Assembly (NCBI RefSeq): GCF_900182585.1
Contig: NZ_FXTM01000001.1
Coordinates: 62,001-126,000, forward strand
Reading direction: 5' to 3'
From: Balnearium lithotrophicum
GTDB lineage: Bacteria > Aquificota > Aquificia > Desulfurobacteriales > Desulfurobacteriaceae
Length of the DNA: 64,000 nt
A program made the position numbers and the translations under genes. How positions within the stretch are numbered: the stretch's first letter is position 1; the number at the start of each line of letters is the position of its first letter. This document shows, piece after piece, positions 1 to 64,000 of the stretch. The notes beneath the pieces are model-generated. The model searched no databases, was not told the origin of the DNA, and was given only the letters and a program-made list of their open reading frames with translations.

Positions 1-2
1 AC

Positions 3-2225
3 CTAATTGATTACTGGGAAGATGTACTGAGGGAATTTAGAGTTCCGGCAAAGGTAATCTCCTCAGGACGTCTATCAAGGCTTTCCCCGAAGGAATTTGA
101 GGATTATCCCGTTGTTATTGTTGATGAGGCCCACAGGTTTAGAAACGAGGATACCCAAAGCTATAAAAACTTACACTCAATATGTCAGGGTAAGGAGGTT
201 ATCCTCTTAACAGCTACGCCTTACAACAACAGACCTTCCGATATAAAGAGCCAGCTTTTACTCTTTCAGGAGAGGTACAGTTCAAACATACCGGGAGTTA
301 CAAACCTTGAGGACTTTTTCTCCCAGTTGGAGAGGAGAATAAAGGAGGTTGATAGAAAAAAAGACCCGAAGAGATTTAAAGAAGTTCTAAAGGAGTGCGG
401 AAAAGAAATCAGGAGTAAAATCCTGACGTATGTCATGGTAAGGAGGACAAGAAAAGAGGTAGAGAAGTACTTTAAGGAGGATTTAAAAACGCAAAAAGTT
501 TCCTTTCCAAGGATTAATCCTCCGAAAAGAATTTACTACCTACTTGATAGAGAATTAGAAAAACTCTACGATGAAACGATAGAGACGATTAAAGACCTAT
601 CCTATGCAAGGTACAGACCTGCCCTTTACCTAAAGAAAAAACTTAAGAGTAACGACCCGGAACTCCTTTCACAGATGAACCTCTCCGGCCTCATGAAAAC
701 GCTCCTTTTAAAGAGGTTAGAGAGCAGTTTTGAAGCGTTCAAGAGGAGTTTAGATAGATTTTTGGACTCCCACGAAAAGTTTTTAAGAATGTTTGAGGAG
801 AAGGGAAAGGTTTACGTTAGTAAGGAAGTTGATGTATACCAGCTTTTAGACGAGGATAACCTTGAAGAGCTCTTAGAACTTGTAGAGAAAGGAAAGGTTA
901 AGGAGTATAAAAAGGAGGAGCTCTCAAAAGAGTTTGAAGAAAACCTAAGGTCTGACACGGAAAAAATAAGGCTTTTAAGGAACAGGTGGTATGGAATAGA
1001 AAAGGACCCCAAGTTGGAGGAGTTCCTTAAACTCCTGAAGAAGGATTCCGTTCTCAAAAATTCCAAAAAGCTCCTCATCTTTACAGAGTCGTCAGAAACT
1101 GCAGATTACGTTGGAGAAAAGCTAAAGGAAACATTTGGAGATTGTGTTCTAATTTACTCGTCAAAGTCAAAATCCTCACTAAGGGAAGAGATAATTTCTA
1201 ACTTTGACCCAAATGCAAAGAGGAAGGAAGACAACATTAGATTTCTCGTAACCACCGATGTTCTGGCAGAGGGAATAAACCTCCACCGTTCAAACGTTAT
1301 AGTCAACTACGATATTCCCTGGAATCCGACGAGGGTTTTACAGAGGGTAGGGAGAATCAACAGAGTAGGAACAGAGTTTAAGGAAATTTACATCTACAAC
1401 TTTTTCCCCGTAGGAGCAACTGAAAAGGAAATAGGTCTTGAAGCTGCAGCTGTGGCAAAACTGCAAGCGTTCCATGAAGCCTTAGGGGAGGATGCAAAGT
1501 ACCTAACAGAGGAAGAGGAAGTAGATGCCCACGGTCTGTTTGAGAGGATTAACACTATAGAGGAGGATGAGGAGGAATCTTTCCTGAAATACGTGAAGCT
1601 TTTGAGGAAAATTAGGGAAGAGGAGCCGGAGCTCTTTGAGAGAATAAAGAAACTACCTAAAAAGGCTCGCTCAGGGAGGAGATTTAAGAGGGAGTTCCTG
1701 ATAACCCTATTTAAAAAGGGAAAACTTAAAAAGATTTACATATCCTACAGGGATAGGGAACCTCAGGAGATAGACTTTTTAAAAGCAGTGGAGCTCTTAG
1801 AAACGGAACCATCGGAAAAAAGAGTGAAGATTCCAGATACCGTTTACTACGAACTTTTAAATAAAAACAGGAAAGCCTTTGAGAAATCCCTTGAGAGGGA
1901 AAGGGAAAAGTCAAGGAGCAGAAAGAGCTTTTCAAGGACTGAGAAAAATTTGATTAATAGTTTAAGAGCTCTAAAAAGTTCACTCAAGAATTCCTCAGAA
2001 AAGGAATCCGTTCAGAAACTTTTAGATGCGGTAATCAACGGAAGTGTCCCGAAAGGAGCTCTTAAAGACTTATCAAAGAAACTTAACGAGGCTAAAACCC
2101 TAAATGAAAGGAAAAAAGTCTTAATCGATTTTATAGACAACTTCCCACTTGAGGAGAAGAAAAGACGGGAAAACTTTGATTCTCCCTTAGAGGTTATAAT
2201 CTCCCAGTACTTTGGAAATTGTTAG
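3..2225 (+). CDS. SNF2-type superfamily II helicase, N-terminus outside window
   Basis: The frame is open from the first bases, so the gene begins before the window; about 740 residues are visible. Helicase motif II (VDEAHRFRNE) lies near bases 117-146, motif III (LLTATPYNN) near 207-233, and the C-terminal RecA lobe shows TTDVLAEGINL and LQRVGRINRVG at about 1250-1370. The Walker A motif is not in view. These motifs define an ATP-dependent SNF2/HepA-like translocase. Helicases of this sort next to an Eco57I-type methylase occur in phage-defence systems such as class 1 DISARM, or in PLD-nuclease/helicase plus methylase pairs. Which one applies depends on genes upstream of base 1. The C-terminal third is rich in Lys and Glu and I recognise no domain there. 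Confidence 0.85.
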   Translation, partial: LIDYWEDVLREFRVPAKVISSGRLSRLSPKEFEDYPVVIVDEAHRFRNEDTQSYKNLHSICQGKEVILLTATPYNNRPSDIKSQLLLFQERYSSNIPGVTNLEDFFSQLERRIKEVDRKKDPKRFKEVLKECGKEIRSKILTYVMVRRTRKEVEKYFKEDLKTQKVSFPRINPPKRIYYLLDRELEKLYDETIETIKDLSYARYRPALYLKKKLKSNDPELLSQMNLSGLMKTLLLKRLESSFEAFKRSLDRFLDSHEKFLRMFEEKGKVYVSKEVDVYQLLDEDNLEELLELVEKGKVKEYKKEELSKEFEENLRSDTEKIRLLRNRWYGIEKDPKLEEFLKLLKKDSVLKNSKKLLIFTESSETADYVGEKLKETFGDCVLIYSSKSKSSLREEIISNFDPNAKRKEDNIRFLVTTDVLAEGINLHRSNVIVNYDIPWNPTRVLQRVGRINRVGTEFKEIYIYNFFPVGATEKEIGLEAAAVAKLQAFHEALGEDAKYLTEEEEVDAHGLFERINTIEEDEEESFLKYVKLLRKIREEEPELFERIKKLPKKARSGRRFKREFLITLFKKGKLKKIYISYRDREPQEIDFLKAVELLETEPSEKRVKIPDTVYYELLNKNRKAFEKSLEREREKSRSRKSFSRTEKNLINSLRALKSSLKNSSEKESVQKLLDAVINGSVPKGALKDLSKKLNEAKTLNERKKVLIDFIDNFPLEEKKRRENFDSPLEVIISQYFGNC

Positions 2226-2278
2226 GATATAGAAAAAGATATAAAATCAAATATACAAAAACCAAATATGGAGGATTA

Positions 2279-2512
2279 ATGCCTGTGACCAAGAAATTGA
2301 TTAGTATGGACGAATCACTTGCAAGAGAGCTTTCCACCATCTCTAAAATACTTGGAGTCAGTCAAAGGGAAATAGTAGAAAAGGCACTTGATTTTTACTT
2401 TGATTATTTAGATGTAGCTGTTGCTGAAAAGATAAGTCAAGAGATAGAGGAAGGAAAAATGAAGGTTTATGAAGCTGAGGAGGTTTTTAAGGAGCTTGGA
2501 ATAGATGTATAA
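2279..2512 (+). CDS. Ribbon-helix-helix antitoxin
   Basis: This 77-residue protein starts at an ATG preceded by GGAGG. The longer reading from 2219 overlaps the helicase stop and lacks a ribosome site. The sequence has a short beta strand (KKLISMDESLA) followed by two helices, with SQREIVEKALDFYFDYL typical of CopG/RHH repressors, then an acidic C-terminal tail that would wrap the toxin. It overlaps the downstream RelE-like gene by 8 bases, the usual antitoxin-first order. By family knowledge it should neutralise the toxin and repress the operon. The pair sits between the helicase and methylase genes, which is unusual. Confidence 0.8.
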   Translation: MPVTKKLISMDESLARELSTISKILGVSQREIVEKALDFYFDYLDVAVAEKISQEIEEGKMKVYEAEEVFKELGIDV

Positions 2513-2780
2513 ACTTATGTTTTCTGAAGTAGCTAAAAAGGATTTAAGGGAATTTACAGTAGATGAAAGAATTTTTATCGCTGAAAAGTTAAAATATCTC
2601 GCTCAAAATTTCGAACTTCTCATAAAAACGAAAAAAGTAAGAAAACTTCGTGGAAGTAATGAACTTTACAGATTTGTAATCGCCAGGAAGGTAAGAGCAA
2701 TTTTTAAAATAAAAAACAACGAACTCATTATATTAATTTTGAGAATAGGGAAAAGGAAGAATGTCTATAAAAACTTGTGA
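2505..2780 (+). CDS. RelE/ParE-family toxin
   Basis: A 91-residue basic protein with the RelE/ParE fold pattern: MFSEVAKKDLREF at the N-terminus, a helical hairpin, then KKVRKLRGSNELYRFVIARKVRAIFKI and a final strand LIILILRIGKRKNVY. The KLRGS-LYRFR-type core and the HRK/GKRK-like C-terminus are family hallmarks. RelE members cleave mRNA on the ribosome and ParE members poison gyrase; the sequence alone does not tell me which. It overlaps the antitoxin by 8 bases and the methylase start by 20 bases, so all three genes are probably translated in series. Confidence 0.78.
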   Translation: MYKLMFSEVAKKDLREFTVDERIFIAEKLKYLAQNFELLIKTKKVRKLRGSNELYRFVIARKVRAIFKIKNNELIILILRIGKRKNVYKNL

Positions 2781-5700
2781 TGAATCTGTAAGAAAGCTTA
2801 TAGAAAATTCTTTTGATAGGTCAAATTTTGAGAATTTCCTGAAAACTGTCTTTGAATCGGCAGACTTTAATGAGAGATTTGAGATATCGGATTTAGAAGA
2901 CTATCCTGAGAGGTTCAGGAAGGCCATTAAAAAGGCCGAAGTTCTTGGAACCTACGAGGACAGTGAAAACAACAGGATTCTCTTTCTAACAGTTGAACTC
3001 AACAGGGAGTTAACCCTTGAAAGGGCAAGGAAAACTCAGAGAGATTTTGTAGCAAGGATTATTGATGACTACAGTGCAGAATCTGCCTTGGTTGCCTTTT
3101 ACACGTCCGAATCGGAAAATTGGAGGCTTTCATTTGTCCTAAAGAACTACACCTACACCGAAAATGGCGTTAAGGAGCTCCTCACCTCTCCAAAGAGGTT
3201 CTCCTTCATTGTTGGAAAAGGAGAGGCTTCCAAAACGGTTTGCCTTCAGCTTTCAAAGCTCAAAAACTCGCCTAATCCTACGTTAAGGGAGCTCTTAGAC
3301 ACATTTGGAATTGAGAAAATAAATGAGGAGTTTTTCAAGAGATATTTGGGTTACTTTAAGGAGCTCTGGGCAGAAATCTACCGCCAGATAAAGGGAAAAA
3401 CGGAAAAGGCAGAAAAAAAATCAAAGGAGGCGGCTCACCAGCTCTTAAACAGGCTCACGTTTGTTTACTTCATTCAGAAAAAAAGGGAGTGGTTCAACCT
3501 GCCGCAGAATGAAAGCCTTATAGGATTTTTAGTAAAGGAGTACAGGAAATTTTTAGAGAAAAACCCTGACAAGAGGGATACATTTTATTCGGAGTGGTTA
3601 AAACCGCTTTTTTTCTACGCATTTAACGGAAAGAGGGGAGAGATAAATTCAAAGTACAGTTACCTTCCTGAAAGGGTAAGAAAGGTATTAGTTGAAGCTC
3701 CATACCTCAACGGAGGACTCTTTGAGGAGAACGAATTGGACCAGCTTCAATTTAAAGTTCCCGATGAATTTTTCCTAAAAGAAGACCCTTACAGCAGAAG
3801 TAAGGAGGGGGTTATTCCTTTTCTGAACGGCTACAACTTTACAGTTGTTGAGGACTTGGAGGACGATAGAGACCTTGCCGTTAACCCGGAGTTCATAGGA
3901 ACGGTTTACGAAAAGTTGGTTCACATTGACTCCTCATCTGCCCTTCAAAATCCTGAGAGGGAGATAGATGCAGAGGGAATTTCAAAGGGAATCGTTTACA
4001 CAAAAGAGCCCGAAACAAGGTTTATGGTTACTCAGTCACTCCTCTTTTACCTTCTAAAAAACACGGAACTGCCGGAAGATGTAGTTTACGAATTCATCTT
4101 CAACGACGACTTTAAGCCGGAAAACAGGGAAATCTATACAACGTTGGAGAGAGCTCTAAACGACCTCAAAGTTGTTGACCCTGCCTGCGGAAGCGGAGCA
4201 TTCCTTGTTGGGATGGTTGATTTTCTCTACAAACTCTACGAAAAACTGTACAGGTTTGACCCTGAGAAGAGGGAGAGCTCCTACGCACTCAGAAAGAGGA
4301 TAATAGAGAACAACATCTATGGCGTTGATGTAATGGAGTGGGCTGTAAGGATAGCGGAGCTCCGACTCTGGCTCTTTCTCCTTGTGGAGTCAAACCTCTC
4401 AAGGGAACAAGTTCTCCTAAAACCTCTCCTTCCAAACCTTTCCTTTAAAGTAAGGGCGGGAGACAGCCTCATAGAGGAAATTGGAGGAATAGACTTTTCT
4501 GTTTTGAGGAGTAAGAGGAAAGAGCTCCTTTCAACACTTCCCCTCTCTTCAGGAATAAAGAGGAAAATCACAAATCTTAAAAAGAAAAAACTTGATTACG
4601 CCAAAAATGTGCCTGGAGCTCCAAAGAAGTGGGAAATTGAAAAGGAGGAATTTAACCTCTTTAGAGAAATAGTAGAGGAAAAAATCAGGCAAATTAAAAG
4701 AAAAATTGACTCCGAAAAACTGCGCCAGCCCTCTTTTGAAAAGGACCTCTTCGGTAAGACTCAAAAGAAGGAATTGGAGCTTTTTGAAAAACAGAAAGAG
4801 AAGAGAATAAAAGAGCTTGAGGAAGAATTAGCACTGTGGCAGAAAACAGAAGAAGCCCTTAAAAAAGGAAAGAGACCATTCATTTGGGATATAGACTTTG
4901 TTGAAGTTTTCTATGGTGATAAAGGAGGCTTTGACATAGTTATAGGCAATCCACCCTACGTGAGGCAGGAGAAAATAGCTCCACCTAACGAAAACGAGGA
5001 GGACTACAAACATAAACTTTCTGAATGGAAAAAGCTTAAAAAAGAGTATAAAGAGAAACTACAAAGTATGGTCGTTAACCTGTATGGTAAAGAGTTTAAA
5101 CCGGACGGAAAAGCCGACCTGTACGTTTACTTCTACTTTAAAGCTCTGAGCCTTTTAAACAGGAATGGAACACTGTCATTTATAACGTCAAACTCGTTCC
5201 TTGACGTTGATTTCGGAAAGACACTCCAGGAGTTTCTACTCAAAAGGACAAAAATCTACTCAATAAACGACAACCAGAGTAAGAGGAGCTTTAAAGAGGC
5301 CGACGTTAATACGGTAATTGTCTTTACATCTGCACCGACGGATAAGAGAGGAGAGAAGGAAAATCTTGAAAACACCGCAAGGTTTGTAATGTGGAGAGCT
5401 CCCTTCTCAGACTTAGTAAACAGCGAAAAGTTCAAGGACTACCTAAAGTTTATATACAGCTTGGAGCCGAAAGTGGAGGATAAAGATTTGACGGAGCTCT
5501 CAGAGAACGTTGTTAACGGAGAAGCCTTTAGGGTTTTTCCAATAAAACAGAAAGACCTTTTAAAAGACGGAACGAAAGACGGAAAGTACTCGGGCAACAA
5601 GTGGGGAGGGAAGTTTTTAAGAGCTCCGGATATTTTCTTCACAATTCTCAAAAAGGGAAAGGGGAAACTTGTAAGGCTTGGAGACATTGCAGAAGTTAGG

Positions 5701-6615
5701 TTCGGCATAAAAACAGGGGCAAACGAATTTTTCTACGTTGAGGATGTAACCGAGAAAATCGGCAGTGAGGAAATTGAAAGAATTGAGAATTTAAGGGAAA
5801 TATCCGGTATCGATGAAATTAAGGAGGGGGGATTAAGGGTTGTAAAGCCGAGCAGGTGGAAAAAGAACGATAGGGACTACAGGCTCTTTCTGATAGAGGA
5901 AGAGTTTTTAAAACCTGTAATAAAAAGCCCGAGGGAGCTCAAAACAATAGTTGTAAGGGAAGAGGATTTAAAGTACAGAGTTTTTATGTGCAACAGAAAT
6001 AGGGAGGAGCTCTCAAAAACTTTTGCCCTTGACTATATAAAGTGGGGAGAAAAACAGGGATTCCACAAAAGACCTACGTGTAGGAGTAGAAAAGAGTGGT
6101 GGAATTTAGGAAACAGAAAAATTAGCGATTTTATTGTTTCTGCAAAGGTTGGAGAACGTTTCGGTTGTTGGAAAAATGGGAAGTTTTTAGTAGATAAAAT
6201 TTTATATGATATTTTTCTTAAAAAGGAAAGGAATAGTAAAAAAATATTAATTACCCTCAATTCACTAATTTTTCGCTTGTTTGTAGAAATATCTTCTCGC
6301 CAATTAACGGGAGCTCAAGCGATTTCTGATATAGATGTAATAGTTTATAAAGAAAGTCTTATGCTTAATCCAGATTTTATTAAAGATGATTCTCTACTAA
6401 ATGAAAATTTCGAAATTCTTTCAATTTTCACTGAACTTGGCTTTGACCCGAACAAACCGATAAGAGAACAAGAACCCAACCCGCTCCCCGACCGAAAAGC
6501 CCTTGATGACATAGTCTTTGACGCCCTCGGCCTAACAGAAGAGGAACGCAAAGAAGTCTACTACGCCGTCGCCGAGCTTGTATATAATAGGCTTAATAAA
6601 GCACGGAGCATATAA
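2761..6615 (+). CDS. Eco57I-type N6-adenine DNA methyltransferase, large
   Basis: A 1284-residue protein. Its SAM-binding motif I (VVDPACGSGAF) is near residue 473 and the catalytic motif IV (NPPYVRQ) near residue 730, the order and spacing of gamma-class N6-adenine methylases. About 460 residues precede motif I; they include a region (roughly 90-180) that may be a degenerate nuclease or scaffold, but I cannot identify PD-(D/E)XK residues. The long C-terminal part probably recognises the target sequence. The size fits PglX/DrmMI-like or type IIG-like methylases. With the helicase it should form a modification/restriction system. The alternating helix-rich Lys/Glu stretch at about 580-690 looks like a coiled coil. 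Confidence 0.88.
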   Translation: MSIKTCDESVRKLIENSFDRSNFENFLKTVFESADFNERFEISDLEDYPERFRKAIKKAEVLGTYEDSENNRILFLTVELNRELTLERARKTQRDFVARIIDDYSAESALVAFYTSESENWRLSFVLKNYTYTENGVKELLTSPKRFSFIVGKGEASKTVCLQLSKLKNSPNPTLRELLDTFGIEKINEEFFKRYLGYFKELWAEIYRQIKGKTEKAEKKSKEAAHQLLNRLTFVYFIQKKREWFNLPQNESLIGFLVKEYRKFLEKNPDKRDTFYSEWLKPLFFYAFNGKRGEINSKYSYLPERVRKVLVEAPYLNGGLFEENELDQLQFKVPDEFFLKEDPYSRSKEGVIPFLNGYNFTVVEDLEDDRDLAVNPEFIGTVYEKLVHIDSSSALQNPEREIDAEGISKGIVYTKEPETRFMVTQSLLFYLLKNTELPEDVVYEFIFNDDFKPENREIYTTLERALNDLKVVDPACGSGAFLVGMVDFLYKLYEKLYRFDPEKRESSYALRKRIIENNIYGVDVMEWAVRIAELRLWLFLLVESNLSREQVLLKPLLPNLSFKVRAGDSLIEEIGGIDFSVLRSKRKELLSTLPLSSGIKRKITNLKKKKLDYAKNVPGAPKKWEIEKEEFNLFREIVEEKIRQIKRKIDSEKLRQPSFEKDLFGKTQKKELELFEKQKEKRIKELEEELALWQKTEEALKKGKRPFIWDIDFVEVFYGDKGGFDIVIGNPPYVRQEKIAPPNENEEDYKHKLSEWKKLKKEYKEKLQSMVVNLYGKEFKPDGKADLYVYFYFKALSLLNRNGTLSFITSNSFLDVDFGKTLQEFLLKRTKIYSINDNQSKRSFKEADVNTVIVFTSAPTDKRGEKENLENTARFVMWRAPFSDLVNSEKFKDYLKFIYSLEPKVEDKDLTELSENVVNGEAFRVFPIKQKDLLKDGTKDGKYSGNKWGGKFLRAPDIFFTILKKGKGKLVRLGDIAEVRFGIKTGANEFFYVEDVTEKIGSEEIERIENLREISGIDEIKEGGLRVVKPSRWKKNDRDYRLFLIEEEFLKPVIKSPRELKTIVVREEDLKYRVFMCNRNREELSKTFALDYIKWGEKQGFHKRPTCRSRKEWWNLGNRKISDFIVSAKVGERFGCWKNGKFLVDKILYDIFLKKERNSKKILITLNSLIFRLFVEISSRQLTGAQAISDIDVIVYKESLMLNPDFIKDDSLLNENFEILSIFTELGFDPNKPIREQEPNPLPDRKALDDIVFDALGLTEEERKEVYYAVAELVYNRLNKARSI

Positions 6616-6627
6616 GAGGAGGTTAAA

Positions 6628-6841
6628 ATGGAAATTTCTTTATTAAATACTCCACTCGATTTTAAATTAATGTTTTTTTTTTATTGTTGCATTAACTGTA
6701 ACAGTAGTTTTTGTTCTTAAGTTTAATTTTAGCAAGAGAAAAGAGAAGAATGAACAAATAGTAAATATTTCAAAGAATAGAAATGTTTCAAGAATAAACG
6801 TTAGCCAAAACATATTTAACAATCATGATAAGGAGGAGTAA
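6628..6841 (+). pseudogene. Small membrane protein interrupted at a run of ten T
   Basis: An ATG with a strong GAGGAGG site opens a frame that stops after 31 codons. If the ten-T run at 6673-6682 is read as nine, the frame continues to give a coherent 70-residue protein. That protein has a membrane helix (residues about 15-31), a basic stretch (KFNFSKRKEK) and a tail with the pattern NISKNRNVSRINVSQNI. Its stop codon (6839-6841) overlaps the ATG of the next gene as TAATG, which strongly suggests the shifted frame is the real one. The break may be a sequencing error, a true frameshift, or transcriptional slippage on the T run. I know of no family for it. Confidence 0.6.
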
Positions 6842-8003
6842 TGAATACTCCTACGACAAAAATGAGTGTGTCTATTGAAAATAATAGTAATATTCCTGGA
6901 GGAATTAATGTAGAGCAAAATATAATAACCATTGATGGTATTAGCAACCTACTGTTCTCGTTCAATACATGGTGGACACCCTGGAGTTTTTTAATATATT
7001 CCTCAAACTTCTCTACTGGAGTCTTATAACCAAGACCTTGATGAGGCCTAACGAAGTTGTAAAAGTTTAGATACCTAAATAGCTTTCTGTTCATCTCATC
7101 AACTGTCGGCTCAGTCCCTTCTATCATCCACAGTTCCTTCTCCACCGTCTGTATGAACCTTTCAACGTGGGAATTGGTCTTGGGAGACCTCGGATAGCTG
7201 AAGTAGTGTTCTATTCCCCTCTCCTTAAGGTAATCCTCTAACTCACCAAGGAACTCACTTCCGTTGTCTGTCTGAACTTTCTCTATTTTGAAGGGAAGAA
7301 ACTTTTCAAGTTCCTGGAAGAACCTTTTCCCACTCCTGCTGCTTTTTGTAGAATAAACCTTTGCAAAGCCTATTCTGGTGAATTTATCTATTGCTGAAAA
7401 CTGGTAGAAGGTTTTTCCGCACCAGTAGAGGTATTTGACGTCTATGAGGACTGTTCCGGGTTTATCGGCTCTAAGTCCTCTTCTGGTGCGGTTCTTTCTC
7501 CCTATTTGTTTTCTTTTCTTAAAGTTCCATGTGAGTTTTCTGGTTCTTTCTATCAGATTGTTTCTCTTTAAAACTCTGTAGATGGTTGAAGGAGAGACTT
7601 TTATGTCGAGGTATTTTTCTATAAAGACTGATATTTTTTCTTTGCTCCAGGTAGGGAATTTTTCTCTCACTGTGATTATGAGAAGTTCAAGTTCTGGTTC
7701 TATTTGAGGTTGTCTTACTCTGTGGGGTCTTTTGTTTCTGTCTTTGAGGCCTTCTAAACCGTACTTTTTGTATCTATTTTTCCATTTGTAGAAGGTGGTT
7801 GGACTTATTCCGAAGTATCTGCAGGTTAGTCTTGCATTTTGGTGTTTTTCGTAATGTTGAATCCATTTAAGTCTTTTTCTCACGTTTGGGTCTTTTGTTA
7901 GGTCGAGTTTGGTTTTTATTTTCGTTCCTCTTTTGATTGTTTTTTTGAAGGGTGTATTTGATATGTGCAGGGATGTTCCTTTGAATTTCTTTAATTGTTT
8001 CAT
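6816..8003 (-). CDS. IS481-like DDE transposase, reading through its own left end
   Basis: The first ~90 residues hold a helix-turn-helix (TCRYFGISPTTFYKWKNRY), followed by an rve-type integrase core. D188 (LIDVKYL), D246 (TDNGSEF) and E281 (NSHVERF) form a DDE triad. The start is an ATG with AAGGAGG upstream. Typical members end soon after RPHQGLGYKTP, here residues 319-329. This frame finds no stop inside the element: from about residue 342 it crosses the terminal repeat and runs about 54 residues into flanking DNA. The extra tail is therefore host-derived. The catalytic part looks intact. Confidence 0.85.
   Translation of the reverse strand: MKQLKKFKGTSLHISNTPFKKTIKRGTKIKTKLDLTKDPNVRKRLKWIQHYEKHQNARLTCRYFGISPTTFYKWKNRYKKYGLEGLKDRNKRPHRVRQPQIEPELELLIITVREKFPTWSKEKISVFIEKYLDIKVSPSTIYRVLKRNNLIERTRKLTWNFKKRKQIGRKNRTRRGLRADKPGTVLIDVKYLYWCGKTFYQFSAIDKFTRIGFAKVYSTKSSRSGKRFFQELEKFLPFKIEKVQTDNGSEFLGELEDYLKERGIEHYFSYPRSPKTNSHVERFIQTVEKELWMIEGTEPTVDEMNRKLFRYLNFYNFVRPHQGLGYKTPVEKFEEYIKKLQGVHHVLNENSRLLIPSMVIIFCSTLIPPGILLLFSIDTLIFVVGVFITPPYHDC
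6841..6972 (+). pseudogene. 5' part of a small unknown protein, cut by the insertion sequence
   Basis: The reading frame begins at an ATG coupled to the preceding stop (TAATG) with GGAGG upstream. About 44 native residues can be read before the frame enters the left end of the IS481-like element. The pattern SIENNSNIPGGINVEQNI resembles NISKNRNVSRINVSQNI in the upstream protein, so the two may be diverged copies or partners. The rest of the gene is not found on the other side of the element, so a deletion seems to have accompanied or followed the insertion. Function unknown. Confidence 0.45.
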
Positions 8004-8053
8004 TGGTGGACACCTCCTTTTGTTGGAGTTTAAATCTTATTTTAGGGTGTCCA
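6973..8053. mobile_element. IS481-like insertion sequence
   Basis: The element carries one transposase gene on the minus strand and is bounded by matching ends: TGGACACCCT at 6973-6982 and its reverse complement at 8044-8053. A weaker outward match (TGTT, then GTTCA, starting at 6953 and mirrored at 8074) could mean the true tips lie up to 20 bases further out. I see no target-site duplication. It lies between a small unknown gene on the left and an integrase missing its 5' end on the right. Confidence 0.75.
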
Positions 8054-8065
8054 TCTTCTTTCTGA

Positions 8066-8842
8066 ACTTCAACAAGAGAAAACTTTGCCTATGCTACCTT
8101 CAGAAAAAGAGCTTACGTTTTAAGAAATTTTAGGGAAATAGTTGGAGATTGTTATCTTCAGGCTTTATCTAAAAAGCATTTAGACGATTACATCTCACAC
8201 CTTTTAGCAACGGGAGTTTCCAGGAACACGGTGAATACTCACCTAAGACATTTAAAGGCCTCACTAACTAAAGCAGTTGAATGGGAGTTTATAAAAGAAC
8301 ATCCTTTTAAGGGATATAAACTCTTAAAGGTTCAGCAGAAGCCTCCAGCCTTTTTATTACCAGAACAAATTGAGAGAGTTTTGTCAGTTATAGATAATGA
8401 TTTCTGGTCTTTTGTTTTTAAGATTTTCATCTATACAGGGATGAGGCTTTCAGAAGTTGCCAACCTTCAGTGGAAAGATATTGACCTTAACAGAGGAGTT
8501 ATAACAGTAAGAAAAGCTAAGAATTATCAGACAAGGGTCATTCCCCTGCACCCTAAACTAAGAGCTGAAGTAGAGAAAAGACTTCCAGCCGTTGGAAAAG
8601 TAGTTCCCTATCACAAGGATTACATCTATCACAAGATAAAAGGTTATCTCAAAAAGGCTGGTTTCCCTAATTTAAGAGTTCACGATTTAAGGCACACTTT
8701 CGCCAGCCTAATGGTAATGAGTGGGGTGGACTTAAAAACGGTTCAGGAACTTTTAGGGCATCAAGATTACAGGACAACCGAAATCTACGCTCACTTGGCT
8801 CCTTATCATCTCCAAGATGCAATCAGAAAACTCCCTATTTAA
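8066..8842 (+). pseudogene. Tyrosine integrase missing its 5' end
   Basis: The catalytic domain is complete: Arg in TGMRLSEVANL, Lys in VRKAKNYQTR, HxxR in HDLRHTFAS, the next His in LLGHQDYRT and the tyrosine in EIYAHL. Integrase-like sequence (FRKRAYVLRNFREIVGD, a SAM-like core-binding domain) extends upstream of the first possible start, a GTG at 8231, back to 8066. There a stop codon and the IS end are reached with no start codon. The gene has therefore probably lost its first 30-50 codons to the insertion. A shortened product from GTG 8231 (203 residues) would lack most of the core-binding domain. It lies next to the tRNA scar, as island integrases do. Confidence 0.75.
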
Positions 8843-8849
8843 ATACACT

Positions 8850-8867
8850 TTTGCACCCAATTTGCAC
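8850..8867. repeat. Tandem TTTGCAC repeats beside the integrase
   Basis: Two copies of TTTGCAC, at 8850-8856 and 8861-8867, are spaced 11 bases start to start, about one helical turn. They lie between the integrase stop and the tRNA fragment. Such repeats often serve as arm-type integrase sites; that role is inferred from position only. Confidence 0.4.
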
Positions 8868-8911
8868 TCACCTTAGTTTCAAGGCATTGAGGGAAGGACT
8901 TTCTATGATTA

Positions 8912-8955
8912 CTCGTAATGCCCAGGTCGGGGGTTCAAGCCCCCCGCCAGCACCA
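8912..8955 (+). other. Attachment-site scar: 3' half of a tRNA gene, probably tRNA-Thr(CGT)
   Basis: The stretch reads as anticodon loop CTCGTAA (8912-8918), 3' stem TGCCC, variable AGGTC, T-stem GGGGG, loop TTCAAGC, stem CCCCC, then GCCAGCACCA ending in an encoded CCA. The bases upstream do not supply a matching 5' half: no GCTGGC acceptor strand, D-arm or GGGCA stem. Hence this is not a working tRNA gene. It is one base shorter than the canonical 3' half. A tRNA 3' half starting in the anticodon loop next to an integrase is the usual scar of integration. An inverted repeat GGCATT (8883-8888) / AATGCC (8917-8922) and ATTAC/GTAAT (8909-8913, 8914-8919 region) surround the likely crossover. 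Confidence 0.65.
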
Positions 8956-8956
8956 T

Positions 8957-9556
8957 TTATAATCTAATAACGGAATCGGCATTTACCAATGCTTGAACCA
9001 CATCGTAAGCGTTTGAAGCTACTCCAACCTCAAGGTCATCCAAAAGATTGAAGTAGTTTAAACACGTTCCGCAGCAGATTATTTCAACTCCTCTTTTTGA
9101 GAGCTCCTTTAGAGCTCCCAAAATCTCCTTATCTTCTCCTTTACAGGCAAACCTTACTGCAGTGTTTATTAGAATGATTTTTGAGGGCATAGAGTCGGCA
9201 TTTAGAAATGTGTTGAAAAATCCCTTCATGAGAATTTTTCCCAACTCCTCGTTCTCTCCAACGTGTGTTGAAGCCACAAGTACAACAACTTCTTTTCTCT
9301 TTTCCTCTTCCTTTTTTTCAACTTGAGACTCACTTACTGTTTTCTCTCCTTTTGTAATGAAGATATGATATTCCCCGTCCTTTTCTTCAACTTTAACCTT
9401 ACATCCTGCCTTTTCAGCAAACCTCTTAACGTTTTCCCTTGATGCCCTGTTATCAACGATAACCTCTATGGTTCCTGACTCTATCTCTTCTAAAGCTTCC
9501 TTTGTTTTCAGAACGGGAACGGGACAGGCAAGACCCTTACAGTTAACGACATTCAT
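8957..9556 (-). CDS. yedF: YedF-type selenium-metabolism sulfurtransferase-like protein
   Basis: A 199-residue two-domain protein. The N-terminal TusA/SirA-like domain (residues 1-70) has the CPxP motif, CKGLACPVPVLKTKEAL, with Cys11 as the predicted acceptor. A Lys/Glu linker (about 75-90) leads to a DsrE-like domain ending in GVEIICCGTCLNYFNL, which carries three cysteines. This architecture is the YedF family that tracks with selenium use in bacteria. A selenocysteine-containing peroxiredoxin elsewhere in the window (50143-50757) fits. Its exact biochemical role is not established. It overlaps the upstream gene by 14 bases, so it is probably co-transcribed with leuS and the lptE-like gene. 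Confidence 0.8.
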   Translation of the reverse strand: MNVVNCKGLACPVPVLKTKEALEEIESGTIEVIVDNRASRENVKRFAEKAGCKVKVEEKDGEYHIFITKGEKTVSESQVEKKEEEKRKEVVVLVASTHVGENEELGKILMKGFFNTFLNADSMPSKIILINTAVRFACKGEDKEILGALKELSKRGVEIICCGTCLNYFNLLDDLEVGVASNAYDVVQALVNADSVIRL

Positions 9557-9875
9557 TTTCTCCCTCCTTCAGGAAATTTCTGACTCTCTCCAAGAGTTCC
9601 AACGTTAAGCCCAACTCCGCAGAACAGTTCTCAACAGATATGACCTTGGGGTCTAAGATTAGAAGAAGTTCGCAGGGTAGACAGTAATTCCTATCCTTTA
9701 CGTGCTTCTCCCAAAACTTTCTTAAATCGATTTTTTCTGTTGGAATGCCCAAACTTTCCGTTTTTTGAAGTTTGTCCTCGAGGTAAATTAGTTTTGTTTC
9801 TCCGTACTCCAACTCAGCCAACGTATATCTGTCGTCACTCAGTTTTTCCCTTAGTCTCAACGAACATTTTCTCAC
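9543..9875 (-). CDS. Hypothetical CxxC protein between lptE-like and yedF
   Basis: I do not recognise this protein. The longest frame begins at 9959 but that would overlap the preceding lipoprotein gene by 125 bases. A GTG at 9875 with AGGG seven bases upstream gives 110 residues; a TTG further in is also possible. Visible features are a CxxC in NYCLPCELLLILD, two other cysteines, and helical C-terminal segments (LGLTLELLERVRNFLKEG). It overlaps yedF by 14 bases. In other bacteria the slot after lptE is often holA, but this protein is far too short for that. A sulfur- or selenium-handling role is only a guess from the neighbour. Confidence 0.5.
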   Translation of the reverse strand: MRKCSLRLREKLSDDRYTLAELEYGETKLIYLEDKLQKTESLGIPTEKIDLRKFWEKHVKDRNYCLPCELLLILDPKVISVENCSAELGLTLELLERVRNFLKEGENECR

Positions 9876-10347
9876 TGGTTTCCCTAAATATCTGGTTTGC
9901 AATTCTCCTGAAACACTCCCTCTTCTTCTCCTCAATTTCTGAAGCACTTCCATAGGCATTGAAGAAGCCGTACCTTCTCAGCTTAAACGTTTTAAAAGGT
10001 TCCTTAAAACCGTACTTGAAGAGCTTGACGGTTACTCCAACTGTTAATCTGTACTCCCTTGCCGTATCCCATTTGTCAAAACCTACGGCAGTTTCGTACT
10101 CATAGTCAACTGAGGGTTTCACAACAATTGTTACGTCAGGAATTGGTTTGGTATCCACCTTTAGCCTCGGGTCTGACGAGAAGACATCGTTTGCGACCCT
10201 TGTAAAGATAACGTCAAGGCTTTCCTCTGAGGTTCTGTTTGTTACGGGCTCCAAGTATACGTGTTGAACCCTCCGGGGCTTTTTACTAATGGGAGCCGAA
10301 GCACAGCTCCCCAAGATAAAGGTTAAAACCAAAAGGATGTACTTCAA
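9835..10347 (-). CDS. lptE: LptE-like outer-membrane lipoprotein
   Basis: A 170-residue protein with a lipoprotein signal peptide (MKYILLVLTFILGSC; lipobox LGSC). The mature part reads VYLEPVTNRTSEESLDVIFTRVANDVFSSDPRL, then a beta-rich half with YEYETAVGFDKWDTAREYRLTVGVTVKLF. This is the layout of LptE/RlpB, which plugs the LptD barrel for LPS export. Position supports it: the gene starts 2 bases after leuS, and leuS-lptE is a conserved pair in many Gram-negatives. lptD itself lies nearby at 14947-16887. LptE sequences diverge strongly, so the family call rests on both pattern and context. Confidence 0.68.
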   Translation of the reverse strand: MKYILLVLTFILGSCASAPISKKPRRVQHVYLEPVTNRTSEESLDVIFTRVANDVFSSDPRLKVDTKPIPDVTIVVKPSVDYEYETAVGFDKWDTAREYRLTVGVTVKLFKYGFKEPFKTFKLRRYGFFNAYGSASEIEEKKRECFRRIANQIFRETSEKMFVETKGKTE

Positions 10348-10349
10348 AA

Positions 10350-13091
10350 CTACCTCACGACTACGTTAATTATCCTTCCAGGCCTGTAGATAAATTTAAC
10401 TATTTCCTTATCTGAAATAAACTTCTTAATCTTTTCACTCGAAAGGACAATCTCCTTTACCTTTTCCTCATCGGCATCAACAGGTACTTCAACAACATCC
10501 CTTACCTTTCCGTTGACCTGAACAGGAATCTCTACACTCTCCTTTTTAAGAGCTTCCTCCTCAATCTCAGGCCACCTCTCCTCTGCAAGCAGTGTACCAT
10601 GTCCTGTCAGTTCCCAGAGCTCCTCACAAATGTGAGGGGTAAATGGATAGAGCATGACTATTATCTTTTCTATCGCTTCCTTTAAGGCACTGTAATCCCC
10701 ATCGGTTTCAGCCTCAAATGAGGATGCTGAGTTAAAGAGCTCCATTATTGAGGCTATTGCGGTATTAAACTTGAACCTGCTTGAGAGTTCCCCAGTTACC
10801 TTCTGGAGCGTTTCGTGAACTTTTCTCCTGAGTTCCTTTCCCTTTTTGGAGAGCTCTCCTTTAAATTCCATCTCAAAAAGGTCCTTTTTATCTGTGACAA
10901 ACTGATAGAGTCTCCTTAAAAACCTGTAAGCTCCCTCTATTCCTTCTGTCTTCCACTCAAATTCAGCTTCCGGGGGAGCAGCAAAGAGAACGTAGAGCCT
11001 TGTTGCATCTGCTCCGTACCTTTCCACCATGTCCTGAGGATTTACTATGTTGAGCTTGGATTTACTCATCTTTGAGACTTCGCCGTACTCCCTTTCAAGT
11101 TTCCCAAGGAGCTCCTCTAAGTCATCTATGAACTTTGATACTTCCTCCGTCTGAAGTAGAAGGACTGCATTGTCTCCGATTGATATGTGGTACCTCTTCA
11201 TAAGTGAGCCAATCGTTTCAGTTAAGTTTGTATCCTTACCTGTAAGGGCTTTTATCAAAGCGGAGATTGGACTGTCCTCCCCTAAGTTAAAGGCCTTCAG
11301 TAAATTCTTAACACTTACCCACCTTTTGTTGACCATTCCCTGAGTTAAGAGGTTTTGGAATGGTTCTCCCCTTCTGAGAAATTCAGACTGCTTGTGCTCC
11401 TCATCTGCCTTAAACAGCCCCAAGTCCCTCAGAACCTTTGTAAAGAACCTTGAGTAGAGGAGGTGAAGGACTGCGTGCTCAATTCCTCCAATGTACTGGT
11501 CAACAACCATCCAGTAGGAAGCCTCTTTGGGGTCAAATGGAAGTTCCTCCTCCTTTGGGGAGCAGTACCTCAAGAAGTACCAGGAGGAGTCAAAGAATGT
11601 GTCCATCGTGTCCGGGTCCCTCTTTGCTGGAGCTCCACACTTTGGGCATTTCGTGTTGATAAACTCAGGAACCCTCTCCAAGGGAGAACGACCCTCCCCT
11701 AAAAGTGGAGCTTCCTCTGGGAGCTTTACGGGGAGCTCTGAGTCAGGAACGGGAACAATTCCACAGTTTGGACAGTGAACCATTGGAATAGGCGTTCCCC
11801 AGTACCTCTGCCTTGAGATGTTCCAGTCACGAAGCCTGTACTGAACCTTCCTCCTTCCCTTTCCTAATCTTTCAAGTTCTTCAGTTATAGCTTTTTTAGC
11901 TTTTTCACTCTCCATGCCGGAAAACTTTCCACTGTTTACCAAAATTCCGGGCTCTGTGTAGGCCTCAGCCATCTCATCTGGATTGAGCTTTTCGCCTTCT
12001 GGTTCTATAACAACCCTTATCGGCAGTTTGTACTTCTTGGCAAACTCAAAGTCCCTCTGGTCGTGGGCAGGAACCGCCATTACAGCACCTGTTCCGTACT
12101 CCATGAGGACAAAGTTTGCAGTGTAAACGGGTACTTTTTCGCCTGTTAACGGGTGAACGGCGTAAACTCCAAGGAAAACCCCTTCCTTCTCGAGCTCTCC
12201 GCTCTCCCTCTTTCTCCTGTCAGTTCTCCTCATCCTCTCAACAAATGCTCTAACCTCCCCTTCCTGTTTCGTCCCCTCTGAGAGTTTCAGTGTGAAAGGA
12301 TGTTCAGGAGCTAGAGCTATGTATGAAACGCCGAAAAGCGTATCAGGTCTTGTTGTAAAGACTGTTATTTTTTCTCCCTTTTCCGGAACGTCAAATTCAA
12401 CGAGAACTCCCTCGCTCCTTCCTATCCAGTTCTTTTGCATCGTTATTACAGGTTCCGGCCAGTGTCCCTTTAGGAGTTCCAAGTCCTGAAGGAGCTCCTC
12501 CGCATAGTCGGTTATCCTTAAAAACCAGCTGTCTATTTCCTTCTGGACAACCTCTGTTCCACACCTCCAGCACCTTCCCTCCTCATCAACCTGCTCATTT
12601 GCAAGAACCGTCTGGCAGGAGGGACACCAGTTAACGTTTGCCTTAGCCCTGTAGGCAAGACCCTTTTCGAACATCCTAATGAATATCCACTGGTTCCACC
12701 TGTAGTACTCAGGAAGACACGTAGCAATTTCCCTGTCCCAATCGTAGGAAAATCCCAATCTCTTTAGTTCTTCCTTCATGTTTTTAATGTTTGAAAGTGT
12801 CCAGCTTTTAGGATAGACACCACTCTTTATTGCAGCGTTCTCTGCCGGAAGTCCAAAGGCATCCCAGCCCATAGGATGGAGAACGTTGTATCCAAACATT
12901 CTCTTAAACCTTGCAATGACGTCCCCGATAGAGTAGTTCCTCACATGTCCCATGTGGATTTTTCCCGAAGGATAGGGAAACATCTCTAAAACGTAGTATT
13001 TCTCCTTTTCAGATGGTTTACTCTTAAATACCTTTTTCTCTTCCCACGCCTTTTGCCACTTTTCCTCTATCTCTTTAAAGTCGTACTTCAT
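10350..13091 (-). CDS. leuS: Leucyl-tRNA synthetase
   Basis: A 913-residue class I aminoacyl-tRNA synthetase that charges tRNA-Leu. The HIGH-type motif is [15 protein letters not shown] near residue 45 and the KMSKS loop is [13 protein letters not shown] near residue 674. The zinc domain (CPSC...CWRC) is near 158-180, and the editing domain contains the T-rich [10 protein letters not shown] near 250. It is a single chain, unlike the split LeuRS of Aquifex aeolicus. The segment between LLTQGMV (about 584) and KMSKS is about 90 residues, longer than the ~50 residues in E. coli and mostly helical in appearance. RBS: GGAGGTAAAA before the ATG. Confidence 0.97.
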
Positions 13092-13155
13092 TTTTACCTC
13101 CGGAGAAAATTGTAGGAAAATAATATCTAAAAATTACTTAACATAAGGAGGCATT

Positions 13156-13584
13156 ATGTCTGTTCCTGAGTCACTCTTGAAGGTAGCTGCCATCTTCTTT
13201 GACATCATATTTGTCCTTCTGGTGGCCTACGTGGTCTTCATTTTTGGAATTAGAATTTTTTGGTCTTTTAAATCAAAGAGATTAAAAGGAAAGGAGCTCC
13301 CAGAAACTAAGGAGTTTCTAAGACTTAAGAAAGGGAAAGGAGTCATCTACATCTATGCCCCAAACTGTAAACCGTGTAAACTCGTTGACCCTGTGATAAA
13401 GAAGCTTTCAAAGGAGATTAAGGGAGTTCCATTTGTGAGAATAAATGCAGCAGAGGACGTAGAGTTGGTTAGAAAGTTGGGAGTTCTTGCTACACCTACT
13501 GTTATAATAACTGAAAGAGGAAGGATTAGGGAAATTTTAATAGGTCCCGTTACGGAGGGGACGATAAGGGAGAAACTAAAGTGA
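13156..13584 (+). CDS. Membrane-anchored thioredoxin-like protein
   Basis: A 142-residue protein with an N-terminal membrane helix (residues about 9-34, IFFDIIFVLLVAYVVFIFGI) and a thioredoxin fold from about 55. The active site is YAPNCKPCKLVDP (CKPC) and the cis-proline region is VLATPTVII. The orientation cannot be told from sequence, so the thioredoxin domain could face cytoplasm or periplasm. The start has AAGGAGG seven bases upstream. Its stop overlaps the next gene by 4 bases. Likely role: disulfide reduction or transfer. Confidence 0.8.
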   Translation: MSVPESLLKVAAIFFDIIFVLLVAYVVFIFGIRIFWSFKSKRLKGKELPETKEFLRLKKGKGVIYIYAPNCKPCKLVDPVIKKLSKEIKGVPFVRINAAEDVELVRKLGVLATPTVIITERGRIREILIGPVTEGTIREKLK

Positions 13585-14954
13585 AAATTACCTTTAACGG
13601 TGCTGCTCAGGTAGTTACAGGAAGCTGTCATTTGATTGAAACAGGGGAAAAAAAGTTCCTCCTTGACTGCGGAATGTTTCAGGGAAGTGAGGAGCTTGAG
13701 GACTTAAATCCAAAGTTCACATTTAACCCTGAAGAAATAGACTTTGTCATCCTCTCCCACGGCCACTTGGACCACTGTGGAAGGCTTCCCTACCTAATAA
13801 AGAGGGGGTTCAGGGGAAAAATCTTTGCAACATCGGGAACGATTGATATCTCCCGTCAGATTCTCATGGATGCAGCTCAGGTTCAGGAGGAGCAGATAAA
13901 GACTGTCAACAGGAGGCGTTTGAGGGAGGGTAAGAAACCTAAAAGGCTCCTCTATACGTTGGATGATGTGTTTGACGTATTTTCCCACTTTAAGTCCTGT
14001 GATTACCACAGGTGGTACGAGGTAGAGGGGATAAGGTTCAAGTTCTTAGATGCAGGACACATCCTCTGTTCTGAGACTGTTGAATTAGAAGTTGAAGGAA
14101 AGAGACTCGTCTTCAGCGGGGACATTGGTAATAGGGGAAAACCGTTAATTAGAGACCCTGAAATTCCAAAGGAAGCTGACATTGTTATTATGGAAACGAC
14201 CTATGCAGATAGAAAGCACAAGAGCTTTAAGGAGTCGGTTGAGGAGTTCAAGGAGGCAGTTCTAAGTACTTTCAAGAGAAACGGCGTTGTTTTAATTCCT
14301 ACGTTTGCCTTAGAGAGGGCTCAGGACATTCTTTACATTCTGAAAAAGATGTATGAAGATGGGGAGCTCCCTCCGTGTAAAGTCTTTCTGGACTCCCCCC
14401 TTGCAATCTCAATAACCCAAACGTTTAAAAGACACCCTGAATGTTTAGAGGATAGGGTTTTAGAGGAGCTAAAGAGAAGAGGGGAGATTTTCAATTTCCC
14501 CTACCTTGAGTTTACAAGAAGGGTTGAGGAGTCAAAGAGAATCAACGATTACAGGGGAAGGGCAATAATAATTGCAGGAAACGGAATGTGTACAGGTGGA
14601 AGAATACTCCACCACTTAAAGCACAGGGCCTGGGACGAGAGGAACTCTATCATTTTTGTTGGCTATCAGGCTCAAGGGACAATAGGAAGGGAAATTGTAG
14701 AGGGTGCAAGGAAAATAAAGGTCTTTAACGAGTCTGTTGCTGTTAAGTTGAGGGTTTACACGATAAACGGTTTTTCCTCCCATGCAGACCAACCCCAGCT
14801 GTTAGATTGGCTCAAACGTACATCTGATAGAAAAACAGAGGTTATTCTCGTTCACGGAGAACTAAAGGCAATGAAACCTTTCAAGGAATTGGTCGAGAGG
14901 AAATTGGGAATAAGCCCTAAAATGCCGGAGCTCTACTCAACACTCGTTATTTAA
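13581..14954 (+). CDS. Beta-CASP metallo-beta-lactamase-fold RNA nuclease
   Basis: A 457-residue protein. The metal-binding motif is ILSHGHLDHCGRLPYL (about residues 56-71), with a later LDAGHILCSE and SGDIGNRGKP. The beta-CASP part has FALERAQDILY and the signature GNGMCTGGRILHHL near 333. The C-terminal RMMBL segment ends with NGFSSHADQPQLLDW and VHGELKAMKPF. These are hallmarks of the YSH1/CPSF-73-like exonuclease family (bacterial TTHA0252-type), which processes or degrades RNA in a zinc-dependent way. It starts at a GTG overlapping the previous stop. It converges with lptD, overlapping it by 8 bases. Confidence 0.9.
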   Translation: MKITFNGAAQVVTGSCHLIETGEKKFLLDCGMFQGSEELEDLNPKFTFNPEEIDFVILSHGHLDHCGRLPYLIKRGFRGKIFATSGTIDISRQILMDAAQVQEEQIKTVNRRRLREGKKPKRLLYTLDDVFDVFSHFKSCDYHRWYEVEGIRFKFLDAGHILCSETVELEVEGKRLVFSGDIGNRGKPLIRDPEIPKEADIVIMETTYADRKHKSFKESVEEFKEAVLSTFKRNGVVLIPTFALERAQDILYILKKMYEDGELPPCKVFLDSPLAISITQTFKRHPECLEDRVLEELKRRGEIFNFPYLEFTRRVEESKRINDYRGRAIIIAGNGMCTGGRILHHLKHRAWDERNSIIFVGYQAQGTIGREIVEGARKIKVFNESVAVKLRVYTINGFSSHADQPQLLDWLKRTSDRKTEVILVHGELKAMKPFKELVERKLGISPKMPELYSTLVI

Positions 14955-16887
14955 CCTTTGTTCCAGTTAGTTGGTATCCGTAACTTCCCAGCCTTAACAG
15001 GTTTATCCTTAAGGTTATCTGGTAGTTTATTTCATTCGTGTAGGTCTTTATCCATCTATAGGAAAGAATACCGTTCCAGCATCCCCTGTTTACTCTTAAC
15101 GAGTACTGCCTCTCCCTGTCCTCGTTCAACCTTAAGTCGTACCTGTTCTGAAATGAGAAGCTGAGGTATTTATTAATTGGAAATGAGGTTCCCCATCTCA
15201 GATAGGTTATTTCCTCGGGATTTTGCTGTTTGTAGTAGTTGGTCCAGAGCTCCAGGCCAAAGGGAGCCTTTGCGGAAATGTAAGTGTTTGAAAATGAAAT
15301 CTCACCTACTGATAGGTTGTAGTTACCACTCTCCCTTATGTTCAGCCACTCTGCGGGGGAGATTTCGAAATCCCAGTTGGCCTCCTCCCAGCCGTTGGAT
15401 ACTCTGTACTTTGAATCAACTGAGAACCTTGCAAGTCTCTTTCCCTGTAAGTACACAAATGTTTCCAAAGAAGGAGTAAGCTCCCTCGCTCCTTCCAATC
15501 TATCTGAGGAGTCAAAGAACGGGTTTGAAGACTGGTCTTCCGATTCCCTGTAGAAGAAGGCAATTTCAGGGTTTAGCGATACACTGAATTTCTTATAGTA
15601 GAAAAACTTGTTCGTTTTAGTTTCGTTCTTAAACTGCCAGATACTTCTACTTCCTCCTATCTGATAAAAGGTTAACAGGTACGAGAGTTTTGAGGTGTTT
15701 TTAAGAGTTCCAAGCCTTTTAACGTACCGTAGTGACGGTTCAGCATTGAGTCTATAACTACTTCCTCCGGCCTTTCTGTAGAAGTAGGTAACTTCAGAGT
15801 TTAGATTAAACGTTACTGGGAGCTTCGGTATCTTTGTATCCATAAGGTAAAAGTTAACGTTTGGAACCTGCTGGTAGGCGGTATCTGTTGAGCCGTTTAA
15901 GTACCTTAAGTACTGTGCATTTACATTAAAAATCGCTCTTTCCCAGAGTTTAGAGCCGGTTACGCTTGACTTTGTATAAAGTTGTGTCTGCTCCTCAACG
16001 TTGAAAGTTGTAGTGTCCGTGTAGTACCTTCGGCTGCTTACAACGTCAACGTTCGACTTTAAATAGAGGTAGTCAGAGGGATTGTAGTTGTGGAAGAACG
16101 AGAATTTCCAGCTCCTGTTTTCCTTCTTGATTAACTGGTAGTAGTCCAAATCTCCACTGTTTTTTTTCCCTAAAACATACCTCAGTTCACCTTCAAATCC
16201 CCTACCGTCTATCGTCCTTTTCTCAAGGGTTAGAGTTAAATCTGCACTCCTTCCGAGAACAAAGTAGACCGGTTGTTTGTACACAAAACCGTCCTTCTCA
16301 ATGTATCCCACTCTCGGGGTTAGGAATCCAGATTCCCTTTTTCTCCTGATAGGTCCAGAAAGGTAAGGGGATACTACTATCGGTACTTCCTTTACTCTGA
16401 ATGCCACCCATTTTCCGCTGAAACTTTTACCAATTAAAACTTTGAATTTCTTAGAACTTACAGACCAGTCGGGACACTTATGTGGACAGGGAGTGTACTC
16501 TCCATCGTAGGCAATCCATTCCTCTTCGGAAATTCTCTCAATTCTGTCAGCCTTTATCATGTCAGTCGGAGATAATTTTCCCTCCACTCTCTCAAGAACA
16601 GCCCTCTTTGTATTTAGGTCGTAGATGAGGTTCTTACAGTGGAGTTCCAAATCCCCTTCCCTTATAAGGACGTTTCCCCATACTCTCAAAATACCCTTTT
16701 CCCTGTCGTACAGAGCTCTGTCACCCTCTATTGTTACATCGGAGTACTTGACAATTACCCTTCCCTCAGCTTCAACTGTTTTATTAACATTTCCCTCGAC
16801 TCTTTTTGCAGATATTTCTACCGGAACTTCCCCGGCAAATGAAACAGAGGAGAAAAGAATTAAGGTTAGAAGCAGTACCCTCTTCAA
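14947..16887 (-). CDS. lptD: LPS-assembly protein LptD
   Basis: A 646-residue outer-membrane protein with a signal peptide (MKRVLLLTLILFSSVSFAGE). Residues about 20-120 form an OstA/LptA-like jellyroll (VEGNVNKTVEAEGRVIVKYSDVTIEGDRALYDREKGILRVWGN is typical in pattern). The rest is a beta barrel with alternating aromatic strands, including the conserved SPYLSGPIRRKRESGFLTPRVGY region near 175-200. A Cys pair (CPHKCPD) near 133-137 could form a disulfide. LptD inserts LPS into the outer leaflet with LptE; the lptE-like gene is 4.6 kb away. At 646 residues it is shorter than the E. coli protein (784). Confidence 0.9.
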   Translation of the reverse strand: MKRVLLLTLILFSSVSFAGEVPVEISAKRVEGNVNKTVEAEGRVIVKYSDVTIEGDRALYDREKGILRVWGNVLIREGDLELHCKNLIYDLNTKRAVLERVEGKLSPTDMIKADRIERISEEEWIAYDGEYTPCPHKCPDWSVSSKKFKVLIGKSFSGKWVAFRVKEVPIVVSPYLSGPIRRKRESGFLTPRVGYIEKDGFVYKQPVYFVLGRSADLTLTLEKRTIDGRGFEGELRYVLGKKNSGDLDYYQLIKKENRSWKFSFFHNYNPSDYLYLKSNVDVVSSRRYYTDTTTFNVEEQTQLYTKSSVTGSKLWERAIFNVNAQYLRYLNGSTDTAYQQVPNVNFYLMDTKIPKLPVTFNLNSEVTYFYRKAGGSSYRLNAEPSLRYVKRLGTLKNTSKLSYLLTFYQIGGSRSIWQFKNETKTNKFFYYKKFSVSLNPEIAFFYRESEDQSSNPFFDSSDRLEGARELTPSLETFVYLQGKRLARFSVDSKYRVSNGWEEANWDFEISPAEWLNIRESGNYNLSVGEISFSNTYISAKAPFGLELWTNYYKQQNPEEITYLRWGTSFPINKYLSFSFQNRYDLRLNEDRERQYSLRVNRGCWNGILSYRWIKTYTNEINYQITLRINLLRLGSYGYQLTGTKVK

Positions 16888-16952
16888 TAGAGTTTCCCCT
16901 TTTTCAAATTATCCTCATAATTTTAAACTGAAAACAAAATTTGGAGGAGACG

Positions 16953-17267
16953 ATGAAAAAATTAACCGATGTGGTTAAAAAGGCCGCCTTACTTCAAATC
17001 GGGTTCATATCCCTTATAACAGAAAAGGTGGAGAACCTAATAAAGGAGTTGGAGGAGAAGGGAAAACTCTCTCAGAAGGAGGGAGAGAAGTTCATTGAGG
17101 AACTGAAAAAGGAGATGGAGAAGAAAAAGGAAGAGGTCTCTAAAGAGGTTGAAAAAATCCTTAAGGAACTACCCGTAGCCACAAAGTCTGAGATAGAAGC
17201 CCTCAAGGAGGAAATTAGAGCTCTCAGGAAGGAGATTGAGGAGTTAAAGGGTAAGAAAGAGCAATGA
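16953..17267 (+). CDS. Small coiled-coil, phasin-like protein
   Basis: A 104-residue protein starting at an ATG with TTGGAGGAG upstream; the longer TTG reading at 16941 would put its start inside that ribosome site. The first 25 residues are amphipathic (LTDVVKKAALLQIGFISLITEKVENLI). The remainder is a Lys/Glu-rich coiled coil with a heptad-like C-terminus (EIEALKEEIRALRKEIEELK). This resembles the phasin-like/PhaF-type family found beside UbiB-like kinases in many bacteria. It overlaps the downstream ubiB-like gene by 4 bases. It may be a scaffold or membrane-associated accessory; no catalytic residues are seen. Confidence 0.65.
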   Translation: MKKLTDVVKKAALLQIGFISLITEKVENLIKELEEKGKLSQKEGEKFIEELKKEMEKKKEEVSKEVEKILKELPVATKSEIEALKEEIRALRKEIEELKGKKEQ

Positions 17268-18769
17268 AAAATCTACTGAGACTCTGGCAGCTCTTAGGCT
17301 TTGCCTATTTTTGCTCCTTTGAAATCATCTCTCAGTATATAACTCCCTTTCTTTCAAGAATTCTCGGATACCTCCTCTTTTTTCCCTACCGGTTCCTCCT
17401 CTCTTATCCTCCTCCTGTAAGGCTGAGAGTCGCCTTGGAGAGGTTAGGGGGAGCCTACATAAAGGTTGGACAGCTCCTCTCTACAAGGATTGACATACTC
17501 CCTGTAGAGTACGTAAAGGAGCTTGAGAAACTTCAGGACAGGGTTCCTCCTCAGCCTTTAATGGAGCTCCTCTCAAGCTACCCTGAGTTAAAAAATTTCT
17601 TCTTTAAGATTGATGAGGAGCCCATAGGCTCAGGCTCAGTTGCTCAGGTTCATAGGGCCCTCCTGAAAAACGGGGAGGAGGTTGCCTTAAAAATTATCAG
17701 ACCTAAAGCAGAGGAGTTTATAAAGAGGGATGTATCAATACTGAGAAACTTGGTCAGATTACTCTCCCCCATTCCCGTTATCAGGGAATTTAGAATACCC
17801 CAAATTCTCTCCGAATTTGAAAGGATTCTCCTCTCAGAGTTGGACCTCTCTAAGGAAGCTGCCTACATGGAGCTCTTTAAAAAGTTCTCAGAGGAAGAAA
17901 GCTCACTTTACATTCCCAGAGTCTTCTGGGAGTTCTCATCATCAAAGTACCTGACAACCGAATTCGTAAGGGGGAAAAAGCTATCCTACGAGCTCTTTTC
18001 AGATATGGAGGAGGAAGAGAGGAAAAGGCTTTCTGAGGACTTTGTCAGAATTGTCAACAGAATGGTCTTTGAGCTTGGAGTCTTTCACGGAGACCTTCAC
18101 CCCGGAAACATATTTCTCCTGCCGGGGAAAAAGTTTGCCTTTGTTGACTTTGGAATCGTTGGAAGGCTCTCTCCCGATACGTTAAACGAGTTTTTTATGT
18201 TCTCATTGGGAGTTATGAATAAGGACCCTGATTTAATAGTAGGGGCACTTAAGAGAATAGGAGCTCTCAGTGAGGGAGTAAACGAGAATTTACTAAAGAG
18301 GGAAGTCCTCATCTTTCTGGATAAGTACTACAACCAACCCCTTTCAAAAATTGATGCTGAGAGACTCTTCTACGAGGAGCTCTCAGTTGCAAGGAGGTTC
18401 AAGGTTGTTCTTCCCGAGGAGTTGGTTACACTTATGAAGACGATAGCCCATACCGAGTCCATTGCAAGGATAATATATCCCGACTTTCGGCTTCCCCCTC
18501 TCCTTAAGCCCTACCTCAAAAAAATTGCTCCTAAAATCCTCCTCTCAACTGCAAAGAGGAAGGGATTTAAGTGGTTCAGCGATTATCTACTCCTATTTGA
18601 AGAGCTCCCACAGAGACTGAGGAGCAAAAAGGAGGAAGGAGTAACTAAGGAAAGTCTCTTTTGGAGCTCTGCCCTTTTAGGCTTTGTCTTTGTTCTGACA
18701 CTCTCCCCAAAACTTCTTTTCGTATACTTTCCTGCTCTATACTTTTTCAAAAAACTCTCAAAGACGTAA
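17264..18769 (+). CDS. ubiB: UbiB/ABC1-family atypical kinase
   Basis: A 501-residue protein with the ABC1/UbiB signature: the KxGQ motif in GGAYIKVGQLLSTR (about residue 65), an Ala/Ser nucleotide loop GSGSVAQVHRA (about 125), the lysine in VALKIIRP, HGDLHPGNIF (about 278) and FVDFGIVG (about 296). Two membrane helices close the protein (about 465-495). UbiB-type ATPases support quinone biosynthesis or lipid handling at the membrane. An organism of this sort probably uses menaquinone or a similar quinone, so the substrate is uncertain. The phasin-like gene just upstream is a frequent partner. Confidence 0.85.
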   Translation: MKNLLRLWQLLGFAYFCSFEIISQYITPFLSRILGYLLFFPYRFLLSYPPPVRLRVALERLGGAYIKVGQLLSTRIDILPVEYVKELEKLQDRVPPQPLMELLSSYPELKNFFFKIDEEPIGSGSVAQVHRALLKNGEEVALKIIRPKAEEFIKRDVSILRNLVRLLSPIPVIREFRIPQILSEFERILLSELDLSKEAAYMELFKKFSEEESSLYIPRVFWEFSSSKYLTTEFVRGKKLSYELFSDMEEEERKRLSEDFVRIVNRMVFELGVFHGDLHPGNIFLLPGKKFAFVDFGIVGRLSPDTLNEFFMFSLGVMNKDPDLIVGALKRIGALSEGVNENLLKREVLIFLDKYYNQPLSKIDAERLFYEELSVARRFKVVLPEELVTLMKTIAHTESIARIIYPDFRLPPLLKPYLKKIAPKILLSTAKRKGFKWFSDYLLLFEELPQRLRSKKEEGVTKESLFWSSALLGFVFVLTLSPKLLFVYFPALYFFKKLSKT

Positions 18770-18779
18770 GGAGAAGGAA

Positions 18780-19325
18780 ATGGCAGTTTATACAGCTCTC
18801 CTCCACTATCCCGTCTACAACAAGTCAAAAAAGGTTGTTGCAACTTCTCTAACTACACTTGACATTCACGATATAGCAAGGGCTTCAAGGACGTTTGGCG
18901 TTAAGAGGTACTACGTGGTTCAACCTATTGAAAACCACCTGTGGCTTGCAAGGAAACTCCTCTCCTTCTGGCAGGGAGGACACGGAAGGGAGTACAACCC
19001 TAAACGGTGGGAGGCTCTCAAGATAGTTGAAGCTGTTCCCTACTTTGAGAACGTTTTAGAGGATATTGAAAAGAGAGATGGTTTAAAGCCCAAGGTAGTT
19101 GTTACAACTGCAAGGGAGTATCCCAACTCTATTTCCTTTTCGTCGTTGAGGGAGAAATTGAAAACAGAGGACCTAATAGTCTGTTTTGGAACTGGGTGGG
19201 GGCTTACTGAAGAGTTTATAAACTCTTCAGACTACATCCTGGAACCGATAAAGGGAACGGACTACAATCACCTATCGGTACGCTCTGCAGCATCAATCAT
19301 TTTGGATAGATTGTTAGGAAGGTGA
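18780..19325 (+). CDS. SPOUT-type RNA methyltransferase, Methyltrn_RNA_4 family
   Basis: A 181-residue protein. The N-terminus MAVYTALLHYPVYNKSKKVVATSLTTLDIHDIARAS and the later LIVCFGTGWGLTEEF and YNHLSVRSAASIILDRLLG are those of the SPOUT (alpha/beta-knot) family known as Methyltrn_RNA_4. The last part forms the SAM-binding knot. Family members are often found beside trmD or rpsP; here it follows ubiB by 10 bases instead. The target RNA is unknown. The ribosome site is AAGGAGAAGGAA before the ATG. Confidence 0.8.
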   Translation: MAVYTALLHYPVYNKSKKVVATSLTTLDIHDIARASRTFGVKRYYVVQPIENHLWLARKLLSFWQGGHGREYNPKRWEALKIVEAVPYFENVLEDIEKRDGLKPKVVVTTAREYPNSISFSSLREKLKTEDLIVCFGTGWGLTEEFINSSDYILEPIKGTDYNHLSVRSAASIILDRLLGR

Positions 19326-19339
19326 GCCAGAGGCTCACC
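19321..19339. terminator. Two-way hairpin between convergent genes
   Basis: GGTGAGCC and GGCTCACC form a perfect 8-base stem with a 3-base loop. It lies between the convergent methyltransferase (stop 19325) and glutamate-synthase-type gene (stop 19343). There is no strong T run on either side, so termination strength is uncertain. Confidence 0.6.
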
Positions 19340-19342
19340 AAT

Positions 19343-20776
19343 CTATTCCTTACTCTTGTACTCCCACTTTCCTGTCATTAGGTACTTGTGAATAGACTTT
19401 GCTGCGATTTGGGCATGCCTAATAGCAGTAACAACTAAGTCTCCACCGTTAACAACATCTCCACCTGCCCAAACTCCTTCAACGTTTGTTCTGAACTCCT
19501 CGTCAACAGTTGATAGATTGTTCCACTTGTCAATGTTGAGTCCTTCTAAATCCTTATAGGCAATGGGGTTGTCTCCCTGGCCTACGGCAAAAATAACAAC
19601 ATCACAAGGAATTTCAAACTCTGAACCCTCAATAGGCTCGACTTTAGGCCTCTTTCCTTCCTCCTCTATTAACTTAAGTTTTATACACTTGAGGGATTTA
19701 ACTCTTCCTTCTTCGTCCCCAACAACCTCTACAGGCTGTGTCAACCAGTTCATCTTTACACCCTCTTCCTCTAACATTTCCCATTCGTCTTCCCTTGCTG
19801 ACGAGGATTCCTTTGTTCTCCTGTAGACTATCTCAACTTCATTTCCAAGCCTCACTGCAACTAAAGCACAGTCAACTGCAGTAAATCCTCCCCCTACAAC
19901 GACAACCTTTTTATTCTGTGGCATTTCTACTTTTCTGTCAGGAACGAGAAGCGGGTGGAGCTCTCCAGTATTTACTTTCATTAGAAATCCTATTGCAGAG
20001 TAGGAACCTTTGAGGTCTGCACCAGGAATGTTGAGCTTTTTACCCCTTCCTGAACCCACAGCTATAAACACTGCATCGTACATCTGTCTAATCTGTTCAA
20101 TGGATATGTCCTCACCAACTACTGTATTCGTCTTAACGTCCACTCCCAAGTTTAGAATAAGATTGATATCCCAGTCTAACGCTTCCCTTGGAAGTCTTGG
20201 CTCAGGTATCCCGTACCTCATAACACCACCAAGGTAGGGAAGGGCTTCAAAGATAGTCACCCTGTGACCTTTCTTGGCAAGAAAGTAGGCTGCAGCAAGT
20301 CCTGCAGGACCTCCTCCGATAATGGCTACCTTCTTACCTGTATCCTCAAACTCCTTTTTATCTACCCACTGAACCCCTGACATCCTAACGTTGTCTGCAA
20401 TAAACCTTTCAAGACCTCCTATTGCTACAGATTCCCCATCCTTCCTTCTAAGTAAGATACATGTACTCTCACACAGCCTTTCCTGCGGGCAAACTCTTCC
20501 ACAGACAGAGCTAAAAGGATTTCTCTCCCTCAAAATTTCGTATCCCTTTAAGACGTTTTCCTTTTGAATCGTTTCTATCCACTCGGGAATTCTGCTGTTA
20601 ACGGGACAAGAGTCCATACACGTTGGCGTTTTACAGAGTAGACACCTTATTGACTCGTCCTTTGCAGCTGTATGTCCGTATCCTAAAATGTACTCATTGA
20701 AGACCCTCTTCCGTACGTCAGGAGGTAGTACTGGCATAGGCATTCTATCCATCCACCTGTCGAGTCTTTTCTTCAT
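19343..20776 (-). CDS. gltA: Glutamate-synthase small-subunit-type NAD(P)H oxidoreductase
   Basis: A 477-residue flavoprotein. An N-terminal Fe-S domain has CLLCKTPTCMDSCPV and CGRVCPQERLCESTCILLRR. An FAD-binding motif follows (VAIIGGGPAGLAAAYFL, about 150) and then an NAD(P)H motif (VVVVGGGFTAVDCALVAVRLG, about 293). The C-terminus GVWAGGDVVNGGDLVVTAIRHAQIAA closes the FAD site. This is the homotetrameric glutamate synthase/NfnB-like family. Which activity applies, glutamate synthesis or electron bifurcation with a partner, cannot be read from sequence; no NfnA-like gene is adjacent. The promoter region carries a palindromic operator candidate at 20805-20820. Confidence 0.85.
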   Translation of the reverse strand: MKKRLDRWMDRMPMPVLPPDVRKRVFNEYILGYGHTAAKDESIRCLLCKTPTCMDSCPVNSRIPEWIETIQKENVLKGYEILRERNPFSSVCGRVCPQERLCESTCILLRRKDGESVAIGGLERFIADNVRMSGVQWVDKKEFEDTGKKVAIIGGGPAGLAAAYFLAKKGHRVTIFEALPYLGGVMRYGIPEPRLPREALDWDINLILNLGVDVKTNTVVGEDISIEQIRQMYDAVFIAVGSGRGKKLNIPGADLKGSYSAIGFLMKVNTGELHPLLVPDRKVEMPQNKKVVVVGGGFTAVDCALVAVRLGNEVEIVYRRTKESSSAREDEWEMLEEEGVKMNWLTQPVEVVGDEEGRVKSLKCIKLKLIEEEGKRPKVEPIEGSEFEIPCDVVIFAVGQGDNPIAYKDLEGLNIDKWNNLSTVDEEFRTNVEGVWAGGDVVNGGDLVVTAIRHAQIAAKSIHKYLMTGKWEYKSKE

Positions 20777-20804
20777 TCTCTTCCTCCTCTAATGTTTACG
20801 AAAT

Positions 20805-20820
20805 TTTACAAATTTGTAAA
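20805..20820. promoter_or_regulatory. 16-base perfect palindrome in a divergent promoter region
   Basis: TTTACAAATTTGTAAA is a perfect palindrome. Flanking half-sites GTTTAC (about 20795) and TGTAAATTT (about 20827) extend the symmetry. It lies in the 130-base gap between the divergently transcribed oxidoreductase and PilZ genes, where a regulator site is expected. The regulator is unknown. Confidence 0.5.
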
Positions 20821-20885
20821 AAAAATGTAAATTTCCTGAGTTTCCATTGAAAGTGGACATTCGTATTATTCAAGCATAAAATTAT

Positions 20886-20891
20886 TATAAT
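20886..20891 (+). promoter_or_regulatory. Candidate -10 box for the PilZ-GGDEF/EAL pair
   Basis: TATAAT lies 15 bases before the ATG at 20907. No good -35 box is found at 16-18 bases, so this is weakly supported. The short leader holds the GAAGGAGA ribosome site. Confidence 0.35.
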
Positions 20892-20906
20892 CATGAAGGA
20901 GACTGA

Positions 20907-21953
20907 ATGGAGGAATTTCTAAAGAACTACCAGGAAAACTTTGTTAACAATTTCATATCAATTGCTGAGGAAAATACTGCCTCCTCGTTTTCAAACTCAG
21001 AGGGTTTCCTTAGAACCTTAGCAATTAATCTGTATGAAGTTATTTTCTTCTCAAACGATGAGGATAAATTTCAGGATGTACTGAGAAAAGCCTTTGAAAA
21101 TGAACTGAACCCAGTCTATCCTTTAACAAAGAGTTTGTTCATTCTTCTTAAAGATTTCCTCGATTTTACACTTGAAAGCGATAGAGTTACTGAAAATGTA
21201 AAAGACCTAAAGGGGATAGTTGAGAGAATAGAAAGGTACGTTTCCTTAGCAGAAAGGGCATTTCAGGAGCTTTTCGAAAAGGTAAAAAAGGAAAGAGAGA
21301 AAGAAAGAAGTTTGGATGAACAGTTTCTAAACATCTTTAGAATAATTAAGGAGTCAGGATTAGAGGTAAAAACTCTTACATTTTATAAAGAAGTTCCCGT
21401 ATCGTGCAAAGCAGACATAGTCAAAATTGAGAGAGACTATGTGGCCCTCTCTTTAGAGAACTGCTCCTACTTAAAAGCCTTTCTATCTTCAGACTACGTT
21501 TTTCTAAAGATAAAGAATGCCCCAAAACCTATAAAAGCTGCTGTTTTAAACGTTAATCCTGAGAAAGCAGTTATACTTCTCTCACGCTTTAGATTTGAGG
21601 ACATTCCTCAGGAAAAGAGAAAGTTTGTTAGAGTAGAGCCTGAGGAAAAAATTACCATTCAAATAATTTATGGAAACCGAGTAATTAGCGGGATTATAAG
21701 GGATATTTCAGTAGGAGGAGTTGGGGTTTATACGAACGAAGGGGAGCTCCCCAAACCGGGAGAAAGGGTCAAGCTAAAGTTTGAACTGGAAGGCAATTTC
21801 TTTGAGATTGATGGTGAAGTAAGGTATGTTATAAAGGAAGGTAAATTTTACAGGATGGGAATTCAATTCGTATCCTTGACCCCAGGTGAAGAGGAAAAAA
21901 TAGCAGGCTACGTTATTAATATACAGTTCAACATACTTAGGAAGTTAAGATGA
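20907..21953 (+). CDS. PilZ-domain c-di-GMP receptor protein
   Basis: A 348-residue protein. The C-terminal ~110 residues form a PilZ domain: an arginine-containing loop EKRKFVRVEP (about 235-245), then IIRDISVGGVGVYT (D/NxSxxG motif, about 268) and a beta barrel to the end. The flanking N-terminal ~130 residues are helical and of no family I know; residues 150-230 look like a YcgR-N-like barrel. It should bind cyclic di-GMP. It overlaps the next gene (GGDEF/EAL) by 4 bases (ATGA), so sensor and signalling enzyme are made together. Confidence 0.85.
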   Translation: MEEFLKNYQENFVNNFISIAEENTASSFSNSEGFLRTLAINLYEVIFFSNDEDKFQDVLRKAFENELNPVYPLTKSLFILLKDFLDFTLESDRVTENVKDLKGIVERIERYVSLAERAFQELFEKVKKEREKERSLDEQFLNIFRIIKESGLEVKTLTFYKEVPVSCKADIVKIERDYVALSLENCSYLKAFLSSDYVFLKIKNAPKPIKAAVLNVNPEKAVILLSRFRFEDIPQEKRKFVRVEPEEKITIQIIYGNRVISGIIRDISVGGVGVYTNEGELPKPGERVKLKFELEGNFFEIDGEVRYVIKEGKFYRMGIQFVSLTPGEEEKIAGYVINIQFNILRKLR

Positions 21954-24718
21954 ACTTAAAGTCAGTTAAAGCGGTTTTACTGGGTTTTTCAGCCGTTTTA
22001 CTCATTTTCATATTCCTCCTCGTTAGTAATAATTTCTACAGAGCCATTAGGATTTCTGAAAAGGGAAATACCTTAATCCACTGTTTGGATAGGACGAGCT
22101 CCCTCCTTGAAATTCTTAGGAACCTCCAAATCTACAGAGGACTTTCCGGATTCTATCTAAATAATGGGGATAAGAGTGTGGCCTTTAAGCTTTTGGAGCT
22201 CCGAAAGGTGATTCTGTCTGAGTATAACAAAGTTATAAGGTCCTGTCCTAATAGAAAACTGAGTCTTTTACTGAAGAAGAACATGGATGATTTTAGAGAC
22301 CTGTCAAAATCAGCTTTCAGTGGAAAAAAGAATCCTGAAGAGGTATTTTCTGAGTTTTCATTAATAATAGATGACTTATTAAATATATTAGCCGTAAAAA
22401 GTAACGAATATCTCTTTAATAATATTGAAGATTTAAAAATAAAATTAATTTCTGAAATTGCAATCCAGAGAATCCCTAGGTTTGCAGAAGTTCTTGGAAG
22501 GATAAGGGGACAGCTTGTTTTACTTTTAACGGAATCTAACGGAGATTTAAAGTTAAAAAAGAGCATATTCGATAACATTAAAATTGCCTACGGCTATCTT
22601 GACATACTTAATTGGTCTTTAAAGAACATAGGTTTAGATAAGGATATAGAGAAACAAGTCAGAAAAGTTTCTGAGAGATTGGATAATGTTATTTCAGAAT
22701 CGGAAGACATTCTGTTTGAAGGAATTGGGAATAAATCTGTATCTGAAATATTTAACGACCAAACTCAATCAATAGACCTTCTCTACAAACTGGATGCAAA
22801 TCTAATAGCTTACTTAAAGTCATTACTAAATTTAAACTTAAATAGAAAAGTCAATAACTATCTCATGTTATCTTTTATATACTTATGTATTTTTATACTA
22901 CTAAACTTGTTAATTTTTAAATTCTATCGGAAATTTTACTATTCAAATAAACAAATTATTGAGGCTTTAGAGAGTATAAAAAGGGGAAACTTTGATTTAA
23001 TTCTAAAGAAAACAGGAATAGAGGAGTTTGATAAGGTAGCAGAAATATTCAATAGTGTTATTAAAGAACTTAAAAGGAATTTAAATTACCTCAAAGGTTA
23101 TTGGAATGCAATTAATGAAACAAATCCTGCTATTAAGTTAAACCCTGAAGGTAAAGTAATATACGTTAATGAAAAATTTAAAGCTCTCCTCGGTTATAAA
23201 GAAGAACTCCTTGGGAAAAGAGTAATCGACCTCTTCAGCTCTTCTAACGATGAGAGGGAATTAAGGAAATTTGAGGAAGCATTAAAAGAAAGGGAAAGTT
23301 GGAACGGAATTTTAAAAGTGAGAACAAGAAATGGAGATACTAAAACTTTAATTGCCAATTTAAGTCCGATATTTGATGAAAAAGGGGAAATTTTTGAATT
23401 TCTGCTACTGATTCAGGACATAACAGAGATTGAAAAGAGTAGAGAAAGAATATACAAGCTTTACTATTTTGATAGATTGACACAACTGCCCAATAGAGAA
23501 AAATTAGCAGAGGATTTGGGTAAGTATAAAAGGCCAGCTCTATTGATAATCGATATCATTGAATTTGGGAAAATAAACAAGGTACTTGGAATTGAATGTG
23601 GAGATAAAATCCTCTGTGATTTATCAAAAAAACTTGTTAATATGGTTCCCAATGGAAGTGTATACAGAATTTCATCGGATGCGTTTGCAATCGTTCTCGA
23701 TTTTGAAGATTTTAAGGAAAACATTCAAATATTGACCTCATGGACGAGAGAGTTTCTCAAAAGCCTTGAAAAAGAAGAGTTTTCATGTGAGAACCTGAGC
23801 ATTAGCCTCAGTTTTAGAGCCGGCCTTTCCATTTCTAAGGTGTCCAATCTGCTGGTTACAGCAGAAGAGGCACTAAAAAGGGCAAAGAAAGAGAGAAAGA
23901 AACTGTTTGTGTATACACGTTCAAAGGAAGAGGAGAGGGAGAAATTTTTGAGAGAGATAAGGCTTGTAAAGGAAATAAAAGATGCTATCGACAGTAACAG
24001 GGTAATTCCTTACTACCAGCCAATAGTTAACAATTCAACTGAAAAGATTGAGAAATTAGAAGCACTTGCCAGACTATTAAAAAAGGACGGTTCAATTATG
24101 AACCCAGGGGAGTTTTTAGAAATTTCTAAGTTTATTGGCATTTATCCAGAAATTACAAGACAAATTTTTGAAAAGGTGATTAGAGACTTAGAGGAAATCC
24201 CCTTTGAGGTTTCTATAAATCTCTCCTACGAGGACTTAACTGCTGAAACAACTTTTAATTCCATTGTCAACTTCTTAAGGAATTTAAAGCCTAAAAAGGG
24301 ATTGCAAGTAGAGTTTACAAACAGATTAGTGTTTGAAATTGTTGAGACAGAGGATATTGAAAATTACAAGTATCTTCAAAGATTTGTAAAACTTGTTAAA
24401 CCTTTAGGCTGCAAGTTGGCAATAGATGATTTCGGAGCTGGTTATTCAAATCTTAAGAGGATTATTGATTTTAAAGTTGACTATCTAAAGATTGATGGTT
24501 CCATCATAAAATCCGTTAAAACGGATAAAAATAGCATAAGTTTAATTAAGTCTATAGTTTCTTTTTCAAAGGCTTTAGGTATAAAAACAATTGCAGAGTT
24601 TGTTTCTGATGAGGAAATATTTAAAATTGTAAAGGATTTGGGAGTAGACTACTCTCAAGGTTACTACTTTGGAAAGCCTGAGTCGAAGGATGAGATATTA
24701 AGGAAATACGTAACTTAA
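21950..24718 (+). CDS. Membrane sensor with PAS, degenerate GGDEF and intact EAL domains
   Basis: A 922-residue protein. A first membrane helix (about 8-28) and a second (about 305-325) flank a ~275-residue sensing domain, helical, of nitrate-sensor/MCP-like appearance. Then come a HAMP-like segment, a PAS domain (about 385-505, with NEKFKALLGYKEELLGKRVIDLF), a GGDEF domain and an EAL domain. The GGDEF active-site loop reads RISSDAFAIV instead of GGDEF, so cyclase activity is unlikely. The EAL domain keeps LEALARL, NLSYEDL and IDDFGAGYSNL, so it should be a c-di-GMP phosphodiesterase. The gene is coupled to the PilZ receptor upstream. Confidence 0.88.
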   Translation: MNLKSVKAVLLGFSAVLLIFIFLLVSNNFYRAIRISEKGNTLIHCLDRTSSLLEILRNLQIYRGLSGFYLNNGDKSVAFKLLELRKVILSEYNKVIRSCPNRKLSLLLKKNMDDFRDLSKSAFSGKKNPEEVFSEFSLIIDDLLNILAVKSNEYLFNNIEDLKIKLISEIAIQRIPRFAEVLGRIRGQLVLLLTESNGDLKLKKSIFDNIKIAYGYLDILNWSLKNIGLDKDIEKQVRKVSERLDNVISESEDILFEGIGNKSVSEIFNDQTQSIDLLYKLDANLIAYLKSLLNLNLNRKVNNYLMLSFIYLCIFILLNLLIFKFYRKFYYSNKQIIEALESIKRGNFDLILKKTGIEEFDKVAEIFNSVIKELKRNLNYLKGYWNAINETNPAIKLNPEGKVIYVNEKFKALLGYKEELLGKRVIDLFSSSNDERELRKFEEALKERESWNGILKVRTRNGDTKTLIANLSPIFDEKGEIFEFLLLIQDITEIEKSRERIYKLYYFDRLTQLPNREKLAEDLGKYKRPALLIIDIIEFGKINKVLGIECGDKILCDLSKKLVNMVPNGSVYRISSDAFAIVLDFEDFKENIQILTSWTREFLKSLEKEEFSCENLSISLSFRAGLSISKVSNLLVTAEEALKRAKKERKKLFVYTRSKEEEREKFLREIRLVKEIKDAIDSNRVIPYYQPIVNNSTEKIEKLEALARLLKKDGSIMNPGEFLEISKFIGIYPEITRQIFEKVIRDLEEIPFEVSINLSYEDLTAETTFNSIVNFLRNLKPKKGLQVEFTNRLVFEIVETEDIENYKYLQRFVKLVKPLGCKLAIDDFGAGYSNLKRIIDFKVDYLKIDGSIIKSVKTDKNSISLIKSIVSFSKALGIKTIAEFVSDEEIFKIVKDLGVDYSQGYYFGKPESKDEILRKYVT

Positions 24719-25003
24719 AACGTCGCTGAGTTTTTCAAAATTCCCATTCACAATTTCAAGATTTAACTCCTGAAAGGCTATCCTAACTCGATTACTTACC
24801 TTTGGATAGATAACCTTTTGAACACCATAGGCAAGAAGCACCTCTGCTATGTCTCTATCGCTCTTTGCAACGTTTTTGTACAGTCTGACTTCAATTTCAT
24901 CGTCCTTCTGAGACAGAATAACAAAGTACGGTGCAATTAGAAAATTTTCTGAAACGGGAGAATCCAAACCTAAGTCCTCGTAGACTGGAACAGCTACTCT
25001 CAC
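24698..25003 (-). CDS. NifX/NifB-type dinitrogenase iron-molybdenum cofactor domain protein
   Basis: A 101-residue protein reading MRVAVPVYEDLGLDSPVSENFLIAPYFVI, which is the start of the NifX/NafY/NifB C-terminal fold (usually about 100-120 residues). Members bind iron-sulfur or Fe-Mo precursors; many genomes without nitrogenase have several. The usual LPVSPHFGRA-like motif is shifted here to DSPVSENFLIAPYF and the His is missing. It overlaps the 3' end of the GGDEF/EAL gene by 21 bases, convergent. A molybdenum operon begins 700 bases downstream on the other strand, which may be coincidence. Confidence 0.7.
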   Translation of the reverse strand: MRVAVPVYEDLGLDSPVSENFLIAPYFVILSQKDDEIEVRLYKNVAKSDRDIAEVLLAYGVQKVIYPKVSNRVRIAFQELNLEIVNGNFEKLSDVLSYVFP

Positions 25004-25034
25004 AGTTTACCTCCTAAATTTGTAGAATTCTACC

Positions 25035-25700
25035 ATGGAATTTAAAAGGTGGAAGAATTTAGGAGAAATCGTTCCTGACTACATTGAGGAGTTCTGTAAC
25101 CTTTACAATGAAAGAGAGGAAGTCCTCAAAGAGATAGAGGAGTTTGCCAAGGAAACGAAAACGCCCATTCTCCTGCCCTCATCTGCTGCACTACTGAGAC
25201 TGTTGGTAGGAATAGAGAAGCCAAAGAGGATATTGGAAATAGGGACAGGAATAGGTTACAGTACCCTCAATATGTTTTTTGCCAGTCCTAAGTCCAAAAT
25301 TGTTACTGTTGATTCAAACAGAAAAAGGATGGAGGTTGCTAAATCATTCTTTGAAAAAGTGGGAGCTCCAGTAAAAACGGTCCTTTCTGACGGAATTGAA
25401 TTTTTGAGGGAGCTTATCTGCAGGGAGGAAACGTTCGACTTTATCTTCGTTGATTCTGTAAAGTCAGAGTATCCCTTTTTCAACTTCAAACTACAGGCAG
25501 TTTTAAGTCCTGAAGGTGTTGCTGTATTTGATAACGTCCTTTTTAGGGGATACGTTGCTGGCAGGAGGTACGATAAGAGGTATGAGAGAAGTATAAATCT
25601 CCTTAAATTTTTTTTTGAATCGATAAAGGATTATCCCAACTCGGAAAAATTTCTCATTCCTGTCGGTGATGGACTTTTAATCCTTAAATTTTGTGTATAA
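25035..25700 (+). CDS. O-methyltransferase family protein
   Basis: A 221-residue Rossmann methyltransferase of the COMT-like (Methyltransf_3) family. The SAM-binding motif is RILEIGTGIGYSTLNMF (about residue 64). It is followed by an acidic residue after VTVDSN, a metal-site region FDFIFVDSVKSEYP and AVFDNVLFRGYVAG. Family members methylate catechols, tRNA uridine (TrmR) or other hydroxyl groups with Mg2+. The overall pattern resembles TrmR-like bacterial members. The stop lies just before the riboswitch, so it is probably a separate transcript. Confidence 0.75.
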   Translation: MEFKRWKNLGEIVPDYIEEFCNLYNEREEVLKEIEEFAKETKTPILLPSSAALLRLLVGIEKPKRILEIGTGIGYSTLNMFFASPKSKIVTVDSNRKRMEVAKSFFEKVGAPVKTVLSDGIEFLRELICREETFDFIFVDSVKSEYPFFNFKLQAVLSPEGVAVFDNVLFRGYVAGRRYDKRYERSINLLKFFFESIKDYPNSEKFLIPVGDGLLILKFCV

Positions 25701-25705
25701 TTATT

Positions 25706-25812
25706 CTGGGTTCCGAGTCTGGCTTCCTAAGGGGTTGAAAGCCCTATGGAGTCAGACCGATAGGGTATGTCTGGAAACGGACATGCCTCCCGAGCTTGGA
25801 AAGGAACCCGAG
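25706..25812 (+). ncRNA. Molybdenum-cofactor (Moco) riboswitch aptamer
   Basis: This region lies just ahead of modABDC-moeA and shows several marks of a Moco RNA. P1 is GGGTTCC (25708-25714) with GGAACCC (25803-25809). An arm carries the 11-base tetraloop receptor, CCTAAG (25726-25731) with TATGG (25745-25749). A 10-pair arm at 25764-25787 is capped by a GAAA tetraloop (25774-25777). The receptor and tetraloop are the two partners of a well-known RNA docking pair. A conserved-looking GCCTCCCGAG...GGAAAGG core follows. I recall such features for the Moco motif; a covariance-model search was not possible. Confidence 0.75.
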
Positions 25813-25817
25813 TATAG

Positions 25818-25852
25818 AGGGGTCAGTCCAGGCTCGGGCTGACCCCTTTATT
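25818..25852 (+). terminator. Riboswitch-controlled intrinsic terminator
   Basis: GGGGTCAG (25819-25826) pairs with CTGACCCC (25839-25846), with further TCC/GGG pairs inside, then TTTATT. GCTCGGG (25832-25838) in the terminator is fully complementary to CCCGAGC (25789-25795) in the aptamer core, and its CTCGGG also to CCCGAG (25807-25812) at the 3' side of P1. Aptamer folding and antitermination are therefore mutually exclusive, predicting an OFF switch when cofactor is bound. Confidence 0.8.
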
Positions 25853-25857
25853 AATTT

Positions 25858-25890
25858 GGAGCCCTGCACCTCCCCTTTCATCCGGGCTCC
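25858..25890 (+). promoter_or_regulatory. Second leader hairpin with an anti-RBS sequence
   Basis: GGAGCCC (25858-25864) pairs with GGGCTCC (25884-25890). Its loop contains CCTCCC (25870-25875), complementary to the modA ribosome site GGAGG at 25898-25902. This could add control at the level of translation; it is a structural inference. Confidence 0.4.
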
Positions 25891-25907
25891 CTTCTTTGGA
25901 GGTAAGG

Positions 25908-26621
25908 TTGGTTGTAAGAAGGTTACTGCTAATTATAGCTCTTATACCTCTACTGTTTTCTAACTCAAAATCTGGGGAAGTTACCGTTTTTGCGGCTATG
26001 GGGGCGAAGGAGCTCCTTAAAAAAATTGCAGGGAAGGAAACCTTTAGCTTTTCCTCCTCCGGAAAACTGGTAAAACAGATTGAGCTTGGAGCTCCCTGTG
26101 ACGTTTACATTTCAGCGTCAAAATACTGGATAGATTACGGAATAAAAAAGGGACTTATACGTAAAGAAACGGTCAAGCCCTTTATGAGAACGAAATTAGT
26201 CTTGATTGCTCCAAAAGACACAAAAGAGGATAGTCTACTCTCTGGAGGGAGAATAGCTGTAGGAAATAGTTTTGCTCCTGTAGGTAAGTACGCAGTTGAA
26301 ACCTTAAAAAACTTAGGGATTTATAAGAAGTTAAAAAGCAGACTTGTATTTTCTCCCACGGTAAGACAGATAACGGTTTGGGTAATGACAGGAAACGTAG
26401 ATTTCGGAATAGTTTACTACTCGGACTATTTACTCTACAAGGATAGGGTTAGACTCGTCAAAATTTATCCAGATAACCTCTACAGTCCAATAAACTTTTA
26501 CGTAGGCTGTGTTAAAGGAGGAAACCTTAAGGAATGCCTTGAGTTTGAGGGTAAACTCTTAAAAACGCCAAATTCAACGTATGAATCCCTTGGTTTTGAA
26601 AAGGTAGAGAATGGTTCTTGA
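25908..26621 (+). CDS. modA: Molybdate-binding periplasmic protein ModA
   Basis: A 237-residue ABC-transporter binding protein. I place the start at TTG 25908, five bases after GGAGG, rather than the TTG inside the ribosome site. A signal peptide follows (RRLLLIIALIPLLFSNSKS). The mature protein begins EVTVFAAMGAKELLKKI and has FSSSGKLVKQIELGAPCDVYIS, the ModA oxyanion-binding pattern. Later come GNSFAPVGKYAVETL and VDFGIVYYSDYLL. Molybdate is the expected ligand; tungstate is possible in a thermophile. First gene of the riboswitch-led operon. Confidence 0.88.
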   Translation: MVVRRLLLIIALIPLLFSNSKSGEVTVFAAMGAKELLKKIAGKETFSFSSSGKLVKQIELGAPCDVYISASKYWIDYGIKKGLIRKETVKPFMRTKLVLIAPKDTKEDSLLSGGRIAVGNSFAPVGKYAVETLKNLGIYKKLKSRLVFSPTVRQITVWVMTGNVDFGIVYYSDYLLYKDRVRLVKIYPDNLYSPINFYVGCVKGGNLKECLEFEGKLLKTPNSTYESLGFEKVENGS

Positions 26622-27297
26622 CCCTGAAGCTCTATTTTCGATAAAGCTTTCCATGAAAGTAGCTTCTCTATCAACGTTATTGGTTTTTACTTTTGGACTT
26701 CCTCTCTCCTACATCTTTGCTACAAAGGAATTTCCACTTAAAAACCTCTTAGATGCCCTCATGACCCTTCCTGTTGTTCTAACCCCTACAGTAACGGGAT
26801 ACATACTCCTCTTGATTTTTGGAAAGAACGGAATAGTGGGGAAGTTTATCTATGAGCTCTTTAAAACGGGGATTGTGTTTACATGGTACGGGGCAGTCCT
26901 GGCCTCCTTCGTTGTCTCCTTTCCCCTCTTTGTAAAGAGTGCAAGGGCTTCGATTGAATCCGTTGATAGAAATTTAATCTACGCCTCGTATACGTTAGGA
27001 AAGAGCGGTCTTGAAACATTTTTTAAGGTTGTCCTCCCTTTAGCCAAGGAAGGAATAATTGCAGGTATCGTCCTCTCCTTTGCAAGAGCTTTAGGTGAGT
27101 TTGGAGCAACCCTCATGATTGCAGGTAACATTCCCTTTAGAACAAATACCATTCCAATAGAAATTTACGATGCTGTATCGAGTGGAGACTTTGAAAAGGC
27201 AAACGTTTTAACGTTAATAGTTACTTTAATCTCAGTCACAGTGATTTTTGTAATTAACAGACTATCAAAAAAAGTAAACTGGAGGAGTAATGTTTAA
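26611..27297 (+). CDS. modB: Molybdate ABC transporter permease ModB
   Basis: A 228-residue inner-membrane protein with five or more hydrophobic helices. The EAA loop is ASYTLGKSGLETFFKVVLPLAKEGIIAG, followed by FARALGEFGATLMIAGNIPFRTNTIP, which is highly typical of ModB. It forms the channel energised by ModC. It overlaps modA by 11 bases and modD by 8 bases. Confidence 0.93.
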   Translation: MVLDPEALFSIKLSMKVASLSTLLVFTFGLPLSYIFATKEFPLKNLLDALMTLPVVLTPTVTGYILLLIFGKNGIVGKFIYELFKTGIVFTWYGAVLASFVVSFPLFVKSARASIESVDRNLIYASYTLGKSGLETFFKVVLPLAKEGIIAGIVLSFARALGEFGATLMIAGNIPFRTNTIPIEIYDAVSSGDFEKANVLTLIVTLISVTVIFVINRLSKKVNWRSNV

Positions 27298-28129
27298 CAC
27301 GGCTGATATTGACAGACTGATTGAGGAGGACGTTCCCTATTTTGACCTGACAAGCTACGTATTAGGTATAGGGGAGGTAAAGGCAGAAGTTGTTTTCCGC
27401 TCAAGGGGAGAAACCGTTATCTGCGGAACTGAGGAGTGTCGTGCAGTTTTTAACAGCTTGGGAATTGAAACAGATAGATTTATACCCTCCGGAACGGTTG
27501 TAAAAGGTGGTGAGGAAATCATATCTGGAGTAGGAAACGGAGAGGCAATTCACAAGGCATGGAAGGTCTGTCAGAACCTACTTGAGTATGCAAGCGGTAT
27601 TGCAACGAGAACCAAGAGGCTCGTTGACCTTGCAAAAAGGGTCAATCCTAAAGCGGTAGTTGTAACAACGAGAAAGACCTTTCCACTGGCCAAGAAGGTT
27701 TGCATAAAGGGGATACTCTGTGGAGGAGCTCTACCCCACAGGTTAGGTCTCTCTGAAACTGTTTTAATCTTTAAGAATCACTACAAACTTTTAGGGGGAT
27801 TTGAGAACTTAGTTAAGAAGTTGGATGAGATTAAACAAAGGGTCCCTGAAAAGAAAATTGTTGTTGAGGCAGAAAATCCTGACGAAGCAAGAATCTTGAT
27901 AGATTCTGGCGTCGATGTTGTTCAATTGGACAAGTTTTCGGTTGGTGACGTTAAGGAAGTAGTCAAATACAGGGATGGGAGAGCTCCACACGTAAAGGTA
28001 GCAGTCGCAGGAGGATTAAACGAGAAAAACATAGAGGAATACGCATCAACGGGAGCAGAAATATTCGTTCTGACATCGGCTTACTTTGGAAAGCCTGCAG
28101 ACATAGGGGTGGAAATAAGGAGATGTTAG
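27290..28129 (+). CDS. modD: ModD, nicotinate-nucleotide pyrophosphorylase-like protein
   Basis: A 279-residue member of the quinolinate phosphoribosyltransferase fold. It has LLEYASGIATRTKRLVD and TTRKTFPLAKKVCIKGILCGGALPHRLGLSETVLIFKNH. Both are the ModD rather than NadC form; NadC has a conserved TRKT-PGLR-EKYAV stretch that differs here. ModD genes are found in molybdenum-uptake operons, but their reaction is not settled. Context agrees: it sits between modB and modC with short overlaps on both sides. Confidence 0.85.
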   Translation: MFNTADIDRLIEEDVPYFDLTSYVLGIGEVKAEVVFRSRGETVICGTEECRAVFNSLGIETDRFIPSGTVVKGGEEIISGVGNGEAIHKAWKVCQNLLEYASGIATRTKRLVDLAKRVNPKAVVVTTRKTFPLAKKVCIKGILCGGALPHRLGLSETVLIFKNHYKLLGGFENLVKKLDEIKQRVPEKKIVVEAENPDEARILIDSGVDVVQLDKFSVGDVKEVVKYRDGRAPHVKVAVAGGLNEKNIEEYASTGAEIFVLTSAYFGKPADIGVEIRRC

Positions 28130-29181
28130 AGTTTGAGGCAGAGAAGCAGTTTAAAAATTTTAACTATTCCGTTTCCTTTAAAACGGACAGTTCTGTAACT
28201 GCCCTATTTGCCCCCTCAGGCTCGGGAAAGAGTTTAACCTTAAAGGTAATTTCTGGTCTCTTAAAGCCAGACAGGGGAGAGGTTTTACTGAACGGTAAAG
28301 TGCTCTTTTCATCTGAAAAGGGAATAAACCTCCCTCCCCAAAGGAGAAAAATAGGTTTCCTTTTTCAGGATTACGCCCTCTTTCCCCATATGACAGTTTG
28401 GGAAAACATAACCTACGCATCCAAGGACTTAGAGCTCTCAAGGAGACTTTTGGAGCTCCTTGAAATAGAAAGGATAAAGGATAAGTATCCTAAACAAATT
28501 TCAGGAGGAGAGAAGCAGAGGGTTGCACTGGCAAGAGCTCTATCAACAAAGCCGGAGCTCCTCCTCTTAGATGAGCCCTTTTCTGCCCTTCACAAAACAC
28601 TCAAAGAGAGTCTATACAGGGAACTTAGAAGAGTTATCGACGAGTTTGGAATCCCTGTAGTATTGGTTACACACGATGTTGAGGAGGTCTTCAGACTGGC
28701 AGAAAATGTTGTTGTCTTGGACAGGGGAAGGGTTGTCCAAACTGGAGAGCCCCACGAGGTATTTTTTAATCCAAAGAACGTTAAAACTGCAAAACTCTTT
28801 GGCCATAAAAATTTTCTAAAGGGCACTGTTTTTAAGAATGAAAAAAATTTTACCGTTGTTAAGGTTGGAAGGGACTTGATAAAGTGTAGAAGGAGCGACC
28901 TGAAGTCAGGAGAAGAGGTGACTATTTCTATTCTTCCAATAGCTCCGACAATATCTCCTCAGCTTGAATCCGTGAAGATTAAAGTTTTAGTTGAGGAGAT
29001 AGAGGAGTTTAAGGGTTTTAGTCTTATTCGCGTAGACTATCAGGGGAATAAGATGGAGCTCTCTGTTCCGTCGGCACTCTCTCCAAACTTTATACTTGAA
29101 AGGGGGAGGGAGACGGAGCTCCACCTGGCAGCCGACTACATTTCTGTGATAAAGGAGGAAAGCGTTGAAGAGAAAGGTTAA
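28123..29181 (+). CDS. modC: Molybdate ABC transporter ATPase ModC
   Basis: A 352-residue ATPase. The Walker A motif is [12 protein letters not shown] (about residue 30), the Q-loop [18 protein letters not shown], the signature [14 protein letters not shown] (about 127) and Walker [15 protein letters not shown]-terminal TOBE-like region (about 285-345) may bind molybdate. It powers ModB. It overlaps modD by 7 bases and the molybdopterin-binding gene by 17 bases. Confidence 0.92.
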
Positions 29182-30187
29182 AGTTGAAGATGCAGTGGGG
29201 ATGGTTTTGGTTCACGACATAACCGAAGTGAACCTCGATAGGGGATTTAAGGGTAGAGCCTTTAAAAAGGGGCACATAATAAGGCCTGAGGATGTTGAGA
29301 AACTCAAGAAGTTGGGGAAGGAGTACGTTTACGTTTTAGAGCTCTCCGAGGATGAGGTCCACGAAGATGACGCAGCAAAACTCTTAGCAGATGCCCTTAT
29401 GGGGGAAAACCTCTACAGGGATGAGGAACCAAAGGAGGGGAAGATAAACATCTACTCCAAAGTTTTTGGGGTCTTTAAGGTTGACGTTGAAAAGCTGTTC
29501 CAGTTTAACATAGTAGGAGAGCCCTCGTGTCCCACGATACATACAAACATGTACGTTAAGCCGGGGGAGAAAGTTGCAGCAGTGAGGATTATCTCGTTGG
29601 TAGCTCCGAGAAAGGAGATAGATGAGGCTTTAAAGATAGCAGGAAGTGGAATTATGAAAGTTGTTCCCTTTGAGGAAAAAAGGGCTGGAATGATAATAAC
29701 GGGAAACGAGGTCTACTCTGGAAGGATAGAGGACAGGTTTTACGATAGACTAAAGCCAAAGTTGGAGTTTTTCAAGTGTAAAGTTGAGGAAAGGGTAATC
29801 CTCCCAGATGATAAGGAAAGAATAAAGGAGAAAATTGTTGAGTTTAACGAAAAGTACGATATAGTTGTCCTAACAGGTGGAACGTCAGTCGACCCCGATG
29901 ATGTCACGTACAGGGCAATACGGGAAGCGGGAGCTGAAAACTTCATAAGGGGGAACCCAATTCAACCTGGTAATATGTTCACGATGGGATGGATAAACGG
30001 AAAGCCTGTCGTTGCAGTTCCAGCGGCAGCACTCTTTTACAAAGCTACATCCTTTGACATCTGGCTCCCAAGGCTCTTAATAGGGGACGTGATTACCAAG
30101 GAAGAGGTTGCCGCTAAGGGACACGGAGGTCTGTGCCATAACTGTCCAGTGTGTGTATTTCCAATATGTCCTTTCGGGAGACCGTAA
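29165..30187 (+). CDS. Molybdopterin-binding protein with a Cys-rich tail
   Basis: A 340-residue protein starting at TTG 29165 with AAGGAGGAAAGCG upstream. The first ~65 residues form a SAF-like or small beta domain. The core has the MoCF/MogA fold: [17 protein letters not shown] (about 180) and [18 protein letters not shown] (about 237). The C-terminus is unusual, ending in [18 protein letters not shown] with five cysteines in 16 residues, which suggests a metal or Fe-S site. This domain order is known among clostridial and deltaproteobacterial proteins annotated as molybdopterin-binding. It likely adenylylates molybdopterin or inserts the metal with MoeA. Confidence 0.8.
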
Positions 30188-31392
30188 TGAGGGTAATTAG
30201 GGAAGAGGCAAAGGAAATAATATTTGAAAATGTAAAACCGATTAAAAACGTTGAAACAGTAACACTTGAAAAAGCTGAAGGTAGAGTTCTTTCTGAGGAT
30301 GTCCTCTCTCCGATAGACGTTCCTGACGTTAACAAATCGGCAGTCGATGGGTATGCATTTAGGAGTTCCTCCTTGAAGGAAACTCCGGCAAAACTGAAAA
30401 TAGTAGGTGAGACTGCTGCAGGGGATACTGAGAGAAAGAGGGTAGATGAGGGTGAAGCTGTTTTTGTTATGACTGGAGGAGAGATACCTGAGGGTGCCGA
30501 TTCTGCCGTTAGGGTGGAGGACGTTGAATTTGGAGGAAAATTTGTAAAAATCGATTTTCCGGTAGAAAAGGGTAACCTTGTAAACTTCAGAGGGGAGGAG
30601 TTTAAGAAGGGAGAGGTTGTCTTAAAGAGGGGAGAGAAAATTTGCGGACTTAAAGTAGCCCTTTTGGCATACTTAGGAGTATACAGTTTAAAGGTTTACT
30701 CCAAACCGCGGATTGGGGTTCTGGTAACGGGAAATGAAATTTTGGAACCTTGGGAAAGTTTTAAGAGGGGGAATGCTTACAACACGAACCTTTACATCGT
30801 AGAGGAGTTTTTAAAGAGAGCCGGGGCCGTTACTTACATAGGTATAGTTAGGGATGACAGGGAAGAGCTCAAAAAGGCCATTGAGGAAGGGATAGACAGG
30901 TTTGATGTTTTAATAACTACAGGAGGCGTTTCAAAGGGCAAGTACGACTTTGTGAAGGAGGTTGTTTCACAAGTTGGCATAGATGTTAAGTTTACCCAAA
31001 CAAATATAAGGCCTGGTAGGCCTTTAGTTTTTGGAACGAAGGGTGAAAAGCTCTTTTTTGGTCTGCCGGGATACCCTTCAGCAACAGTAGTAAACCTCCT
31101 TGAGTTTGTCCTTCCGGCCGTGAAAAAACTATCCGGGAATAGGGATTGGGAGAACAGATATTTAAAGGCATTCGCAGATGAACCGTTACGGTCTAAGAAG
31201 GGAAGGAACGACTTTATCAGGGTAAAATTCCTAAACGATAACGGGGTTTTAAAAGTGAGAAGCTCAGGTAGCCAACAGACTTCCGTTTTTAAGAGTGTTG
31301 TTTTCTCTGACGGTTTTGCTGTTGTTCCAGAGGATAGAGGAAGTGTTGAAAGAGGAGATTTAATAGATATTTTGACTTTTATGGAAATTTAA
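30187..31392 (+). CDS. moeA: Molybdopterin molybdenumtransferase MoeA
   Basis: A 401-residue protein from the ATG at 30187, which overlaps the previous stop (TAATG). The longer start at 30151 has no better ribosome site. The MoeA core begins VTLEKAEGRVLSEDVLSPIDVPDVNKSAVDGYAF; the catalytic Asp is in this SAVDGYA motif. GETAAGD and FVMTGGEIPEGADSAVRVED follow, then the MogA-like domain with ITTGGVSKGKYDFV (about 255) and a C-terminal domain IV. MoeA inserts molybdate into adenylylated molybdopterin. It is the last gene before the cytochrome operon promoter. Confidence 0.93.
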   Translation: MRVIREEAKEIIFENVKPIKNVETVTLEKAEGRVLSEDVLSPIDVPDVNKSAVDGYAFRSSSLKETPAKLKIVGETAAGDTERKRVDEGEAVFVMTGGEIPEGADSAVRVEDVEFGGKFVKIDFPVEKGNLVNFRGEEFKKGEVVLKRGEKICGLKVALLAYLGVYSLKVYSKPRIGVLVTGNEILEPWESFKRGNAYNTNLYIVEEFLKRAGAVTYIGIVRDDREELKKAIEEGIDRFDVLITTGGVSKGKYDFVKEVVSQVGIDVKFTQTNIRPGRPLVFGTKGEKLFFGLPGYPSATVVNLLEFVLPAVKKLSGNRDWENRYLKAFADEPLRSKKGRNDFIRVKFLNDNGVLKVRSSGSQQTSVFKSVVFSDGFAVVPEDRGSVERGDLIDILTFMEI

Positions 31393-31394
31393 TT

Positions 31395-31424
31395 AAATAA
31401 AATATTTGGCTGAGAATTTTATTT
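31395..31424. terminator. Possible weak AT-only hairpin after moeA
   Basis: AAATAAAAT (31395-31403) and ATTTTATTT (31416-31424) are perfect inverted copies around a 12-base loop. The stem has only A-T pairs, so it would be weak. It could also be an operator for the cytochrome promoter just downstream. Confidence 0.3.
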
Positions 31425-31428
31425 CAAC

Positions 31429-31456
31429 TTGACAATCGAAATCGAAATTTTGTAAC
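31429..31456 (+). promoter_or_regulatory. Promoter of the multihaem cytochrome operon
   Basis: A perfect -35 box TTGACA (31429-31434) and TGTAAC at 31451-31456 are separated by 16 bases, 34 bases before the GTG start. It is the only full consensus -35 box I noticed in the window. Confidence 0.6.
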
Positions 31457-31463
31457 ATTTCGA
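31435..31463. promoter_or_regulatory. Operator candidate overlapping the cytochrome promoter
   Basis: An inverted repeat TCGAAAT (31442-31448) / ATTTCGA (31457-31463) spans the -10 box. A direct repeat ATCGAA-ATCGAA (31435-31446) fills the spacer. Placement over the -10 suggests repression; the regulator is unknown. Confidence 0.45.
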
Positions 31464-31489
31464 AACCAGCCCAGAAGAGAGGGATAAGC

Positions 31490-32752
31490 GTGGGGATAGA
31501 TAGGCTTGTACTTGCGGCGGTGGGAGCGGGGCTATTGGCCAGCAGTTCCTATGGAGCTGTTAACGTCCCTGGTTTTGAAGGAGAACTCAAGACCCAAGTT
31601 GAGTTTAGACAGGATATTTACGATAGGGATTCTATCCCATTTGATAACTACTTAAAGTTGGACGTGAGGGACCTAAAGGGGACGGAGCTCCACTTTTACG
31701 GAAAACTCTGGAAGGATTTGGGCTATGGAACTGACTGGGACTTAGACCTTTACCAGCTTTACATAGAAGTTCCCTTAAAAGGAGCGAATTCTGTTTTTTC
31801 TGTCGGTAGGCAGTTTATCTCTGAAGGTTTTGAGACGTATACAGCGGATGCTGTTAAGTTTACAAACAGGCTTAAAAATGGCCTCAGGTACACGTTTTAC
31901 TTAGGTAAACCGAGGTTCTTTGAACCTAACACTCCTGATGGTGATGACCTTTTGGCAGGATTTAAGTTTGACTACAAGGGATACTTCTTAGGCTTCGAGC
32001 ACTTAAGGGACGATGGAAAGGTTAAAAAATCCTCGTTTGTGTTTGGGAATTACAGGTACCTGACTGAAAAAATTGCACAGTACAGCAGATTGGAAGTCGA
32101 CACAGCCCACGGTGAATTAACAGACTTCAACCTTGGCCTTAACTACTTTCCTACCAAGAGACTAAGACTTAATACTGAAGTTGAGTACTACGACAACTCC
32201 TACTTTTACGGCGATAAAACAGTTCCCGAGGATAGGATTTTTTACCTCTTTTCACCCAACGGCAGGGAGCTAAGGTTTACTCAGAGTGCTCATTACGACT
32301 TAACAAAGAAGTGGGAGCTTTTCGGTAGCTATACCCTAACTGACGTTCAGAGGGACGGGAAGGACAACGGTTATTTAGCTAAACTTGGAGCAGTGAGGGA
32401 TACCTGGTTTGAAAACGGCTTGAGGGCTTACGGAGCTCTCCTCTATCAAAACAGCTGGATAGGAATTTTAAGGGGAGTTGAATTTGGTTTTACAAAGTAC
32501 GTATGTAGAAAATTGACCTTAAACGGTACGGCTCAGATTGCCAGATACGACAAGGTTACTTATGGAAAACAGTGGGCAAGCGCCTACTACTTGAAGGGTG
32601 TCTATCAAACCAGTGAATTTTCAAATCTTGAATTGGGTGTCGATTACAGAAACAATGAGGATTTTGACCGTGATTTAAGGTTAATCCTCAGGTACAACCT
32701 CCTTTTCTGGGGTGGAACTGGAAAAAAGGAGAGGACAGAGGATAGAAGATGA
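31490..32752 (+). CDS. Outer-membrane beta-barrel, porin-like, first gene of cytochrome operon
   Basis: A 420-residue protein starting at GTG 31490, with an N-terminal signal sequence (LVLAAVGAGLLASSSYGA). The mature part alternates hydrophobic and polar residues in long strands ending in aromatics, for example LRYTFYLGKPRFF, LDLYQLYIEVP and YLKGVYQTSEFSNLELGVDYR, and its last strand LRLILRYNLLFWG ends close to the C-terminus. This is typical of a 16- to 18-strand barrel. No haem site is present. In conduits such as MtrB, ExtD/OmbB-like or Oet-type systems, a barrel next to cytochromes carries electrons across the outer membrane. That role is inferred from context. Confidence 0.72.
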   Translation: MGIDRLVLAAVGAGLLASSSYGAVNVPGFEGELKTQVEFRQDIYDRDSIPFDNYLKLDVRDLKGTELHFYGKLWKDLGYGTDWDLDLYQLYIEVPLKGANSVFSVGRQFISEGFETYTADAVKFTNRLKNGLRYTFYLGKPRFFEPNTPDGDDLLAGFKFDYKGYFLGFEHLRDDGKVKKSSFVFGNYRYLTEKIAQYSRLEVDTAHGELTDFNLGLNYFPTKRLRLNTEVEYYDNSYFYGDKTVPEDRIFYLFSPNGRELRFTQSAHYDLTKKWELFGSYTLTDVQRDGKDNGYLAKLGAVRDTWFENGLRAYGALLYQNSWIGILRGVEFGFTKYVCRKLTLNGTAQIARYDKVTYGKQWASAYYLKGVYQTSEFSNLELGVDYRNNEDFDRDLRLILRYNLLFWGGTGKKERTEDRR

Positions 32753-33348
32753 GAAAATCCATGCTGATTTTTCTAATTGGACTGGCGTTCTTAAGTTCCT
32801 GTGGAAAGGGTAGTGTCAAGTACAGTGAGGAACTTGCTGCTACCGCAAAGTTTCACCATAGGGAACACAAGTCGTTTATAGATAAGCACGGCTGTATTCC
32901 CTGTCATAAGATGAACGTTAAGATGTCCTTTTCTGATATAGAGGCAGCAGAGAGGGGTTCCAAGAAAATAATAATGCCTTCAAAGGTTACCTGCCATTAC
33001 TGTCACAACAATCCTGGAAAAACACCAGCTCCTAACGCACCAACCCAGTGTTACATTTGTCACTTCAACATGAAGGAGATAGAACCTGCCGACCACAAAA
33101 CGGGAAATTGGCTTAAAACTCACAAGTTCGCCTACGAAGGAAAACCTAAAAAGTGTAGTGAGTGTCACAGACAGAGGTTCTGTATCGATTGCCACCAGCG
33201 AAGGGATACAATCCAACACCTTGTTCACCCGAGAAACTACGAGTATACCCACAGTATAGAGGCAGCAGCAGACCCTGCTAAGTGTAGCAGGTGTCACAGG
33301 GTTGGATTCTGTATGGAATGCCATACTAAGGGGAACTGGTCAAGATGA
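32749..33348 (+). CDS. Seven-haem c-type cytochrome lipoprotein
   Basis: A 199-residue protein with a lipobox (LAFLSSC, Cys about 18). There are seven CxxCH motifs: CIPCH, CHYCH, CYICH, CSECH, CIDCH, CSRCH and CMECH, so one haem per ~26 residues. The lipid anchor would place it at the outer membrane facing the periplasm or, if flipped, the cell surface. It overlaps the barrel gene by 4 bases. Such a close barrel-lipocytochrome pair is the basic unit of porin-cytochrome conduits. The redox partner is not known. Confidence 0.85.
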   Translation: MRKSMLIFLIGLAFLSSCGKGSVKYSEELAATAKFHHREHKSFIDKHGCIPCHKMNVKMSFSDIEAAERGSKKIIMPSKVTCHYCHNNPGKTPAPNAPTQCYICHFNMKEIEPADHKTGNWLKTHKFAYEGKPKKCSECHRQRFCIDCHQRRDTIQHLVHPRNYEYTHSIEAAADPAKCSRCHRVGFCMECHTKGNWSR

Positions 33349-34217
33349 GGAAGGGAATACTGCTTACGTTTGTTCTAATTTTAAGCTTCATCAATTCGGA
33401 AGCTAAAGAGTGTGGTGGAAAGGGATACACCGGAACTGACAAATCCTACTGTCTGAGTTGCCATAGGAGTGGTTGTCCTATCGTCCATCCAGTTTCTATT
33501 GAAATTAGAAAGACGGAATGTATCGATGTTCCCGAGAATTTCCCAAGGGCAGAAGATAACAGAATGACCTGTGCAACTTGCCACGATATGACCTCCAACA
33601 GGAAGAAATTCTTAAGGGGAAAGGGAGAGTTTAAGGAGAGGTACTCCTTCTGTTTCCAGTGTCACAATAGAGAGTGTTATAAAAAGTTTAATCCTCACAG
33701 GACAATATCCTCCAAATTAAGTTGGAACGAAAAGAAGAAGGCCTGTATATACTGTCACGGTTTTGGAGCAAAGCTCAACGCTTACAGAGCCTGCGTTGGG
33801 TGCCACACCAAGACTCCTCACGTTGGAGCTCCCGAGCATATCTTTGCAAAGCGGGAGGAGGTTTTAAAACTAACAAAGGGAAAGAAGGAAATTTTTAATG
33901 TATCTACGATGAAACAGTTAAATCCAAAAATTGATATCAATGAACTTAAAAAGAGAAAGCCCAAAGTCATTTTGGTAAACGGAAGGATTGAGTGTATAAC
34001 CTGCCACAATCCACATCCTCAAATTGCCATTCCTGCCCCTCCTGAGAGGAATCCGTGGGGGAGTATGGAGAGGGCAGATTTTGAGTACAAAGTGAAAAAG
34101 CTCAACGAGGAGCTCTCAAAGTTTGAAGTTAACACCAATGGCGTAAAGCTTATGAGTAGAGATTTGAGAAGTGGCAAACTGTGTAAGGTCTGCCACTCCA
34201 TCAACTCGCTTAAGTAG
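33345..34217 (+). CDS. Seven-haem c-type cytochrome
   Basis: A 290-residue protein with a cleavable signal peptide (KGILLTFVLILSFINSEAKE). It has seven CxxCH motifs: CLSCH, CATCH, CFQCH, CIYCH, CVGCH, CITCH and CKVCH. Extra cysteines (CGGKG, SGCPIVH, NRECYKK) may form disulfides. A ~90-residue stretch between motifs five and six has no haem site. It overlaps the upstream gene by 4 bases and is 10 bases ahead of the next, again in one transcript. Predicted periplasmic electron carrier. Confidence 0.83.
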   Translation: MRKGILLTFVLILSFINSEAKECGGKGYTGTDKSYCLSCHRSGCPIVHPVSIEIRKTECIDVPENFPRAEDNRMTCATCHDMTSNRKKFLRGKGEFKERYSFCFQCHNRECYKKFNPHRTISSKLSWNEKKKACIYCHGFGAKLNAYRACVGCHTKTPHVGAPEHIFAKREEVLKLTKGKKEIFNVSTMKQLNPKIDINELKKRKPKVILVNGRIECITCHNPHPQIAIPAPPERNPWGSMERADFEYKVKKLNEELSKFEVNTNGVKLMSRDLRSGKLCKVCHSINSLK

Positions 34218-34227
34218 GGGGTAGAGA

Positions 34228-35316
34228 GTGAAAGCCTTTATATTGGGATTAGCGGGAGCACTTGTAGTTTCCGGTTCGGCCTTTGGAATGAGTGATGATG
34301 GCTGTTTGGTCTGTCATAGGTTAAAGGGACTTTCCGTTGTAGATGAGAAGAATGAAATAAAGGACTGCAGTATTTCTGAAGCTCTCTTTGCCCATTCAAT
34401 CCACAGAAACGTTGGATGTACAGAGTGTCACTCGAAGATTGAGGAGTATCCCCACAAGCCGGAAAACGCAAAGGTTAACTGTGCTACCCAGTGTCACGTT
34501 GTTGACCCTTCAACGAAGAAGCCATTTTCCCACGAGGATGTATTTAAAACCTGGAAGGAGAGTGTTCACGGTAAGAACTACGAAAAGGCTCCAGATGTCT
34601 ATCCTTACTGTACGTACTGCCATACAAACAGCTTACTCGTGGACGTATCAAAGCTCTCTGCTATGAAGATGAGTCTTGATAGGTGTTCAATCTGCCACGA
34701 AAATAAGAGCTGGCTGAAGGACAGACTGTCCCACGTTGCAAGCAGGGAGCCAATTCCAGTTATAAAAAATGGATTTACCCACTCCTTTATTAAGACAAGA
34801 AGGGATGGATGGGAAATTGTAGAGCTCTGTGCCTCCTGCCACGAGGATGAAAAGAAAATGGAAAGAGCTCTTGATATAGAAGGAATTGAAGACAAGTTTG
34901 AGAGAGAGCACGTTCTAACAGCCGTTGAATCCTACAAGGTTACAATGCACTCCAAAATGCTCTACTTGGATAGGAATGATACAAGGGCTGCAGACTGCCT
35001 CGACTGTCATACGAACAAGGACGGTAACTTCCACGATATATTCCATAAAGATAACCCCCGTTCCTCTATAAATGCCAAGAATATTGAGCTAACCTGTGGT
35101 CGTTCAACAGAGTGTCACCCGCTGGCTCCTGCAAAGGATATGAAGAACTTTGCAACAACCAAGTGGGTTCACATGCATCCTATTCCAGACTCTTTAGGAC
35201 AGAAGATAGTTAAGATAGTCGAAGAATTCATGTTCTGGCTCACAACAGGAACTCTCCTCTTTGCAGTTTCAATTGTTGGCTTAGACCTTCTTAAAAACTT
35301 GAGGAGGAAACACTAA
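34228..35316 (+). CDS. Membrane-anchored multihaem cytochrome with unusual haem motifs
   Basis: A 362-residue protein with a signal peptide and a C-terminal membrane helix (about 332-354). Six canonical sites are present: CLVCH, CTECH, CTYCH, CSICH, CASCH and CLDCH. Two further sites have longer spacers: CATQCH (CX3CH, about residue 86) and CGRSTECH (CX5CH, about 290). If both bind haem the protein holds eight. The C-terminal anchor places it on the periplasmic face of the inner membrane, next to the cytochrome b encoded directly after it (stop/start overlap). It probably takes electrons from that cytochrome b. Confidence 0.83.
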   Translation: MKAFILGLAGALVVSGSAFGMSDDGCLVCHRLKGLSVVDEKNEIKDCSISEALFAHSIHRNVGCTECHSKIEEYPHKPENAKVNCATQCHVVDPSTKKPFSHEDVFKTWKESVHGKNYEKAPDVYPYCTYCHTNSLLVDVSKLSAMKMSLDRCSICHENKSWLKDRLSHVASREPIPVIKNGFTHSFIKTRRDGWEIVELCASCHEDEKKMERALDIEGIEDKFEREHVLTAVESYKVTMHSKMLYLDRNDTRAADCLDCHTNKDGNFHDIFHKDNPRSSINAKNIELTCGRSTECHPLAPAKDMKNFATTKWVHMHPIPDSLGQKIVKIVEEFMFWLTTGTLLFAVSIVGLDLLKNLRRKH

Positions 35317-36248
35317 TGGGAATTTGGGAAGCTTTTAAAAGGAGATTTAGGGTAAGGGCAGAGCAGGATAAGCTTCTCATCGTAGACGGTGAGAAGATAA
35401 TGATACAGAAGTTTACTCTCTTTCAAAGGCTCCTCCACGTTGGTATCTTTTCAACGTTCATCTGGCAGATAATTACTGGATACCCCTTAAAGTTCTACGA
35501 TACAGCTTGGGCAAGGCCGATAATAGACTTGTTAGGTGGAATTCCTGGAGAGATGACAATTCACAGAATTTCCGGTTTCATCATGTTTTCAGACTTCCTC
35601 TTAACGGTTCTATACTTGATACTTATTCTCATAGCAAACTGGGATTTGGCAAAGAAGGACTTTTTCGGTTACTTTAAGATTGTTCCCGGACCAACCGACG
35701 TTACATTCGTTCACTACATTAAATATCTCTTAGGATTCAGGAAGGTTCCTCCAGATTGGGACGAGTACATCTGGGTCGATAAGTTTGACTTCTGGGCCGT
35801 TGGTTGGGGTATGCTTGCAATCGGTATTACAGGTTGGATACTCTGGCTTCCAGAGGTTTTTACTGGATTTCTTCACCTTCCGCCAGAAACTGTGCAGATT
35901 GCATACTTGATGCACTCTGACGAAGCTGTTTTGGCCTTAGGCTGGATAGCCTTAGTTCACATGTACATGGTTCACTACGGACCTAACAAGTTCCCGATGG
36001 ACTGGATTTGGCTTACAGGAACAGCCTCAGAGGTAGAGTGGATTGAGGAAAGACCAAGGAGCTACAGGAGAATTATTAAGGCTGTAGCTGAAAACGAACC
36101 CCACCTCTTAGAGAAGTATCCCTTTTTAAAGGAACGTTACGAGTTTGTCCGTGAAGTTGAGAAACTTCCAGAAGAAGAGATGATAGAGAAGATGCACGAG
36201 TACGCTCACCATCTCCTTGAAAAGGAAGTTGAAGGGAGGACTGCATAA
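35316..36248 (+). CDS. Di-haem cytochrome b membrane subunit
   Basis: A 310-residue protein with four or five membrane helices. The N-terminal ~30 residues are cytoplasmic and basic. Histidine ligands for two b haems are likely in LLHVGIFSTFIWQ (helix 1), MTIHRISGFIMF (helix 2) and ALGWIALVHMYMVHYG (last helix). This is the cytochrome b561/formate-dehydrogenase gamma-subunit fold (Ni/Fe-hydrogenase cytB family). It should oxidise or reduce menaquinone and exchange electrons with the c cytochromes on the outside. The C-terminal ~65 residues are soluble and acidic. Confidence 0.82.
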   Translation: MGIWEAFKRRFRVRAEQDKLLIVDGEKIMIQKFTLFQRLLHVGIFSTFIWQIITGYPLKFYDTAWARPIIDLLGGIPGEMTIHRISGFIMFSDFLLTVLYLILILIANWDLAKKDFFGYFKIVPGPTDVTFVHYIKYLLGFRKVPPDWDEYIWVDKFDFWAVGWGMLAIGITGWILWLPEVFTGFLHLPPETVQIAYLMHSDEAVLALGWIALVHMYMVHYGPNKFPMDWIWLTGTASEVEWIEERPRSYRRIIKAVAENEPHLLEKYPFLKERYEFVREVEKLPEEEMIEKMHEYAHHLLEKEVEGRTA

Positions 36249-36961
36249 TGAGAAAGTATCTAATAGCATTGTTACTCATATCAGCACCCTCTTTAGCTGT
36301 AGAGAGTCCTCTTCTCTCTGCTCCATCTGCTGATACATCAACTTGGGCTCAGAAACTTAAGGAGTTTAAGAGGCCTGAGTTACCAAAAGTAAAGGAGTAT
36401 CCTAAGCCGTTTCACTACGAAAACCAATACAGTTATAAAATGAACGATGTCTGTTCGGCATGTCATACATTTGCTGCACACAAGAAGGACAGAAAGTACT
36501 CACCGTTCTACAATGCCCACAGTACATTCATGAGCTGCAACACGTGCCACTTTGTTAAAGAGGGTTTGAACTACAGCTGGGCTGAAATAGACAAAGGAAA
36601 CGTAAAGCTTTTAAAGAGTGGTGATTTCTACGGATTAAAGTATATTAAAGTAGGAAACAGGATTATGCTCTCTGGAGAGGAGAGTAGTGCAAAAATAGTT
36701 CCCGTTTATGAGGGAAAACCTGTAGAGCTTCCTCTTAAGGGAAATGAAGAACTTTTAAAGGATGTCAATTCAGTTGCAAAAATGCACAATGCACTTACGG
36801 ATAATCCGTTAAAGTGTGAGGACTGCCATAAGGAAAATGGAGTTCTTAACTTTAGGGAACTTGGATTCTCAGAGGAGAGAATAAAGGACCTTGAACACAA
36901 CGAGGTTGTAAAGGGATTGAAGGAATACAAAACAATCCACTTCCCCAAATTTATCTGGTAA
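36248..36961 (+). CDS. Three-haem c-type cytochrome
   Basis: A 237-residue protein with a signal peptide (RKYLIALLLISAPSLAVE). It has three CxxCH sites: CSACH (about 76), CNTCH (about 98) and CEDCH (about 196). Further His residues (FAAH, NAHST, MHNAL) may be distal ligands. Haem density is low compared with its neighbours and a ~75-residue soluble part separates sites two and three. I do not recognise the family. It overlaps the cytochrome b stop and precedes the NHL protein. Confidence 0.8.
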   Translation: MRKYLIALLLISAPSLAVESPLLSAPSADTSTWAQKLKEFKRPELPKVKEYPKPFHYENQYSYKMNDVCSACHTFAAHKKDRKYSPFYNAHSTFMSCNTCHFVKEGLNYSWAEIDKGNVKLLKSGDFYGLKYIKVGNRIMLSGEESSAKIVPVYEGKPVELPLKGNEELLKDVNSVAKMHNALTDNPLKCEDCHKENGVLNFRELGFSEERIKDLEHNEVVKGLKEYKTIHFPKFIW

Positions 36962-36973
36962 GGGGTAGAGATA

Positions 36974-37780
36974 ATGAAGAAAGGATTTTTAACTGTTCTG
37001 TTTCTTGTTTTAATGGCAGTTACCACCGTTGCAGGAGAAATAAAGGGAAACTGGAAGTTCCCCTCTGATATAGCCGTTTCAAACGGGAAACTCTACGTCG
37101 TTGATGGTCTGAACAACAGAATTTCAGTCTACGACCTGTACGGTGAACATCTAACGGATATAAGGATTGATTCCCCTTACGGAATTTTTGCCTTTAACGG
37201 CCTTATATATACTGTAAGTCAAAAGGGAAAGCTTACAGTGATGGACGAAAATGGTGGCGTTGAAAAGGTTTTAAACCTCGAAGGAAGGCCTATCGATGTT
37301 GTTAAGATTGGTTCAAAACTCTTTGTAACAGATGGAAAGAGTGAATCTATTGATGTTTACGACCTTGACGGGAACCTTATAAGAAAAGTTGGTGGTAAAG
37401 GAACAGCTCCTGGAAACTTTGTCGGAATATTCCTGAGTGATGCTTCAAAGAATACGTTGTTTGTTGTTGACTCTGTAAATGCCAGGATTCAAGAGTTTAG
37501 TAAGGATGGAAGCTTTGTTCGTCAGTTTGGAAAGTTTGGAATTGAGGAGGGAGACCTCTTTAGACCCAAGGGAGTTGCTTACTGTGGAAATGGAAACTTG
37601 GTGGTTTCAGATGCCATAACTGGAGCTCTTCAGCTTTTCAACATTTACGGCGGTTTTGAAAGGGTAATAGCTAAAGGACTCTACTATCCAACAGCTGTTG
37701 CCTGTTACAGAGGAGAGGTATTTGTCCTTGAACCCCTCAAGAACAGGGTACTTACATTTAAAGTTCAAGGAGTCAAGTAA
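36974..37780 (+). CDS. Secreted NHL-repeat beta-propeller protein
   Basis: A 268-residue protein with a signal peptide (KKGFLTVLFLVLMAVTTVAGE). Five or six NHL-type blades are visible, with repeated patterns such as FPSDIAVSNGKLYVVDGLNNRISVYD and NTLFVVDSVNARIQEFSKDG; between them FVRQFGKFGIEEGDLFRPKGVAY is a classic blade boundary. It has no haem site. NHL proteins are found beside multihaem cytochromes in metal-reducing and syntrophic bacteria and are thought to hold complexes together. The stop touches the start of the 24-haem gene. Confidence 0.85.
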   Translation: MKKGFLTVLFLVLMAVTTVAGEIKGNWKFPSDIAVSNGKLYVVDGLNNRISVYDLYGEHLTDIRIDSPYGIFAFNGLIYTVSQKGKLTVMDENGGVEKVLNLEGRPIDVVKIGSKLFVTDGKSESIDVYDLDGNLIRKVGGKGTAPGNFVGIFLSDASKNTLFVVDSVNARIQEFSKDGSFVRQFGKFGIEEGDLFRPKGVAYCGNGNLVVSDAITGALQLFNIYGGFERVIAKGLYYPTAVACYRGEVFVLEPLKNRVLTFKVQGVK

Positions 37781-40452
37781 TGAGGAAATCACTGCTTCTT
37801 TTGCTGTCAATTTTGGTAGCACCTAACGTTTCAGAGGCAAAACTAAAAAAGAGTATGAAAAAGGAGTGTTTGGTCTGTCATGAGAACTGGCTCCTTGAGT
37901 CAAAGATAAAGTCACCCAATTTGCTAACCACAGAATCCTATAGGGCAGCTGATAAATTAATGTGTTTAACCTGCCACGATGGTTCAATGGCAGACGATAG
38001 GCTCACCTTTTTAGGTTTTAAACACTTCTCACATCCTGTTAATAAAAAAGTACCTGAAGATTTTAAGATGCCAAAAGGTTTTCCCCTTCAAAATGGAAGG
38101 CTCTACTGTGGAACGTGCCATACACCCCATACAAAAACGGGAAGTGAGAAGAAGTTAGACTACACATTTATGAGGGAACCGAACGTAAATTCCTCCCTCT
38201 GTATGAAGTGTCACAAGGAGAATGAGGAGCACGGTAGAAACCACCCAATCTTTAAGGAAGAAAGGGAACCCTTAAAGTTAGAGTATGCCCTTAAAATCGA
38301 AAAGTTGGGTGGAAAACTGACAGACGATGGAAAAGTTAGGTGTGAATCGTGCCACTCTGCCCACAGGGGAAGGGCTAAAAACGCCCTCATTGAAAGGGCT
38401 GACAACTCCCTCCTGTGTTCGGTATGTCACATTGAAAACGTTAATTCAAAGGAACATCCAAACTTTAGGAATCACCCCATACATAAGAAGTTACCTAAAA
38501 ATGCGGATGTTTCTTTCTTTAAGGAAAATAAAGCCGTTACAAAGTCCGTTGAATGTATGACGTGTCACAAGGTTCATAAAGAGGAGAATAAGCACCTCCT
38601 CGTAGCTAACGAGAGGAAACTCTGTATTCTCTGTCACGTTAGCGAGAAACCTGTCCTTAAAACAAAACACAACATAAGCGACAAGGGATGTAGCTCATGT
38701 CACATAGCTCATAAAGCAAAGGGAAGGAAACTGTGGAGTAGGGAGATTCCTGAAGATGCCTTTGACTATGCTGCACTGATTGAGGCACGAGGAAAAACCG
38801 ATATACTCTGTCTATCCTGTCACTATCCTGAACACGTTATAAACGGTAAGGAAGTTGAAACTGTTGGAACGTTAACCCACCCAACAGGTAAGAAGGTTGA
38901 AGGAAAGGTAAAGCTTCCTCTGCCTGGAGGAAGACTTGCCTGTACAACCTGTCATGACCCGCACCATTCGTTCAACAATAATCCAAAGGGTAAATTCCTT
39001 AGAAAGGAGAGGGTATCCTTATGTATAACCTGTCATAGGGAAGAAGCTGATGTTAAAAGGGGAGCTCACGGGGAGATAGATAAGAAAAGGTGGAAAAAGG
39101 GAGACTGTGCAGCATGCCATAACGTTCACAAGGCTAAGGGCGGTTATCTGTCAAGGGTAGTTTATGGAGAAATTTCACCTATGGAACCTCCCGTTGATGG
39201 ATTCTGTCTGGCGTGTCACGACCCAGAGGGTATGGCAAAACACAAGGTTAAGGAAAGTATCTTTAACGAGCACCCAGTAGGTGTTGATAACCCTACGGAT
39301 AAACTTCCTGGAAGGAAGGTTTCTTGTGCAACATGCCACAACCCCCATACCCATAAGGAAGAACTTCTGAGAATTCCCGTTAGAGAAAACTCTAAACTCT
39401 GTATTACCTGTCATACTGATGAGAACTTAACAAACAGTTCCCACGATATCCTTAAAAATAGGAACGTTAAGCTTTCAGAAAAAGAAAGAGAGGAGATTGT
39501 TAAACACGGTTCCTGTTCAATCTGTCACACTCCTCACAATCCTAAGTTTAAAGTTCTCTGGAGCCGAAAACCAGGAAAAGGAGAGACTATTGGAGAAAGG
39601 CTCTGTAGCTCTTGTCACTCTAAAGGAGGTTTAGCTGAAGACAGGACGATAGGTAGGTTTAGCCATCCGATTGGAGAGAAGGTAACCGAAAAGAACAGAA
39701 GTATGATACTAAACTCGAGGCTTCCTCTCGTTAACCAAATGACTGGTCATGTAGCAAAGAGAGGAGAGAAGGGTGTATTTGACTGTGCAACATGTCACGA
39801 CCCCCATAATGGAGCAGATAAAAAGAGATTGATAAGATATACGTTAGAAGGGGATAGTTTACTGTGTACAGCATGCCACAGGGCAGAGAGCAAGGTTATA
39901 GGAACAGACCACGATATGAGAGTGGTTAATAAAAACTTTAAGAATGCCCTTGGAAAGGTAGTCCTTAAAGATGGAGTCTGTTCTGCATGCCACGTTCCCC
40001 ATAAAGCTAAGGACAAATTACTATGGGCAACTGACATCAAGGAAATTTCCGGAAATAGAATGTCAGATTACTGTCTAACCTGCCACTCTAAATCAGGTGT
40101 TGCAAAGGATAAGGTAGTTAAGTTCTACTACCATCCTAAGAAGGATGTTACTGTCAGGAGCTTCGACAGACCCGGAAGGGAAGGTGATTGGCCTATTTTT
40201 GATAAAAATGGAAAGAGGGTACTCGCAGGTGGTGAAATTACATGTGAAACGTGCCACGACCCACACGTTTGGAGTAAGTGGGAGAAAAAACCACCTATGA
40301 AGCCTGTTGAAGGTAGTGCACTCAACAGCTTCTTAAGGAATAGGGACCTAAAAGGTAGTATCTGTGTGGATTGCCACGGTCTGGATGCTCTATTTAGGTA
40401 CAAAATGTTCCACTGGAAGAAAGCACACAGTAAGAAGCCCTCTTACAGGTAA
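37780..40452 (+). CDS. Twenty-four-haem c-type cytochrome with tandem repeats
   Basis: An 890-residue secreted protein (signal RKSLLLLLSILVAPNVSEA). I count 24 CxxCH motifs, from CLVCH near residue 30 to CVDCH near 865, about one haem per 36 residues. Modules repeat about every 140 residues: four copies of a CxxCHxxHKAK-type segment followed by LW/YLS (CSSCH, CAACH, CSICH, CSACH), alternating with GxxxCxTCHDPH segments. These pairs resemble the doubled-CXXCH (c3-like) fold. Such size suits a long electron wire in the periplasm or outside the cell. It has no catalytic domain and no anchor that I can see. Confidence 0.9.
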   Translation: MRKSLLLLLSILVAPNVSEAKLKKSMKKECLVCHENWLLESKIKSPNLLTTESYRAADKLMCLTCHDGSMADDRLTFLGFKHFSHPVNKKVPEDFKMPKGFPLQNGRLYCGTCHTPHTKTGSEKKLDYTFMREPNVNSSLCMKCHKENEEHGRNHPIFKEEREPLKLEYALKIEKLGGKLTDDGKVRCESCHSAHRGRAKNALIERADNSLLCSVCHIENVNSKEHPNFRNHPIHKKLPKNADVSFFKENKAVTKSVECMTCHKVHKEENKHLLVANERKLCILCHVSEKPVLKTKHNISDKGCSSCHIAHKAKGRKLWSREIPEDAFDYAALIEARGKTDILCLSCHYPEHVINGKEVETVGTLTHPTGKKVEGKVKLPLPGGRLACTTCHDPHHSFNNNPKGKFLRKERVSLCITCHREEADVKRGAHGEIDKKRWKKGDCAACHNVHKAKGGYLSRVVYGEISPMEPPVDGFCLACHDPEGMAKHKVKESIFNEHPVGVDNPTDKLPGRKVSCATCHNPHTHKEELLRIPVRENSKLCITCHTDENLTNSSHDILKNRNVKLSEKEREEIVKHGSCSICHTPHNPKFKVLWSRKPGKGETIGERLCSSCHSKGGLAEDRTIGRFSHPIGEKVTEKNRSMILNSRLPLVNQMTGHVAKRGEKGVFDCATCHDPHNGADKKRLIRYTLEGDSLLCTACHRAESKVIGTDHDMRVVNKNFKNALGKVVLKDGVCSACHVPHKAKDKLLWATDIKEISGNRMSDYCLTCHSKSGVAKDKVVKFYYHPKKDVTVRSFDRPGREGDWPIFDKNGKRVLAGGEITCETCHDPHVWSKWEKKPPMKPVEGSALNSFLRNRDLKGSICVDCHGLDALFRYKMFHWKKAHSKKPSYR

Positions 40453-40463
40453 GGAGGTAGACA

Positions 40464-40613
40464 ATGGCAAGGGAAGTTAGCTCAAGGGATATAGAGAAGG
40501 AAGCTTGGATAGTTCTTGCTGCAACTCTTTCTGTTCTACTACTGCCTATTTTGGGTGTCTGGTTTGTTAAATTTGTCCACTGGTACTCTCAATCCATATT
40601 CATGTGGCTCTAA
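40464..40613 (+). CDS. 49-residue membrane peptide closing the cytochrome operon
   Basis: A short gene with AAGGAGG seven bases before its ATG. The product begins with a polar, charged stretch (MAREVSSRDIEKEAW), followed by a single membrane helix (about 16-36, IVLAATLSVLLLPILGVWF) and an aromatic tail (VKFVHWYSQSIFMWL). It begins 12 bases after the 24-haem gene and is followed by the operon terminator, so it belongs to the operon. It could be a small subunit of the cytochrome b complex. I know of no family. Confidence 0.7.
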   Translation: MAREVSSRDIEKEAWIVLAATLSVLLLPILGVWFVKFVHWYSQSIFMWL

Positions 40614-40632
40614 GGGGTCTTTTCCCCTTTCC
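40612..40632. terminator. Terminator of the cytochrome operon and murB
   Basis: AAGGGG (40612-40617) and CCCCTT (40624-40629) form a stem with a TCTTTT loop, followed by TCCCTTT. It sits between the convergent operon end (40613) and murB (stop at 40635), so it may work in both directions. Confidence 0.65.
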
Positions 40633-40634
40633 CT

Positions 40635-41465
40635 TTACACTACTCTTACCTCCAATTCCAAATCTACTCCCTTTTGGCCTTTTACCTTCTCCCTTGCAGT
40701 TTCAACAATTTCAAGGAACTCTGAAAATGGAGCTCCCCCCTCATTTATCAAAAAGTTGGCATGGACCTCTGAAAACTTGAGATTTTTTAGCTTAAAACCT
40801 CTAAAACCGCACTCATCCAAGAGCTTTCCGGCAGAAAGTCCACTTGGATTTTTAAACGTTGAACCTGCAGTTTTCAGGTAGAACGGTGGATGTTTTTTTA
40901 GTCTTAAGTTCACTATCCTTTTTATCTTTTCACTTATACTATCATCTGGAACTACCTTAAAAGTTGCAGAAACTACAACTCCTCTCTCTGGAAATGGGGA
41001 ACTCCTATATTTAAAGCTATTCAGTATTTCCTCTCTGTTTAATCTTAAAACCTCACCCGATTCGATATCTAAATACTCTACAGAATAGAGAAAATCCTTA
41101 ATCTCTCTTCCGAATGCTCCAGCATTCTGAGCTACCAGTCCCCCTACGGTTGCCCTTGGAACTCCAGAAAGAAACTCGAATAGTGAAAACTTATTTTTTC
41201 TTTGGAGTCTTAAAACACAGGAAAGCGTAACACCTGCCCCTAACCTCAGAAGGTCCCCACTTAACGTAACATCCCTAAACTTTTCTAAGGAAATGAGAGG
41301 AGGTCCTTCATCGGAGAGAACGGCATTTGACCCACCTCCAACTACCCTCAAACCTTCTTTTAAGAGGGAGCGGAGCTCCGAGAGATTTTCAGGTACGTAA
41401 ACCTTTCTTGGAGCTCCTACTCCAATCGTTGTCAGCTCGATAGGATTTCTTACTTCAGCTTTCAA
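40635..41465 (-). CDS. murB: UDP-N-acetylenolpyruvoylglucosamine reductase
   Basis: A 276-residue flavoenzyme reducing UDP-GlcNAc-enolpyruvate to UDP-MurNAc in peptidoglycan synthesis. The FAD-binding [10 protein letters not shown] is near residue 41; [24 protein letters not shown] near 97 is the family signature. [10 protein letters not shown] and [14 protein letters not shown] lead to the catalytic Ser/Glu region. The end ([11 protein letters not shown]) is the type II pattern. It overlaps pyrG by 11 bases, so it is co-translated with it. Confidence 0.93.
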
Positions 41466-43074
41466 CTCTGTTTCTAAGTTCCTTTGCTGCTTTAATAAAG
41501 TTTAGAAAGAGGGGATGGGGGGTTCTCGGTCTTGATTTAAACTCTGGATGAAACTGGACAGCAACAAACCAGGGATGTTCTTTTATCTCAACAATTTCTA
41601 CCAACTTTCCGTCGGGAGAGGTTCCAGCTATAACGAGTCCAGCCTTTTCCAAAACATCCCTGAACTTATTGTTAAACTCGTACCTGTGTCTGTGTCTCTC
41701 AGAAATTTCCTTTACTCCGTAGGCCGAAAAGCTGAATGTTCCTTCCTTAAGAATACAAGGATATGCTCCGAGTCTCATAGTTCCGCCCTTCTCCTCAACG
41801 CCCTTCTGCTCCTCCATCAGGTCTATAACCGGATAGGGCGTTGTTGAGCTGAACTCTGCACTGTGGGCTCCCTCTAACCCCGCAACGTTCCTTGCAAATT
41901 CAATTACGGCACACTGCATTCCAAGGCAAATTCCAAAGAATGGAATTTTATTTTCCCTTGCGTACTTAACAGCCTTAATTTTTCCCTCAACTCCCCTCTC
42001 TCCAAATCCCCCTGGAACCAAGATCCCGTGAACGTCCGAGAGGAACTCCTCAGGGGAGTTTTCGTCAAGCTCTTCAGCACTTGCCCACTTAATTTCAACC
42101 TTCACATTGTTTGCTGCCCCTGAATGTACGAAGGACTCTACTATGCTCTTGTAGGCATCGGGAAGCTCAATGTACTTACCTACAAGTGCTACTCTTACAT
42201 TACCCTCCTTGGGTTTCTTTATCCTGTCAACAACCTCCTTCCAGTCGGAAAGGTCGGACTTTTCATAGGTAGGAATCTGAAGTTTTTCAACTATGAGTTC
42301 ATCAATTCCCTCCTTTTGAAGAACCAAGGGAACCTCGTATATCGTCTGTAAGTCCTTTGCCGTAACAATTTCGTTTTCCTTTAAGTTGGTAAAGAGGGCA
42401 ATCTTTTTCTTAACACTGTGTGGAATACTCCTTTCAGCACGACAGACGATAATGTCTGGCTGAATACCTATTGCCCGGAGCTCCTTAACCGAGTGCTGGG
42501 TAGGTTTCGTCTTTAACTCTCCGGCTGCCCTCACGTAAGGGACGTACGTAACATGGACGTATATAGCGTTACTCTTTCCCACCTCCGTTCCTAACTGCCT
42601 TATTGCCTCTAAAAAGGGGAGTCCCTCTATGTCCCCTACAGTTCCTCCAACCTCAACTATTACAACATCAACGTCTGTTGACATCAGCTTTTTTATCTTT
42701 TCCTTAATTAAATTTGTTACGTGGGGAATTACCTGAACGGTGCCCCCTAAAAACTCTCCCTTCCTCTCTTTTTGGATAATCTCCTGATAAATCTGACCGG
42801 AAGTTACGTTGTTTATTCTCCTCATTGTTGCATTTGTAAACCTCTCGTAGTGTCCCAAGTCCAAATCGGTCTCTGCTCCATCCTCTGTAACGTAGACCTC
42901 CCCATGCTGGTAAGGGTTCATCGTTCCCGCGTCGACGTTTAAGTAGGGGTCCAACTTCTGAATAGTTACCTTCAATCCCCTACTCTCTAAGAGTGTCCCT
43001 ATTGAGGCTGCCGTTATTCCCTTTCCAATTGAGGATAAAACTCCACCAGTTACGAAAATTAATTTTGAGGACAT
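41455..43074 (-). CDS. pyrG: CTP synthase
   Basis: A 539-residue two-domain enzyme making CTP from UTP and glutamine. The synthetase domain begins [23 protein letters not shown] and has [39 protein letters not shown]-type sequence near 42. The glutamine amidotransferase domain shows [19 protein letters not shown] (nucleophile Cys about 383) and [11 protein letters not shown] at the C-terminus. Size is normal for the family. It lies between kdsB and murB; CTP is a KdsB substrate, so the linkage makes metabolic sense. Confidence 0.97.
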
Positions 43075-43800
43075 CTACACCTCTCCACAAAGGATTTTTT
43101 CTGCTCTTTTTAGGTCCTCCTCGGTGTCAACCCCAAAGGAGTCCTTTTCAACTATCGAAACGTAAATCTTCTCTCCGTTTTCAAGAATCCTGAGCTGTTC
43201 AAGTTTTTCCAACTCCTCAAGTTTTCCCCTTTCCCAGTTAACAAACCTTTCAAGGGCTTCTTTTCTGTAACCATAAATTCCAATGTGCTTTAAATAGTTT
43301 TTAGGTTTAACTTCCCCATCTCTAACATAAGGGATAGGGCTTCTTGAAAAGTAGAGAGCCTTCCCCTTTTTATCCAAAACAACTTTAACCATAGAAGGGT
43401 CCTTTACATCCCCAATACTCTTAAAGGGGGTTGCAACAGTTGAGAAAAGAGCTCCAGACTTTAGAGCTCTGTAAACAGCCTCTATGTGCTCCCTATCTAC
43501 AAATGGCTCATCTCCCTGAACGTTGACGATAAATGGAAAGCTCTCATCTTTGGTAGCGTAGTAGACCCTGTCCGTCCCGCTTGGGAGCTCCGAAGGGGTT
43601 AACTTTCCCCTAACTCCAAGCTTTAAAACTGCGTTCAAGACTCTTTCGCTGTCGGTAGCAACTAAAATATTTGAAGTTACCCTCTTAACCGCTTCAACCA
43701 CCCAGCATATTAAGGGCTTTCCACAAATTTCCCTGAGGGGCTTTTCAGGGAGCCTCTGTGAGCCTATCCTTGCCGGAATTACAACCAACAAGTCTTCCAT
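43075..43800 (-). CDS. kdsB: CMP-KDO synthetase
   Basis: A 241-residue nucleotidyltransferase that activates KDO with CTP for LPS inner-core synthesis. I take the ATG at 43800, with AAAGG six bases upstream; the longer frame from 43824 would overlap purQ by 23 bases. The N-terminus LVVIPARIGSQRLPEKPLREICGKPLI is the family signature, followed by FIVNVQGDEPFVD and YFSRSPIPYVRD. KHIGIYGYRKEAL is typical of KdsB. With LptD/LptE it shows that this is an LPS-bearing organism. Confidence 0.93.
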   Translation of the reverse strand: MEDLLVVIPARIGSQRLPEKPLREICGKPLICWVVEAVKRVTSNILVATDSERVLNAVLKLGVRGKLTPSELPSGTDRVYYATKDESFPFIVNVQGDEPFVDREHIEAVYRALKSGALFSTVATPFKSIGDVKDPSMVKVVLDKKGKALYFSRSPIPYVRDGEVKPKNYLKHIGIYGYRKEALERFVNWERGKLEELEKLEQLRILENGEKIYVSIVEKDSFGVDTEEDLKRAEKILCGEV

Positions 43801-43801
43801 T

Positions 43802-44497
43802 TTAAACCTTTGTAATGCTTTCAACTATTGATTTAAACATCCTAAGTCCATCCTCAGAGCCCAGAATGGCTTCAGAAGCCCTTTCCGGATGGGGCATCAG
43901 TCCAAAGACGTTTCCCCTTTTGTTGCATATACCTGCAATGTTGTTTAGAGAACCGTTTGGATTGTAATCCTCCGAAACGACCCCCTCTGGTGAGCAGTAC
44001 CTCACTACAACCTGACCGTTTTCTTCAATCTCCTTTAACGTTTCCTCAGGACACGTGTAGTTCCCCTCAGCGTGGGCTATAGGTATTTTCAGGACTTCTC
44101 CCTTTTTATAAAGACGTGTAAACGGTATCTCATTGTTCTCAAGTCTTAGATGGACAAACTTACAGATAAAGGAGAGTGTTTTGTTTGGAAGCATTGCACC
44201 AGGAAGGAGCCCTGCTTCAAGGAGAATCTGAAATCCGTTACAGATTCCCATTACAAGTCCACCCTTTTCTGCAAACTCACAAATGGCTTCAGTAATAGGG
44301 GAAATTTTTGCCATAGCTCCGGCTCTTAAATAGTCTCCGTAGGAAAATCCCCCCGGAATAATGATGCAGTCAACGTTTTTCAAGTCCCTCTCCGAATGCC
44401 AAAGGTAAACAGCCTCATGTCCTAAAACACTTTCAACGACCCATCCAACGTCCCTATCACAGTTACTTCCTGGAAAAACTGGTATTCCAACTCTCAT
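43802..44497 (-). CDS. purQ: Phosphoribosylformylglycinamidine synthase subunit PurQ
   Basis: A 231-residue class I glutamine amidotransferase that feeds ammonia to PurL in step four of purine synthesis. The start [15 protein letters not shown] and [17 protein letters not shown] are family marks. The nucleophile Cys is in [22 protein letters not shown] (about 85), and the His/Glu pair in [13 protein letters not shown]. It shares one base with purS (stop/start). purL is not adjacent. Confidence 0.95.
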
Positions 44498-44754
44498 TAC
44501 TTCACCTCTTCGATTTCGTAGGAATACTCTTCAATAACGGGATTTACGAGGAACTTCTTCGCCATCTCCTCAATTTCCCTCTTTACCTCATCCTCGTTAC
44601 TTGCTTCTATTTCCATTGTTATAAACTTTCCTACTCTAACGTTTCTTACCCTTTCAAAACCCAACTGATGGGCAGCCTTTTCCACTGCAACACCTTGAGG
44701 GTCAAGAACTCCCTGTCTATAGCTGATGAATAACTTCACCAAATAAATCGCCAT
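44497..44754 (-). CDS. purS: Phosphoribosylformylglycinamidine synthase subunit PurS
   Basis: An 85-residue subunit bridging PurQ and small PurL. The true start is the ATG at 44754, with AGGAGAGG five bases upstream. A frame reaching 44838 adds 28 hydrophobic residues that are foreign to the family and lie in the intergenic region. [31 protein letters not shown] and [13 protein letters not shown] are the usual PurS pattern. Confidence 0.92.
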
Positions 44755-44806
44755 TTTTCCTCTCCTGGCATATTTTTTCACTTGAATTATAGACAATAGG
44801 AGAGAA

Positions 44807-45382
44807 ATGCTTAACTGCAGGAGCTGTTCCTTTTTCAAGAGTTATTTTGCTGTAATCCTCATAACAGCTATTTCTGTAAGGTTTTTCCCTCAGTACTCTC
44901 CTGCTGTTACATCCCTCCTTTTGGTAGGAATACCCGTTCTCATCTACAAAAAATCTGCCGAGGAATTAGGATTCCAGAACATTAAAAAGGGATTAATTTG
45001 GGGAACGGCCATTTCACTAATAATTCTTCCCATTTACTACTTATTTGTTCCAGAAAGGAATTCCATAGCCCTCAGTAGTTTCATTTCCCTAATTCCCTAC
45101 TACTTTGGAATAGCTTTAGGAGAGGAGGTTTTCTTCAGGGGATTCTTCTACTCCACGTTCGAAAATGAAAACCTTGTGGGTTCACTACTAACGAAGAACA
45201 ACTTAGTTTCAAGTATACTGTTTGGCATTGCCCACGCTCTTATCTACTACAACCCATCGATGTTTAAGGTTTTTTTCCCCTCATTAGTTATGGGATTTCT
45301 CTACGAAAGGAGCGGTTCTATTGTAGCTCCTATAGTTTTCCACTGTTTTTCAGACGTTGTATACCAGTTTGCGAGGTTTTAA
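44807..45382 (+). CDS. CPBP-family intramembrane metalloprotease
   Basis: A 191-residue membrane protein with about five helices. The motif EEVFFRGFFYSTF (about 106-118), followed by FGIAHALIYY (about 143) and a later His/Asp pair (FHCFSDVVYQ), matches the CPBP (CAAX protease and bacteriocin-processing) family, with Glu/Glu/Arg and His as active-site residues. Bacterial substrates are mostly unknown. It starts 52 bases from purS on the opposite strand and stops 3 bases before lspA, another membrane protease. Confidence 0.85.
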   Translation: MLNCRSCSFFKSYFAVILITAISVRFFPQYSPAVTSLLLVGIPVLIYKKSAEELGFQNIKKGLIWGTAISLIILPIYYLFVPERNSIALSSFISLIPYYFGIALGEEVFFRGFFYSTFENENLVGSLLTKNNLVSSILFGIAHALIYYNPSMFKVFFPSLVMGFLYERSGSIVAPIVFHCFSDVVYQFARF

Positions 45383-45385
45383 AGG

Positions 45386-45838
45386 ATGAGAACAATCTTC
45401 CTCCTGACATCCCTAATAATTTTTTTCCTCGACAGAGTTACAAAATTCCTTGCTCTTAAGGAACTGAACCATCCCGTTGAAGTCATTCCTGGATTCTTTT
45501 CGTTAAGGTTGGCAGAAAACAGAGGAGCTGCATTCAGCATCTTCTCAACGGGAAGCGAACCTGTAAGGAAGTTCTTCTTAATAGTTGTACCTTTACTTAT
45601 ATGCATTTACATACTCTACTACGTTTTAAAGAACAGACTTTCACCAAGGATTTCTATTTCCTTAGGACTTATCTTTGGGGGAGCTCTTGGAAACCTCTAC
45701 GACAGAGTGTTCAGCGGAAAAGTTTTAGACTTTTTGGACTTTTACATTGGAAACTACCACTACCCTACCTTTAACGTTGCAGATGTTGCCGTGTTTTTAG
45801 GGACTGTTGCCCTAATCCTGTCCTGGAGGAAAAGTTGA
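45386..45838 (+). CDS. lspA: Lipoprotein signal peptidase
   Basis: A 150-residue aspartyl protease with four membrane helices that cuts lipoprotein signal peptides. The conserved regions are RLAENRGAAFSI (about 51), GGALGNLYDRV (Asp about 108) and FNVADVAVFLG (Asp about 128), giving the catalytic Asp pair. Substrates in this window include the LptE-like and seven-haem lipoproteins. It follows the CPBP gene by 3 bases. Confidence 0.95.
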   Translation: MRTIFLLTSLIIFFLDRVTKFLALKELNHPVEVIPGFFSLRLAENRGAAFSIFSTGSEPVRKFFLIVVPLLICIYILYYVLKNRLSPRISISLGLIFGGALGNLYDRVFSGKVLDFLDFYIGNYHYPTFNVADVAVFLGTVALILSWRKS

Positions 45839-45894
45839 CTTTGAAATTTCGCCGAATAATTTTACTAAAGCATATAAAGAACGAGGTGATATAA

Positions 45895-47517
45895 TTGGGG
45901 AGCTCTAACGTCTCCCATTCGTTGATTCATGAGCTCTTGTCGCAGATAGACATAGTTGATATAGTATCCCACTACATTACCCTCAAAAGGTCCGGAAGGA
46001 ACTTTGTAGCTCTCTGTCCTTTTCACTCGGAAAAAACACCCTCCTTCGTAGTAAGTCAGGAAAAACAGATTTTTAAGTGTTTTGGTTGTGGAGTTGGAGG
46101 AAACGCAATAACCTTCGTCCAAAAGTATGAGAACCTTTCGTTCTGGGAGGCCGTTAAGAGGGTATCTGAAATTGCAAGGGTAGAGCTCCCGAAGGAGTTC
46201 TTTAAAAGAGGCGAGCTATCGAAGGGCATTGAGGAGTCTGGTTTAAAAGCGGCTAAATTTTTTAATAAGAAGCTAACCGCCGTAAAGGAGTACCTCTTTT
46301 CAAGGGGAATTGATGAGGAGACGGCGAACGAATTCCTCTTAGGTTACGCTCCCTCTGGATACGTTGGAGAACTGAAAATACCCAAGGAGGAAGCCCAAAA
46401 GTTGGGCCTTGTTAACAGCAGAGGAGGGGAGTTTTTCAGAAACAGACTAATGATTCCTATATTCAGTCACTCAGGAAACGTTGTAGGTTTTGCCGGGAGA
46501 GCTCTGTCTGATAACCAATCACCCAAGTACATAAATACTCCAGAAACGGAAATTTTTAAAAAGAGCTCCATTCTCTACGGCTTCTACCAGTCAAAAGAGG
46601 AGATTGTTAAAAAGAGGGAAGTTGTCATAGTTGAAGGTTACTTCGATGTAATTTCCCTTCACAAGATAGGGGTAAAAAACGTTGTTGCTCCTATGGGAAC
46701 CTCCCTGACAGAGAAACATGCCTCCTTTTTAAAGAGGTACTCCCAATCCCCAATTCTCATATTCGATGGTGACTCCGCCGGAACGAAGGCAGCTATTAGG
46801 TCTGCAGGACTCTTTTTCAAGTTTGGGTGTGAACCAAGGGTCGTTCAACTTCCAAAGGGAGAGGACCCGGATTCAATGGCAAGGAAACAACCTGAAAAGG
46901 TATTGGAGCTTTTATCAAGTCCCAAGACCTTCATAGACTGGGCAGTTGGTACTGTAAAAACATCGGATAACCAGGTTGAGCTTCTCAAACAGGTTGTTCT
47001 ATCAATTTCTGAGCTTAAAACGATAAATCCCTTTCTATTTAAGGAGTACTTTTCTGTTCTATCTGCCGAGTTTGGAGTGGATGAGGCGTGGCTAAAGGTT
47101 CAAATTCCAAGGAAAAGTATCCCTGATAATGAGGAAAAGGAACCAATTCCCCACAGTGAGAGGGCATTCTTGAGGGCTCTCTTTGAGGGCTGGGAAATTC
47201 CCGTGGAGGTCTCTCCAAACATTTTTGTCTCCTCAAAGGTTTCTAAGCTCTACTCGATAGTTTCCCAATTGGACGAAAGAAATCCGACGGTACTTCAGTC
47301 GGAGTATCCGGAGCTCTCTCCTTTCATATCCGAAATACTGCTTTCGGAGTTTACAGAAGGGGATTTAAAGGAGGGAATAAGGAAGGTTCTTGAGAAGGAA
47401 TTTGAGAGGAGATTAAAGAGGATAAGGGATTTTGTTGAGAAGAGAAGGCTGAAGAGGGCAATTTTAGAGTTAAAAAAGGGAAATTTCGAGGTTATAACGC
47501 AACTCCAAACCACTTAG
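45895..47517 (+). CDS. dnaG: DNA primase
   Basis: A 540-residue primase that lays RNA primers for replication. The start is TTG 45895 with GAGGTGATATAA upstream. An N-terminal zinc finger ([11 protein letters not shown]...CFGCGVGG, about 40-65) is followed by the catalytic core with [28 protein letters not shown] and the TOPRIM motif [17 protein letters not shown] (about 243) and [11 protein letters not shown]. The C-terminal DnaB-interaction part is short. It is followed by rpoD after 11 bases, as in the classical dnaG-rpoD pair. Confidence 0.95.
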
Positions 47518-47528
47518 AGGAGGTAGCT

Positions 47529-49220
47529 TTGGAAAGAATGAGCTTTGAGGAAATTATAGCCTTAGGAAGGGACAAAGGATACATCACTTTTGACGAGCTG
47601 ATGGAGCACCTTGACGAGGAGGTGCTCACACCAGAACTGGTAGAAGAGCTAATAACTCAGCTTGACGAGTACGATATTCATATTATACCAAAAGAGGGAG
47701 AGGAACACTTTGACCTTTCAAAACTTCAAATAACAATCGCTCCAGATACTGTAACAAGGTCCGATGACCCTATTAGACTCTACTTGAGGGAGATGAGCGA
47801 TATCTCCCTCTTAAAACGCCACGAGGAGATATCCCTTGCCAAGAGAGTGGAGTTGGGTAGAAAAGCACTTGTGAGGTACCTTTTAAAGACAAGGGCAGTC
47901 CTTGACTACATCCTCGACGTAGAGGAGAAGATAAAGAGCGGTGAAGTAAAGGTAAGGGACATAATGAGGTCTCCCGATGAATTTGCAGAGGGAGGGGAGA
48001 GCCAGAGGAGAAAGAAGTTCTTTGCAATAACAGAGGAGATTAAATCCCTACTTCCCGAATTTGAAAGGCTCCAGAAACAGTACAGTAGAAATAAAAGGAA
48101 TAGGGAAGTTAAACTTAAATTCCTAAAGACGTGGGCAAGAATTAACAATCTCCTTCGAGAATTTCCACTTTCCTACTCAATATACGAAAGGTTGGCAGAG
48201 GATATTTACAGAAAGTACAAAATCTTGAAAAAGAGTGAGAAGAACATTCAGAAGCTCAGCGGTAAACTCTCATTTTTAGGAGTTCCCATTGAAGAAATAT
48301 GTAGCAGGCTTGACGATGATGATGTAAGGGAGAAGATAGATGCCTCTCCCTACACCACGAGGGAGATAAAAAAACTTGTAAAGAAGTATTTAGATACAAA
48401 GGAAACTTACAGAAGTGTTGTTAAGAGTTTAGGAATGTCCCGAAATACATTCTACAGGCTTGCGGAGAAAATCTACTTCTACAAAAAGGATTCTCAGGAT
48501 GCAAAACAGACGTTGGTTCGTTCAAACCTCAGGCTTGTAGTTAGTATTGCTAAAAAGTACATAAACAGGGGGCTACACTTCTTAGACCTCATTCAGGAAG
48601 GAAACATTGGCTTGATGAAGGCTGTTGATAAGTTTGAGTATAGAAGGGGGTACAAGTTCAGTACTTATGCGACCTGGTGGATTAGACAGGCAATAACAAG
48701 GGCTATTGCTGACCAGGCAAGGACGATAAGAATTCCAGTCCATATGATTGAAACGATAAACAAGGTAATAAAGACCTCAAGGCAAATGTTCTTAGAGATG
48801 GGAAGGGAGCCAAGGCCCGAGGAGATTGCAGAGAGATTAAAGATGTCCCCTTCAAAGGTTCGCTCAATCATTCAACTTGCTCAGGAACCCGTTTCTCTGG
48901 AAACCCCTATTGGTGACGATGAGGACAGTAGATTAAGAGATTTTATAGAGGATACAAAGAGTCCTATTCCCGAAAACGAGGTGATAAAGAAGGACTTAAA
49001 GGAGAAGGTGGCAGAACTTCTATCACTCCTAAACGAAAGGGAGGCCCTTGTTATAAAGTTGAGATTCGGTCTTGATGGGTACCCTGAACATACATTGGAA
49101 CAAGTTGGAAAAGAGCTAAGGGTAACAAGGGAGAGAATAAGGCAGATTGAATCTAAGGCCATCAAGAAGCTGAGAAATTCCGGTCTTAATATTGACCTTT
49201 CCATATTCCTTGAGAGGTAG
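47529..49220 (+). CDS. rpoD: Primary sigma factor RpoD
   Basis: A 563-residue sigma-70. The start is TTG 47529 with GAGGAGGTAGC upstream. Region 1.2 reads [17 protein letters not shown] (about 78). A non-conserved insert (about 130-290) precedes region 2 with [36 protein letters not shown] and the -10 reading [30 protein letters not shown]. Region 4 has [27 protein letters not shown]. The -10 and -35 reading residues are standard, which supports searching for TTGACA/TATAAT promoters here. It ends inside a hairpin shared with the convergent rluA gene. Confidence 0.96.
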
Positions 49221-50055
49221 GGGGGAACTCTACCTCTCTTACTCTAAATCCCTTTTTGAGTCCCTCAGTAAACCATAGAAAATCTCTAGGAACCTTACTC
49301 TCTACCGTTACCGTTTTCTTTGAATCAGGCAGTGGAAATGTTATTCTGAAGCTGTGAAGGAGTATTCTTGGAGTAAATGTAAAGGGAGGTCTGTAGGCTT
49401 TCCAGTATCTAAACTCACCTGCGACGGGAAATCCTGACATTGATAGGTGTCTCCTTATCTGGTGTTTCCTCCCTGTTGGGATTGAAACTTTACATAGAGC
49501 TCCACCCCTTAATCTCTCAATAACGGTAACCTCTGTTACCGCCTCCCTTCCGTCAAGGGGAATTGAAATTTTCGACCTATCCTTAGAGTTCCCTACAACT
49601 AAGGCTAAGTACTCCTTCTTTACGGCTTTCCTCCTAAACTGCTCCTTGAACCATTTAAACAGCTCCTCACTGTCTGTGGCCAAAATCAATCCAGAGGTCT
49701 GTTTGTCCAACCTGTGAACTACCTTTATCCTTCTGTTTAATCTCTTTGAGATAATCCCCTCAAGGTTTGGTTTATCAACATTGCTGTTTACAAATGGAGG
49801 TTTGTTAATAACAAGAATTCCGTTTCTTTCAAGGAGAATTTCAATTTTTACAGAGGAGAAAGTTAGATAGTTAAGGCAGAATTCAACAAGTGAGCCTTTT
49901 TTAACCCTCCTTCTGTAAAGGAGCTCCTTTCTTCCATCTATACAAACAAGTCCTTCATCTATGAGCTTCTTAGCCTTCCTTTTTGACTCGGTAACTGTGG
50001 AAACCACATCAATCAGCTTTCCCTCTTCTTTCACCTTTACTCTGAAAGCTTCCAT
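49186..50055 (-). CDS. RluA-family pseudouridine synthase
   Basis: A 289-residue protein. An S4-like N-terminal part (about 10-70) is followed by the catalytic domain: [12 protein letters not shown] (about 93), then [18 protein letters not shown] with the catalytic Asp in [15 protein letters not shown] and [23 protein letters not shown] complete it. It converts uridine to pseudouridine in rRNA or tRNA; which sites cannot be told. Its 3' end overlaps rpoD by 35 bases, tail to tail. Confidence 0.9.
49212..49238. terminator. Strong hairpin at the end of rpoD
   Basis: GAGAGGTAG (49212-49220) pairs perfectly with CTACCTCTC (49230-49238) around a 9-base loop, followed by TTACT. The first arm includes the rpoD stop codon and the hairpin lies within the 3' coding end of the RluA-type gene. 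It probably terminates dnaG-rpoD transcripts. Confidence 0.6.
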
Positions 50056-50085
50056 AGAATACTCCTATTAGATAAATAGTCCTAA

Positions 50086-50111
50086 TTGAAAATTATTTGC
50101 ATAAATATACT
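50086..50111 (+). promoter_or_regulatory. Candidate promoter of the selenocysteine peroxiredoxin
   Basis: TTGAAA (50086-50091) and TATACT (50106-50111) lie in the gap ahead of the gene, but the 14-base spacing is short. TAATTG at 50084-50089 could serve as a 16-17 base alternative. AT-rich inverted elements (AATT-GAA-AATT) could be a peroxide-regulator site. Confidence 0.35.
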
Positions 50112-50142
50112 AAAAGTAAAACCAAATTTAAGGGGGGAAAAT

Positions 50143-50757
50143 ATGGCACTTGTAGGTCAGAAAGCACCTGAATTTGAGGTTCAGGCTTACGACCCTGTAA
50201 ACAAAAAGTACGTTAACGTAAAACTTTCGGACTATGTACCGAACACTGAAGGTAAGTTCTTAGTACTCTGTTTTTACCCAGCAGACTTTACCTACGTCTG
50301 ACCAACTGAGTTGGCTGCGGTCGCAGCTAAGTACGACGAAATTAAAAAGAGAGGAGCTGAGGTTTTGGCAATTTCAACAGACACCGTGTTCAGCCACCAA
50401 ATTTTCTGTGAAACAGAACCTTTAATGAAGGGTGTTAAGTACCTCTTGGGTTCTGACCCAACGGGGGAAGTTTCAAGGAAATACGGCGTTTACATTGAGG
50501 AAGCCGGAATTGCAAGGAGGGGAAGGTTCATAATTAACCCTGACGGAGTTATTGTTGCAGAGGAAGTTCTCAATCCACCTGTCGGCAGGAACGTCAATGA
50601 ACTACTGAGACAGCTTGATGCCTGGAAGTACGTTTATGAGCATCCAGACGAGGCATGTCCTGCCAACTGGAGGCCTGGTAAGAAGACACTCAAACCGGGA
50701 CCAGACATTACTGGAAAGGTTGGTGAGGTTATTACTATTGATGAGATTCTGTCTTAG
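50143..50757 (+). CDS. Selenocysteine-containing 2-Cys-type peroxiredoxin
   Basis: A 204-residue AhpC/Prx1-family enzyme that reduces peroxides. The frame starts at ATG 50143 (AGGGGGG upstream) and is interrupted by TGA at 50299-50301, codon 53. The flanks read FYPADFTYV and PTELAAV; in ordinary family members the position holds the peroxidatic Cys (FTFVCPTE), so TGA encodes selenocysteine. The frame continues without interruption to 50757 and keeps the resolving Cys172 (DEACPANWRPG). An 8-base-pair hairpin with a GGTC loop follows the TGA. The yedF gene shows that the organism handles selenium. Selenium should raise peroxidase speed and resistance to over-oxidation. Confidence 0.93.
50299..50330 (+). 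promoter_or_regulatory. Selenocysteine TGA codon and bacterial SECIS-like hairpin
   Basis: TGA (50299-50301) is followed by a stem TTGGCTGC (50311-50318) / GCAGCTAA (50323-50330), with one G-U pair, closed by loop GGTC (50319-50322). E. coli SECIS elements have the same GGUC in the apical loop, at a similar distance (here 17 bases) from the UGA. A small extra hairpin CCAAC-TGA-GTTGG (50302-50314) could compete. Confidence 0.85.
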
Positions 50758-51820
50758 TTTCCTTGGGGGCTATGTCCCCCTTTAAAACCAAAAAGAAGTA
50801 TTCTGCTTTTCTATTCGTTTTTCTGTTCCAGCATCTTATTCCTATTCTTGTTGCATATCTCTTAATGTAAATTTTCCTCTTAGAGATAATCATACTTCCT
50901 TTCTTTTCGGCCTTTACCCATCCATTCTTCGTCCCGTAAATCCAGCAGTTTTTGTAGTTTTCTGCCTCTTCTATCCAAAAAATTGGTTTAAAGGAATTCC
51001 TCTCTACAAGGCCGTAATCTGGATAGTGTTTGACAACAGGTAAAGGTTCAATCTTTAAGTCCTCCAAAAAGTTTTTAAATCCCGATTGACTTCCAACAAT
51101 TGCCATTCGGGGAACCAAGTAGGACTTGCCGTTGTAGGCGCCTCTGTCCTGTGTCATTAGGAGCTTATATCCGGCACTTTCAAAAAACTTAACGCTTAAC
51201 TTATCGTAGTTTCCGTAGGGAAATGCTAAAAATTCCGGTTTTCTTTTAAAAATTCTGAAAAATTTCCTCTCGGAGAGACTCTTTTCCTTTTTTAAAACCT
51301 TTAAGAATTCCTCCTCTGTAAGCTTAATCCTCAATTTCCCTAAATCTAGATGGCTGTAGAGGTGATTTTCAAAATCAACAAGTCCCGATTTCTCCATCTC
51401 CTTTAAATCACTCAACGTCAAAAAGTCGGGATAGCTTCCTACTGCTTCCATATACAGAAAAACTGTAAAGGGAAAGCCTAAATCCTTTAGGATTTTAAAG
51501 GCCTTTAAGGTTGTTTTGTATCCATCGTCAATCGTTATAACTACCGTTTTTGGAGGAATCCCCTTCCCCGAATGGACTTCTCTGTAGAGCTCCCTTAAAC
51601 TAACAACCCTATATCCATTTTTCTTTAAATATTCCATTTCCCTTTTAAAGTCTTCCAAACTTACAGACGTTGATGGGTACCTTTTATCTCCAAACCTGTG
51701 GAATATAAAGACGGTTGCGTAACCGTTATTCTGAAAGCTGTAAGCTACTTGAAGCAAGCTCAATGCTATCAAAACGCTGAAGGTTATTCTTAACAATAAT
51801 CTTCCAAACAAGCTCTTCAT
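50735..51820 (-). CDS. Polysaccharide deacetylase family protein
   Basis: A 361-residue secreted or membrane-tethered protein (signal LLLRITFSVLIALSLLQVAYS). The NodB-type domain reads VFIFHRFGDKRYPSTSVSLEDF (start), VVITIDDGYKTTL (catalytic Asp-Asp, about 97), NHLYSHLDLG (metal His pair, about 153) and FLAFPYGNYDKLS. The His and Asp residues for metal are present. Substrates can be peptidoglycan, chitin or an exopolysaccharide. The ~110 C-terminal residues are of no known family. It overlaps the peroxiredoxin gene (23 bases, tail to tail) and the glucosaminidase gene (95 bases). Confidence 0.85.
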   Translation of the reverse strand: MKSLFGRLLLRITFSVLIALSLLQVAYSFQNNGYATVFIFHRFGDKRYPSTSVSLEDFKREMEYLKKNGYRVVSLRELYREVHSGKGIPPKTVVITIDDGYKTTLKAFKILKDLGFPFTVFLYMEAVGSYPDFLTLSDLKEMEKSGLVDFENHLYSHLDLGKLRIKLTEEEFLKVLKKEKSLSERKFFRIFKRKPEFLAFPYGNYDKLSVKFFESAGYKLLMTQDRGAYNGKSYLVPRMAIVGSQSGFKNFLEDLKIEPLPVVKHYPDYGLVERNSFKPIFWIEEAENYKNCWIYGTKNGWVKAEKKGSMIISKRKIYIKRYATRIGIRCWNRKTNRKAEYFFLVLKGDIAPKETKTESHQ

Positions 51821-52496
51821 ACTCCTCCCTCTTTGTTGAGTAGAGATCCAAACTCTTCACGAGTGTGTGAATATCTGCTCCTTCTGCCCGGAGCTCCCTA
51901 AACCTCCTGTAAGCCCAACTAACGTTGAGATTGTAGATGTAGTCCCTAATGGAATCAAGTAAATTATCGTAAACCTTTAAACAGGCATTTGAATCCTTAG
52001 CCTTTATACACCTTGCCCCTTTAAAAGAGTAAACACCGAAGATATTGTTTGCCTCCGTAAAGAACCTTGAGGTTCCCCATCCGCTCTCTATAGCTCCCTG
52101 TGCAAGTATCAAGCTTGGTGGAACTGTATTTACCCTCCTTAAAAGCTCATCTATGTTTTCCGCTCTGTACTTCTTCATGAGAAAGGACAACCTTTCCCTT
52201 TCTAAATCTGACAATTTAGCCTTCTTTGCAACTTTAATTATGAACTCTCTCTCGTTTAAAACTTCCCTGTTTGCCATCTTAATCAAGGGTAAGAGAATTC
52301 TTACAAACTCCTTTTTTCTCTCGCTAATAGGTAAACCCTTTAAACTAACGTGACTTGGAATCTCAATGGGCTTTAGAATCACCTTTTTCTCGTGTAATAC
52401 TTGATATCCGTCAGCTCCCTTCTCTATTTGAAACAGCGAATTTGCTAAAACTCCAAGAACAAATCCTAAGAAAATAAACAGCCAAACCTTTTTCAC
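51726..52496 (-). CDS. Bax-like glucosaminidase-domain protein
   Basis: A 256-residue protein starting at GTG 52496, with GGAGG five bases upstream; a longer frame from 52601 adds 35 residues of no family and overlaps the fumarase leader. A membrane anchor (VWLFIFLGFVLGVLANSLF) is followed by a helical part and the glucosaminidase fold: PPSLILAQGAIESGWGTSRFFTEANNIFGVYSF, with the catalytic Glu in AIESGWG. This matches the E. coli Bax family and N-acetylglucosaminidases acting on peptidoglycan. Its 3' end overlaps the deacetylase start, so both may modify the wall. Confidence 0.83.
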   Translation of the reverse strand: MKKVWLFIFLGFVLGVLANSLFQIEKGADGYQVLHEKKVILKPIEIPSHVSLKGLPISERKKEFVRILLPLIKMANREVLNEREFIIKVAKKAKLSDLERERLSFLMKKYRAENIDELLRRVNTVPPSLILAQGAIESGWGTSRFFTEANNIFGVYSFKGARCIKAKDSNACLKVYDNLLDSIRDYIYNLNVSWAYRRFRELRAEGADIHTLVKSLDLYSTKREEYEELVWKIIVKNNLQRFDSIELASSSLQLSE

Positions 52497-52572
52497 CTTC
52501 ACCTCCAAATTTCCTACGGGAAATTTAGATGCTTTGATATACTTGTCAGGAAAAAAGGAAAGGAGGTTTTGC

Positions 52573-53154
52573 ATGTCTGCAATCAAACTTACGGCTCCCA
52601 TAACCGATGATTCCGTCCTTGAAAAACTGAAGGCCGGAGATTTGGTTCTTATTTCCGGTGTTATCTATACAGCAAGGGACGCTGCTCACAAAAGGATAGT
52701 TGAGGCTTTAGATAGAGGAGAGGAACCACCCTTCGACCTTAAGGGCCAAATCATTTACTATGCGGGTCCTGCCCCTGCAAAGCCTGGAAGACCCATAGGT
52801 TCTGTAGGACCAACCACGAGCTATAGAATGGACCCTTATGCTCCAAGACTTTTGGAAGTAGGACTAAAGGGTATGATTGGAAAGGGCTCAAGGAGTAAGG
52901 AGGTTATTGAGGCAATAAAGAAGTTTAAGGGTGTTTACTTTGGAGCAGTAGGAGGAGCTGCTGCGTACTTAGCAAGGTGTGTAAAGTCTGCAGAGGTTAT
53001 CGCCTACGAAGACCTCGGACCTGAGGCAGTTAGGCGTTTAGTCGTTGTTGACTTTCCAGCGTTCGTTGTTAACGATATATATGGAAACGACCTCTACAAA
53101 ATGGGTAGGTGTAAGTACTCTGAAACTGAGGACCCTGAGCTCATAGTTTGTTAA
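52573..53154 (+). CDS. Class I fumarate hydratase, beta (C-terminal) subunit
   Basis: A 193-residue protein from ATG 52573, with AAAGGAGG nine bases upstream; the frame opens earlier at 52534 but without a ribosome site. GDLVLISGVIYTARDAAHKRIVEAL, YYAGPAPAKPGRPIGSVGPTTSYRMD, GMIGKGSRS and FGAVGGAAAYLARCVKS are hallmarks of the Fe-S fumarase/tartrate-dehydratase beta subunit. It catalyses malate-fumarate interconversion with an alpha subunit, which is not adjacent. This is a reverse or oxidative TCA enzyme. It precedes the nuo operon by 50 bases. Confidence 0.92.
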   Translation: MSAIKLTAPITDDSVLEKLKAGDLVLISGVIYTARDAAHKRIVEALDRGEEPPFDLKGQIIYYAGPAPAKPGRPIGSVGPTTSYRMDPYAPRLLEVGLKGMIGKGSRSKEVIEAIKKFKGVYFGAVGGAAAYLARCVKSAEVIAYEDLGPEAVRRLVVVDFPAFVVNDIYGNDLYKMGRCKYSETEDPELIVC

Positions 53155-53203
53155 ATTTCTGTTAAAATTCCGTTACAAAACACTAACAGTAAGGGAGAGC
53201 CCA

Positions 53204-53569
53204 TTGGAAACTTATTTGGTTCTCTTCGTCTTCTTTATTGTGGCACTTTCTATTGCTCTTTTAGTACCAAACGTCAGTTTAATAACTAACAGATTTTTAA
53301 AAATTGATAAAAACAATCCAGACAAGTTTGAACCCTACGAGTGTGGAATTCCAAGGATAAAGCCTCTGACAGGCCACTACTTCGCCTTCTTCTACATTTT
53401 AGCTCTGGTATTTCTCCTGTTTGACTTGGAAACCATCTTTCTATTCCCTTGGGCAGTTTCATTTAGGGAACTTGGAGTCTTTGGGGTTGTTGAAGCCTTT
53501 GTATTTGTTGGAATACTCCTTGTAGGATTTTTTTACGCTATAGCAAAGGGAGCTCTAAGATGGGACTAA
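53204..53569 (+). CDS. nuoA: NADH-quinone oxidoreductase subunit A
   Basis: A 121-residue membrane subunit of complex I with three helices. The start is TTG 53204 with AAGGGAGAGC upstream. The conserved loop is FEPYECGIPRIKPLTGHYFAFFYILALVFLLFDLETIFLFPWA (about 43-86), including the Cys of helix 1-2 loop. It is the first gene of the nuo operon; the gap before it is 49 bases. It overlaps nuoB by 10 bases. Confidence 0.94.
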   Translation: METYLVLFVFFIVALSIALLVPNVSLITNRFLKIDKNNPDKFEPYECGIPRIKPLTGHYFAFFYILALVFLLFDLETIFLFPWAVSFRELGVFGVVEAFVFVGILLVGFFYAIAKGALRWD

Positions 53570-54033
53570 AGAACGGCATATTCCTGACAAAACTTCAGGA
53601 CTTAATAAACTGGGGAAGAAAAGGAGCTCTCTGGCCCCTCGCCTTTGCTACTGCCTGCTGCGGAATAGAGATGATGGCTGCAGCAGCTTCAAGGTACGAC
53701 TTCGATAGGTTTGGTGTCATATTCAGGAATACTCCGAGGCAGTGCGACCTTTTAATAATGTGTGGAACGATAAGCCGAAAGATGGCTCCAATAATAAAGA
53801 GGCTCTGGGACCAGATGCCAGACCCTAAGTGGTCCATTGCAATAGGAAGCTGTGCTATAAGCGGAAACATATTCCAAACGTACTCGACTCTAAGGGGACT
53901 TGACTGTATCATTCCCGTTGACGTTTACGTTCCAGGATGTGCTCCAAAGCCGGAGGCCTTCTACGAGGCTCTAATCCTACTTCAGGAGAAGATAAGGAGA
54001 GACAGGCCAATAATAGTTGGTGAGGAAAAATGA
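53560..54033 (+). CDS. nuoB: NADH-quinone oxidoreductase subunit B
   Basis: A 157-residue subunit carrying the N2 [4Fe-4S] cluster that reduces quinone. Cys residues occur in FATACCGIEMM, IMCGTISRKM, IAIGSCAISG and VPGCAPKPEA. All four N2 ligands are present. Length is normal. It overlaps nuoA and nuoC, which is the standard order. Confidence 0.96.
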   Translation: MGLKNGIFLTKLQDLINWGRKGALWPLAFATACCGIEMMAAAASRYDFDRFGVIFRNTPRQCDLLIMCGTISRKMAPIIKRLWDQMPDPKWSIAIGSCAISGNIFQTYSTLRGLDCIIPVDVYVPGCAPKPEAFYEALILLQEKIRRDRPIIVGEEK

Positions 54034-54515
54034 AGTACATAGATGAGGAACTTATTTCAGAATTAAAGAGTGAATTTAAGGATGGGATAGAGGAAGTAAC
54101 GACCTTTAGGGGAGAGGTAACTGTAACAGTTTCAAAGGAAGTATTGAAGAAGTTCATGTCCTTTTTAAAACACAGTGAAAAATTCAAAATGGACATGTTG
54201 GTTGACGTTACAGCTGTCGATTATCCTGAAAACAACCCCCGTTTTCAGGTTGTCTACCAGCTAAGGTCAATTCCCCTAAAGCACAACCTGAGGGTAAAGT
54301 GCTGGGCTAAGGACGATGAAGTCCCCTCTGTTGTCGATATCTGGAAGACTGCGGAGTGGACCGAGAGGGAAGTCTACGAAATGTTTGGTGTAAAGTTTTC
54401 CGGAAGAGAGTTGAGAAAACTCCTCCTTCCACAGAAGTATCCGTACTATCCCCTCAGGAAGGACTTTCCGTTGGAGGGTTACGAAGAACCCTGTGAAGTT
54501 TGGGATTGGGAGTAG
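54030..54515 (+). CDS. nuoC: NADH-quinone oxidoreductase subunit C
   Basis: A 161-residue 30-kDa-type subunit. The signature WKTAEWTEREVYEMFGVKFSG (about 109-129) and LPQKYPYYPLRKDFPLEGYEEP match the family. It supports the quinone site with NuoD. In some lineages C and D are fused; here they are separate and adjacent. Confidence 0.94.
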   Translation: MKYIDEELISELKSEFKDGIEEVTTFRGEVTVTVSKEVLKKFMSFLKHSEKFKMDMLVDVTAVDYPENNPRFQVVYQLRSIPLKHNLRVKCWAKDDEVPSVVDIWKTAEWTEREVYEMFGVKFSGRELRKLLLPQKYPYYPLRKDFPLEGYEEPCEVWDWE

Positions 54516-54518
54516 TTG

Positions 54519-55700
54519 ATGGAGAGAGAAAGGGCAGATTTGATTTTAAATATGGGTCCTCAACACCCCTCAACCCATGGCGTTCTAAGACTGGTAGTGG
54601 AATTAAAGGGTGAAAGGATAGTCAACTCCGATGCGATTATCGGTTACGTTCACAGGGGTGTCGAGAAGCTTGCAGAGACGAGGAAGTACATGCAGATACT
54701 TCCCGTCTTTGATAGGGTGGATTACGTATCGGCGAATACAAACGAGTTGGGCTTTGTACTTGCAGTTGAGAAGCTTTTGGGTATTGAGGACAAAATTCCA
54801 GAGAGAGCCCAGTTTTTAAGGGTAATAATGGCCGAGCTTACACGTATATCCTCCCACCTCATATGGCTTGGAACCCATGCATTAGAGCTCGGAGCAATGA
54901 GCATTTTCCTCTATGCCTTTAGGGAAAGGGAGAAGGTTTTAGACCTGTTTGAGGAGATTGCGGGAGGAAGACTTCATACGGGATACATGAGAATAGGTGG
55001 CGTTGCTGCAGATACGACTCCAAAGTTTCTCGAGGAGCTTGAGGAATTCTTGGAGCTCTTTCCTAAAAAGATTGATGAGTACGAGGATTTGCTGACTGAA
55101 AACAGAGTATGGCTCTCAAGAACCAAGGGAGTCGGAGTAATAGACAGGGAAACTGCTGTTAACTGGGGAATTACAGGTCCAACGTTGAGGGCTACCGGCT
55201 GTGATTACGATGTGAGGAAGTACTACCCTTACTGCGTTTACGATAGGATTAATTTTAAGGTTCCCGTTTACACTCAAGGGGACGTTTACGCCCGTTACAG
55301 GGTAAGAATGGAGGAAATGAGGGAATCTGTAAAAATCATAAGACAGTGTTTAGAGATGATGCCGGAAGGTCCTGTTCAGATAGAGGATACGACTATCATT
55401 CTTCCTCCAAAGGAGGAGGTCTACAACACAATGGTAGGGCTGATTCAACAGTTTGAGCTTGTGATTCACGGAATTACTCCCCCTAAAGGTGAGGTTTATG
55501 CAGCGGTTGAGGGTCCAAGAGGGGAGCTTGGTTACTACATAGTTAGCGATGGAACAAACAAACCTTACAGGTTGAGAATCAGGCCACCTTCACTGATAAA
55601 CATAGCAATTCTTCCACAGCTCCTTAAAAACCACTACGTTGCAGATGTTATATCGATAATAGGAAGCCTTGACCCTCTTATGGGAGAAGTTGACAGATGA
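54519..55700 (+). CDS. nuoD: NADH-quinone oxidoreductase subunit D
   Basis: A 393-residue 49-kDa-type subunit. NMGPQHPSTHGVLRLVVELKGE, VHRGVEKLAETR and RTHGYM-like LHTGYMRIGGVA are family motifs; the quinone-binding His and Tyr residues lie in the first and second. I prefer the ATG at 54519 to the TTG at 54516 directly after the nuoC stop. The protein shares ancestry with the NiFe-hydrogenase large subunit but lacks its Cys pairs. Confidence 0.95.
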   Translation: MERERADLILNMGPQHPSTHGVLRLVVELKGERIVNSDAIIGYVHRGVEKLAETRKYMQILPVFDRVDYVSANTNELGFVLAVEKLLGIEDKIPERAQFLRVIMAELTRISSHLIWLGTHALELGAMSIFLYAFREREKVLDLFEEIAGGRLHTGYMRIGGVAADTTPKFLEELEEFLELFPKKIDEYEDLLTENRVWLSRTKGVGVIDRETAVNWGITGPTLRATGCDYDVRKYYPYCVYDRINFKVPVYTQGDVYARYRVRMEEMRESVKIIRQCLEMMPEGPVQIEDTTIILPPKEEVYNTMVGLIQQFELVIHGITPPKGEVYAAVEGPRGELGYYIVSDGTNKPYRLRIRPPSLINIAILPQLLKNHYVADVISIIGSLDPLMGEVDR

Positions 55701-56197
55701 CAATTGAAGAGTTTAGAAGGGAAATTAGGAGTTTAAAGGAGAAGGGAATCTATCCCTCAAATAAGTCCTACATGCTACCCTCACTCTGGATTGCTGAAAA
55801 GAACTTTCCAGCAATTACAAAGGAGATAATGAGGGTTATATCCGAGGAGCTCTCAGTACCTTTGGTTGAGGTTGAGGAAGCTGCTACCTTTTACGCCATG
55901 TACCACACAAAGCCAAAAGGTAAGTACGTAATTAGAGTTTGCACGAACCTTTCCTGTATGTTGAACGGAGGGGAAGAGATACTCAAGGAGATTTGTAACC
56001 TTTTAAAGGTAAAACCTGGAGAAACTACTCCAGACGGCCTCTTTACTGTTGAGGAGTACGAGTGTATGGGGCTTTGTGATGGAGCTCCTGCAGTAACGGT
56101 AAACGAGGATAGATACCTAAAGGTTAAACCGTCAGACTTACCAGAAATTTTGAAAAAATACGGCTGGAAGGGAGAGAATGGAAAGACTTCTCCTTAG
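55697..56197 (+). CDS. nuoE: NADH-quinone oxidoreductase subunit E
   Basis: A 166-residue thioredoxin-fold subunit with a [2Fe-2S] cluster (N1a). The ligands are in RVCTNLSCMLNGGEEIL and EEYECMGLCDGAPAVTVN (four Cys). The first ~80 residues are the helical bundle. It overlaps nuoF by 20 bases. With nuoF and nuoG it forms the NADH input module, so this complex can use NADH. Confidence 0.95.
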   Translation: MTIEEFRREIRSLKEKGIYPSNKSYMLPSLWIAEKNFPAITKEIMRVISEELSVPLVEVEEAATFYAMYHTKPKGKYVIRVCTNLSCMLNGGEEILKEICNLLKVKPGETTPDGLFTVEEYECMGLCDGAPAVTVNEDRYLKVKPSDLPEILKKYGWKGENGKTSP

Positions 56198-57443
56198 GAA
56201 TATAGACAGGGAAAATTCCAATTCGATAGAGACCTATCTTTCCAACGGCGGATATCTGTCCTTGCGAAAGGCTCTAAGGGAAATGTCACCTGGGGATGTT
56301 ATTGAGGAAGTTAAGAGGAGCGGTTTGAGAGGAAGAGGGGGAGCAGGTTTCCCCACCGGGATGAAGTGGGAGTTTGCAGCTGCAGATATTAAGGAACCGA
56401 AGTTCTTCGTCTGTAACGCTGATGAGGGAGAGCCGTGTACATTTAAGGACAGACTTATCATTGAGAAGGACCCCCATGCCCTCATAGAGGGAATGCTCAT
56501 AGGTGCCTATGCAACGGGGTGCCGCTACGGTTACATCTACTTGAGAGGAGAGTATCCAGTAGGGAGGAAAATTCTCGAAAGGGCAATTGGAGAGGCTTAC
56601 GATAAGGGCTTTTTAGGCGAGAATATATTAGGAACGGAGTTCTCATTTGACCTTTACATCCACAGTGGAGCTGGAGCTTACATTTGCGGTGAGGAAACGG
56701 CTCTCATTAACTCCCTTGAGGGAAGGAGAGGAGAGCCGAGGATAAAACCCCCCTTTCCGGTTAATGCAGGGTACCTTTGGAAACCTACCGTGGTCAACAA
56801 CGTAGAGACCCTTGCCAACATTCCACTCATAATTGAAAGGGGAGGAGATTGGTACGCATCCATTGGCTCTCCAGACTGTCCGGGTCCCAAGCTTTATCCC
56901 GTAAGTGGTAAGGTTAAGAGGCCCGGAGTTTACGAGCTTCCAATGGGAACTCCTCTTTCAGAGATAATATACGAACACGCTGGTGGAATAGTAGGAGACA
57001 GAAAACTGAAGGCAGTCTTTCCGGGAGGTGCATCGAGCTCCGTTTTAACCTCCGAAGAGATAGACGTCCCTATGGACTTTCCTTCACTGGCTAAGGCTGG
57101 TACGATGCTCGGCTCCGGTGCTGTTATGGTTTTAGACGAAACGGACTGTATAGTAAGGGCTTCTTTAAGGCTCATAAAGTTCTTCAGACACGAATCGTGC
57201 GGTAAGTGTACTCCCTGCAGGGAGGGGACAGACTGGCTCGTTAGAATTGTAAGTAGAATAGAGGAAGGTTTGGGAAGTGAGGACGACCTTGATACCATCT
57301 TGGACATTTCATCGGTTATGGAGAACTCCTTCTGCGGCCTTGGAATGGCAGCCCACAACCCTGTTGTTTCCTCTGTCAGGAAGTTTAAGGATGAATTTTT
57401 AAAGCACATTAAACTTGGAAGATGCCCCTTTAGGAGAAGCTGA
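56178..57443 (+). CDS. nuoF: NADH-quinone oxidoreductase subunit F
   Basis: A 421-residue subunit that binds NADH and FMN. LRGRGGAGFPTGMKWEF (about 49), VCNADEGEPCTFKDR (about 77) and SGAGAYICGEETALINSLEGRRGEPR (about 163) are the NAD/FMN motifs. The N3 [4Fe-4S] cluster is in ESCGKCTPCREGTDW with a distal Cys in SFCGLG. Length is normal. It starts within the end of nuoE and its stop touches the nuoG start. Confidence 0.96.
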   Translation: MERLLLRNIDRENSNSIETYLSNGGYLSLRKALREMSPGDVIEEVKRSGLRGRGGAGFPTGMKWEFAAADIKEPKFFVCNADEGEPCTFKDRLIIEKDPHALIEGMLIGAYATGCRYGYIYLRGEYPVGRKILERAIGEAYDKGFLGENILGTEFSFDLYIHSGAGAYICGEETALINSLEGRRGEPRIKPPFPVNAGYLWKPTVVNNVETLANIPLIIERGGDWYASIGSPDCPGPKLYPVSGKVKRPGVYELPMGTPLSEIIYEHAGGIVGDRKLKAVFPGGASSSVLTSEEIDVPMDFPSLAKAGTMLGSGAVMVLDETDCIVRASLRLIKFFRHESCGKCTPCREGTDWLVRIVSRIEEGLGSEDDLDTILDISSVMENSFCGLGMAAHNPVVSSVRKFKDEFLKHIKLGRCPFRRS

Positions 57444-59624
57444 ATGGAGAGCTTTAAGATAATCATAGATGGAAAGGAGTGTGAGGCTTATCCGGGAGAA
57501 ACTGTTTTAGAAGTTGCTGAAAGGAACGGGATAGCCATACCTGTTTTCTGCTATCACAAGGAGCTCCGTCCCGAAGGAGCGTGTAGAGTCTGTCTCGTTG
57601 AGGTTGAGGGAGCTCCCCGCTTGGTTACTGCGTGCACACTGAAAGCAATGCCTGACATGGTTGTGAGGACAAACACAGAGAGGGTTAGAAAGGCAAGGGC
57701 AGGTGTCATTGAGCTCATTCTCAACAACCACACGTTAGAGTGTCCAATCTGTGATAAGTCTGGAGAGTGTGAACTCCAGATGACCGGCTTTAGGTTTGGT
57801 CCCAAGAAGTCAAGGTACAAGGAGCCTCGAAGGGAAAAGGACATAGTTATAAAGGGTCCTCTGATTGAGATAGACAACGACAGGTGTATCCTCTGCCGCC
57901 GCTGCATAAGAATGTGTGGCGAGAACATGGGGAACAGGGTTTTAGGAATCCTTAATAGAGGTTACAAAGCATACATATCTCCCTTTAATGGGGATTTTGT
58001 TGAAAGTGGATGTGAACACTGTGGAAGCTGTGTTGACGTCTGTCCCGTTGGTTCACTTCTCGACAGGGCCTTTAAGTACAAGGACCGCCCGTGGAGAATG
58101 GAGAAGACCTGGACAACGTGTTCGTTCTGCGGTAGTGGGTGCAAGGTTGAGATAGATACGTACCACGGAAAGGTAAAGAGGGCTGTTGGAAGAATAGGAA
58201 TTAACGATGGACACAACAGGGGATACCTCTGCGTTCGTGGAAAGTGGGGCTGGGATGTTATTTACTCTGATAAGAGGTTGAATTCTCCTCTTTTAAGGGA
58301 AAATGGAGAACTCAAAAAAATAGCAATCGATGAGGCATTGGAGGTTCTGAAGGAGAACGTTTTAGGGAAAAGGGCAAATCTCTTTATTGAGAGTTCTTTA
58401 ACAAACGAGGAGTTGGAGAAAATTGCATCCGTTTTTGGAACGGAGAACGTTGCGTCTGATGCTTACGGTTACTACCAATTTTTAAGTGGAATAGCAGAGG
58501 TAACTGGGGAGTTTAAAACGGACCCTATTTCATCAATCTACGAAACCGATGTAATCCTCTACATAGGTGACTTTTTAGAGGAGATAAATCCCGTAGTCTC
58601 AACACTCTTAAGGCTTGCGGTAATTCAGAAGGGAAAGAGGCTCTTTAGGGTTGGAACGTTTCCATCAAAATTGGACTCCGTTTCGTTCTCATCGTTAACC
58701 GTTCCCCAGTGGGAGTTAATAGATACGTTAAAACACCTAATAGTTGGAACGATTGACACGAACTACTCCTCAAACGTTAAGGAGGTAGATTCATTTATAA
58801 AGGCTCTGAGGGGTAAGAGCGTTACAATCGTTGTTGGAGGAACAGTTTTCTTCTCTCCAGATTCTAAGGATTTGGGAAAAACTGTTGCCTACCTTTCGGA
58901 TAGGTTCTCAAGGAGCTCCATAATTGCAGTTCCTCCAAAGGCAAATTCACTGAAAGTAGCAGAACTCTTTGAACTCAAACATCCTAAAGAGTTAGACGGA
59001 GAGGTTAACGTTATATTCAACGCTGAGATTGAGAGGGACTTTCCCGGAGTAAAAATTGACGAGAGCAAGTTTACAGTTGTCTTTACTTCCTTCTATACCC
59101 ACGACCTCTCCTATGCAGACCTCGTTATTCCGATAGAAACGTGGATAGAGAAGGAGGGAACTCTAAAGGGGATTAGCGGAACGTTGAAATTAAACACAGC
59201 CCTTGAGTACAACTATAAACTCTTAGACGTTCTTTCCTCCCTTCCATCCGGTACAGTGGAAGTAAAGGAGAAAAGGGTAGAGGTTAAGAAGGAACCCGGT
59301 GTTTCAAGGATTAAGAGGGAGGAAATTCTCCTGACAGTTTTGATAAACAGAACGGGCTGGAACTCTGTTAGCTACTACTCAAGCAACGTTTCAAGGGTTT
59401 TAGGTGAGAGAGTTTTGCTGTTAAATCCTAAGGACTTTTCTGGTGAGGGAATGGCACTTTTGAAAACGGAGGCTGGAGAGGTAATAGTTCCAACGAAGGT
59501 AGATGAAGGAATACCGGAAGGACATGCCGTCTTAAGGGTTGAAAGGTTAACGAGGGATGTTTCTCAAATTGTTCCTGAGTTTCCCTTCCTAAGTGGAATT
59601 AAATGTAGCTTAAAGGAGGCATAA
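57444..59624 (+). CDS. nuoG: NADH-quinone oxidoreductase subunit G
   Basis: A 726-residue Fe-S subunit. The N-terminal [2Fe-2S] ligands are in AIPVFCYHKELRPEGACRVCLVEV and C-in-TACTLK. A His-Cys motif follows (NNHTLECPICDKSGECELQ). Two [4Fe-4S] sites are CILCRRCIRMC and CEHCGSCVDVCPVG, with a further cluster in CSFCGSGCKVEI, as in the molybdopterin-oxidoreductase-like forms (N7). The C-terminal half keeps the fold but not cofactor sites. It links the NADH module to NuoB/I. Confidence 0.93.
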   Translation: MESFKIIIDGKECEAYPGETVLEVAERNGIAIPVFCYHKELRPEGACRVCLVEVEGAPRLVTACTLKAMPDMVVRTNTERVRKARAGVIELILNNHTLECPICDKSGECELQMTGFRFGPKKSRYKEPRREKDIVIKGPLIEIDNDRCILCRRCIRMCGENMGNRVLGILNRGYKAYISPFNGDFVESGCEHCGSCVDVCPVGSLLDRAFKYKDRPWRMEKTWTTCSFCGSGCKVEIDTYHGKVKRAVGRIGINDGHNRGYLCVRGKWGWDVIYSDKRLNSPLLRENGELKKIAIDEALEVLKENVLGKRANLFIESSLTNEELEKIASVFGTENVASDAYGYYQFLSGIAEVTGEFKTDPISSIYETDVILYIGDFLEEINPVVSTLLRLAVIQKGKRLFRVGTFPSKLDSVSFSSLTVPQWELIDTLKHLIVGTIDTNYSSNVKEVDSFIKALRGKSVTIVVGGTVFFSPDSKDLGKTVAYLSDRFSRSSIIAVPPKANSLKVAELFELKHPKELDGEVNVIFNAEIERDFPGVKIDESKFTVVFTSFYTHDLSYADLVIPIETWIEKEGTLKGISGTLKLNTALEYNYKLLDVLSSLPSGTVEVKEKRVEVKKEPGVSRIKREEILLTVLINRTGWNSVSYYSSNVSRVLGERVLLLNPKDFSGEGMALLKTEAGEVIVPTKVDEGIPEGHAVLRVERLTRDVSQIVPEFPFLSGIKCSLKEA

Positions 59625-60097
59625 TGGTAAAGGTTGAGCTGATAAGGAACTTTCCTCTTTTCAGGAACTTTACTGAAAAGGAGTTAAGGGAAATATCGGA
59701 GTATTTAGACTATAAAGTTTTTTCTAAGGGAGAGGTTCTATTTGAAGAGGGAGACCCCGGGGACAGGATATTTTTCATAGTAAAGGGGAGGGTTGACCTA
59801 TTCAGGCCTGATGCCTTTGGAAATCCCGTGAAGGTTGCAGTAAGTCAGGAGGGAACTCCTCTGGGGGAACTCTCGTTCTTCAGTAACCACTTTCACTCAT
59901 CAAGGGCAGTGACTCCCAAGGAGACCCACGTCCTGATTTTGACAAGGGAGGGTTACGAAAAGTTGAAGAAGGAGGACCCTCAGCTTGCCATTAAACTCCT
60001 GGAGGAACTTGCAAAGGTTATATCTGAAAGGCTAAAGGAGATGAACAAGAAGTTCGTAGATACAACCTGCTTCATCTGGGGAGGACCTAAAAAGTGA
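59624..60097 (+). CDS. Cyclic-nucleotide-binding-domain protein inside the nuo operon
   Basis: A 157-residue protein made of one cNMP-binding domain. The CAP-like start LIRNFPLFRNFTEKELREISEYL, the hairpin GEVLFEEGDPGDRIFFIVKGRVDLF and the phosphate-binding cassette GELSFFSNHFHSSRAVT (Gly-Glu and Arg-Ala conserved) are clear. A C-terminal helix closes it (about 125-145), and there is no DNA-binding domain. It is placed between nuoG and nuoH with 1- and 4-base overlaps. It cannot act like CRP on DNA. It may sense a nucleotide and affect complex I assembly or activity; that is speculation. Confidence 0.85.
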   Translation: MVKVELIRNFPLFRNFTEKELREISEYLDYKVFSKGEVLFEEGDPGDRIFFIVKGRVDLFRPDAFGNPVKVAVSQEGTPLGELSFFSNHFHSSRAVTPKETHVLILTREGYEKLKKEDPQLAIKLLEELAKVISERLKEMNKKFVDTTCFIWGGPKK

Positions 60098-61053
60098 TTG
60101 AGAACTTCCTTAGTTTAACATTCGTTGTTGTTCTCATGTTAGTAGCCGTTCCTCCGATTACTTACCTTGAGAGAAAGGTTTTAGGGCACATGCAGCAAAG
60201 ACCTGGGCCTATGGTAGTTGGATTTCACGGTTTACTTCAACCTCTTGCCGATGCCATAAAACTGATATTCAAGGAGGACATTATTCCAAGGGGAACTGAT
60301 AGGTTTCTCTTTATGTTTGCTCCCTCGTTCAGCATTTTTGCAGCTCTACTTGCTGCCTCTGTCGTTCCAATAGGTTTTATTCAGGCCGTCCCGATGAAGT
60401 CATCCCTCCTCTTTGTAGTGGCGATGAGTGCCGTTTCAATATACGCACTGATTCTTGCAGGTTACTCCTCAAACGACAAATACTCCTTCTTAGCTGGAAT
60501 GAGAGCTGCTGCCCAGGTTTTGGGCTATGAACTTCCGTTGGGATTTGCCCTTATGGCTGTGGTTATTCTATTTGGCTCATTTGACTTTAAAGAGATTGTC
60601 AACTGGCAGTTGAAGCACGGCTGGGGAATTCTGTACCAGCCCATTGCCTTTCTTATTTTTCTCTTTACAATGGTTGCAGAGATTGGAAGACCACCGTTTG
60701 ACCTGCCAGAGGGGGAGAGTGAACTTGTAGGTGGTTTCCACACAGAGTACTCAGGAATGAGGTTTGCAGCCTTTTTCTTCGGTGAGTACATAAACATAAT
60801 CGTTCTCTCCTTGGTTGTTACACTCCTATTCTTCGGCGGTTGGAGTGGTCCCCTTGCGGATAAGTACCCTCTTCTTGGTGTAGTTTACCACCTCTTGAAG
60901 GCGGGATTTTTCATCTTCCTAACGTTCTGGCTCAGGGCAACATTTCCAAGGTACAGGTTTGACCAGATGCTCTCGATTATGTGGAAGGTTCTGCTTCCGG
61001 TTTCAATAATAAATCTCTTTGTTGCAGCTGTAGAAGCTCTTATTGTGGGGTAA
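60094..61053 (+). CDS. nuoH: NADH-quinone oxidoreductase subunit H
   Basis: A 319-residue membrane subunit with eight helices that links the hydrophilic arm to the proton pumps. It starts at GTG 60094, overlapping the previous stop (GTGA). TYLERKVLGHMQQRPGPMVVGFHGLLQPLADAIKLIFKED and MVAEIGRPPFDLPEGESELVGGFHTEYSGMRF are highly conserved. The quinone chamber residues are in these loops. Length is normal. Confidence 0.96.
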   Translation: MIENFLSLTFVVVLMLVAVPPITYLERKVLGHMQQRPGPMVVGFHGLLQPLADAIKLIFKEDIIPRGTDRFLFMFAPSFSIFAALLAASVVPIGFIQAVPMKSSLLFVVAMSAVSIYALILAGYSSNDKYSFLAGMRAAAQVLGYELPLGFALMAVVILFGSFDFKEIVNWQLKHGWGILYQPIAFLIFLFTMVAEIGRPPFDLPEGESELVGGFHTEYSGMRFAAFFFGEYINIIVLSLVVTLLFFGGWSGPLADKYPLLGVVYHLLKAGFFIFLTFWLRATFPRYRFDQMLSIMWKVLLPVSIINLFVAAVEALIVG

Positions 61054-61056
61054 TTG

Positions 61057-61512
61057 ATGGGTATTTTGAAAAAGGTAACGTTTCCCGACCTGCTAAAGGG
61101 GATGTCGATAACCCTTAAAACGATGTTCAAACCTGTCGTTACTGTTCACTATCCCTTTGAGAAGGTAGAGCCGAGGAAGAGGTTTCGGGGAATTCATGCT
61201 TTAAAACTGAACCCGGACGGTTCCTACAGGTGTGAGGCCTGTTTCCTGTGCGCAGAGATGTGTCCAAGTAACGTTATAGATATGGAGATGACAGAGGGGA
61301 AGGATGGAAGGAAGGAGTTGGTTGATTTCACCGTAGACCTAACGAGGTGTCTCTTCTGCGGCCTGTGTGTTGAAGCCTGTCCGAGGGATGCAATTGTAAT
61401 GACGGACATCTACGAGTTCTCAAAGTACACTAAAGACAAGTTAATCCTCCACAAGGATGACCTTTTGGAGCTTGGACGATACTACCAGGAGTGGGAGAGG
61501 AAGAGGAGATGA
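61057..61512 (+). CDS. nuoI: NADH-quinone oxidoreductase subunit I
   Basis: A 151-residue ferredoxin-like subunit with two [4Fe-4S] clusters, in CEACFLCAEMCPSNV and CLFCGLCVEACPRDA (about 60 and 102). An amphipathic N-terminal helix contacts NuoH. I take ATG 61057; the TTG at 61054 abuts the nuoH stop. It overlaps nuoJ by 4 bases (ATGA). Confidence 0.94.
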   Translation: MGILKKVTFPDLLKGMSITLKTMFKPVVTVHYPFEKVEPRKRFRGIHALKLNPDGSYRCEACFLCAEMCPSNVIDMEMTEGKDGRKELVDFTVDLTRCLFCGLCVEACPRDAIVMTDIYEFSKYTKDKLILHKDDLLELGRYYQEWERKRR

Positions 61513-61988
61513 GGGAACTGTTCTTCTACTTGTTTGGAATTCTGTCTGTTTTTTTTGCCTTAATTTCAGTTACAAATAGAAATATTGTGAGGGGTGGAGT
61601 CTCCCTACTTGCCTCATTTGTCTCCCTTGGGGCAGTCTACTTTACACTCGGAGCCGAATTTATCGGCATTGTTCAGGTAATAGTTTACGGTGGTGCAATC
61701 GTTGTTCTCTACCTCTTTGCCCTAATGACTATGGATATTAAGAGCTTTAAAAGAGAGGTTTTTAAGCCCTTTTATCTGTCCGTTGGAGGATTTATTTCTT
61801 TAATAATTCTCTTCGTCGTACTCTTATCTTCCACGAAATTTCCATCAATTGAAATTAAGGAAAAGATATCGGGAGCTCATGAATTGGCACATCCCCTCTT
61901 TTTCAAATTCCTCCTGCCATTCGAGGTTGTTTCTGTTCTACTTTTAGTTGCAACTGTTGGAGCTGTAGCAATAGGAAGGAGGGAGTAA
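61509..61988 (+). CDS. nuoJ: NADH-quinone oxidoreductase subunit J
   Basis: A 159-residue membrane subunit with five helices. The ATG at 61509 overlaps the nuoI stop. A longer frame begins at 61491 with a Glu-rich lead that is foreign to the family. The pi-bulge helix VQVIVYGGAIVVLYLFALMTMD (about 55-76) is conserved. The end RREA-like VGAVAIGRRE is typical. Confidence 0.93.
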   Translation: MRELFFYLFGILSVFFALISVTNRNIVRGGVSLLASFVSLGAVYFTLGAEFIGIVQVIVYGGAIVVLYLFALMTMDIKSFKREVFKPFYLSVGGFISLIILFVVLLSSTKFPSIEIKEKISGAHELAHPLFFKFLLPFEVVSVLLLVATVGAVAIGRRE

Positions 61989-62287
61989 TGGGTGCAACTC
62001 ACCTTTTTATTTTAAGTGGCCTTCTCTTTGCAGTCGGAATCTTTGGGATGGTCATTCGGAGGAACGTAATCTCTCTCTTTTTCTCCCTGGAGCTCCTTTT
62101 AAACAGTGCAAACGTTCTCTTGGTCGGATTTTCTAAAGCTCATGGAAACCTATTTGGAGAGGTTTTTGTTTTCTTTGTACTTGCAGTTGCAGCAGCTGAA
62201 GCGGCTGTTGGACTTGCCATAGTCGTTGCAATTTACAGGTACAGAAGGAGCATAAATACAGAAGATTTCTCCATTTTGAGGTGGTAG
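61988..62287 (+). CDS. nuoK: NADH-quinone oxidoreductase subunit K
   Basis: A 99-residue membrane subunit with three helices. It shows FSLELLLNSANVLLVGF, where the Glu in SLELLLN is the conserved proton-path residue, and VFFVLAVAAAEAAVGLAIVVAIYRYR with the second Glu. Length is normal. Its start shares the last base of nuoJ. Confidence 0.95.
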   Translation: MGATHLFILSGLLFAVGIFGMVIRRNVISLFFSLELLLNSANVLLVGFSKAHGNLFGEVFVFFVLAVAAAEAAVGLAIVVAIYRYRRSINTEDFSILRW

Positions 62288-62288
62288 G

Positions 62289-64000
62289 ATGGGAATAACC
62301 TTTTGGACTGCAGTTTTACCCTTTCTCTCGTTTGTTCTGTCAGGAATTGGCGCTCTCTTTAAATCGAACTCCTTTAAGAACCGTTCTCACTACTTTGGAC
62401 TTGTTACAGTAGGAACGTCCTTCATCCTCTCCTGCTATCTCCTTTTTGAGTCCCTGAAGGGTACCGTTGTAAGTGAAACATGGTTCAACTGGGTGATTTC
62501 CGGAGCTCTTTCCGCAAGTTTCGGAGGGTACGTTGACTCATTAACTGCCATTATGCTAATTGTTGTAAACTTTGTTTCCTTTTTTGTCCACATGTACTCA
62601 ATAGGCTACATGCACGACGACCCTGGCTACGATAGGTTCTTCTCCTACTTAGGTCTGTTTACATTCTCGATGCTAACGTTGGTTCTCTCTCCAAACTTTC
62701 TTCAGTTATTCTTTGGCTGGGAGGCAGTTGGTCTCTCCTCATACCTCCTCATTGGGTTCTGGTACAAGAGAAAGAGAGCGGCAGATGCTGCAATAAAGGC
62801 CTTTCTAATAAACAGGGTTGGAGACTTCCTCTTCATCTTGGGAGTTATCTCAATATTCTGGGTCTTTGGAACCCTTGATTTTCACTCCGTTTTTTCAAAG
62901 GTTGGAAGTGTTGATAAGGGACTCCTTTCACTCATAGGCTTTCTACTCTTAGGAGGAGCCGTTGGAAAGTCTGCCCAGTTTCCTCTCCACACCTGGCTGC
63001 CCGATGCTATGGAGGGCCCTACTCCCATCTCTGCGCTGATTCACGCAGCGACGATGGTTGCCGCAGGTGTATTTATGGTTGCAAGGTGTTCTCCCATCTA
63101 CGACAACGGTTACGTTCTCCCAGTTGTTGGAGTAATTGGCGTAATAACGGCGTTTGGAGCAGCAACTGTTGGACTTACCCAGTTTGACATAAAGAGGGTT
63201 CTAGCCTACTCGACCCTATCCCAGCTTGGCTACATGTTTGCAGCCTTAGGCGTTGGAGCTTACGTCTATGCAATGTTTCACCTCTTTACCCATGCCTTCT
63301 TTAAGGCTCTCCTCTTTTTAGGCTCTGGAAGTGTAATTCACGCAATGAGTGGGGAACAGGACATAAGGAGAATGGGAGGGCTCTACAAGTACATGAAAAT
63401 AACAACTGTAACGTTTATAATAGGAGCTCTTGCCCTTGTTGGAATACCTCCCCTTGCAGGCTTCTTCAGCAAGGACAAGATAATCTCGGCCACGTTTTCA
63501 AACGGACACTTTCTCTTTTACCTGTTTCTAACGTTGGGAGCTCTCCTCACAGCCCTCTACATGGGAAGACTTATCTTCCTCGTATTCTTCGGTGAGGAGA
63601 GATTTGACAGGAGGGAGATGAAACACCTCCACGAGTCTCCGGCCGTTATGACCGTTCCCTTAATTTTCCTATCAATTCCCTCTATTTTTGCAGGTTTTTT
63701 AGGAGGTTGGTTTGAAAGGTTCCTTTCAACTTCCATTCCAAACCACGTTGAGGAGCTTGGTCACTCTCAGGAACTTCTACTGCTCTCAATAACGGTTTCC
63801 TTAGCCCTTTTGGGACTTCTATTTTCAGCCTACGTATACTACTGGAGAAAGCTCTCTCCTGAAACAATAACAGAAAATCCACTTATAAAACCGATTTACA
63901 GGCTCGTTTACAATAAGTACTACTTCGATGAGCTATACAACTTCGTATTTGTTAAGGGAATCGGTTTCGGTCTTGGCAGGATATTCTCACTCTTTGACAG
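62289..64000 (+). CDS. nuoL: NADH-quinone oxidoreductase subunit L, 3' end outside window
   Basis: The gene begins at ATG 62289, one base after nuoK, and is open to the last base, giving about 570 residues. This antiporter-like subunit pumps protons. LQLFFGWEAVGLSSYLLIGFW (key Glu), AFLINRVGDF, FPLHTWLPDAMEGPTPISALIHAATMVAAGVF (conserved Lys/His region) and AYSTLSQLGYMFAALG are present. The normal length is 600-650, so the final helix and any C-terminal arm lie outside. nuoM and nuoN are expected next. Confidence 0.95.
   Translation, partial: MGITFWTAVLPFLSFVLSGIGALFKSNSFKNRSHYFGLVTVGTSFILSCYLLFESLKGTVVSETWFNWVISGALSASFGGYVDSLTAIMLIVVNFVSFFVHMYSIGYMHDDPGYDRFFSYLGLFTFSMLTLVLSPNFLQLFFGWEAVGLSSYLLIGFWYKRKRAADAAIKAFLINRVGDFLFILGVISIFWVFGTLDFHSVFSKVGSVDKGLLSLIGFLLLGGAVGKSAQFPLHTWLPDAMEGPTPISALIHAATMVAAGVFMVARCSPIYDNGYVLPVVGVIGVITAFGAATVGLTQFDIKRVLAYSTLSQLGYMFAALGVGAYVYAMFHLFTHAFFKALLFLGSGSVIHAMSGEQDIRRMGGLYKYMKITTVTFIIGALALVGIPPLAGFFSKDKIISATFSNGHFLFYLFLTLGALLTALYMGRLIFLVFFGEERFDRREMKHLHESPAVMTVPLIFLSIPSIFAGFLGGWFERFLSTSIPNHVEELGHSQELLLLSITVSLALLGLLFSAYVYYWRKLSPETITENPLIKPIYRLVYNKYYFDELYNFVFVKGIGFGLGRIFSLFD

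Follow-up and report, generated by a model that had tools for sequence, protein, structure and literature searches.

The nine-gene operon at positions 31490–40613 of the window (the whole 64-kb stretch of DNA analysed) is best read as a two-module trans-envelope electron conduit that would connect the quinone pool to surface cytochromes encoded elsewhere in the genome, with a probability of about 0.7. The observations behind this reading are gene content, haem motifs, a barrel prediction, conservation, modularity and co-distribution. In the proposed route, quinol would be oxidized by the b-type cytochrome E and electrons would pass to the membrane-anchored multihaem cytochrome D. The periplasm would then be crossed via the three-haem protein F and protein H, a 24-haem wire, with the NHL protein G and the peptide I possibly acting as assembly or docking parts, and barrel A, plugged by cytochrome C and/or lipoprotein B, would pass electrons through the outer membrane. 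Beyond the barrel, electrons would reach a surface 8-haem lipoprotein and giant 8-haem proteins that probably contain selenocysteine. A first-pass annotation had described the operon as a complete quinone-to-surface route. We find quinone-to-outer-membrane to be the best reading, but the route is not complete to the surface, since no large surface cytochrome is present in the operon.

All nine genes lie on the plus strand with intergenic spacings of −4 to +12 bases, in agreement with the tightly coupled operon first annotated. A 97-base gap separates the start of the operon from a moeA-like gene upstream, and the 3′ end faces a convergent murB-like gene. Position 31429, previously given as the start of the operon, is not a coding start; it marks a promoter-like site within this gap (TTGACA-18-TAACAT, 31429–31458, plus strand; 10/12 matches, by consensus scan only), and the genes begin at 31490. 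Directly upstream, positions 27290–31392 of the window contain ModD-like, ModC-like and two MoeA-like genes, a molybdate-uptake/molybdenum-cofactor-like set, and moeA is a neighbour of the operon in many relatives.

The CXXCH motifs number seven in B, seven in C, six in D, three in F and 24 in H, giving a sum of 47, where residue-shuffled versions of the same proteins have means of 0.006–0.17. Protein D also has a CX3CH motif at residue 85 and a CX5CH motif at residue 290, and including them raises the sum to 49. Because the Cys and His of both unusual motifs are invariant in 20 homologues, the earlier prediction of 47–49 c haems is right. No multihaem gene other than those of the operon is present in the 64-kb window.

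Genes A, B and C constitute the outer-membrane module. Gene A (31490–32752, plus strand) encodes a predicted outer-membrane β-barrel of 420 residues with a signal peptide and no haem. Its AlphaFold2 model, built on a shallow alignment of 16 sequences, has 22 strands (pLDDT 77.5) and no plug domain of its own. Foldseek matches the model to pilus ushers and to porins of the OprD/Occ, AlgE and MOMP kinds, with no specific relative in the PDB, and the sequence gives a weak Porin_4 match. Barrel A is translationally coupled to B (32749–33348, plus strand), a 7-haem c-type lipoprotein of 199 residues with lipobox LSSC, in which the lipobox Cys and the haem Cys are invariant among 13 homologues. Gene C (33345–34217, plus strand) encodes a conserved 7-haem periplasmic cytochrome c of 290 residues that matches Paired_CXXCH and Cytochrome_C7. 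PDB sequence searches with profiles of A, C, D and E returned no match, and the search with B gave weak local matches only. A barrel modelled with 22 strands and encoded beside a lipoprotein cytochrome and a periplasmic cytochrome is the arrangement of a porin–cytochrome conduit, and B, C or both may be inserted in the barrel.

The remaining six genes, also on the plus strand, begin with D (34228–35316), a 6–8-haem cytochrome c whose C-terminal helix (residues 323–361, by model and hydropathy) would serve as a membrane anchor; the AlphaFold2 model of D is of low confidence (pLDDT 49.7). Gene E (35316–36248) encodes a b561-type di-haem cytochrome b with no CXXCH motif. It scores 49 bits against PF01292 (cut-off 30.1), has invariant histidines at positions 41, 83, 200, 215 and 220, and is the candidate quinol-oxidizing subunit. 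Gene F (36248–36961) encodes a 3-haem periplasmic cytochrome with a tetrathionate-reductase-like end and weak local matches to TIGR04315 and PDB 1sp3. It is followed by G (36974–37780), a secreted six-blade NHL propeller with a hydrophobic N-terminal signal and no haems (PF01436 at 43 bits), and by H (37780–40452), a secreted and internally repeated cytochrome that matches Paired_CXXCH at 204 bits and gives weak NrfA/NrfB-type matches in the PDB sequence search. Across relatives, H has 24 haems in most cases, 28 in two genera, where the extra four sit mid-protein, and 13 in the outgroup. The 49-residue peptide I (40464–40613), a predicted single-helix membrane peptide with a hydropathy peak, had been annotated from the window and is a real gene, conserved through the family and order at 43–98% identity. 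The bc1 cytochrome b (PF00033) was found in none of the 22 family genomes (8 of 14 control genomes were positive), which leaves the operon as the candidate b-type quinol:cytochrome c system.

Genes D–I appear to represent an ancestral quinone module, similar in composition to Cbc5/CbcBA of Geobacter. The Cbc5 complex of Geobacter sulfurreducens (cbcEDCBA, including CbcBA) is a menaquinol:ferricytochrome c oxidoreductase (PMC7726332, PMC7894505, PMC11434368) in which the cytochrome b, CbcB, belongs to PF01292 and the membrane-bound CbcA has seven haems (PMC7726332), accompanied by the 12-haem CbcC, the 2-haem CbcD and the membrane protein CbcE (PMC7894505, PMC11434368). A published CbcC tree was rooted with the closest T. 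ammonificans protein (PMC11434368). Compared by composition only, proteins similar in type to these components are found in the operon as E, D, H, F and I. E is a PF01292 protein and would be the counterpart of CbcB; the adjacent D, with its six CXXCH, one CX3CH and one CX5CH motifs and C-terminal anchor, is a membrane-bound cytochrome c of about seven haems, as is CbcA. The operon differs in having (i) a 24-haem H rather than a 12-haem CbcC, (ii) a 3-haem F rather than a 2-haem HAMP protein such as CbcD, with no HAMP match among the operon proteins, and (iii) an additional NHL gene and the outer-membrane module. With a composition like that of Cbc5/CbcBA, a known quinol oxidoreductase, the inner-membrane part of the operon is not new in kind.

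The genome of the window is placed in the Desulfurobacteriaceae (Aquificota), a family of hot-vent, hydrogen-consuming bacteria. A scan of named genomes gave matches only in Thermovibrio, Desulfurobacterium and other Aquificota MAGs, and searches of plasmid and viral contigs returned nothing outside the Aquificota. Across 136 genomes of Aquificota, 20 of the 22 Desulfurobacteriaceae and one order-level relative contain D, with one further match (G065) that is weak and partial; the family genomes without D are G012 and G015 (62% complete, with E at a contig edge). Barrel A is present in 16 genomes of the same 136, all of them Desulfurobacteriaceae. When the gene order was sought in other Aquificota, the full A-to-I order of the window was found, identical, in 15 relatives (in one of these, contig L040 breaks off inside G).

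The two modules are separable. D-E-F-G-H-I without A and C is seen in the order-level relative G022 and in the three genomes of the sister genus g7 that were read, and a fourth g7 genome has D and a short lipoprotein with no A. We also note that the place of A-B-C ahead of D is taken in g7 by a 2-haem lipoprotein that resembles B in its first haem region (L083:14264–14635, L084:13726–14118 and L041:11058–11432). With G022 as the root, a D+E+F tree places g7 outside all barrel carriers with support of 99–100, and the outer-membrane module was therefore either added once after the split or lost at least twice. A single addition of A-B-C is the simpler account, though unproven. The first-pass description of one block thus holds for the coupling of the nine genes but not for their indivisibility, and the 'one route' is a composite. 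Because g7 and G022 keep the quinone module with no detected relative of the barrel, that module must have a role in another route as well, periplasmic or otherwise.

Could A-B-C be of unrelated function, simply sharing a transcript with the quinone complex downstream? The later addition or lineage loss of A-B-C is compatible with such an arrangement, as is the different gene found upstream of A in some carriers. However, the C–D junction is approximately 10 bases in all carriers examined, the gene order is constant in the carriers read, and both modules are missing together from G012. We regard two unrelated systems as very improbable.

A second alternative is a periplasmic respiratory complex, in which E, D, F and H would hand quinol electrons on to an acceptor enzyme, soluble or periplasmic, A would be a substrate porin and B and C would be periplasmic carriers. 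The barrel-free modules of g7 and G022, the short tetrathionate-reductase-like segment in F and the generic porins matched by the fold of A are all consistent with this proposal. No operon gene, however, matches a catalytic fold or a full-length reductase family, translational coupling links the barrel to a multihaem lipoprotein, and the barrel co-occurs with cytochromes of surface type. The nitrate and HAO-type genes also lie in a cluster of their own, with their own NapC/NapGH-like quinol route, and HAO-type genes are kept in G012, which is without the operon. On balance, a periplasmic complex seems unlikely, and the trans-envelope conduit is the reading we prefer.

The separate cluster, in the same genome as the window, comprises NapH-, NapG-, NapD-, NapA-, 4-haem NapM- and NapC-like genes, named from position, length and a NapC/NrfH match, together with an HAO-type cytochrome (L077:5083–13638, on G000:C2; no NapB recognized), and is likely a nitrate-to-ammonium cluster. 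The HAO-type gene appears to be split into two overlapping frames of 383 and 142 residues, possibly by a frameshift. HAO-type multihaem cytochromes (PF13447) occur in 21 of the 22 family genomes, G012 included. Given this separate clustering and the persistence of the HAO-type gene in G012, nitrate ammonification is not a likely role of the operon, and nitrate or nitrite reduction as its function is disfavoured.

None of the named conduit systems was found to match the gene order of the operon, in line with the first-pass annotation. With respect to layout only, Geobacter ExtEFG has a barrel, a lipoprotein cytochrome and a periplasmic cytochrome in the same order (PMC6148476), and the 22-strand barrel A is close in size to ExtB, ExtE and ExtI, for which 18–21 membrane strands are predicted (PMC6148476). 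The operon has two 7-haem proteins, however, where the ExtEFG/ExtABCD conduits have cytochromes of 5 and 12 haems, and in contrast to ExtEFG and ExtABCD its outer-membrane module shares an operon with a quinone module. The PCC3 clusters of Sideroxydans and other iron oxidizers similarly group a porin, an inner-membrane protein and a periplasmic cytochrome of very large size, with 21, 24 or 27 haems (PMC5566968, PMC10734462), but their inner-membrane protein carries two HX13H motifs and is assigned to no family, whereas E belongs to PF01292; PCC3 porins also reach 42 transmembrane regions and the cluster holds a large extracellular cytochrome. OetABI, from Geobacter and ANME-partner bacteria, consists of a periplasmic cytochrome, a barrel and a lipoprotein cytochrome (PMC10553843), the same three component types as in the operon when layout only is compared, but extracellular cytochromes of the OmcX/OmcS-like type are frequent in Oet clusters, for which no quinone module in the same operon is described.

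MtrCAB and DmsE systems share with the operon a barrel and multihaem cytochromes, and H has a DmsE-type repeated haem motif. In the search of the products against conduit families suggested at the outset, no gene reached the MtrA/DmsE cut-off of 192.2 bits (C 13.5 bits, H 140.3 bits), and membership in the MtrCAB/DmsE group was rejected. The operon is also without an OmcA/MtrC lipoprotein. MtrB has 26 strands; an MtrB-type barrel was rejected for A on the basis of its 22 strands, the lack of a PDB sequence match and the absence of MtrB from the top 50 folds.

The earlier statement that no terminal reductase is encoded is correct for the operon but does not extend beyond it, where unlinked surface candidates co-distribute with the barrel. 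These are an 8-haem lipoprotein (G000:C8:23431–24660, at L085:9429–10661; also L102:7280–8488) and giant multihaem proteins (two copies on G000:C22), both found in barrel carriers and both absent from g7 and G012. In the 16 genomes with a completeness of 90% or more, the barrel, the 8-haem lipoprotein and the giant cytochromes are jointly present in 12 and jointly absent in four; the associated p = 0.0005 applies to one pair with genomes counted as independent, but the joint absences trace back to no more than about two evolutionary events, in g7 and in G012. Each of two less complete genomes has one part missing, with no barrel match in G015 and no 8-haem lipoprotein in G017 (89% complete). 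In G007 a giant cytochrome gene is found immediately beyond the operon, and in G009 the 8-haem lipoprotein gene is located 1 kb beyond the operon. The barrel half is restricted to relatives that also carry the giant, predicted selenium-containing surface cytochromes, and the co-distribution identifies the lipoprotein and giant proteins, unlinked in the genome of the window, as likely surface components.

Two further observations concern these gene sets. In G012 (98% complete, genus g3), the operon genes A, B, D and E are missing along with the 8-haem lipoprotein and the giant cytochromes, while HAO-type and tRNA-Sec genes are retained, a pattern that resembles a coordinated loss of the entire route. 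Separately, L074:11497–11856 (G000:C20) encodes a trihaem c7 protein that is PpcA-like, exceeds the TIGR04257 cut-off and has a lipobox-like Cys, and is a candidate periplasmic or outer-membrane carrier.

The giant 8-haem cytochrome genes (L097:5474–9454, L098:7099–11601 and L076:304–2757 in the same genome as the window; also on L099, L100, L101 and L103) are interrupted by a single TGA in frame, after which comes the invariant hairpin TACCGCCAGTTGGCG. A 1-haem open reading frame with a signal peptide stops at the TGA and a 7-haem remainder continues in frame, an arrangement seen in the six giant-family genes read, which come from four genomes, and in one further copy that was aligned. After the TGA, three codons vary at their third positions and are followed by TAC CGC CAG TTG GCG, a stretch that is identical in all copies and kept even in a distant paralogue. 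The hairpin has an AGUU loop and begins about 11 bases past the TGA. Relative to shuffled sequences, z ranges from −0.6 to −2.9 and the extra stability is not significant in every copy; the case for the hairpin therefore rests on nucleotide conservation. The hairpin sequence is absent from the 64-kb window. A tRNA-Sec exceeds the Rfam cut-off in 20 of the 22 family genomes, including that of the window, g7 and G012. The C-terminal tails of the giant proteins are Gly-rich, with a Cys, a hydrophobic helix and Arg/Lys residues, and resemble surface-sorting signals, although no NCBIfam sorting model matched. A precedent exists in Geobacter ExtKL, where a cytochrome predicted to hold selenocysteine is encoded in a porin cluster (PMC6148476, PMC5877670). 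That the conduit feeds giant, surface-anchored selenocysteine cytochromes is suggested by these sequence features, and we put the chances at a little under even.

As for the direction of flow, the parts of the conduit would function either way. Extracellular donors such as Fe(II), sulfide minerals or a partner cell could in principle supply electrons through the barrel to quinone for autotrophic growth; reverse operation of CbcBA has been proposed in Seep-SRB2 (PMC10553843), and the described relative T. ammonificans is a hydrothermal autotroph. H2, however, is given as the sole donor used by T. ammonificans (PMC5441870), and we consider inward flow improbable, favouring instead an outward path to an extracellular acceptor, which might be S0 or Fe(III), for instance. 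The literature searched contains no demonstration of respiration with an extracellular acceptor by any member of the Desulfurobacteriaceae. The mechanism of elemental sulfur reduction in T. ammonificans is described as unclear, in a text that makes no mention of multihaem cytochromes (PMC5441870).

On the conduit reading, most of the family would carry a dedicated quinone-to-outer-membrane route. Relatives with and without the outer-membrane half would offer a direct view of how an inner-membrane quinol oxidase gains a surface conduit, and the co-occurring predicted selenocysteine cytochromes provide concrete targets for the terminal step. If they do receive electrons from the conduit, this deep-branching thermophilic lineage would possess a selenoprotein-terminated extracellular electron transfer chain.

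Follow-up and report, generated by a model that had tools for sequence, protein, structure and literature searches.

A 24-haem cytochrome of six OmcE-like units in Balnearium lithotrophicum: a probable single-chain wire from an inner-membrane quinol module

Introduction

The cytochrome nanowires described so far assemble without covalent bonds between subunits and have no defined length, and it is not settled by what route electrons cross the periplasm to them. In the filaments of OmcE and OmcS, neighbouring subunits have an axial histidine in common, and the rise in the OmcE filament is 34 Å per subunit (PMC9473688, PMC12954529). The large periplasmic cytochrome of PCC3, found in iron oxidisers, carries 21-27 haems, and a periplasm-spanning role has been put forward for it (PMC10734462, PMC5566968); a long wire in the periplasm is thus in itself no new idea. 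The Uet conduit comprises NHL proteins, an undecahaem cytochrome, a barrel and an extracellular tetrahaem cytochrome (PMC10734462), and in Geobacter, Cbc5 is encoded by a cluster of quinol oxidoreductase genes that includes a multihaem protein of the periplasm (PMC11434368).

Here we describe a cytochrome gene with 24 haem motifs in a window of 64,000 nucleotides from Balnearium lithotrophicum, a thermophilic deep-sea bacterium of the Desulfurobacteriaceae. The gene is the final one of a tight run that extends from a beta-barrel candidate through an NHL protein (Table 1), and its product, the giant cytochrome in what follows, resembles several of the above systems in part. Judging from its published description, PCC3 combines a five-helix inner-membrane protein and a large porin with a cytochrome of median 26 residues per haem, whereas the present locus combines about 37 residues per haem with a cytochrome b561, an NHL protein and a barrel candidate. 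The subunits of Cbc5 are CbcEDCBA with OmcQ, the latter being a 12-haem c7-type protein. Like Cbc5, our locus would pair a quinol module with a multihaem protein, but the giant cytochrome matches no c7 nanowire domain model; in particular, TIGR04257, for c7 trihaem repeats of the GSU1996/OmcQ type, is absent from its NCBIfam matches. Nor is it a listed component of Uet, and no 11-haem gene, such as the undecahaem UetJ, occurs among the operon genes of the window. Doubled CXXCH motifs and, probably, the form of a linear wire are common to the giant cytochrome and the MtrA/DmsE family, with a profile match of 1.8e-20 to chain 6r2q_A, which bears another label in the sequence file but is MtrA according to PMC9473688. 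However, the members of that family carry 10 haems, as against 24, and sit inside a porin, and the score of the giant cytochrome against the decahaem model TIGR03508, 140.3 bits, is below the cut-off of 192.2. As for the other filament cytochromes, OmcZ has eight haems and a long-loop (14-residue) motif at haem 1, whereas all motifs of the giant cytochrome are plain CxxCH, and OmcS, a hexahaem protein and thus different in haem number, gives a partial profile match (1.9e-8 over about 36 positions).

Results

A recount on the open reading frame agrees with the first-pass annotation, which had reported 24 CxxCH motifs in 890 residues. The motifs account for all 48 cysteines of the protein, with none elsewhere, and their retention, complete in every one of the 19 full-length sequences from the family, excludes chance. 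The protein has a Sec-type signal peptide and, as read by eye, no lipobox, and residues 21-29 (KLKKSMKKE) contain no histidine. The annotation had further listed four repeated blocks of HKAK type and a repeat length of about 140 residues. The repeats are real, but the exact HKAK occurs in just three of them (C304, C443, C734), with HNPK at C579 and HRGR at C188 as variants. The length holds, in that the protein consists of five 4-haem blocks of 128-153 residues, significantly alike (blocks 4 and 5 at E 2.5e-8 with the haem cysteines and histidines masked), and of two haems at either end. A scan for promoters and terminators gave site numbers not above those of shuffles.

Table 1. Features of the operon and of the giant cytochrome (window positions)
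Feature	Position	Strand	Remarks
Outer-membrane beta-barrel candidate	31490..32752	+	420 aa; judged from sequence
7-haem lipoprotein	32749..33348	+	Lipobox LSSC, by eye; found just in Desulfurobacteriaceae
7-haem secreted cytochrome	33345..34217	+
Subunit A	34228..35316	+	6 CxxCH and one CX3CH; C-terminal membrane helix
Subunit B, cytochrome b561-type inner-membrane protein	35316..36248	+	Pfam Ni_hydr_CYTB 7.7e-13
Subunit C, 3-haem periplasmic cytochrome	36248..36961	+
Subunit D, secreted NHL beta-propeller	36974..37780	+	Pfam NHL 2.6e-11
24-haem (giant) cytochrome	37780-40452	+	890 aa; ATG start
Signal peptide, residues 1-20	37780..37839	+	Read by eye; family-conserved
OmcE-like unit 1	37840..38214	+	C30, C62, C110, C141; donor His absent ahead of haem 1
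OmcE-like unit 2	38215..38637	+	C188, C213, C259, C282
OmcE-like unit 3	38638..39036	+	C304, C344, C388, C415
OmcE-like unit 4	39037..39414	+	C443, C476, C516, C541
OmcE-like unit 5	39415..39879	+	C579, C609, C669, C696; AlphaFold model, Foldseek, VIA, profile
OmcE-like unit 6	39880..40377	+	C734, C765, C822, C862
C-terminal cap GLDALFRYKMFH	40378..40449	+	H878 invariant in 19/19 family sequences

The register that fits the fold is one of six complete tetrahaem units, and not four: namely, haems 1-24 split exactly into six units in the register of OmcE. An origin by tandem duplication, also put forward in the annotation, stands on the similarity of the repeats, the unit HMM and the unit tree, but the process is ancient and not recent. 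In this tree, grouping follows position and not genome, with units orthologous by position across the family, so the duplications are older than the family, and recent tandem growth was rejected on the same ground. For homologues in Gammaproteobacteria, Desulfobacterota, Planctomycetota and Marinimicrobia, the unit HMM finds one and the same layout: two haems at the start, then a weak unit, then roughly three to five clear ones, and two haems at the end. Relatives vary in unit number (16-28 haems); within the family, 24 is the usual count, and the 28 haems seen in three genomes are due to one whole additional tetrahaem unit. Two genomes (G017:C21:10354-11265 and G020:C21:333-1238) have a second, partial copy that matches residues 319-681 of the giant cytochrome at about 60% identity; each may be a paralogue or a broken copy. 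Calditrichaeota offer a separate case of a 26-haem protein of 673 aa with regular, closely spaced haem repeats (L087:9785-11803).

A full-length AF2 model with 20 family sequences reached a pLDDT of 40 and is unusable, and the good model covers two of the six units. For this two-unit segment, AlphaFold gave a haem-free model with pLDDT 86 and pTM 0.80 from an alignment of 131 two-unit rows from five phyla; since the alignment mixes repeat copies, the packing of one unit against the next is less certain than the fold of a unit. The best PDB match of this model in Foldseek is OmcE of Geobacter (7tfs; E 4.8e-3, prob 0.99), with the others far behind. In VIA, OmcE superposes with Z 6.9 and 2.7 Å over 132 residues at 27% identity (model 47-194 on OmcE 30-231), in a list of 17 chains where the absence of other wires carries no meaning. 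Both the Foldseek E and the VIA Z are moderate. The matched stretch, with unit 5 as the one superposing on 7tfs, begins at the HD-type histidine behind haem b and reaches as far as haem b in the block that follows, which is the entire OmcE chain. What is more, a one-unit profile in OmcE register, searched against 177,635 PDB sequences, is led by 9yuq (1.6e-15) and OmcE (4.1e-15), whereas a profile built for contrast from the adjacent 7-haem family finds OmcE at 0.0098 and does not favour it. A single-sequence search of the PDB returned weak matches, to NrfB and OmcE as well as, locally, to NrfA (4e-5). With OmcE and 9yuq, the giant cytochrome shares a unit built of HD-His, CxxCHxPH...LW, CLSCH, HP, CxxCHxxH and LCxxCH, and the unit register and histidine order of the giant cytochrome agree with those of true OmcE-type proteins. 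The annotation had not placed the protein in the OmcE type, which is right for the whole chain and wrong for the unit, OmcE-like as it is in fold, profile and histidine order. Chain N of 9yuq, a putative multiheme cytochrome c of 218 aa present in 16 chains and OmcE-like at both ends, looks like a further OmcE-type filament entry.

While the fold is alike over the whole OmcE chain, and a linear row of haems is expected in the giant cytochrome too, the two proteins differ in how the chain begins and ends. OmcE is one tetrahaem unit that stops right after haem 4; the giant cytochrome has six units and 24 haems per chain, a capped tail of 24 residues, no N-terminal donor histidine, and a gene linked to inner-membrane genes. 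Apart from the motifs, exactly 24 histidine columns, for 24 haems, show no variation across all 19 full family sequences, and this leaves no evident open catalytic or coordination site. The ligand pattern of a tetrahaem block is CxxCHxxH, CxxCH..H, CxxCHxxH and CxxCH..HP; with distal ligands assigned by conservation and order, one distal histidine per haem would fit a wire that is bis-His throughout. Unit 1 is irregular, with CHxxH missing at haem 1 and an extra histidine, H155. In OmcE and its relatives, a histidine lies shortly ahead of haem 1 and the chain ends within two residues past haem 4, and from these ends and the papers' statement of a shared histidine we infer that OmcE lends its N-terminal HD histidine to the next subunit. 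In units 2-6 of the giant cytochrome, a histidine of HD type sits in the linker that leads from haem b to the following haem c; the residue presumably lent in OmcE would here occupy a cis position between units. At the far end, H878 is proposed to be the ligand that caps haem 24, the last, and the surrounding tail motif, G..AL.RY..FH, is kept with small variations in those homologues from other phyla whose 3' end is intact. In other words, with a histidine-free N-terminus and with H878 closing the last haem, the length of the wire would be set by the gene.

The stop codon of subunit D overlaps the start of the giant cytochrome gene by one base, and the two genes are linked well beyond the window too. 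Of the family genomes searched, just G012 (98% complete) and G021 (85% complete) gave no orthologue; the named relatives are Desulfurobacteriaceae, Thermovibrio and Desulfurobacterium. A search of viral contigs gave a single weak match. The core of subunits A to E (6-haem protein, cytochrome b, 3-haem protein, NHL protein, giant cytochrome) recurs in at least five phyla. Outside the family, the NHL protein is adjacent or fused in 33 of 46 giant homologues; where upstream sequence of more than 5 kb is available (35 homologues), cytochrome b and the 3-haem gene are present in 31. Fusions join A+B, B+C, A+B+C and, in some planctomycetes, NHL+giant; in G012, both the giant cytochrome and cytochrome b are missing. 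Fusions, synteny and joint absence are Rosetta-stone signs of one complex leading from the quinone pool to the wire. The surroundings of many modules also include relatives of the 7-haem secreted cytochrome, with 7-8 haems. At several loci in other phyla, genes of Uet type (NHL, 11-haem, and long ones free of haem motifs) are found close to the module. The barrel candidate has zero Pfam or NCBIfam matches, and its type was found just in Desulfurobacteriaceae.

No separate OmcE-type gene was found in the Desulfurobacteriaceae genomes. In Desulfobacterota and Gammaproteobacteria, true OmcE-type tetrahaem subunits are encoded near the giant module at four loci (L053:13073-13714, L055:13608-14270, L062:19874-20563 on the minus strand, and L064:12125-12760, the last matching OmcE at E 1.7e-24). 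Other Aquificota families have OmcE-type genes as well (G039, G041, G046 and G058; loci L121-L124), with products of about 236-244 aa that end two residues past haem 4, and OmcE-like filaments may thus be made by Aquificota of vents. One of these loci, L122, also has a 10-haem open reading frame of 729 aa with an OmcE-like unit at its start, possibly an intermediate or a different concatemer, and similar frames of 690-706 aa occur in G039, G041 and G058. Finally, a conserved 4-haem protein of other Aquificota (L023-L029; GPHEGLDCLGCHDPHYAKA; about 240-276 aa) has one unit in OmcE register and a C-terminal tail, about 90 residues long and free of haems.

Discussion

We consider it reasonably probable that the giant cytochrome is a covalently concatenated, capped cytochrome wire that feeds the outer membrane from an inner-membrane quinol module, and we infer a closed wire of fixed length, as opposed to a filament subunit or an enzyme. 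With six OmcE-like tetrahaem units within one chain, the axial histidine that joins subunits in the OmcE filament would come from a linker of the same chain, giving one polypeptide with a continuous row of 24 bis-His haems. By analogy with the OmcE rise per four haems, such a wire would measure about 6 x 34 Å, or about 20 nm. Electrons from menaquinol would enter at the pair of cytochrome b and 6-haem protein (B, with the proposed quinol site, and A) and be relayed by the 3-haem subunit C to the wire, which the NHL propeller D would dock; they would leave at the outer membrane via the 7-haem proteins and the candidate beta-barrel, whose genes lie upstream. The best reading is thus that of a wire spanning the periplasm from quinol dehydrogenase to outer membrane, by which respiratory electrons are probably carried across the cell envelope. 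Desulfurobacteriaceae are hydrogen oxidisers living on sulfur, thiosulfate or nitrate. From this metabolism, our guess for the direction is outward, and for the final acceptor an extracellular one such as sulfur or an Fe(III) mineral.

Would the protein not rather polymerise end to end into filaments at or outside the cell surface, as the first-pass annotation had suggested? Its units are OmcE-like by Foldseek, VIA and profile, a Sec signal is present, and OmcZ filaments form without a shared histidine (PMC9473688). That said, we find this quite improbable: the N-terminus has no OmcE-type donor histidine, the conserved C-terminal histidine can cap the last haem, and the module is tightly linked or even fused to inner-membrane quinol parts. 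The absence of a lipobox and the synteny with the quinol module suggest a periplasmic protein, the latter making the periplasm likelier than an extracellular filament. The four loci that encode both the giant module and a true OmcE-type subunit suggest that closed concatemer and open filament subunit do different jobs, and again favour the periplasm as the site of the concatemer.

A protein located in the periplasm might also be a wire or hub for a periplasmic reductase, or chiefly an electron store, with no exit at the outer membrane. Indeed, the A-E core occurs in several phyla without a barrel or lipoprotein of the types seen here, and 24 haems provide room for many electrons. We nevertheless regard this as unlikely, given that the operon of Desulfurobacteriaceae begins with the barrel-like protein and the 7-haem lipoprotein at all loci with enough flank, and that genes like those of the Uet conduit lie nearby at several other loci. 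As for a compact catalytic enzyme reducing a sulfur or nitrogen compound, for which one could invoke the local NrfA matches, its probability is very small indeed. One histidine for each haem leaves such a site no evident place, the matches by family profile and by fold are to wires, and the chain is modular, with a length that varies. The elongated wire expected in the annotation is accordingly favoured over an enzyme, and the part modelled, two units, is free of a compact soluble enzyme fold.

In the open-access literature, with many journals lying outside it, we found no paper that names multihaem cytochromes of Desulfurobacteriaceae or describes this module. The combination of OmcE-type unit, caps, NHL protein with quinol module, and spread over phyla appears to be new, although concatemers of OmcE may have been noticed before. 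More tentatively, and with a probability somewhat short of even, the module may amount to a widespread and apparently undescribed respiratory supercomplex, spread over at least five phyla. Its nanowire, fixed in length and built by fusion of OmcE units into a single capped chain, would bridge the periplasm covalently, as a kind of ruler, and be docked via NHL to a quinol dehydrogenase, the number of units (about 4 to 7) setting the span.

If the wire proposed here is real, a capped, single-chain OmcE wire, inherited together with its quinol dehydrogenase, would explain in part how electrons cross the periplasm. It would also provide conductivity measurements with a monodisperse wire whose haem count is known. 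For the organisms themselves, it would mean a pathway of extracellular respiration in vent bacteria that have so far not been known for such respiration.

Follow-up and report, generated by a model that had tools for sequence, protein, structure and literature searches.

A probable selenocysteine-containing typical 2-Cys peroxiredoxin in the Desulfurobacteriaceae

Introduction

Does the in-frame TGA in a peroxiredoxin gene of Balnearium lithotrophicum end one of two short reading frames, or does it specify selenocysteine (Sec) at the catalytic position of a full-length enzyme, and if the latter, did the residue arise within this lineage or come with a selenoprotein already known from elsewhere? 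The gene lies in a 64,000-nucleotide stretch of DNA (hereafter the window; positions 62,001 to 126,000 of contig NZ_FXTM01000001.1, assembly GCF_900182585.1). Sec-containing peroxiredoxins are already known, as two papers record (PMC9312934, PMC13188914). For the Aquificae, a 2006 survey gives two selenoproteins in two selenoprotein families (PMC1794560), and a literature text search combining selenoprotein with Desulfurobacterium or Thermovibrio found, in the passages returned, no paper describing the present enzyme, the Thermovibrio match being a general review.

Results

Read through its TGA, the gene occupies 50143–50757 of the window, on the forward strand, as do all of its features given below, and encodes 204 amino acids followed by a TAG stop (50755–50757). 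GGGGGG at 50132–50137, 5 bases 5′ of the ATG at 50143, reads as a likely ribosome-binding site. The read-through protein matches Pfam AhpC-TSA (3.3e-36, residues 4–138) and, further downstream, 1-cysPrx_C (residues 160–187), the domain pair of typical 2-Cys peroxiredoxins; an AhpC fold is safe to assume, because the protein is 40–50% identical to solved AhpC structures. The TGA (50299–50301) is codon 53 and falls on the peroxidatic-Cys site of the PxxxTxxC motif (P46, T50, U53): aligned PDB sequences of AhpC and 2-Cys peroxiredoxins have their peroxidatic cysteine there (one entry has Ser), and in the final alignment every sequence has either Sec (TGA) or Cys. The rest of the typical 2-Cys residue set is complete, comprising the conserved active-site arginine, Arg126 (AGG, 50518–50520, in RGRF), invariant across all alignment groups, and the resolving cysteine, Cys172 (TGT, 50656–50658, in the CPANW motif of EACPANW), which the alignment shows as Cys in all Sec proteins of the Desulfurobacteriaceae (18/18) and in all Cys paralogues (13/13). 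As in a selenoprotein gene, an in-frame UGA takes the place of a redox-active Cys and is flanked by homologous sequence on either side, and the predicted layout is that of a typical 2-Cys peroxiredoxin with Sec as the peroxidatic and Cys as the resolving residue. An earlier note, made from the letters of the window alone, had placed the TGA at the peroxidatic position, with homology continuous across it, and had foreseen that standard gene callers would split the gene or start it at 50311; the alignment with PDB sequences, the span of the Pfam matches and the outcome of ORF calling with translation table 11 (two ORFs from one gene, 50086–50301 and 50311–50757) agree with it on each point.

The TGA is a property of the family. 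The search set comprised 136 Aquificota genomes, 22 of them, the window's own included, from its family, the Desulfurobacteriaceae. A peroxiredoxin gene with one TGA was present in 19/22 of these, giving 19 distinct sequences from seven genera, all 19 with the TGA at codon 53; the 18 other genes are 83–94% identical to that in the window, and the nearest named records of the gene are Desulfurobacteriaceae, Thermovibrio and Desulfurobacterium bins. TGA codons considered as Sec in peroxiredoxin genes of other Aquificota (G036, G037, G012) proved to be the terminal stops of those genes.

Downstream of the TGA lies a bacterial SECIS-type stem-loop (50311–50330; arms 50311–50318 and 50323–50330, apical loop GGUC at 50319–50322). 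Its 8 bp stem begins 9 bases after the TGA, placing the loop 17 bases from it; a stem-loop soon after the UGA with a G in the apical loop is the form of a bSECIS, and a GGUC-type loop at such a distance is one which we take to resemble the SECIS of Escherichia coli fdhF. The folding energy of the hairpin is unremarkable by itself (z −1.39; p 0.057 when compared with 20,000 sequences that encode this peptide in synonymous codons), and a scan against Rfam gave a chance match only, below threshold. Codons 58–61 (GCT GCG GTC GCA), in contrast, are the four least variable among 66 fourfold-degenerate columns, a level of constancy reached in 0/200,000 random samples (p < 5e-6, an optimistic value as the sequences are related). 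At two pairs of the stem the changes compensate for each other, and none of 500 shuffles reaches the observed covariation score. In the Cys paralogues, no hairpin was found at the equivalent site, where the codons varied. Folding energy is too weak to serve as sole proof of a SECIS; conservation lifts the hairpin above chance. The GGTC-capped hairpin that the earlier note had seen 17 bases after the TGA is thus real in position and is accompanied by both synonymous constraint and compensatory pairs. The four fixed codons illustrate how a SECIS constrains the coding sequence that contains it.

The machinery for Sec is present in the same genome, which is 99.9% complete: selA (C1:129074-130429, 625 bits) lies 3.1 kb beyond the end of the window, and the genome also has selB (428 bits), selC, the tRNA-Sec gene (78.9 bits; anticodon TCA according to ARAGORN), and selD (G000:C4:49883-50809, 368 bits). 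The selD gene has a TGA of its own where Cys or Sec is usual (ASGUGAK), making SelD a second selenoprotein, which suggests that Sec decoding is in use. Across the family, tRNA-Sec scored above the cut-off in 20/22 genomes; none did so in the drafts G119 (87% complete) and G135 (99%), both of which have the TGA gene, and these absences are probably assembly gaps. Of two circumstances that the earlier note had named as counting against Sec, absence of the machinery is therefore contradicted by the presence of all four genes, and a sequencing error turning TGC or TGT into TGA fares no better, the same TGA recurring in 19 separately assembled genomes.

The genome also encodes a Cys paralogue (G000:C30:3146-3745), 82% identical to the Sec protein and sharing all catalytic residues besides position 53; it differs in having Cys53 and in being without a SECIS and without a four-residue insertion at about residues 32–35. 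Among the Desulfurobacteriaceae genomes, 11 have both genes, 8 the Sec gene only and 3 the Cys gene only. The Sec gene adjoins rluA in most genomes, with rpoD farther on and often a polysaccharide deacetylase gene on the opposite side. At this rpoD–rluA locus, G133 has the Sec and Cys genes in tandem, while G132 and G134 have the Cys gene alone, a pattern consistent with tandem duplication and the later loss of either copy; G132 and G134 keep tRNA-Sec, so that their lack of the Sec gene is not due to a lost Sec system. No relatives were found in viral contigs, and a scan for promoters and terminators gave nothing clearly exceeding shuffles.

In the DNA tree the Desulfurobacteriaceae Sec genes form one clade (99/100), with the Cys genes of the sister family outside it, and in the protein tree Sec appears in three places: in the Desulfurobacteriaceae, among Campylobacterota (Sulfurovum, Sulfurospirillum) and in PrxU. 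Placing every Sec peroxiredoxin in one clade, as a common origin would require, is rejected (p-AU 1.4e-6). Most likely, the gene was duplicated and one copy switched from Cys to Sec, at the base of the Desulfurobacteriaceae or close to it.

The chief competitor to this history is orthology with the known PrxU, the Sec being owed to horizontal transfer or shared ancestry without an independent switch. PrxU (NF040737) is indeed the top NCBIfam match (236.1 bits), and trees that unite PrxU with the Sec proteins of the Desulfurobacteriaceae are compatible with the data (p-AU 0.096, or 0.396 with 35 PrxU sequences and rougher, faster constrained trees). The match is, however, below the curated cut-off of 270, and the Cys paralogue scores slightly higher (240.6 bits); C172, present here, is missing in 33/35 PrxU sequences; an N-terminal part of about 34 residues in the PrxU model has no counterpart here; and the protein is 82% identical to its Cys twin as against 47% to the original PrxU of Eubacterium acidaminophilum. 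Window-by-window identity does place codons 51–74 closer to PrxU than to the Cys twin, as would be expected either of orthology or of a mosaic gene into which the SECIS stretch had been pasted from a PrxU gene. Site-wise likelihoods, on the other hand, favour PrxU only at the SECIS-coding codons 54–63, while codons 64–80 favour the Cys twin. With the PrxU-like signal so confined, convergence forced by the stem-loop suffices to explain it and a mosaic is unneeded; the mosaic reading is unsupported, and we consider orthology with PrxU unlikely. We favour instead, with moderate confidence, a history in which the Desulfurobacteriaceae duplicated a 2-Cys peroxiredoxin and, in one copy, exchanged Cys for Sec and gained an in-gene SECIS but retained the resolving Cys, all this independently of both PrxU and the Sec peroxiredoxins of Campylobacterota.

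Readings of the TGA that dispense with Sec fare considerably worse. Were the TGA a true stop, the gene would be a pseudogene or two separate ORFs, the second a downstream fragment or a product started at the TTG at 50311, and table-11 calling does return two ORFs; yet there is no further stop, the TGA is fixed over seven genera, and a product started at 50311 would be without the catalytic residue. Moreover, dN/dS is about 0.04–0.11 upstream of the TGA and 0.02–0.065 downstream (where dS was computable, several comparisons being saturated): strong purifying selection acts both before and after the TGA, and this reading is very improbable. Equally hard to credit is that UGA is read as Trp or Cys, without selenium. 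Near-cognate misreading of UGA occurs to some extent in bacteria, but here there is a dedicated Sec system and a conserved SECIS, and the site needs a chalcogen nucleophile. Least probable of all is a sequencing or assembly error, for which one substitution in TGC or TGT would be enough and which most of the compared genomes, being metagenome assemblies, might seem to invite: the Cys paralogues of those same assemblies read TGC or TGT. Conservation of the TGA with purifying selection on both sides excludes error and pseudogene alike.

Two other features of the window may be recorded. A second read-through candidate, the TGA at 57441, was set aside as it resembles, judged from translation only, a stop/start overlap (TGATG) of two genes. 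A Moco/tungsten riboswitch (RF01055, 79 bits) lies at 25699–25822, and 3′ of it are ORFs like a molybdate/tungstate transporter set (ModA-, ModB-, ModD- and ModC-like) and a MoeA-like protein.

Discussion

The gene very probably encodes a Sec-containing typical 2-Cys peroxiredoxin, decoded by means of a SECIS and likely the product of a Cys-to-Sec switch in the family. We infer Sec insertion, catalysis, the selenenylsulfide, the electron donor and the physiological role, drawing the cycle from established peroxiredoxin chemistry. In translation, SelB, held at the downstream GGUC stem-loop, would bring in tRNA-Sec (selC) to decode the UGA, with Sec synthesised by SelA using selenophosphate from SelD. 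Sec53 would then attack H2O2 or organic peroxides, becoming a selenenic acid, which Cys172 of the partner subunit would resolve to a selenenylsulfide (Sec53–Cys172′), and thioredoxin and thioredoxin reductase would regenerate the enzyme. The genome has a thioredoxin reductase (397 bits), and a search of it for AhpF gave nothing above the cut-off; the top-scoring gene was this very thioredoxin reductase. The role may be peroxide defence in anaerobes meeting oxygen at vents.

If the gene is read in this way, a selenoprotein family is added to the Aquificota. As gene callers split or truncate the gene, proteomic data may miss its active-site peptide. In this connection, a proteomic study of Desulfurobacterium thermolithotrophum HR11 reports that a putative peroxiredoxin, GFV12_RS03815, was 14.2-fold higher in abundance when H2 was limiting (PMC12724263); it could be either the Sec enzyme or a different peroxiredoxin. 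Close twins in a single genome, one with Sec and one with Cys, alongside genomes with one copy only, make the advantage of selenium over sulfur testable on one scaffold, in hot-vent anaerobes; and if the switch was the family's own, its three outcomes (both genes, Sec only, Cys only) are a natural series on the benefit of selenium to a peroxidase.

Among the closest known systems is PrxU, the Sec peroxiredoxin of Eubacterium (Peptoclostridium) acidaminophilum (Sohling et al. 2001, as cited in PMC9312934 and PMC13188914). The PrxU family (NF040737) shares with the present enzyme an AhpC/Prx1-type fold, a TxxU motif with Sec as the peroxidatic residue, and a UGA followed by a downstream bSECIS; it differs in having Cys at 172 in only 2/35 sequences and a longer N-terminus in the model. 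Unlike PrxU, the Desulfurobacteriaceae Sec protein keeps C172, scores below the family cut-off and groups with the Cys AhpC proteins of Aquificota, the Cys twin of its own genome among them. For one PrxU carrier the surrounding phylum was sampled, and PrxU proved common there, with 66/198 genomes above the cut-off. An Acidobacteriota bin (G140) also has, besides Cys AhpC genes, a PrxU-type gene whose peroxidatic codon is TGA.

With AhpC itself (TIGR03137) the enzyme shares fold, domain order and the residues P46, T50, R126 and C172, differing in its predicted Sec for the peroxidatic Cys, in its score (194.2 bits against a cut-off of 272) and in a genome with no AhpF above the cut-off. An AhpC selenoprotein has been described in Blastococcus saxobsidens (PMC5330540); it likewise combines Sec with a bSECIS, but there Sec is encoded by UAG and served by a tRNA-Sec with a CUA anticodon, as against UGA and UCA in the window's genome.

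The Sec peroxiredoxins of Campylobacterota, seven genes from Sulfurovum, Sulfurospirillum and Nitratifractor-like bins (L066, L070, L073, L074, L075, L077, L078), have the TGA at the same codon and keep C172 in 6/7. They nonetheless form a clade of their own within the Cys genes of Campylobacterota and have another conserved stem-loop, CTGGCTGCCGTGAATGCAGC; one clade uniting them with the Desulfurobacteriaceae Sec proteins is rejected (p-AU 3.9e-5). For peroxiredoxins, Zhang et al. 2006 list five Cys-to-Sec events (PMC1794560), so that an independent switch here would be one more of a known kind, and the enzyme of the Desulfurobacteriaceae a further, apparently separate, case of a Sec peroxiredoxin.
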